From a virus, in the IMG/VR virus record IMGVR_UViG_3300018080_000610, positions 1-23,104 of that record: a stretch of 23,104 nt of DNA; one strand, given 5' to 3'. Within the stretch, counting starts at the first letter, position 1; each line of letters begins with the position of its first letter. The translations under genes were made by a program, and so were the position numbers. The notes beneath the pieces were generated by a model. It did not search any database, had not been told where the DNA came from, and saw nothing but the letters and a program-made list of their open reading frames with translations. Positions 1-23,104 of the stretch are shown piece by piece.

Positions 1-12
1 AAGGAATGAAAA

Positions 13-2016
13 ATGACGCCTAAACGTTTTTCTTTTCCTGTTCAACTCACTAAGTCTTATAAAGATAGTGACGGACAGATGCATGTTATAGGTATTGCTT
101 CTAATACACGTCTAGATTTTTATTCTGAGAGGTTTAGTCACAAGGCTCTCAATAAAATGGTTAGATTTTGCAAGGGCACCGAATCTGCTTTTATTAGCGA
201 AATAGGTGTTACGTGTGGACCAGTAGTTCTGTTGCCTACTCATCATAGCACATTTGATATCGGCGTAGCAGTTGATGCATGGACTAGAGCTGCCGATAGT
301 GGCAAACAATATGAATTATATATAGATTTTGTGTTGCACGAAGATTATGCCGAGGCTAGATCTTTGTATAGAGAAGTGTCGAGTGGTAATCCTGAGAAAC
401 AATTATCAGTAGGCGGATGGATCAATCCTTATAATAAAAACGCATATTATTGGGAAGATGATTCGGGCTCGGATAGATCTATCAGAGTTATTGACGATCT
501 GTTGCTTGATCATGTGGCTGTAACCAGACCTTCATTCGCTGCTAATGAGGGCACTAGCTTTGTTGGTGCCGTGGTTAGATCTATGATAGAAGAAAATCAA
601 GATGCCGATGTTTGGCTTGATGCCGTGCATGTGCAAAAAGGCGATATAACAGACGAAGACCTTGATGTCACTAATAAAGAAATAGATAAAATCATAGAAG
701 ATACCTTATCTATTGCTAAGGCAGTAGTTACTTACAGAAACTATCCTCTTGCTGATATCGGTACATCATGGAGTTTTTCGGCTTCTGACGGTAATGCCGT
801 TATCAATAAAGGTGGCTGGGCGCTATATAAAGCGGTTCATACTTGGTTCGAATCTGGTGCTGATTCAGAAAAGAAATCTACCTATAAGCTTCCTCATCAC
901 AAAATAATCGACGGAGAAGTTCGCACTGTTTGGCGTGGAGTTGCGGCAGCGATGGTTGCACTTATGGGCGGACGACGCAAGCTTCAAGTTCCCGAAAATG
1001 ACAGAAAAGGAATTTACAACCATTTATCTCGTCATTATCGCCAATTTGATAAAGAACCGCCAGAATTTAAAGATACGTATTCTGAAAGTGATCTTGTTGA
1101 ATACCATAAAAACAAATGCGACGACGATATGTTGTGGCTCACTGATGACATAATTGATGAAATGCATGGAATTATCAAGGAGGATAAAAGTATGTCTGAA
1201 CCTGTCGATAACGAAGAAATGAACACCAATGAAGATGTTGGTGCAAATGTAGAAACAGAAAGTAATCAAGATAATAAAGTAGAAACAAAAAGTGTAGAAG
1301 TTAACAATGAACAGGGCACTGAAGAGACACAAGAAGATCATGGCAATGAACAATCTGAAACATCAATAAAGTCGGCAATTTCTAGTACTCTAAAGAAATG
1401 GTTTAGTAAAAAGGAGAATGAACTTCAAGAAAAGCTGGACAAGATTTCGGTTAGTGCAGCTGAATTGAAGAAATGTCTTGGAGACGACGAAATGTCTGAC
1501 GCGGTATCGGCTATTCTCAAGGAACATGGACTAACGTTAAACAAGAATGAAGAGACCGAAGCACGTGATAGCTGTCAAGAAAATAAAAATAATCAGGTGA
1601 CGGTAAATGAGCCGAATGCAGATGACTCTAAACCAGAGCCAGTTATTAACAGTGTATCACCAGAAGAACTTGAGCATCTAAAAGCTATTGTAGTTGCTCT
1701 CGAAAGTAAGATTAATCTTATGGAAAGTAATTCACAGAAAAATATTGAAAATTCACTAAAAGAACTTATTCCTGCGCTCGTTGAAGAAGTAGGCAAGTGC
1801 ATTCAGGAAGAAGTTAGAAAGGTTGATGATAAAATTAACGAAACCGTTGAAAATCTTAATAAAACCGCCGAAGATGTTTCGGCATTAAAATCACTGTCTG
1901 GTATCAGTCAGGTTTCACCTAACAATGGAACGCTGGTGCCTTCAGATAAAAGTGTATTTGCAGGTTTAATTAGTGGTCCTGTTCTGAACGGGACAATAAC
2001 CCGAAAAGATAGTTAA
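13..2016 (+). CDS. Prohead maturation protease fused to scaffold protein
   Basis: This 667-aa protein probably matures the procapsid and also supplies its scaffold. Residues 1-190 resemble the HK97-type (U35) prohead protease: His77/His78 lies in a 'THHSTFDIG' stretch, the likely Ser132 nucleophile in 'LSVGGW', and Asp166 in 'LLDHVAVTRPSF' fits the acidic third residue. Residues 240-355 form a separate domain ('YPLAD', 'YKLPHH', 'WRGVAAAM', 'YNHLSRHY', 'DKEPPEF') that I recall from other phage prohead protease proteins. Residues 395-460 are acidic and low in complexity, and 460-640 are Lys/Glu-rich and predicted helical, as in scaffolds. The ATG at 13 follows AAGGA at 1-5. An in-frame internal start at 1192 has an even better ribosome site, so two products are likely. 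The gene lies directly upstream of the capsid gene, as expected. The catalytic assignment is from motif reading only. Confidence 0.88.
   Translation: MTPKRFSFPVQLTKSYKDSDGQMHVIGIASNTRLDFYSERFSHKALNKMVRFCKGTESAFISEIGVTCGPVVLLPTHHSTFDIGVAVDAWTRAADSGKQYELYIDFVLHEDYAEARSLYREVSSGNPEKQLSVGGWINPYNKNAYYWEDDSGSDRSIRVIDDLLLDHVAVTRPSFAANEGTSFVGAVVRSMIEENQDADVWLDAVHVQKGDITDEDLDVTNKEIDKIIEDTLSIAKAVVTYRNYPLADIGTSWSFSASDGNAVINKGGWALYKAVHTWFESGADSEKKSTYKLPHHKIIDGEVRTVWRGVAAAMVALMGGRRKLQVPENDRKGIYNHLSRHYRQFDKEPPEFKDTYSESDLVEYHKNKCDDDMLWLTDDIIDEMHGIIKEDKSMSEPVDNEEMNTNEDVGANVETESNQDNKVETKSVEVNNEQGTEETQEDHGNEQSETSIKSAISSTLKKWFSKKENELQEKLDKISVSAAELKKCLGDDEMSDAVSAILKEHGLTLNKNEETEARDSCQENKNNQVTVNEPNADDSKPEPVINSVSPEELEHLKAIVVALESKINLMESNSQKNIENSLKELIPALVEEVGKCIQEEVRKVDDKINETVENLNKTAEDVSALKSLSGISQVSPNNGTLVPSDKSVFAGLISGPVLNGTITRKDS
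1177..1183 (+). promoter_or_regulatory. Internal ribosome binding site for nested scaffold
   Basis: AAGGAGG sits 8 nt before an in-frame ATG at 1192, inside the protease-scaffold gene. It falls exactly at the junction between the domains and the low-complexity acidic linker, where a separate scaffold would be expected to begin. Confidence 0.72.
1192..2016 (+). CDS. Nested in-frame scaffold protein (internal start)
   Basis: The ATG at 1192 is in frame with the protease gene (codon 394) and preceded by AAGGAGG at 1177-1183 with an 8-nt spacer, one of the strongest ribosome sites in the window. The 274-aa product starts 'MSEPVDNEEMN' and contains the acidic linker and helical, Glu/Lys-rich scaffold region but no protease. 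In lambda, scaffold Nu3 is made in the same way from an internal start in protease gene C, so this layout is established for phages. The scaffold would be made in excess over the protease-scaffold fusion and co-assemble with it through the shared C-terminus. The start site is seen in the sequence; production of a separate protein is inferred. Confidence 0.72.
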   Translation: MSEPVDNEEMNTNEDVGANVETESNQDNKVETKSVEVNNEQGTEETQEDHGNEQSETSIKSAISSTLKKWFSKKENELQEKLDKISVSAAELKKCLGDDEMSDAVSAILKEHGLTLNKNEETEARDSCQENKNNQVTVNEPNADDSKPEPVINSVSPEELEHLKAIVVALESKINLMESNSQKNIENSLKELIPALVEEVGKCIQEEVRKVDDKINETVENLNKTAEDVSALKSLSGISQVSPNNGTLVPSDKSVFAGLISGPVLNGTITRKDS

Positions 2017-2052
2017 TTAGACTTTAATTTATTATTTAAGGAGAAAATCGTA

Positions 2053-3435
2053 ATGTCAGGTAGACCTAAAGCTCCAGAAGAGATTCTGAGGACACTAACT
2101 GTTGGTGATTTGGCTAATGGCGGACAGTTGAATGCCAAGCAGCAAGCTAGATTCCTTCAGCTTGTAGATCAATATTCTGTAATGCTGTCTAAAGTTCGTC
2201 AACATCGTATGGAAAATCCGCGAGAAGATATCGATCGTATGCAGCTCGGAGAGCCTATTACTACTCAGGCTACTGAAAATGTATGGCCTGGTACTACCAA
2301 CAGACCGGTATTTGATCGTGTGCAATTGAATACATCCAAGTTACAATCAGCATGGAATATCACCACTGAAACATTCTGGTCCAATATTGAACAAGATAAT
2401 ATTGACGAATCTGTAATGCAGATGATGAGTAAACGTGCTGTTACAGATTTGGAATGGCTTGCCATTCAGGGTGACTCTACTCTTGGAACAGGCACACCTC
2501 TTAATAGGTTGCTAAGAACTTTTGATGGTTGGGATATCCAAACTAACTCGTCAAATATTGTTGAATGTAATGGTGCATCGATCCGCAAGGAAGTCTGGGC
2601 TGAACTGTATCGTTCGATGCCGGAAAGTTATTTGCAAGATCCAGACCTTAATTGGTTTGCGTCACGAACCATTATGGTTGACTGGCTTGATACATTAGCA
2701 GATAGAATGACGGCAAGCGGCGAAGATGCTTTGCGTGGGCTAGGTATTGCTCCATTTGGTATTCCTGTGATGTCTGGCCCTCCGGGTGAAATGGCCTCCG
2801 CCGGTGGACCTCGACTTGGCGTACCTCTTATTCCTTCTAACCAGCCGTTGACTGTTACTGAAGCTACGCCTGGTGCAACGGTAGGAACACGATTCGGTCC
2901 ATTCGAAATTACCACTGGTACTAACGATGCTATTACGCTTAACATAGATGCCGCTGGTAACATTGCCTTCGTATTGACCGCTGGTGTGTATATGACCACC
3001 GATTTGGTGGCAGCTATTAATACGGCTCTATTGGCTGGTGGTAGTGCCGCTTGCGCGAAGACCGACGGATTTAATAGGCTCGTCATTGAGTCTACGACAA
3101 CTGGTGCCGCCTCTAGTGTAGCAGTCGTTGCGGTAGCCAATAGTGCCTACGCTACTATCGGGTTGACGGCCGGTGTTTACACTGGTGCCGCAGCTGGTGG
3201 CGGTGGACAAGTAAATGAAGGCAGCTTTATTTGGCTCGCTAATCCTCAGAATTTTATTTGGGGTATTCTGGCAGCAAATGATCCTAACGGTAAAAATGGA
3301 ACCCGGATTTTCGTTCAGTTTAATCAGAAGTTCGATAGAATTGAAGTCGATATGTATAACGCTGTTTGCGCTTCCATTGAAAACACCGCTGCTATCGTTA
3401 AGGGTGTGCATGTAAGGCGTAAATCGCTTCTGTAA
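2053..3435 (+). CDS. Major capsid protein (HK97 fold) with inserted beta domain
   Basis: This 460-aa protein is the shell subunit. Position directly after protease-scaffold, length and sequence pattern fit an HK97-fold capsid protein. The N-terminal 60 residues ('LNAKQQARFLQLV', 'HRMENPREDIDRM') resemble an N-arm; residues 85-150 ('TSKLQSAWNITTETFWSNIE', 'LEWLAIQGDS') look like the spine-helix and P-domain part; and the C-terminal 388-460 ('GSFIWLANPQNFIWGIL' onward) closes the fold. Residues about 265-387 are Ala/Gly/Thr-rich, with a pattern ('LTAGVYMTTDLVAAINTAL', 'NRLVIES', 'ATIGL') like flagellin hook IN-type beta modules. This looks like an insertion that would protrude from the capsomer. 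The ATG follows AAGGAG at 2038-2043 with a 9-nt spacer. Proteolytic removal of an N-terminal delta region is possible but not visible. Confidence 0.9.
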   Translation: MSGRPKAPEEILRTLTVGDLANGGQLNAKQQARFLQLVDQYSVMLSKVRQHRMENPREDIDRMQLGEPITTQATENVWPGTTNRPVFDRVQLNTSKLQSAWNITTETFWSNIEQDNIDESVMQMMSKRAVTDLEWLAIQGDSTLGTGTPLNRLLRTFDGWDIQTNSSNIVECNGASIRKEVWAELYRSMPESYLQDPDLNWFASRTIMVDWLDTLADRMTASGEDALRGLGIAPFGIPVMSGPPGEMASAGGPRLGVPLIPSNQPLTVTEATPGATVGTRFGPFEITTGTNDAITLNIDAAGNIAFVLTAGVYMTTDLVAAINTALLAGGSAACAKTDGFNRLVIESTTTGAASSVAVVAVANSAYATIGLTAGVYTGAAAGGGGQVNEGSFIWLANPQNFIWGILAANDPNGKNGTRIFVQFNQKFDRIEVDMYNAVCASIENTAAIVKGVHVRRKSLL

Positions 3436-3449
3436 TAGGAGAGATTAAA

Positions 3450-3692
3450 TTGGACTCTGTTGCTAATGGTGTTCCAATTTGGGCATGGGCCGTCATGCTG
3501 GCCGTCGTGACCGGCATGTTCGGCCTTGTCGTTGCTTTATTTCAACGCCAATTCTCAGGGACAGATAAAATTCTTGAGGGATTGGCTAAAAAAATAGATG
3601 GACTAAAAGACGAAATACAGAAAACGCAATTACACATAGCTAATTACTATGTGAGCAAAGAAGATTGTCAAAGTAGACATAAGATAATGTAG
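3450..3692 (+). CDS. Small one-pass membrane protein with coiled coil
   Basis: This 80-aa protein begins with TTG after AGGAGAG at 3437-3443. Residues about 10-31 ('IWAWAVMLAVVTGMFGLVVAL') form one strong transmembrane helix, followed by a charged, heptad-like helix (residues 40-65) and a 'YYVSKEDCQSRHK' tail. There is no signal-peptidase site. It lies 14 nt after the capsid gene and 18 nt before a putative decoration gene, so it is probably expressed with them. Similar small membrane proteins are seen in phages, sometimes labelled holin-like or XhlA-like, but a single N-terminal segment in a head block is not enough to call a holin. The function is unknown. Confidence 0.7.
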   Translation: MDSVANGVPIWAWAVMLAVVTGMFGLVVALFQRQFSGTDKILEGLAKKIDGLKDEIQKTQLHIANYYVSKEDCQSRHKIM

Positions 3693-3710
3693 TTAAAGGA
3701 GAGATAGAAG

Positions 3711-4097
3711 ATGCAGAGTTATTACAGTACGATTACGCAGACAAGCAGCTCTTACACGCCTGTTGTCCCACAGATCACAGAAGGCGAGATCGAGAAGGAA
3801 CAAGCGCTACAGACTGCTATTGATGCGGCTTTTAAGGTACTTGAAGACAGAATTATTCCAGGACGTATTACAATTACTGATCCGGCCACTTCTGGTGCGG
3901 TGGCTTTTGCTTCGGCATTAGCCAGTACCAACTATTCGATTGCTGCTACAGCAAGAGAGATTACGGTTGGTGCTGCAAATCTAAGTGTTTATGTCACCGC
4001 AAAGGCTGTTACTGGATTTACACTGAATATTTCAGGTGCTATGGGCGGTGGCGCTCAGGTAGCGGTTGAGTATGTGGTTGTGGTTGATGCTTCGTAA
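3711..4097 (+). CDS. Putative capsid decoration or short fibre protein
   Basis: This 128-aa protein follows the capsid and small membrane genes. Residues 20-48 ('EGEIEKEQALQTAIDAAFKVLE') look helical and could trimerise. Residues 50-128 are a compact beta domain ('TSGAVAFASALASTNYSIAA' then 'VTGFTLNISG' and 'AVEYVVVVDAS'), a pattern like the small beta-sandwich or H-type-lectin-like domains found at the ends of phage fibres. A helix followed by a terminal beta-sandwich suits a short fibre or capsid decoration. The ATG follows AAGGAGAG at 3696-3703. The role is inferred from position and composition; no enzyme motif is visible. Confidence 0.6.
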   Translation: MQSYYSTITQTSSSYTPVVPQITEGEIEKEQALQTAIDAAFKVLEDRIIPGRITITDPATSGAVAFASALASTNYSIAATAREITVGAANLSVYVTAKAVTGFTLNISGAMGGGAQVAVEYVVVVDAS

Positions 4098-4151
4098 TTA
4101 TTGACTAAGTGATTACGAGCAATAAAAATTTAATGGAAGGGTAAAAATAAA

Positions 4152-5258
4152 ATGGCAGATCCTTTTCACGCTGATGGTATTGTATCAAGTGCGGCGGTAC
4201 TTGTCGAGGGATTGAATGTTCAGGCCGCTGTTGGTGGATATCGTCACACTTATTTCGTAGATCCTATTAATGGTAGCGACAGCAATAATGGGAGTTCATG
4301 GAGTCAAGCCTTTTTGTCGGCACAGGCAGCCGTAGATCAGTTTGAAAGCGATAAGCATGATGATTATGTTGGTTCAGCGCTGTCTCCTGCTGCCGAAATC
4401 TACGGCATGAATGGACTTATCATGCTTGGTGCTGGAGATCATATTCCGGCCGATGACACTTCGCCTATTATTGAACTTCATTCATGGTCGGCAGACGGCG
4501 CAACGGCTGGCGGTAATTGGGGTCTTACTATTATGGGCGTACCCGGCAATAATCGTGCAATCTTGATGGGCGGTGCCACTAATACGGCTAATCTAATCCA
4601 TATTGCCGGTGCCCGTGGCATTAGGATTCTAAACCTCTCGTTCCATCGTGCGCTACAGACCGCCACTACAGCAGATATTTTCCTTACTGATGGCGATGAG
4701 GTAGTTAATAAAACGGCTGCTGCCGCTAGTCATCATTCTCTGTATTGCGAAATTGCCGGTTGCGATTTCCTTGAGGATATGGCGGCGGATAGCGAGAGTT
4801 CACCAGCAGCTATTCATACCAAGTCTGGCAAACATCTGTTGATTCATCACAATCGTTTCGGAAACCGTTCTACTGCTCGTGGAATTATTTACCAAAATGA
4901 TAACGGGAACCCTGGTTGGATTCATATTAACGATAATTATTTCGCTCCCTGTGATCTCGGTGCCATTCAATATGTTGCTGCTGCGAGTGCCCAAGATGTT
5001 GAAATCTTTAATAATAGATTTCGACGCGATGGACGCACTATCGCCGGTGCTGCACTCACTATGGCTAATGCGATTGATATTCCGGCCGGTAAAGCTGTGG
5101 AGTATCAACCGCTTATTAACAACAACTTGTTCATGGGTTGGGCAGCTCTCGACAATGCCGGTGCTACCGATGCTATTTACGATGCTCAAGGTACTGCTGT
5201 GGTGGATGCCGGAACTGATTATATGGGCAACGATACCTATAATGCGTTGAGTAGTTAA
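4152..5258 (+). CDS. Right-handed beta-helix (pectate-lyase-like) virion protein
   Basis: This 368-aa protein has the typical opening of a parallel beta-helix protein, 'TYFVDPINGSDSNNGSSW' at about residues 33-50, followed by repeated coils rich in isolated Asn, Gly and Ile ('ILNLSFHRA', 'LLIHHNRFGNR', 'IHINDNYFAPCDLGAIQYV', 'VEIFNNRFRRDGR', 'LINNNLFMGW'). The fold is shared by polysaccharide lyases and phage tailspikes. I cannot see a definite lyase active site. It sits in the head block, between capsid and connector genes, rather than downstream of the baseplate, so a capsid-bound fibre is at least as likely as a tailspike. A 54-nt gap precedes it, with AAGG before the ATG. Two related-function candidates flank it. 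Confidence 0.72.
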   Translation: MADPFHADGIVSSAAVLVEGLNVQAAVGGYRHTYFVDPINGSDSNNGSSWSQAFLSAQAAVDQFESDKHDDYVGSALSPAAEIYGMNGLIMLGAGDHIPADDTSPIIELHSWSADGATAGGNWGLTIMGVPGNNRAILMGGATNTANLIHIAGARGIRILNLSFHRALQTATTADIFLTDGDEVVNKTAAAASHHSLYCEIAGCDFLEDMAADSESSPAAIHTKSGKHLLIHHNRFGNRSTARGIIYQNDNGNPGWIHINDNYFAPCDLGAIQYVAAASAQDVEIFNNRFRRDGRTIAGAALTMANAIDIPAGKAVEYQPLINNNLFMGWAALDNAGATDAIYDAQGTAVVDAGTDYMGNDTYNALSS

Positions 5259-5275
5259 TTGATCGGGTGTAATAT

Positions 5276-5989
5276 ATGAGCTTGGCTCCTATACCACAAT
5301 ATAGATTAGAATACGGAATTAATCTCGATTCCCCGCCTGCGTCGTTTATTATAGGCGGCGCAGGTTGGGGGGACGATTATTCCATCTGCGATCTTCGTTT
5401 GCAACAATTTGCAGAGTTTAATCAAGAAACAGATGCTGATTATACATTAGATGGATTAAATGTCGCCAGTAATGACGATCACTTGATGACATTCAACAAC
5501 TTTCCAGCTAATTTACTTGCGCAGAATTTTAGACCAAGTACCTATACTGAAGCGCGTGTAATCAGTACAAAAAAAGAACCATTTTATGTAGCTGTCGCTG
5601 GTGATTTACGGATTACATTATCGCCTCATCCTAGCATTGTGGCAGGAGTTACTTTTGATACACCTTTTATAGCTGGTTACTATAGCGCATCAGATGTAAG
5701 AAATGCTATTCATGCTGCTCTTACTGCCGCAGGATATCCTAGTAGGCTCTGTACATGGACTCGTGATGGTTATCTATATTTAAGATGGTTATTCGGGTCC
5801 AGCTATTACATTACTATAGAAGATTACGGAATCTTTGATTATTTCGGATTTACACCAGGGACTACATATGGCAGCAATACTATGTTTTACCGTTACGCGG
5901 AAGTAACTCCGTCTCGCGGAGTATATTCCGGTGATAAATTTTATATTCCATTAACAAATGTAGCTACCTGGAACTATAATGCCTTATAA
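5276..5989 (+). CDS. Unknown virion protein with capsid-insert-like beta domain
   Basis: I do not recognise this 237-aa protein as a named family. Residues about 105-205 follow the same pattern as the insertion in the major capsid protein: a beta stretch, 'FIAGYYSASDVRNAIHAALT' (compare 'LTAGVYMTTDLVAAINTAL' in the capsid), a 'DGYLYLRW' strand matching 'NRLVIES', a short Ser/Tyr strand, then 'FGFTPGTTYG' matching 'IGLTAGVYTG'. It is rich in Tyr and Phe. The ATG has only a weak ribosome site, 17 nt after the beta-helix gene, suggesting coupling to that gene. Together with its position this suggests a head-surface or fibre-associated protein. The domain match is by eye and needs profile or structure comparison. 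Confidence 0.6.
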   Translation: MSLAPIPQYRLEYGINLDSPPASFIIGGAGWGDDYSICDLRLQQFAEFNQETDADYTLDGLNVASNDDHLMTFNNFPANLLAQNFRPSTYTEARVISTKKEPFYVAVAGDLRITLSPHPSIVAGVTFDTPFIAGYYSASDVRNAIHAALTAAGYPSRLCTWTRDGYLYLRWLFGSSYYITIEDYGIFDYFGFTPGTTYGSNTMFYRYAEVTPSRGVYSGDKFYIPLTNVATWNYNAL

Positions 5990-6027
5990 CTGATTGATTT
6001 TAAATACTAAATTAGGAGACAAATTAA

Positions 6028-6249
6028 ATGCCTGAAGTTAAGAAAAATTGCGGACACGGCGGTGCCGGGATAGATAAGCTTGGTGATTATCTTCGCGCTA
6101 TTATTGCCGATATTGATGGTGTCACAAGCGCAGATATAGCGGCTCCAGCAGCTACCAATTTGGCAGAGGTAATTACTCTAGCCAATGAAATGAGATTGGC
6201 TCTCAAGGCAGTTGCGGCTTATACCAAAACTCTTACCGAGGAATCTTAA
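6028..6249 (+). CDS. Small hypothetical head-block protein
   Basis: This 73-aa protein has a good ribosome site (TTAGGAGA about 10 nt before the ATG). It starts with a short basic segment and 'CGHGGAG', then reads as two amphipathic helices ('LGDYLRAIIADIDGV' and 'ATNLAEVITLANEMRLALKAVAAYTKTL'). Similar short helical proteins are common between capsid and connector genes of tailed phages, but I cannot assign a function. No membrane segment or signal peptide is visible. Confidence 0.6.
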   Translation: MPEVKKNCGHGGAGIDKLGDYLRAIIADIDGVTSADIAAPAATNLAEVITLANEMRLALKAVAAYTKTLTEES

Positions 6250-6273
6250 TAACTATTAATTAAGGGAGAATTT

Positions 6274-6987
6274 ATGGCTACCGAAACAGCACAATTTGTA
6301 ATTGATAAACGCGGAATTTCATCGCTAACAATAGCTGGTCCATCAGGTAAAAAATATACATTTTCTGGCGACAAGAAAATCACGGTTAGTGATGAGGTAG
6401 ATATTAAATGGTTTAGATCTCATAAATCAGGATATAAAGTTGTCAAAGAAGTGGTTGACGGTAAAGTAGAATTGGATCAAGGTGCAGTGCCTATGTCTTA
6501 TAGGCAGATTAGTGTACCAGATAACCGTAGTACCATCACTAGTCGCTTACTTAATCTCAAGAAAACTAACAACTTACCTAAGATTCCAACTAATATAACG
6601 GTAAATGGTGAACCTGTGCCGCAAGATAAGGTCGGCCCTCAAATAGTTTCAAGCGAAGTGAAAGGATTGCCTATTAAAAATACTAGCGGTACATTAACAT
6701 CCGAATTACTTAATGAACAACAAGAGGCCGTAGCACTTCGTAAGGAAATGCTAAAGAATAAGTCTGTCGATACACAGCGAGAAGTTGATAACGAGACAGA
6801 AGAAAATGCAGATGAACAGGACGAATCTATTACTCAAGATGTAAAGTTCGATTCCAAAGCAGGTGGATATCGTTGTCCTAAGTGCGGAAAGCTCTGCAAT
6901 AGTAATAATGGATTAAATATACATATGCAGAGAATGCATAAGGATGATGAGGCGATAATAAACGAAGATAAAGATAGTGATAATTAA
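6274..6987 (+). CDS. Unknown protein with C-terminal C2H2 zinc finger
   Basis: This 237-aa protein has an N-terminal beta-type domain (residues 5-60, 'GPSGKKYTF', 'ITVSDEVDIKWFRSH', 'GYKVV') that resembles the start of the 98-aa protein at 9794. The middle is polar and probably disordered (residues 135-195, acidic at 166-190). At the C-terminus residues 201-222 form a full C2H2 zinc-finger pattern: Cys201-X2-Cys204-X12-His217-X4-His222, with hydrophobic Leu214 in the finger core position. The ATG follows AAGGGAGA at 6262-6269. The stop overlaps the next ATG (TAATG), so it is coupled to the adaptor gene. A neck or head protein that binds DNA or another protein through the finger is possible; the function is unknown. 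Confidence 0.68.
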   Translation: MATETAQFVIDKRGISSLTIAGPSGKKYTFSGDKKITVSDEVDIKWFRSHKSGYKVVKEVVDGKVELDQGAVPMSYRQISVPDNRSTITSRLLNLKKTNNLPKIPTNITVNGEPVPQDKVGPQIVSSEVKGLPIKNTSGTLTSELLNEQQEAVALRKEMLKNKSVDTQREVDNETEENADEQDESITQDVKFDSKAGGYRCPKCGKLCNSNNGLNIHMQRMHKDDEAIINEDKDSDN

Positions 6988-7889
6988 TGTTGCACTGGGA
7001 ATACACGACAGTAGACAGGATAACAGCTGAAGACATTTTGCCTGCTACTCTTACTGCGGCTCAAATATTAATGTTTATCCGTCGTGCGTCTAGTTACATA
7101 AACAGGCGAACAGGACAGTATTTTGTTCCGATAGATGAAGTAAAATATCTAAACGGCAAAAACTGTCCTATTGTTCATTCTCCCGATTTGATTCCCATCA
7201 TTTATCTCGATTCTATGAATGTACTTGCTGACTTTTGTTATGACGCAGATGATTACGACGAAGATGAATCTATTGATATCACAAAGGTGGCAATTAGTTA
7301 TTTATCTGATGAAATGCCCCGTGTTATAGATGTTATTACATTTAATTTACCGTGGGGTGTTAAAAATATAGAAGTAGACGCGGTATGGGGTTGGGTTGAA
7401 GATATTAATCATATTGAAACCACGACAACCACAGCACTAGGCGATACTGATACTACAGTGACAGTGGATGATGCTTCGAAATTACAAGCAGGTGATGTCG
7501 TCTATTTTATAGAAGCAGTAGATCCGTTCAGGACGGCCAGAGTAATACTTGATGAAGTAGATTATTCGACTAATGAATTAACATTCGGTGCAATTTCTTT
7601 AATTGGCACTACCGATTTAGCTATAGGAACCACAGTAGATAGATGGGGGCGTGTGCCTGTAGATATAGAAAGATTGACCTTTCTGATTGCTAAAATGCTA
7701 TATGATGCATCTCCATCAGGCAGCACTACTCCTACACCTGGAATTTTGTTGCGAGAAGAAACTGATTATTATTCAATTCAATTTGGAACGCCATCTAGCC
7801 ATACTACTGTATTACCTTTGACTATACCTGACGAAGCGGAAGATCTTATTAGAACTTACACCGCACCAGATTATGTTGGAGTCGTTTAA
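6987..7889 (+). CDS. Head-tail adaptor (gp6/gp15-like) with inserted beta module
   Basis: This 300-aa protein probably forms the adaptor ring under the portal. Residues 11-50 ('RITAEDILPATLTAAQILMF', then 'RRASSYINRRTGQYFVP') match the helical start of HK97 gp6/SPP1 gp15-like connectors, in which a helix carrying 'A...I...TG..F' follows an N-terminal helical hairpin. Residues 221-245 ('VPVDIERLTFLIAKMLYDA') look like the later connector helix. Between them lies a Thr-rich beta module at residues about 142-220 that also occurs twice in the tail sheath here, which makes this protein longer than the usual 100-200 aa. The start overlaps the previous stop by one base, and the stop overlaps the next ATG in the same way. 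Confidence 0.66.
   Translation: MLHWEYTTVDRITAEDILPATLTAAQILMFIRRASSYINRRTGQYFVPIDEVKYLNGKNCPIVHSPDLIPIIYLDSMNVLADFCYDADDYDEDESIDITKVAISYLSDEMPRVIDVITFNLPWGVKNIEVDAVWGWVEDINHIETTTTTALGDTDTTVTVDDASKLQAGDVVYFIEAVDPFRTARVILDEVDYSTNELTFGAISLIGTTDLAIGTTVDRWGRVPVDIERLTFLIAKMLYDASPSGSTTPTPGILLREETDYYSIQFGTPSSHTTVLPLTIPDEAEDLIRTYTAPDYVGVV
7410..7646 (+). repeat. Beta module copy in adaptor (shared with tail sheath)
   Basis: Residues 142-220 of the adaptor contain 'TALGDTDTTVTVDDASKLQA', 'GDVVYF', 'DYSTNELTF' and 'AIGTTV'. Two copies of the same pattern occur in the sheath ('LEEGDVVVI', 'DYSTNIITF', 'AIGTSV'). It is a protein-level repeat; the DNA is clearly diverged. Confidence 0.6.
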
Positions 7890-8260
7890 TGATCAGTGGC
7901 AATAACTTTACAGTTGATGTTCTATATAAAGACACAAAAATACATCAGCATTTTAATAAAGTAGTTCGTTTTGATAAAGATTACATAGTTTTTGAAGACG
8001 AACTTAGTGAACATGAAGATATTTTTGATTTATGGTGGAATGAAACAAAAAGTTATGGATACATGGAGCCACCTGAAGAATTTCTTGGTGTAATAAGAGT
8101 GAAAATAAGTTCTTCGGTAGGATGGATTTGTAAAGGATATATTGAAAATTATAAAATACTGGGAATAGATTGGAATAACGATAGATCTGTAATGAGACAT
8201 ATTGTATTTGCACTAAAAAAAGTTAGTAGAATAACGCAAGAAGAGGTTGATAAAGTTTAA
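7889..8260 (+). CDS. Hypothetical neck-region protein
   Basis: I do not recognise this 123-aa protein. It is rich in aromatic and acidic residues ('DKDYIVFEDEL', 'DIFDLWWNETKSYGYMEPPEEF') and ends in a basic segment. The strand-like pattern suggests a small beta protein. It starts by TAATG overlap with the adaptor gene and ends by TAATG overlap with the next gene, so all three are likely translated in a coupled way. The position between adaptor and head-closure candidate suggests a neck or head-completion role, but this is inference from order only. Confidence 0.6.
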   Translation: MISGNNFTVDVLYKDTKIHQHFNKVVRFDKDYIVFEDELSEHEDIFDLWWNETKSYGYMEPPEEFLGVIRVKISSSVGWICKGYIENYKILGIDWNNDRSVMRHIVFALKKVSRITQEEVDKV

Positions 8261-8670
8261 TGGCAGCCCCGTATTTCATGCCGCTTGTTGATATAGTAAT
8301 TCAACGGGTATCTGCATCTCAGCCTGTAGATGCCGACTTTAGATCACCTAGTAGCGGCGGATCTAAGCGCTATAGTACCGCCATAACACGACAAGGCATG
8401 ATTAAATGGGAACAATTCAAATATAATAATCCTACTGTATCAGGTAACGCGGAATTAGCCGATGGGCATATAACGTTTAGAAAGGATGATATAGAGTCTG
8501 ATTCATTAAAAAGAGGCGATAAAGTAACTTCTGTTGATGGACGTTCGGTTTCTATATATTTATTGGACATTGCGCCAGTAGCACATTCTAATGTACATGC
8601 CGCAGGATCGGCAATAACATATAGATGCCCATTCACTAAAGATCCTCATGTGTTAGGAGCAGTACAATAA
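8260..8670 (+). CDS. Possible head-closure (stopper) protein
   Basis: This 136-aa protein is of the size and position expected for a head-closure protein, after the adaptor and before an HK97 gp10-like gene. The middle reads 'ADGHITFRKDDI', 'LKRGDKVTSVDGRSVSIYLL' and 'VAPVAHSN'-like strands, fitting a small beta-barrel in which 'GD.I..' precedes a strand, as in SPP1 gp16/HK97 gp7-like stoppers. The similarity is weak and by eye; it could instead be an unrelated small virion protein. It overlaps both neighbours or abuts them: the start is TAATG with the upstream gene and the stop is TAATG with the downstream one. Confidence 0.5.
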   Translation: MAAPYFMPLVDIVIQRVSASQPVDADFRSPSSGGSKRYSTAITRQGMIKWEQFKYNNPTVSGNAELADGHITFRKDDIESDSLKRGDKVTSVDGRSVSIYLLDIAPVAHSNVHAAGSAITYRCPFTKDPHVLGAVQ

Positions 8671-9215
8671 TGTTTGCTGTAAGAGGATTTAATAAGCTAA
8701 AACAAGCATATAGCCTTGTAGATCCTAAAGCATGGTATGAACCGTTTCGATCTAGCTGGCATGCATCTGCATCTGTAATAGCTGATACATTCCAAAAAGA
8801 GTGGAAAACACGACTTTACTCAATGAAGCAACCGCCGTTATCTGGTGCTACACGAGTCATTAAAGCTGGCCCAATTATTCCGTTGAGAAATATAGCGTAT
8901 AAAATTAAACGTGAAGACAAAATGTCTTCAATATTTGTGGGATTGCCACGAGGTAAAGCTTCTAGTATTTTTCTAATTCAAGAAAATGGAACTGGTCCAG
9001 ACGGAATGTATCGCATTAAAGTTACCGATAAAATGAGACGCTGGTTTCGACATAAAGGTATTCATATTAAAAACGATACCAAGGAAATCATAATTCCGTC
9101 TCGACCTACATTTGCGCCAGCATTCAATAAAGTAAAACCATTGATAGAAAACAGTTATGTTAATGGTGTAGTTACGGCAGTAGATTATGTCATAAAAGAA
9201 AGTAACATTAAATGA
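8670..9215 (+). CDS. Tail completion protein, HK97 gp10-like
   Basis: This 181-aa basic protein has a helical N-terminal part (residues 5-50) and a central beta region. It ends with 'IPSRPTFAPAFNKVKPLIEN' at about residues 142-161, the 'P.RPF..PA......' ending typical of HK97 gp10-like or Mu gpG-like virion morphogenesis proteins that sit at the head-tail joint. Location after adaptor and closure genes agrees. The start is a TAATG overlap. The stop shares ATGA with the next gene. The assignment rests mainly on the C-terminal motif and order. Confidence 0.6.
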   Translation: MFAVRGFNKLKQAYSLVDPKAWYEPFRSSWHASASVIADTFQKEWKTRLYSMKQPPLSGATRVIKAGPIIPLRNIAYKIKREDKMSSIFVGLPRGKASSIFLIQENGTGPDGMYRIKVTDKMRRWFRHKGIHIKNDTKEIIIPSRPTFAPAFNKVKPLIENSYVNGVVTAVDYVIKESNIK

Positions 9216-9463
9216 ATTTGGAACAAGAAGATCTAGAGGCGCTTAGAAAAATGTATTTAGAAATGGAAAGCATAAAAAGTGGTTTAGGTAAAGAGTTACT
9301 GAGACACGAAAATGAAAAAGCTAGATTGCTTTCGTCTATCGGGTTACATGAAGAGGAATTAAAGAAGTTCTCTAAGGAAATCGGTTGCAAATATAATTTT
9401 GACGTTAGCGAAAACCTAATAATTGATATCAAAAATGGAACAATAACAAAGAGAGACGGCTAA
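9212..9463 (+). CDS. Small coiled-coil protein
   Basis: This 83-aa protein is mostly one charged helix (residues 3-60) with a heptad-like spacing of Leu, Met and Ile, followed by a short strand pair 'YNFDVSENLIIDIKNGTITK'. A coiled coil ending in a 'DI.NGTI.KR' hairpin is a form common in small phage proteins. The start codon overlaps the previous stop (ATGA), implying translational coupling, and the stop directly abuts the next ATG. The function is unknown; oligomerisation in the neck or tail is plausible. Confidence 0.62.
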   Translation: MNLEQEDLEALRKMYLEMESIKSGLGKELLRHENEKARLLSSIGLHEEELKKFSKEIGCKYNFDVSENLIIDIKNGTITKRDG

Positions 9464-9775
9464 ATGGCGACATCTCCGTATAATAATTTAAGACAGTATA
9501 GTGCAGCGGTAGTTGCTGCTCCTGCTGCATATTTTCTTGATTTTGGTTACGGTCCAAGGGTAGCGAGACAACTGATGATTAATTGTCCGCCTAATACTGT
9601 ATTTCCATTGCAATTTTCGTTGGAGAATGATGATGCAGTAACGGTTCCTACAAATTGGATGACACTTCATGGAGACTGGCCTCCATTTACGGCTAATTTT
9701 ATTGAGCGACAAGGAGTTTGGTTAAGAGGTTCTGGTGGGGCCTCTAATTACGAAATCATTGTGATTCTTGAATAA
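9464..9775 (+). CDS. Small hypothetical beta-rich virion protein
   Basis: This 103-aa protein starts immediately after the previous stop codon. It is probably all-beta: 'AAYFLDFGYG', 'VARQLMINCPP', 'FPLQFSLEND', 'VWLRGSGGASNYEIIVILE'. The final strand and the Gly-rich turn are like small capsid, neck or fibre beta-sandwich proteins. There is no catalytic motif, no membrane segment and no signal peptide. I do not recognise a named family. Confidence 0.58.
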   Translation: MATSPYNNLRQYSAAVVAAPAAYFLDFGYGPRVARQLMINCPPNTVFPLQFSLENDDAVTVPTNWMTLHGDWPPFTANFIERQGVWLRGSGGASNYEIIVILE

Positions 9776-9793
9776 TAAGGAGAGAATTTAAAA

Positions 9794-10090
9794 ATGGCAA
9801 AGTTGATGAAGTTGAAAGAAGATTATGTTAACGATAATTATGCTGAAGTTGGACCGTCTGGTATCCTATATTCGTTTAAAAAGGGACTGGAACTATCAGT
9901 TAATGATGCAGATGTTAGTTTCTTTGTAGGTACTGAAGATGAACCTGGTGTAGCAGAAGTAGTGATGCACGAAAAGGTTGTCGAGGAGAAACCAGAGGTA
10001 AAGGCAGAAGAGGTAAAGGCAAAAGAAGAGAAATCTGAAGTTATAGAGCCCGTAGAGGACAAGAAATCAAAGAAGAAAAAGGACAAGTAG
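9794..10090 (+). CDS. Small protein with charged Lys/Glu tail
   Basis: This 98-aa protein has a good ribosome site (AAGGAGAG about 10 nt before the ATG). Residues 15-50 ('EVGPSGILYSFKKGLELSVN' and 'DVSFFVG') resemble the N-terminus of the zinc-finger protein at 6274 ('GPSGKKYTF', 'ITVSDEVDIKWF'), suggesting two related copies of a small beta domain. Residues 61-98 are low-complexity Lys/Glu/Val and end in a Lys-rich stretch, likely disordered. The function is unknown; tails of this type in virion proteins often mediate contacts with other proteins or DNA. Confidence 0.62.
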   Translation: MAKLMKLKEDYVNDNYAEVGPSGILYSFKKGLELSVNDADVSFFVGTEDEPGVAEVVMHEKVVEEKPEVKAEEVKAKEEKSEVIEPVEDKKSKKKKDK

Positions 10091-10093
10091 TTA

Positions 10094-11344
10094 TTGGCTA
10101 GACACTGTTTTGCATTTTCTGGTGCAGATACACCAGAAATAACATATGATCCAGAAATATTATGGATCAATAACAAGCGCAATATCACATTAAGACGAGT
10201 TGACGCTACAGGTAATTATGCGTTTTCTCCGCTAGGCAAATATCCTGTTACCGGTGGTATTGTTACCACCGGTAACATTGAAGCATCTGGCTTAACTTCA
10301 TTCTACTCATTCGAAGAGTTTTCTGAAATAGAAACCGATGAAGATGGTAATGATTTAGGCGAGATAAGATATCAATTGTCACTAGATGATGGTATAACAT
10401 GGTTATATTGGACTGGTGTCGCATGGGCTGCTGCTGGTGCAGGTAACTGGAATACTGCCGCCGAAATAGATGATGGTATTACCTCAGCTGACATTACTCA
10501 TCAATACAAATTCAGGGCACAATTACTTCCTGATGTATCATTAGATTATTCTCCTCAACTTAAAGAAATAATGATAGGGGTAGTCTATCGATACAATGTA
10601 CTCGAAGATTTAGTAAGGACCATAAAAAGATATTTAGATAATAATTTATCATTTGATCTAACATCTCTTTATGAAATGCCTAGTACCACGAATAATTTTG
10701 TACTGAATGTAGATTTTACAATAAGTTCTATATATGGATGCTATGATATCACTGCCGATCCCGATAAAGCAGCTAATCTATATAGTTCTTTTAATCCCGC
10801 TACTAATACCATTACAATGACTGGACCTGTTACGGCGGGACATATAATAGAAACAGAATTTGTCGGAAGGTGTAGTAATTTTATAGCAAGAGCAGATGAA
10901 GATCTCCAAATATCTTCTATACCTAGCGTTTATATCTTTCATAATGAAGGCGAAGACGAAAAGAAATGGAAAGAGAGTAGCAATGATACCGAAATCACCA
11001 TATCTAGATCTACAGGAAGAAAAGGTCAGCAGTTAATATGGAGAACGGTACTGTTCAATATAATGTGTGTAGCGAAATACCCTAATACCGTGCTTGCTAT
11101 GAATTCCTCTATAGACAATTTATTGAGCGATGAAAAGTCGCCGAAAATATATTCATTGGCTACTGGTGAACGATGCAAATTACATGAATATATATTAATG
11201 ACCACAGATCAAGAAAGAGATGTAGTAGGGAAAATGATATCATTCAAGTTGTCGGCTCCTCGGTGGACGTCCACTAGAACAGAGGCACCATTGGCTACTA
11301 CACTGGATTACGATGTTAGTTTAACTGTTCCCGAAAGGGCTTAA
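10094..11344 (+). CDS. Pre-sheath structural protein, possible neck/tail terminator
   Basis: This 416-aa protein starts at TTG, 4 nt after the preceding stop, with AAGGA about 11 nt upstream. Residues 85-160 look like a beta-sandwich or carbohydrate-binding type module ('IRYQLSLDDGITWLYWTG', 'GNWNTAAEIDDGI'). Residues 165-416 form a second domain starting with a helix ('VLEDLVRTIKRYLDNNL'), with a central segment 'FNPATNTITMTGPVTAGHII' and a C-terminal beta region. Position directly upstream of the sheath (with one small gene between) is where contractile phages often carry tail terminator or neck genes, so that role is possible but unproven. A perfect 14-bp hairpin is embedded at residues 51-62. 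Confidence 0.55.
   Translation: MARHCFAFSGADTPEITYDPEILWINNKRNITLRRVDATGNYAFSPLGKYPVTGGIVTTGNIEASGLTSFYSFEEFSEIETDEDGNDLGEIRYQLSLDDGITWLYWTGVAWAAAGAGNWNTAAEIDDGITSADITHQYKFRAQLLPDVSLDYSPQLKEIMIGVVYRYNVLEDLVRTIKRYLDNNLSFDLTSLYEMPSTTNNFVLNVDFTISSIYGCYDITADPDKAANLYSSFNPATNTITMTGPVTAGHIIETEFVGRCSNFIARADEDLQISSIPSVYIFHNEGEDEKKWKESSNDTEITISRSTGRKGQQLIWRTVLFNIMCVAKYPNTVLAMNSSIDNLLSDEKSPKIYSLATGERCKLHEYILMTTDQERDVVGKMISFKLSAPRWTSTRTEAPLATTLDYDVSLTVPERA
10246..10277 (+). other. Perfect 14-bp stem, 4-nt loop hairpin inside a gene
   Basis: The left arm at 10246-10259 (TGTTACCGGTGGTA) is the exact reverse complement of the right arm at 10264-10277 (TACCACCGGTAACA), with the loop TTGT. It codes for 'PVTGGIVTTGN' in the pre-sheath protein. 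No T-run follows, so it is not a standard terminator. Confidence 0.75.
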
Positions 11345-11346
11345 AT

Positions 11347-11619
11347 ATGGTTAATTTAAAGGCAATTAGTAAATCTCAGTTCATGGTAAAAGGGGAAAAA
11401 ATTACCATGAAAAAGGGTGAATTACGTGAATTTGATGATGATGTACTGCAAGAAGATTCAGTAAAAATTTGTCTGAAATTCGGTAAGCTAAGTGAACGCT
11501 CAATAAAGAAAAAGAAAAAATCAACGGTTAAGGAAATCTTAAAAGTTGATAATAATAAAGACGAAGAAAAAATCCCAGAAAAGAAGCAAAAATCTTCTTT
11601 TGATAAGGAGAAAAAATAA
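11347..11619 (+). CDS. Small basic protein before tail sheath
   Basis: This 90-aa protein has a short beta-type N-terminus ('SQFMVKGEKITMKKGELREF') and, from residue 53, a Lys-rich low-complexity tail ('SIKKKKKSTVKE' onward), likely disordered. In size and layout it resembles the 98-aa protein at 9794, but shared sequence is weak. It begins 3 nt after the preceding gene without a clear ribosome site of its own, and its end contains the AAGGAG used by the sheath gene. The stop overlaps the sheath ATG. The function is unknown. Confidence 0.58.
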   Translation: MVNLKAISKSQFMVKGEKITMKKGELREFDDDVLQEDSVKICLKFGKLSERSIKKKKKSTVKEILKVDNNKDEEKIPEKKQKSSFDKEKK

Positions 11620-13637
11620 TGGTTGAAACTCTACATCCTGGTTTATATTTTGTCGAGGAAAATAATCCGCCGACTGTTCCAGGTTTATCTACTTCTTACG
11701 GTGGTTTTGCTGGTTTTGCTGGTTGGGGCAATGAAGAAAAAGCTAGTGCAGTAACAAGTTGGGAGCAATTCAAATATTATTACGGGGGATTCTGTTATAA
11801 CCCAAGCGATAATCCTGCTGCACTTCCTATCGATGTTTATAATTATTTCAATAATGGCGGACGTATAGCCTATATCGGGCGTTGCCTTGAGGCTACTGCT
11901 GCACAATCATCTATTCAAACCGATGATTGTGCTCATGGTACACCAGATCAACCACTTACCATTAAAGGTAAATACAAAGGAACTCTTGGCGACAGGCTAT
12001 CTGCTTCTTCGTTGAAGTTTGAGACTACATTAGCTGCACAATTGGCAACTGGTGCTACTACAGCAACGTTAACCACGGTATCAGGACTTGAAGAAGGCGA
12101 TGTAGTGGTTATCGATCCTGCTGCTGGCGCAAATAGTGTAACAGTAGTAGTCGCTGCTATAGATTATTCAACTAATATTATAACATTTAAGGCAACGGTA
12201 TTTGCTGGTGGTAATAAAGCTATTGGCACTAGCGTATATTGTGGGTCACGTCATAAAGCATCGTCCACTACTGTAACAGCTATAGCGGCAGGAGATAGTA
12301 CTGTTACTGTAACCGATGCTACTGATTTTATTGTAGGACAGATTATTACAGTAACCACATTAACTACTGGTATTGATATTGTTGGGCTTACCGTTACCGG
12401 TAAGTCTGGAAATCAATTATCTTTTACGCCAGTTTGTCCTGCACTAGTTGGTGCCGATATTCCTGTTGGCTCACCTATAAATTCTCAGGAGTTTAATTTT
12501 AAGGTATATCTTGACGATGAATTTGTAGAAGAATACCAATACTTATCTATGTCTACTACAAATGCTACTGATTATATTGAAACACGGTTAAGCGGAACTA
12601 ATAACCCGTCCAATTACATAACACTGCAAGATGATACATCGACATCAGCTGTATATGAACGTATGCCTGGACCTTGGCAGACTTGGTATCTGGCAAGTGG
12701 TTCTGATGGAGCCGCGTTAACGAGTAGTGAATTATTGGGTGCCGCTGGTGTCCCTCCTAGCGGAATGCACCTATTTGATGCCGTGCCCGAATTAAACTTT
12801 TTCTGTCTAAGCAGCAATGAGCTTACGGCAGCTGATAATATCACTGCCATGCAAGGCGGTATAGCATATGCGGAAGACAGGGCAGATCTATCATTTATTG
12901 TTACTACACCAGATCCTACACTTGCCGTGGGAAATGCCGCTGAAACACCTGCTAATGTCAAGAATTTCAGGTTATATGATCTTGCTAGAAATTCAAGTTA
13001 TGCCACTTTATATTGGCCATGGCTTGAAATGGATAATCCTATCGTGGCAACAGCCGTAATTAATCAGCCACCCAACGGATTTGTTATGGGTACATGGGCC
13101 AAGAAAGCCTATGAAGAAGGCCCGCATGTAACACCTGCCAATGTAGAGCTAAGGGGCATTAAGGGACTCACCTATAATTGTACTAACACAGAACAAGATC
13201 TCCTTAATCCACTCGGTATTAATGTGCTTAGATTTTTCCGTGGACGTGGTTATCGTGTATGGGGTGGAAGAACACTTAATAAGTTAATGGATGGTAATCA
13301 ATGGATCGTGGCAAGAAATATGAAAAACCTTACCAAACGATCCATTGAAGAGGTTGGCACTGAATGGGTTTTTGCTCCTAATGACGAGGAGCTATGGGAT
13401 TTAATCACTACTACGCTTACAGAGCTATTTACTCGTTGGTGGGAAGACGGTTGGTTACGTCCACGAGATAATATAGCAAAAGCATTTTATGTTAAATGTG
13501 ATTCTGAGACAAACCCTCCAAGTGTTACTAATCTTGGTCAATGCGTAATTAAATGCGCTATCAATCCGCCGCCGCCAGCCGAGAAATTGGTATTTTATCT
13601 TGGGCTGCTCGGAAGCGGTGCAGTAGTTGAGTTGTAA
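11619..13637 (+). CDS. Contractile tail sheath protein
   Basis: This 672-aa protein polymerises around the tube and contracts at infection. The N-terminus 'HPGLYFVEENNPPTVPGLST' and 'GFAGFAGWG' fits the sheath start. The C-terminal domain carries strong sheath signatures: 'GINVLRFFRGRGYRVWGGRT' at about residues 528-547, then 'FAPNDEELWDLI' and a final beta segment 'EKLVFYLGL'. Residues about 137-290 are an inserted region made of two tandem Thr-rich beta modules related to one in the adaptor protein; these should lie on the outside of the tail. The ATG follows AAGGAG at 11605-11610 and overlaps the preceding stop (TAATG). Confidence 0.93.
   Translation: MVETLHPGLYFVEENNPPTVPGLSTSYGGFAGFAGWGNEEKASAVTSWEQFKYYYGGFCYNPSDNPAALPIDVYNYFNNGGRIAYIGRCLEATAAQSSIQTDDCAHGTPDQPLTIKGKYKGTLGDRLSASSLKFETTLAAQLATGATTATLTTVSGLEEGDVVVIDPAAGANSVTVVVAAIDYSTNIITFKATVFAGGNKAIGTSVYCGSRHKASSTTVTAIAAGDSTVTVTDATDFIVGQIITVTTLTTGIDIVGLTVTGKSGNQLSFTPVCPALVGADIPVGSPINSQEFNFKVYLDDEFVEEYQYLSMSTTNATDYIETRLSGTNNPSNYITLQDDTSTSAVYERMPGPWQTWYLASGSDGAALTSSELLGAAGVPPSGMHLFDAVPELNFFCLSSNELTAADNITAMQGGIAYAEDRADLSFIVTTPDPTLAVGNAAETPANVKNFRLYDLARNSSYATLYWPWLEMDNPIVATAVINQPPNGFVMGTWAKKAYEEGPHVTPANVELRGIKGLTYNCTNTEQDLLNPLGINVLRFFRGRGYRVWGGRTLNKLMDGNQWIVARNMKNLTKRSIEEVGTEWVFAPNDEELWDLITTTLTELFTRWWEDGWLRPRDNIAKAFYVKCDSETNPPSVTNLGQCVIKCAINPPPPAEKLVFYLGLLGSGAVVEL
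12027..12245 (+). repeat. Sheath beta module copy 1
   Basis: Residues 137-209 of the sheath contain 'ATGATTATLTTVSGLEEGDV', 'DYSTNIITF' and 'AIGTSV', matching the adaptor module most closely. Confidence 0.6.
12255..12482 (+). repeat. Sheath beta module copy 2
   Basis: Residues 213-288 of the sheath repeat the pattern in a more diverged form: 'STTVTAIAAGDSTVTVTDAT', 'FIVGQIITV', 'GNQLSFTPV' and 'IPVGSPI'. Confidence 0.5.
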
Positions 13638-13656
13638 TTTTGAGGAGATAACATAA

Positions 13657-14178
13657 ATGACTGCATTATCAGGACACCAAAAAGATCCTTATCATGGGTA
13701 TCGGTTTAAGGTGGAAATAAGACTACCTGTAGCCGGTGCCAATTATGTCCAATATGGATTTCAAAAAGTAACTGGGCTAGGCGATGAATCAGAAGTAGTA
13801 GATTATCGTGAAGGTGATGAAGATGGCACCGTAAGAAAATTACCCGGACTTAACATTAATCCTGAAGTTGTATTAGAGAACGGTATTGGTCCGGCAAACG
13901 GGTTCATTGAAGAGTGGCGTGCCGCTGTACGGAAAAGTAGAGCAGAAGGTGGACTTTTAAAAAGTGATATCCGTGGGACAGTACGTTTTACCTTGATGAA
14001 TAATGACGGTGAAAGAGTACGTGTTTGGGAAATTAAAAATGCATGGCCATCTAAATACGAAACAGGTGATTTAGATGCGCAAGCAAGTGACGTACTTATT
14101 CAAAAACTTACTTTACAGCACGAAGGATTCAAGAGATCTAGACCTAGTGAAACCGAAAGTGGAATAAATTACGCTTAA
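13657..14178 (+). CDS. Tail tube protein (T4 gp19-like)
   Basis: This 173-aa protein forms the inner tail tube. It matches the T4 gp19-like tube family: 'DPYHGYRFKVEI' at the N-terminus, 'VTGLGDESEVVDYREGDEDG' with the usual 'VTGL' and 'Y..G', then 'KLPG', 'EWRAAVR', and the last strands 'RVWEIKNAWPSKYE' and 'VLIQKLTLQHEGF'. The length is typical. The ATG follows GAGGAGA at 13641-13647. It lies between sheath and tail assembly chaperone, the standard order. A stem-loop in the 64-nt gap after this gene may separate its expression from that of the chaperone. Confidence 0.93.
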   Translation: MTALSGHQKDPYHGYRFKVEIRLPVAGANYVQYGFQKVTGLGDESEVVDYREGDEDGTVRKLPGLNINPEVVLENGIGPANGFIEEWRAAVRKSRAEGGLLKSDIRGTVRFTLMNNDGERVRVWEIKNAWPSKYETGDLDAQASDVLIQKLTLQHEGFKRSRPSETESGINYA

Positions 14179-14191
14179 TTAAGTTAACCTA

Positions 14192-14233
14192 TTGTCTATG
14201 CGTTGCTCCAATTACTGAAAGCGGCATAGACGG
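14192..14233 (+). promoter_or_regulatory. Stem-loop next to chaperone ribosome site
   Basis: In the gap between tube and chaperone genes, GTCTATGC at 14194-14201 pairs perfectly with GCATAGAC at 14224-14231. Two G-T pairs extend the stem to 10 bp (14192-14201 with 14224-14233), with a 22-nt loop. The right arm runs into the GGGAGG ribosome site (14232-14237) of the chaperone gene. There is no T-run. It could lower chaperone translation, act as an RNA-processing or protective 3' end for the tube mRNA, or both. Confidence 0.55.
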
Positions 14234-14242
14234 GAGGACGCA

Positions 14243-15112
14243 ATGGAAAAAGCAGAGAAAAATGCAGTCAAAGAAGAATTTTTAGAGCCACTATCAACAG
14301 CCAACGAACCATCTGAGTTTGTAAAACCATGTTTGCAAAAACCAGATGGTTTTATTTTACCTTATGGAGTACCAGATCCAGAAACATCTGAAATACATCG
14401 TGAACTATCAGTAAGAGCATTGACTGGTGACGAACGCAGTCGGCTAGGTAGCCCTAGTGTTAAGAAAAACCTTGGAAAACTGATTACAGAGTTTATTGTC
14501 AATGGAATAGAATCTGTTGGAGGGCTGAAATTCGATCATACGATAGCCAAGAAAATGTTGATTGGAGATCGCGAGACTGCTCTTATTGCTGTATCCGCAG
14601 CTACTTATGGTGAAATACAGAAGATTGATTCCAAGTGCCCTTACTGTGAATTACCGATGGAACACAATGTAGATCTAAGGCGTATTCCTATTTTTTCTCC
14701 TGTCCATATACAACGAGATGGGACAGGATTCACTTTTGAGATCAAAGCTCTTGTCAATAATGCTGAGATTAAAGCAAAATTTAAGTATCCTAATGGTGCA
14801 CTACAAGAGTGGGTATCTCCAATAGGGACCAATAATCCCCTAAAAGCTCAGATAGAAATGATGGAGAAACTTTGCGTCAACTGGAATGGAAATCCGGTTG
14901 CACCAGGTATGTTTAGGGACGGATCTGCCAGATTAACAAATGATCTTGAGCAATCTATAGCGGGTCATGCATTCGGACCCGATACCGACATACTTGTTAA
15001 ATGTAGTGGATGTGAATCTGAATATGTACTATCGCTGGATTTAATGGATTTTGTCTTTCCCTCGTCAGCGAAGATGCTCAAAAAGCGCTCAGGCAGGATG
15101 TATTCTCTTTAG
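14243..15112 (+). CDS. Tail assembly chaperone (T4 gp26-like family)
   Basis: This 289-aa protein lies between tube and tape measure, the position of tail assembly chaperones. Its core fits the 'T4 base plate protein' gp26-like family: 'ELSVRALTGDERSRL', 'GDRETALIAVSAATYGEIQK', then a Cys pair 'CPYC' (132/135) followed by 'VDLRRIP', and a second pair 'CSGC' (254/257), which probably form a zinc site. Myophage chaperones are often made in a short form and a -1 frameshifted longer form. Here the -1 frame downstream is open and protein-like, and a candidate slip site lies at 15079-15085. The ATG at 14243 follows GGGAGG, which is partly held in a stem-loop. Confidence 0.82.
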   Translation: MEKAEKNAVKEEFLEPLSTANEPSEFVKPCLQKPDGFILPYGVPDPETSEIHRELSVRALTGDERSRLGSPSVKKNLGKLITEFIVNGIESVGGLKFDHTIAKKMLIGDRETALIAVSAATYGEIQKIDSKCPYCELPMEHNVDLRRIPIFSPVHIQRDGTGFTFEIKALVNNAEIKAKFKYPNGALQEWVSPIGTNNPLKAQIEMMEKLCVNWNGNPVAPGMFRDGSARLTNDLEQSIAGHAFGPDTDILVKCSGCESEYVLSLDLMDFVFPSSAKMLKKRSGRMYSL

Positions 15113-15240
15113 GAATGATTATACGGTGGGGATATAAAGAAATAATGATGATGCCTGAACCAGAAAGACGCGAATATTTAAAGTTGGCGAGGGATTATGT
15201 TGATGAAATAGAGCGCGAAAGCAAAAAGGGTAAAATATAG
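14243..15240 (+). CDS. Frameshifted long form of tail assembly chaperone
   Basis: If ribosomes slip back one base at C-AAA-AAG (15079-15085), the product keeps residues 1-281 and continues 'ALRQDVFSLGMIIRWGYKEI' for 51 residues to a TAG at 15238-15240, giving about 332 aa. The -1 frame is open from 15022. Its sequence after the slip site is well-formed: a helix, then 'PEPERREYLKLARDYVDEIE'. The long form's stop overlaps the GTG start of the tape measure (TAGTG), which is how such paired chaperones usually join the tape measure. The slip site is not the ideal A-AAA-AAG, so the exact position is inferred. Confidence 0.62.
15079..15085 (+). other. Candidate -1 ribosomal frameshift site
   Basis: In the zero frame this reads C-AAA-AAG. 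Slippage gives CAA-AAA, so the A-site tRNA re-pairs fully and the P-site tRNA keeps two of three pairs. A 7-nt segment just downstream (15089-15095, TCAGGCA) is complementary to 15152-15158 (TGCCTGA) and could form the base of a stimulating structure, though with a long loop and a spacer of only 3 nt. Confidence 0.5.
15115..15240 (+). CDS. Small ORF: C-terminal part of chaperone long form
   Basis: Considered alone, this is a 41-aa ORF starting at ATG 15115, three bases after the chaperone stop, and ending TAGTG at the tape measure start. Its codons ('MIIRWGYKEIMMMPEPERRE') form a plausible helical protein. It may be made only as the tail of a -1 frameshift fusion, or by re-initiation after the chaperone stop; AGGA next to the ATG is too close to be a normal ribosome site. 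It was too short for ordinary gene calling but should be annotated. Confidence 0.55.
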   Translation: MIIRWGYKEIMMMPEPERREYLKLARDYVDEIERESKKGKI

Positions 15241-17495
15241 TGCAACGATTAGTACGAGTAGGATTGATGCTGACATTTATTGATAGAGCATCGCGTTCTA
15301 TGGCTCGTGCTGCGTCTAGTTTTGCCACTATGGGGATGGCCGCCGAACAAACCAAGCAAAAGATATTGGGGCTCAAGGTAGCTTTTGCGGCAGGCATTGG
15401 CGGAATGTTAGTAGGAGGTTTTTTACTAAAAAAAGCACTTGATACATCAAAAATAGAAGAGTTCGAAGTCTCTATGAATCGCGTTCGTAACGTTATGAAA
15501 CTATGGGGAACACAAGGCGAAGAAAACTTTCAAATGTTGCGGCGCGAGGCAATCAGGACAGGTTTGGTGAGCAAATATACAGCTACCGAAATGGCTGAAG
15601 CCATGAAGGTAATCGGTCAACGTGGCATGGGTGCCAGTGAAGCAATGCAGTTAACTGAACTCACATCACAACTGGCCACTGCTTCTCAGGGAGAATTGGG
15701 GCTAGCTGATGCCGCTACCGTAATGGGCACCGTTCATCGAGTTATGGGTGTGCCAGTAGAAAACCTCGGTAAACGCATGGACCAGTTGGCTTATCTTACG
15801 ACACTTAGTAAGGTTCAGTTTAAGGACTTTATGAATATTCTTGCCCGTGCTGCTCCAGAATTCAAATTTTCTGAACAGAGTGTAGAGGGATTTCTAGCTG
15901 CTCTCGGTGCAATAGGAGATGTTGGTCTTTCAGCTAGTAGAACAGGTATGTTGTTATATCAATCTCTAAGTCAACTACAAGATCCTAAAACACAGGAGAG
16001 ATTAAAAAAACTAGGCGTTAATGTGTTAGATCCTGCTACAAAAAGTATTAGAAGATTATCTGATATTATGCAAGATCTTCTGAAATTTCAAAATAAAAAT
16101 AGATTATCATTTGGACAGCTAGGCACGGCAATCATTGCTGCCTTCACCAAGAAAGGCAGTCGTGGCATAAAGGCATTTATGGCACGTGGTGAAGACAGTG
16201 TAAAAGCAATGAGACGCTGGGAAAATGAATTAGCTACTAGATCTAAGGGATTTGTCAAAACATTTAGTGATTCATATCTCAATACGATAGAAGGCATAAA
16301 AATTCTATCTAAGTCGGCATGGCACACTGTTAGTATGTTGTTACAAGAACAAATGTTGCCAGCCATGAAAGCTGTACATAAAATATTATGGAAGATAGGA
16401 TCTGGATTAGCTGATATTATAGATAAGCATCCCATGTTAGCTAAATTGACAATGGGTATATTGACATTAGCTGGCGCAATGATATTTTTGGCTGGTACTG
16501 TATCTGTTCTACGTGTCGCATTTCTATTTATGGGTCATCAGGTTACAGCACTTCTAGGTGCCGTTGTCACACCATTTTTTGTTAGTTTAATATCTACTAT
16601 AGGTATTGTAGCCGGTGCTCTTTATATATTAGCCAAGGCATCAGAAGATGAATCTACAAATGTAAGAAATTATTGGACAAAAGCGTTCGATGACATGAAT
16701 GTGTCGGCACAAGCATATTTTGAAACACTAGATCAAGGATATATCAGCACTAAACGACTAAACGAAATAGACGCTGCTGGAACTCGTGGTGTAATAGAAC
16801 GTACTGTAGGTATTACTAAATATATTAGTAAGCTTTGGTCGCAATTCACTGAAGGCGAAGGAATATTATCTGGCATAATTAAAGTAATAGCAGGTATCGG
16901 TGAAGCTTTAGCTGGTGAATTTGGCAATTTAGGGAAAAGTATTAAAAATTTATTAGGATTAATAATAAAAAGTTTTATTGATGTTATTGGATTTATAGCA
17001 GGTATAATAGGTAAAATACTATTTAATATAAACATCGATTTAGTTGCTTTTCAAGATATGATAGCTAAAAGATTCGAGGCTACATATAAAGATATAGACA
17101 ATTTCTTTGATAAAATATTAGCTAAAAACGCTAAAGTAAGAGATATTTTAAAGGCAGGTAAAGGGACTATATATATAACACCGGAAGAACATCTTGCTGG
17201 AGCAACAGCACCAAGAAGTGCCGCTACTGTATCATTCGCAAAACCCGGAATAACACCATTGTTACCAATGGAATCGGTAGCTAAAACAGTGGGAAAAGGA
17301 TATACGTTACCGCAAGAACAGGTATCGCAATCACAAGGAGTAGTACCACTTGATGTAACATTCGAAAAAGGAGAACTGGAGAGGAAATTTAATATAACAC
17401 TTAATATAGATGGAGAACAAATACGTACAGCTATTGAGGATATAAAAGAGAGAAAAGAAATAGCTCATCATGCTTATCCTATGAGGTATAGATAA
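15240..17495 (+). CDS. Tail tape measure protein (TP901-like core)
   Basis: This 751-aa protein sets tail length and is carried inside the tube. Residues about 70-300 match the TP901-type tape measure core: 'EEFEVSMNRVRNVMKLWG', 'MAEAMKVIGQRGM', 'LTSQLATASQGELGLADAAT', 'LSKVQFKDFMNILARAAPEF', 'GLSASRTGMLLYQSLSQLQD'. Hydrophobic segments lie at about 44-62, 403-430, 436-465 and 570-600, as usual for proteins ejected towards the membrane. At roughly 0.15 nm per residue the tail would be near 110 nm. It starts with GTG overlapping the stop of the -1 chaperone frame (TAGTG). The last third is more AT-rich in codon use (ATA, TTA, AGA) than the capsid genes. Confidence 0.9.
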   Translation: MQRLVRVGLMLTFIDRASRSMARAASSFATMGMAAEQTKQKILGLKVAFAAGIGGMLVGGFLLKKALDTSKIEEFEVSMNRVRNVMKLWGTQGEENFQMLRREAIRTGLVSKYTATEMAEAMKVIGQRGMGASEAMQLTELTSQLATASQGELGLADAATVMGTVHRVMGVPVENLGKRMDQLAYLTTLSKVQFKDFMNILARAAPEFKFSEQSVEGFLAALGAIGDVGLSASRTGMLLYQSLSQLQDPKTQERLKKLGVNVLDPATKSIRRLSDIMQDLLKFQNKNRLSFGQLGTAIIAAFTKKGSRGIKAFMARGEDSVKAMRRWENELATRSKGFVKTFSDSYLNTIEGIKILSKSAWHTVSMLLQEQMLPAMKAVHKILWKIGSGLADIIDKHPMLAKLTMGILTLAGAMIFLAGTVSVLRVAFLFMGHQVTALLGAVVTPFFVSLISTIGIVAGALYILAKASEDESTNVRNYWTKAFDDMNVSAQAYFETLDQGYISTKRLNEIDAAGTRGVIERTVGITKYISKLWSQFTEGEGILSGIIKVIAGIGEALAGEFGNLGKSIKNLLGLIIKSFIDVIGFIAGIIGKILFNINIDLVAFQDMIAKRFEATYKDIDNFFDKILAKNAKVRDILKAGKGTIYITPEEHLAGATAPRSAATVSFAKPGITPLLPMESVAKTVGKGYTLPQEQVSQSQGVVPLDVTFEKGELERKFNITLNIDGEQIRTAIEDIKERKEIAHHAYPMRYR

Positions 17496-18014
17496 TTGTC
17501 CGTTAATATAAAATTAATACCGCGTTCGAGAGATTTACTTAATAAAATAGGATATTTTCGCGCTCAATTTACACCAGAAACATCAAGAATAGAGCGCGGA
17601 ATAATATATGCTAAATTCGGAATAGTGGGGTACAATAATACACCTCTACAATTTACAGCGGGGACATCACCTACTATGCCAGTAGTATTCTTTGTTGATG
17701 AATATATTAATGATGTATTCACAGAAGGTATTAGAGATTTTAATCTTAATCTAACAGGCGATGAAGGACACAATCCTGTAACTAAAGTAGAAAAAGTAAT
17801 AGCATGGTTCGAGACAGTCACATCAACAAGCGGAGCATTTCAGAGATTTAGAAATAGTCCACCTGAACTGATTTTTTCATGGGGTAATGCATGGGCTTAT
17901 CGTGTTGTCATAGAAAGATCAAACATAGTCAAAACTATGTTTTTAAGAGACGGATCCGCTACACGAGCCAATATAGAAGTAAATTTACAAAGAATGGTAG
18001 ATTTTCCGGTTTAA
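17496..18014 (+). CDS. Baseplate tube initiator, CIS-tube-like
   Basis: This 172-aa protein starts with TTG directly after the tape measure stop. Its C-terminal half has the signature of the contractile-injection-system tube domain: 'PPELIFSWGNAWAYRVVIER' at about residues 123-142 followed by 'KTMFLRDGSATRANIEVNLQ' (P..L.F.WG, then F..DG...RA...L). The first half has 'PLQFTAGTSPTMPVVFFVDE', like the 'F.aG....l.ffD' segment of the same family. Such proteins join hub and tube at the start of tube assembly. The usual LysM domain is absent here and appears to be encoded by the next gene. Confidence 0.72.
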   Translation: MSVNIKLIPRSRDLLNKIGYFRAQFTPETSRIERGIIYAKFGIVGYNNTPLQFTAGTSPTMPVVFFVDEYINDVFTEGIRDFNLNLTGDEGHNPVTKVEKVIAWFETVTSTSGAFQRFRNSPPELIFSWGNAWAYRVVIERSNIVKTMFLRDGSATRANIEVNLQRMVDFPV

Positions 18015-18018
18015 TAAA

Positions 18019-18327
18019 ATGCCTATTTTTACTGGTTCACGATATGATAGCTCTCCGCTGATAATTGATACGCGATCTGATGGATCTCAACGTACGTTTG
18101 TAGGGCCGCGAGTAGAAGTAGATCAAGATGATTTACCTAATAATTGTGTCATTTATGAGCTACATGAGACAGAAAGACTTGATTTCGTATCGTATAAAGC
18201 ATGCGGTAAGACAGTTAATTGGTGGATTATATCTGATGTAAATGATATAGATGATTTTTTTGATACTCAAAATGAAGTGAATTTAATAATACCACCTGCC
18301 GAATTTTTTACAGAAACAGGTATGTAG
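18019..18327 (+). CDS. LysM-like / gp53-like baseplate protein
   Basis: This 102-aa protein has a segment 'LHETERLDFVSYKACGKTVN' then 'WWIISDVNDIDDFFD' and 'EVNLIIPP', the pattern of LysM-like baseplate proteins (T4 gp53, P2 gpX): 'D.L..IA....G....WW.I...N.I.D.......L.IP'. It lies between tube initiator and hub, as expected for this component, which probably bridges the two. The ATG follows the previous gene by 4 nt. In related systems this domain is often fused to the tube initiator; here it is a separate chain. Confidence 0.68.
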   Translation: MPIFTGSRYDSSPLIIDTRSDGSQRTFVGPRVEVDQDDLPNNCVIYELHETERLDFVSYKACGKTVNWWIISDVNDIDDFFDTQNEVNLIIPPAEFFTETGM

Positions 18328-18328
18328 A

Positions 18329-19933
18329 TTGGGTAGCATTAAAAATAAAATAGTAAATAAAATAGCCAAAGGGACTAGTTTACCTGCTACAGATAGCAAT
18401 AAAACAATTAATACAAAGACTAAGCCAGTAAGAAGATCACCGCGTCAAATAATGGTACGTCATAAAAAAAATAGATCTAATCCGACATTTAAAGTATTCA
18501 TTATTCCTCGTGGACAAAGTAAAGAATTAAATTATACTCATATATTTTCTGGTATAGAAATAATATATGGCGAGGGATTATCTGATGCACACCTTAGTGT
18601 TCCATTACGTTCGATAGAAATGGTATCAGATGGCGTGTTTGCAGAGCGTCCTACTGTAAGAATATTAATGGGGTACGGTAATGAACTGGCAGATTTCGGA
18701 AAGTTTGTTATCGATAAACCTACATTTAGATTTAATAAAGATAAAGAAGAATTAGGCGCAAGATCACTGGGTAAATTAGCTGATTCCGATCTGAAGGTGG
18801 TCCGTAAAAATTGGGGAAAAAATATAAGTTATCCTGATATATTAAGACAACTGGCGCAAAAGTATGGATTTAAAGCAGGCAGAATATCTGAATCGTTTCA
18901 AGACGGAACACCATATCCCGCCGGGTCATGGACTACTGAAGGCGGAGATATTATGCAAAACGATACGGATTACGGGTTCATGGCCAAAATGGCAGCAGAT
19001 GCAGGCTGCCATGTATGGAGCGATGGTCAATACCTTCATTGGGAACCATATACTGATATAAACGAAATCGAGATTAATCGCATTCCTTTAGTATTGAAGT
19101 ATTCGACCACACCGGAAGAATCCATGATTACAAATGTATCAATACAACAACCTAATCATAAAAATCTGGCTGGTATTACAGCCGGATCAATAAATCCTTC
19201 TTCTGGTAAGGTAGAGAAAGCAGAAGAACCGCAAGATCCCAGAGGTTTATTATGGAAATATAATGATATTATAGAAAAGTATGAAATAGGTGATAAAGAT
19301 CAGATAATAAAACAAAAGAAATGGGAAAATTTATCACATGAACAAATAATAAAAATACGTAAGGCATTAGCTGAAGCAAAAGCCAGACAAACAACACCGA
19401 TTGATGTAAAAACAGGACCAGATGAGTCTAACGCAACAAGCGGAGATGGTTCAACAAATAGCGATCCGTCGCATTATGCAGATGGAATTATAGCTAAAAT
19501 AAAAGGCTTAAATAGAAAAAGAAGTTATCAGGGGTTAAAACTTAATATAACTACTTATGGTATACCAGAAGTAAGACCTAATATGTTAGTACAAGTAGAT
19601 GGACTTGCTAAATATTCTGGTAAATGGGTTGTATTATCATGTACCCATAGAATGTATTCTATTTCTGGTTACGATCTAAATATTGTATTACGCAGAGCAT
19701 CATTACGTGACTCAAAAATAATTGCACCCAAAAATAAAGGTGATAGTTCGTCATCTGGTATAGGAAAGAAAAAACGCGGTGAAGTAGTTTGGGTTTATAA
19801 TGAAATAATAGAAAAATTTTATCCAGGAAGAAAACTTAAAGATTTGACATTTGAAGAGGCTATTAGGGTTAGACGTGCAGCGGCACAACAATCTGCTCAA
19901 CGTGGCAAAACTTTTACACAAGCGGCTAAATAA
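18329..19933 (+). CDS. Baseplate hub protein, gpD-like, with duplicated insert motif
   Basis: This 534-aa protein forms the trimeric baseplate hub. Residues 70-250 fit the gpD/gp27/XkdQ-like hub: 'SDAHLSVPLRSIEM' and 'ERPTVRILMGYG', then 'YPDILRQLAQKYGFKAG', and 'NDTDYGFMAKMAADAGCHVW' followed by 'DGQYLHW', the recurrent hub motif. Residues 385-460 resume the fold ('GLKLNITTYGIPEVRPNMLV', 'GKWVVLSCTHRM'). A polar segment at about 283-384 splits the hub, and residues 305-354 of it share a motif with the C-terminus (484-524): 'W.YN.IIEK...' then 'L..E..I..R.A.A'. The start is TTG, 2 nt after the previous stop; an ATG at codon 42 would remove only a basic leader. Confidence 0.82.
   Translation: MGSIKNKIVNKIAKGTSLPATDSNKTINTKTKPVRRSPRQIMVRHKKNRSNPTFKVFIIPRGQSKELNYTHIFSGIEIIYGEGLSDAHLSVPLRSIEMVSDGVFAERPTVRILMGYGNELADFGKFVIDKPTFRFNKDKEELGARSLGKLADSDLKVVRKNWGKNISYPDILRQLAQKYGFKAGRISESFQDGTPYPAGSWTTEGGDIMQNDTDYGFMAKMAADAGCHVWSDGQYLHWEPYTDINEIEINRIPLVLKYSTTPEESMITNVSIQQPNHKNLAGITAGSINPSSGKVEKAEEPQDPRGLLWKYNDIIEKYEIGDKDQIIKQKKWENLSHEQIIKIRKALAEAKARQTTPIDVKTGPDESNATSGDGSTNSDPSHYADGIIAKIKGLNRKRSYQGLKLNITTYGIPEVRPNMLVQVDGLAKYSGKWVVLSCTHRMYSISGYDLNIVLRRASLRDSKIIAPKNKGDSSSSGIGKKKRGEVVWVYNEIIEKFYPGRKLKDLTFEEAIRVRRAAAQQSAQRGKTFTQAAK
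19241..19390 (+). repeat. Hub motif copy A
   Basis: Hub residues 305-354 read 'RGLLWKYNDIIEKYEIGDKD', then 'LSHEQIIKIRKALAEAKARQ'. This is the internal copy, within the polar insertion. Confidence 0.65.
19778..19900 (+). repeat. Hub motif copy B
   Basis: Hub residues 484-524 read 'GEVVWVYNEIIEKFYPGRKL', then 'LTFEEAIRVRRAAAQQSAQ'. This is the C-terminal copy, after a Ser/Lys-rich linker. Confidence 0.65.
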
Positions 19934-21264
19934 TGGATCGAATTTTCGGAAAATTACGTGCTTATGTAACGAATAATGAAGATCCTTTAAAGATAGGGAG
20001 GGTTAGGTGTATAGCTCCACGTTTCGACCCAGATGTAGAATTACCTTGGGCGCTTCCTAACTTTCCTATAGCCGGACTAAATGATTTCGGGGAACCGCGA
20101 GTACCACCTTGTAATGCTTGGATATGGATAGAATTTGAGGCAGGCGATCCAGAGGCACCTATTTGGACCGGTTGTTTTTATACTAAAGAAGGTGATTATC
20201 CACAGACACCGAAAGTAGCAACAGATCGCGACGATCTGTCAGTAGCAGCTCGTGGCAATATACCCGCTACACTAACTAATGGTGCTGAATATGAACCACA
20301 AGAAGAATCTCTTAAATTTAAGAGAAATACAGAAATAGTGCAATCTCGATCAGAAATAGAAATTCCTGAACCGCAATCACGCTCTAATTCTCAATATCCG
20401 TACAATAATATGTTTAAAAGTACAAGTGGGCATGTTATAGAAACAGATGATACACCTGGATATGAGCGGTTGGCATGGTTTCATCGCAAAGGCACTTATC
20501 GAGAAGTGGCACCTGATGGATCTAAGACGGATAAGGTAGTCGCCAGACATGATGATATAGTATTTGGTGATGAAGTAAAGCATGTTGTAGGAAATCGATA
20601 TAAAGCGATAGATGGCGATACACTTATTAATTATGGTAAAACAAAACATGAAGTAATTAGGCGTCGCCGTATCACCATAATTAATGGTTCAGATAGAACG
20701 GTCAGTGGAGCGAAAACCGAACACGCTCAAGGCGAATGGTATATCAAGGCATCAGGAAAAAGGGTTGAACAGTTTACGGCAGGCCGCGAGATAATGATTA
20801 TCGGTGGTGACAGTATTATCAATGCGGGTGATAAATCAAGTGTAGTAACTGGCGATGTAGATGAACGCATAGGCGGTGATTATAGTTTACAAATATTATC
20901 TGGAGATTACTCTATAGACATCGCTAATGGTTCTTTTAACTTTTATACATTACTTGGTGCATTGAGCTTCAATAATGCATTGGGCGGACTAGATATAGAT
21001 GCATCTGGTAACATAACTATTAAAGGCGCAACATCAGTAAAATTAGGTGGAGATAGCGCTATTGATCCAGTTATGACAGTCAATAAATTTATGGCAGGGT
21101 TTGTAATCCCTCTCGCTGAAGCAATTTCTCCTCCTGGATTACCGCCTACGCCTGCGTCTGTAAGTGCTGCATTAGTTACATTTATGAAATCATTAGAAAC
21201 CGCTTATCCAACAGGTTCATTAAATGCCGTATTAGGATCATTAAAAGTTAAAGCTGATTTATAA
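19933..21264 (+). CDS. Baseplate spike (gp5/gpV-like), without lysozyme
   Basis: This 443-aa protein is the central spike on the hub. Residues 4-85 form the gp5/gpV OB-fold: 'GKLRAYVTNNEDPLKIGRVR', 'LPWALPNFP', 'AWIWIEFEAGDPEAPIWTGC'. Residues about 160-235 have the typical 'GHVIETDDTPGYERLAWFHR' and 'GTYREVAPDGSK' linker, then repeated short strands rich in Gly-Asp ('INAGDKSSVVTGDVDERIGG', 'LQILSGDYSIDIANGS') suggest a trimeric beta-helix needle, ending in 'IDASGNITIKGATSVKLGG'. The last 70 residues are helical. T4 gp5 carries a lysozyme domain at this point; here there is none. The ATG overlaps the hub stop (TAATG). Confidence 0.85.
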   Translation: MDRIFGKLRAYVTNNEDPLKIGRVRCIAPRFDPDVELPWALPNFPIAGLNDFGEPRVPPCNAWIWIEFEAGDPEAPIWTGCFYTKEGDYPQTPKVATDRDDLSVAARGNIPATLTNGAEYEPQEESLKFKRNTEIVQSRSEIEIPEPQSRSNSQYPYNNMFKSTSGHVIETDDTPGYERLAWFHRKGTYREVAPDGSKTDKVVARHDDIVFGDEVKHVVGNRYKAIDGDTLINYGKTKHEVIRRRRITIINGSDRTVSGAKTEHAQGEWYIKASGKRVEQFTAGREIMIIGGDSIINAGDKSSVVTGDVDERIGGDYSLQILSGDYSIDIANGSFNFYTLLGALSFNNALGGLDIDASGNITIKGATSVKLGGDSAIDPVMTVNKFMAGFVIPLAEAISPPGLPPTPASVSAALVTFMKSLETAYPTGSLNAVLGSLKVKADL

Positions 21265-21414
21265 ATGATAAAGTGGCAAAAAATAGATAAAAATACACCC
21301 ATTATAGTAAAACTAAATAATGTAGCTAAAGCTATTAATGTAATAACCGTGGAGTATACAAATAATTTAAAAAAAGATCTTGAGAAATTACACAAGATGA
21401 TGAGCGATAAGTAA
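21265..21414 (+). CDS. 49-aa hypothetical protein between spike and baseplate genes
   Basis: This ORF starts at the ATG immediately after the spike stop codon and ends at TAA 21412-21414, two bases before the next ATG at 21417. It encodes 'MIKWQKIDKNTPIIVKLNNV' followed by a helical tail ('NNLKKDLEKLHKMMSDK'). Without it there would be a 152-nt gap in an otherwise gap-free region, which supports it being real. The function is unknown; the helix could form a small coiled coil. Confidence 0.62.
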   Translation: MIKWQKIDKNTPIIVKLNNVAKAINVITVEYTNNLKKDLEKLHKMMSDK

Positions 21415-21416
21415 TA

Positions 21417-22433
21417 ATGGCAGATCAATATCCACAATGGCAACCAGTAGCTAATCTCGGTTCTATACTCGGAGATGATTTTGGAGACGGGTTAGAAACT
21501 TTTGTTAGTTCTATAACCACTACATTAAATACTGTGGCAGCTATTATAGAACTAATAGGAGAGCTTGCTATTATTACAGTTGATGTAACCACTGCGCTTA
21601 TTGAGAATACACTGTCACTATTGGAGAATTTTATCCTAGATTTACTCGGCACTGGATGTTATGTTCTGCCGATTTATCCGACATCTCCATCTGATGTGAT
21701 TACGTATGCTGAATGGTTGGACACTTGGACATCTTCGTGGTTCGATACTGGAGATCCTTTCAGACCGCAATTCAGTTTTAATGCGCCAATTGCTGGATTT
21801 ACGTTATTTGCTGCTGCACCTTCAATAGAAGATTTTAAAAATCAATTATCTTTACTTATTGCACTGTTTGGTACTAGTCAATTTAAAAATATTTATGATA
21901 ATTATAATCTGTGGTCCACAGAGCCGATATTGCCGCGTCCTCGCCAACAAATGGGCGTAGAGCCTAACTGGCAAGGTCCGCCAATAGGAATCACAATATC
22001 AGATTTAATAGAACCGCTTGGTGATATAACAAAGGCAGTAGAATTAATTGTGTCCGCTATAAGATCCGCTAAAAAAACCACACAAATGATTGAAGATTTT
22101 GCTGATTTAATATCATCGAGAATTTTAGAGTTAAGTTATATTATTGCAAGATTTTCGGATTTAATTAAAAGATTTACAGATGCACTATTGGCTACTGGTG
22201 GATATTATATAGGATATGGACTTACTACTGGCGGATCACTTGGATATGTTACTGCAATGCAATCTGCTGGCAACGTTCCTGATTTTACAATAAATTCATA
22301 TATAGCATCGGTTACAGTAATAACAGGAACAGGTAATATATCCATATTTGATAATATATTTTCATTTGAAGAAATAGATATATTACCTCAAGATAAACTA
22401 GACGAAATAACAGCTAGATATGGAACACTTTAA
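21417..22433 (+). CDS. Unknown baseplate-region protein with amphipathic helices
   Basis: I do not recognise this 338-aa protein. Residues 26-80 are long and hydrophobic ('VAAIIELIGELAIITVDVTT', 'LSLLENFILDLLG') and another helical region spans about 195-260 ('ITKAVELIVSAIRSAKKTTQ', 'LISSRILELSYIIARFSDLI'). Between them are aromatic, Pro-rich loops ('YVLPIYPTSPSD', 'PQFSFNAPIAGFTLF'). The C-terminus has a Gly/Tyr stretch ('GGYYIGYGLTTGGSLGYV') and a beta part. It sits between the spike and the gp25-like gene, so a baseplate or membrane-contact role is likely. The helices could be buried in an assembly or interact with the host membrane; sequence alone does not decide. Confidence 0.62.
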   Translation: MADQYPQWQPVANLGSILGDDFGDGLETFVSSITTTLNTVAAIIELIGELAIITVDVTTALIENTLSLLENFILDLLGTGCYVLPIYPTSPSDVITYAEWLDTWTSSWFDTGDPFRPQFSFNAPIAGFTLFAAAPSIEDFKNQLSLLIALFGTSQFKNIYDNYNLWSTEPILPRPRQQMGVEPNWQGPPIGITISDLIEPLGDITKAVELIVSAIRSAKKTTQMIEDFADLISSRILELSYIIARFSDLIKRFTDALLATGGYYIGYGLTTGGSLGYVTAMQSAGNVPDFTINSYIASVTVITGTGNISIFDNIFSFEEIDILPQDKLDEITARYGTL

Positions 22434-22852
22434 TGGATTGTGATATAAAAAATAAGCTTTCTGATTGCGATTTTGAATTACTTATAAGTTTCGTTGATTC
22501 TGTAGCCGATAACGCAAATGCTACATCTATAAATTCAATAGATGACGCCATTAATGATATAGAAAAACAATATAAAGTAAAGAAAAATGAAGTAGATGCA
22601 CTTAGCGATCAATTATCTGATACAGAATATCTTATAGCCGTAATAAATGATAATTGCGAAAACGATAAAGTTTCTATGTTGTTATTGTTATTTTTATCAG
22701 AAATAAGAGGCTATATAATAGATAAAATAAATAGGACAAGAATTGACTCTATTTCTAAAAAATTAGATGATTTAAAATGGACAAAAATGTCTATATTAAA
22801 AAGGCATGAGACATCTAAAATGTTATTGGATATTTTGACTAATGGCGGATAA
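22433..22852 (+). CDS. Coiled-coil protein before gp25-like gene
   Basis: This 139-aa protein is mainly helical and charged, with long heptad-like segments at about residues 35-70 ('DDAINDIEKQYKVKKNEVDA') and 100-135 ('RTRIDSISKKLDDLKWTKMS'), and a hydrophobic helix between ('VSMLLLLFLSEIRGYIID'). The start shares TAATG with the previous gene, and the end overlaps the gp25-like gene by 11 nt. It is most likely a baseplate assembly factor or structural coiled coil, but I cannot match it to a named family. Confidence 0.6.
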   Translation: MDCDIKNKLSDCDFELLISFVDSVADNANATSINSIDDAINDIEKQYKVKKNEVDALSDQLSDTEYLIAVINDNCENDKVSMLLLLFLSEIRGYIIDKINRTRIDSISKKLDDLKWTKMSILKRHETSKMLLDILTNGG

Positions 22853-23104
22853 TGTACTAAAAATAATAGGAAAAGGATTCGCTTTTCCTTTTGGATTTAG
22901 AAATGGGCGCGTTGATAGTACGCCACGAAGTGGCACGGTAAGCGATATAAATGATAGGCGTGTTGGCACAATAATCACTATAATCGGTACTCCGCTAGAA
23001 TCAAGAATTATGCGTAGAGATTTCGGATCTACTGTATTTGATCATATATTCGGCCCCGCGCATATTGATGAGATATCTGCAATAATTAAAGAAGAATCAA
23101 ATAC
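22842..23104 (+). CDS. Baseplate wedge protein, gp25/gpW-like (partial)
   Basis: The first 87 codons of this gene are present and the window ends inside it. The start ATG lies within the end of the previous gene (11-nt overlap). The visible sequence carries the gp25/gpW signature: 'GKGFAFPFGFRNGRV', 'DINDRRVGTIITIIGTPLES' and 'RIMRRDFGSTVFDHIF' (Gk.f.fP....G, then i..ii.T...eR..r..fG). This wedge protein starts sheath assembly in T4, P2 and related injection systems. The next bases should contain more wedge genes (gp6/gpJ-like). Confidence 0.85.
   Translation, partial: MADNVLKIIGKGFAFPFGFRNGRVDSTPRSGTVSDINDRRVGTIITIIGTPLESRIMRRDFGSTVFDHIFGPAHIDEISAIIKEESN

Follow-up and report, generated by a model that had tools for sequence, protein, structure and literature searches.

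A nested ribosome site and in-frame start predicted to yield a separate scaffold from the prohead protease gene of a contractile-tailed phage, with equivalent starts in XkdF/XkdG-type head modules

The DNA analyzed here, a 23-kb virus record of 23,104 nucleotides that is referred to as the window, derives from a contractile-tailed phage. The ORF listing gives a 667-aa open reading frame (ORF) on the plus strand at positions 13–2016, comprising in order a prohead protease domain, a middle domain and a putative scaffold. This ORF lies directly before the major capsid gene, and there is no other scaffold candidate between the protease and capsid genes. The capsid gene (2053–3435, plus strand) encodes a protein of the XkdG type, as indicated by its match to phrog_1623 (E = 1.2e-50) and by tblastn matches to phage major capsid proteins, and the protein is 22–33% identical to its counterparts in Streptomyces, Rhodococcus, Vibrio and Halobacterium phages. 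An insertion of ~130 aa at roughly residues 270–395, possibly a surface domain, sets it apart from its phage relatives. A tail sheath of the contractile-phage type is encoded on the plus strand at 11619–13637 (Pfam Phage_sheath_1, E = 1.5e-13). In the head-tail region, a 237-aa protein (6274–6987) shows a weak C2H2 zinc-finger match that falls below the Pfam cut-off.

Profile and fold comparisons support the prediction that the upstream part of ORF 13–2016 is a head maturation protease. The domain spans residues ~4–190 (22–582, plus strand), as delimited by an S78 alignment, hhalign and Foldseek. The N-terminus of the window protein was aligned with 19 viral proteins, and Peptidase_S78 is matched by 16 of the 20 aligned members; with hhalign, the S78-type alignment that includes the window sequence is tied to actinophage proteases with a probability of 97.8%. 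Ser132 of an LSVGG motif (codon at 406–408) occupies the invariant Ser column, and His77/His78 adjoin the conserved His column; as judged from the sequence, these residues may serve as the catalytic Ser and His. An AlphaFold model of residues 1–393 is of medium quality (mean pLDDT 67), and its best solved match in Foldseek is the T4 gp21 capsid protease (5jbl, E = 7.7e-4). No ClpP-like structure is present among the 50 Foldseek matches listed for this medium-quality model, and membership in the lambda C family was not found. Pfam and NCBIfam models do not match the N-terminus of the fused gene product; at the Peptidase_S78_2 (PF14550) cut-off the protease has no match, the likeness being one of remote profile similarity, and an HMM built for related proteases does not recognize it.

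Between the end of the protease (~residue 190) and the nested start described below lie a short helical stretch and a middle domain of ~120 aa (residues ~236–356; 718–1080, plus strand). The middle domain, with the sequence YPLAD...YKLPHHK...VWRGVAAAMVALMGGR...YRQFDKEPPEFK, has no Pfam match and recurs in at least 80 viral loci, where it is found in many viral S78 protease genes, fused to many prohead proteases, and as a stand-alone protein in Moorella phage MTATph1. This Moorella phage was the sole phage match to the window protein and was rejected as a protease relative, the match being to the middle domain and not to the protease. Most middle-domain proteins that lack an XkdG-type capsid neighbor also lack a strong nested start after the middle domain, and therefore the middle domain alone is no predictor of such a start. 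The first-pass annotation had placed the nested start exactly where the protease gives way to linker and scaffold; the boundary itself stands, but the protease ends at ~residue 190 and the middle domain intervenes.

The sequence AAGGAGG at 1177–1183 (plus strand) forms an internal Shine-Dalgarno (SD) site with a duplex energy to the 16S rRNA tail of −11.2 kcal/mol, compared with −4.7 kcal/mol at ATG 13, upstream of which just 12 nt are present in the window. A gap of 8 nt (1184–1191) separates it from the ATG at 1192–1194, which is Met394, is in frame with ORF 13–2016, and opens a nested gene of 274 aa (1192–2016, plus strand) with equivalent nested starts in relatives. As the first-pass annotation had described, and exactly in each of these particulars, the protease frame of the window gene holds, at the boundary with the scaffold, an internal start that has a ribosome site of its own. 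Among the 230 internal in-frame ATG, GTG and TTG codons of the 25 window genes, ATG 1192 is the sole start with an SD energy of −9 kcal/mol or lower. The AAGGAGG is partly paired in a weak hairpin predicted for untranslated RNA, and translating ribosomes are expected to open it.

The weak SD at ATG 13, together with a protease domain so divergent that Pfam and NCBIfam models miss it, could be read as a sign that the upstream part has degenerated and that only the nested product is functional in the window. This is highly improbable, since the frame is fully open throughout, LSVGG with Ser132 is kept, adjacent His residues are present, and the fold matches that of a prohead protease. A second alternative is that only the 667-aa fusion is made, that AAGGAGG and its ATG arose by chance in a Lys-Glu-rich linker whose AAR and GAR codons favor SD-like runs, and that the scaffold is freed, if at all, by proteolysis; self-cleaving protease-scaffold proteins are a precedent of this kind. 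When synonymous codons were shuffled 5000 times with the protein kept, an equal site arose at Met394 in 3.1% of shuffles and anywhere inside the gene in 10%. Taken alone, the nested site of the window is suggestive, its p = 0.03 being modest and not proof, and for this reason the case rests on family-wide conservation, which exceeds what chance would give.

When viral contigs were searched with the window protease and with the capsid protein, each as a single-protein query, no close relative of the window gene emerged; the conservation that follows is thus at the family level and covers relatives, and the exact ATG 1192 is known from the window sequence alone. Scanning viral contigs with a profile of the capsid protein yielded 80 loci. 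The family was represented by 41 fused protease/scaffold genes, each next to an XkdG-type capsid gene. In 40 of these 41, the window gene included, the best internal SD-start reaches −10.3 kcal/mol or lower and normally sits at the equivalent boundary. Streptomyces and Rhodococcus phages annotated with a single "capsid maturation protease" gene have the best in-frame SD-start of that entire gene where the protease meets the acidic linker; the nested SD energies are about −13 to −18 kcal/mol, depending on the SD window used. Moreover, in none of the 33 alignable representatives does an early start have an SD as strong as the nested one. Comparable internal sites are found in 1 of 59 other ORFs at the phage loci and in 1 of 57 at the bacterial loci that served as controls.

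The single exception among the 41 genes, that of the archaeal virus phiH, is fused but has no strong nested SD, and is an observation in the family that speaks for the fusion as the only product; of the haloviruses, both phiH (L015 1608–3407) and HHTV-2 (L183 2578–4206) are protease-scaffold fusions that lack a strong nested SD. In-frame MSE or MSK starts occur at the acidic boundaries of these two genes, and another mode of initiation is possible there. The pattern of substitution across the family argues against a chance site. The start column of the alignable phage representatives holds ATG or GTG only (two misaligned sequences have an ATG of their own), with at least six changes between ATG and GTG on a tree of the protease part, and GTG makes up 5.2% of Val codons in the phage gene set. 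Synonymous-codon identity along the aligned gene peaks at the SD codons, 5–9 codons before the start, where it reaches 0.99 compared with a gene mean of 0.62. The SD also lies at the same place in families that read it in different codon phases: in the window it is AAG GAG G, in codons for KED, and in many other lineages GAA GGA GGT, in codons for EGG. Therefore, the encoded peptide alone does not explain the SD.

The same arrangement is seen in bacterial genomes. The proteases of Lactococcus phage 28201, Dulem virus 37 and the methanogen virus psiM100 were used as queries and led to 40 bacterial loci, and 29 XkdF genes were examined (27 from the bacterial loci and two from the query phages). 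In 28 of the 29, the best SD-start of the second half of the gene falls in one alignment column, as ATG in 13, GTG in 12 and TTG in 3; the remaining gene has no aligned scaffold at the start column. The start of XkdF from a PBSX-like element of B. spizizenii lies in this same column and would give a nested product of 91 aa, and psiM100 has a GTG with an SD of −16.4 kcal/mol at its protease/scaffold boundary. The check for loss of start and SD in relatives that the first-pass annotation had proposed, here run at the family level, accordingly found the nested start kept (40/41 fused phage genes and 28/29 XkdF genes). Start columns limited to ATG, GTG and TTG, and an SD that is conserved synonymously, make it unlikely that the 667-aa fusion is the only product. 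In bacterial XkdF genes, the long product mostly has an SD that equals or exceeds the nested SD in strength, so the expected ratio of products varies between lineages.

If a short product is made, is it an assembly scaffold? Pfam and phrog searches returned no match to the C-terminal part of the window protein, its sequence being too divergent, and the scaffold role is predicted from its position, its composition and a short motif. This motif, FAGLI (1957–1971, plus strand), fits the pattern [WFY].G.[FLIMVY] and is a candidate capsid-binding peptide. Within the last 30 aa, the products of 32 of the 33 fused phage genes carry the pattern, as do PBSX XkdF and the split scaffold of Pseudomonas phage UF_RH6, against a background of 14%; a FAGLI-type motif is absent from the C-terminus in many other family members, and the motif counts as supporting evidence only.

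The position of the scaffold can also be seen in relatives with a split arrangement. In Vibrio, Stenotrophomonas, Rhizobium, Agrobacterium and Pseudomonas phages, the stop of the protease ORF is followed by a second ORF in the scaffold position; these separate scaffold ORFs contain no internal start of comparable strength. In ICP1, the product of such a split gene, gp124 (separate from the protease gp125), assembled coat protein into uniform particles and is an experimentally shown scaffold (PMC10945586). A third arrangement is found at loci L123, L129 and L132, where the protease is separate and is followed by an ORF of middle domain plus scaffold with an AAGGAGG and in-frame ATG after the middle domain. 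Like the window, these three loci combine the middle domain with this capsid type, and they represent its nearest architecture.

It could be argued that the nested product is made but acts otherwise, for example as an internal core or protease-regulating protein, given that the window C-terminus has no database match and that acidic helical proteins can serve other roles. We regard this as very unlikely, since neither the window nor its fused relatives offer another scaffold candidate between the protease and capsid genes, and a scaffold holds this very place in split relatives, as proven for ICP1 gp124. The proposal that the C-terminal part is a nested scaffold with a ribosome site of its own is thus supported by nested starts conserved in very distant relatives, which include phages from several bacterial phyla, and by the scaffold position in split ones.

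We hypothesize, with considerable confidence, that ORF 13–2016 gives rise to two products in one frame, a 667-aa protease-scaffold fusion and a separate 274-aa scaffold. Initiation at 13 would produce the fusion, and initiation at 1192, directed by AAGGAGG, would produce the short protein, which in the window phage would probably be in excess because the nested SD is much stronger than the SD at 13. The scaffold tail would be common to both products; the scaffold would organize the capsid protein (2053–3435) into a procapsid, and the common tail would bring the protease inside. After assembly, the protease would be expected to degrade the scaffold and itself, which would allow DNA entry.

This working design resembles that of lambda C/Nu3, in which the C-terminal part of the protease gene, read in the same frame from a start of its own, encodes the scaffold. 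The lambda C protease belongs to a ClpP/S49-like family, whereas the window pairs an S78/XkdF/T4 gp21-type protease with an XkdG-type capsid protein and an inserted middle domain. The lambda scaffold and protease have been cited as fused (PMC5513430). The design has already been proposed for Mu-like P. aeruginosa phages: in PaMx73, Val177 of gene 27 is preceded by an SD, with Mu I/Z as the precedent (PMC4378225). Mu has an internal in-frame scaffold start with an SD in its protease gene and is likewise contractile; the middle domain and the XkdG-type capsid neighbor set the window apart, the likeness being one of design. The first-pass annotation had recognized the lambda C/Nu3 design in a contractile phage; the design does match, but the window is not its first instance, as contractile Mu already has it (PMC4378225). 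Closer to the window are PBSX, Yaboi (Streptomyces), Weasels2 and Trina (Rhodococcus) and psiM100 (Methanothermobacter), all with a fusion beside an XkdG-type capsid gene and a nested SD-start at the boundary; compared with these XkdF/XkdG modules, the window protease is too divergent for Peptidase_S78_2, and the middle domain and the capsid insertion are extra features of the window. ICP1 gp125/gp124 has in common with the window the order protease, scaffold, capsid protein, but its protease and scaffold are separate ORFs and a decoration gene precedes the coat gene. A further likeness is to herpesvirus UL26/UL26.5, of which the short product arises from its own transcript and not from an internal ribosome site. 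This pair encodes a protease and a scaffold in one frame with a common C-terminus (PMC2949831), as proposed for the two products of the window gene.

The nested design (lambda, Mu) and its combination with a contractile tail are therefore already known. What appears to be new, as far as the records and open papers searched extend, is the generality of the nested start across fused XkdF/XkdG-type head modules, among them PBSX; the open papers searched contained no mention of such a start for either XkdF or PBSX. It is likely that such a start is near-universal, and unannotated, in these modules across PBSX, gut prophages, large Streptomyces and Rhodococcus phages, aquatic phages and a methanogen virus, that the start and its SD are selected independently of the peptide, and that lineages have moved between the nested and split forms. 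The annotations of the relatives examined give one start per ORF and miss the nested start, just as the first-pass annotation had anticipated. Scaffolds are often missing from phage annotation as a result of fast divergence, and here also because the protease gene conceals them; many head modules that are annotated with a protease only, PBSX included, would gain their scaffold from a conserved nested start. Comparison of nested and split forms could, in addition, reveal the route by which the protease enters the procapsid, whether through a tail in common with the scaffold or, once split, in some other way.

Several minor features of the split and rearranged loci were also observed. A strand motif, SLVDxxAN, which closes the protease domain of fused actinophage genes, is placed differently at other loci (L007 2227–3408, L008 2207–3382, L016 2232–3467 and L180 2911–3960): in split phages it lies at the N-terminus of the second ORF, and in Dulem virus 37 and Lactococcus phage 28201 it precedes the protease domain. 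These placements amount to an apparent permutation of the protease. Finally, the scaffold-position ORF of Pseudomonas phage UF_RH6 (L012, about 2017–3420) is open and unannotated in its record, and the neighboring major capsid gene is labeled there as an HNH homing endonuclease.
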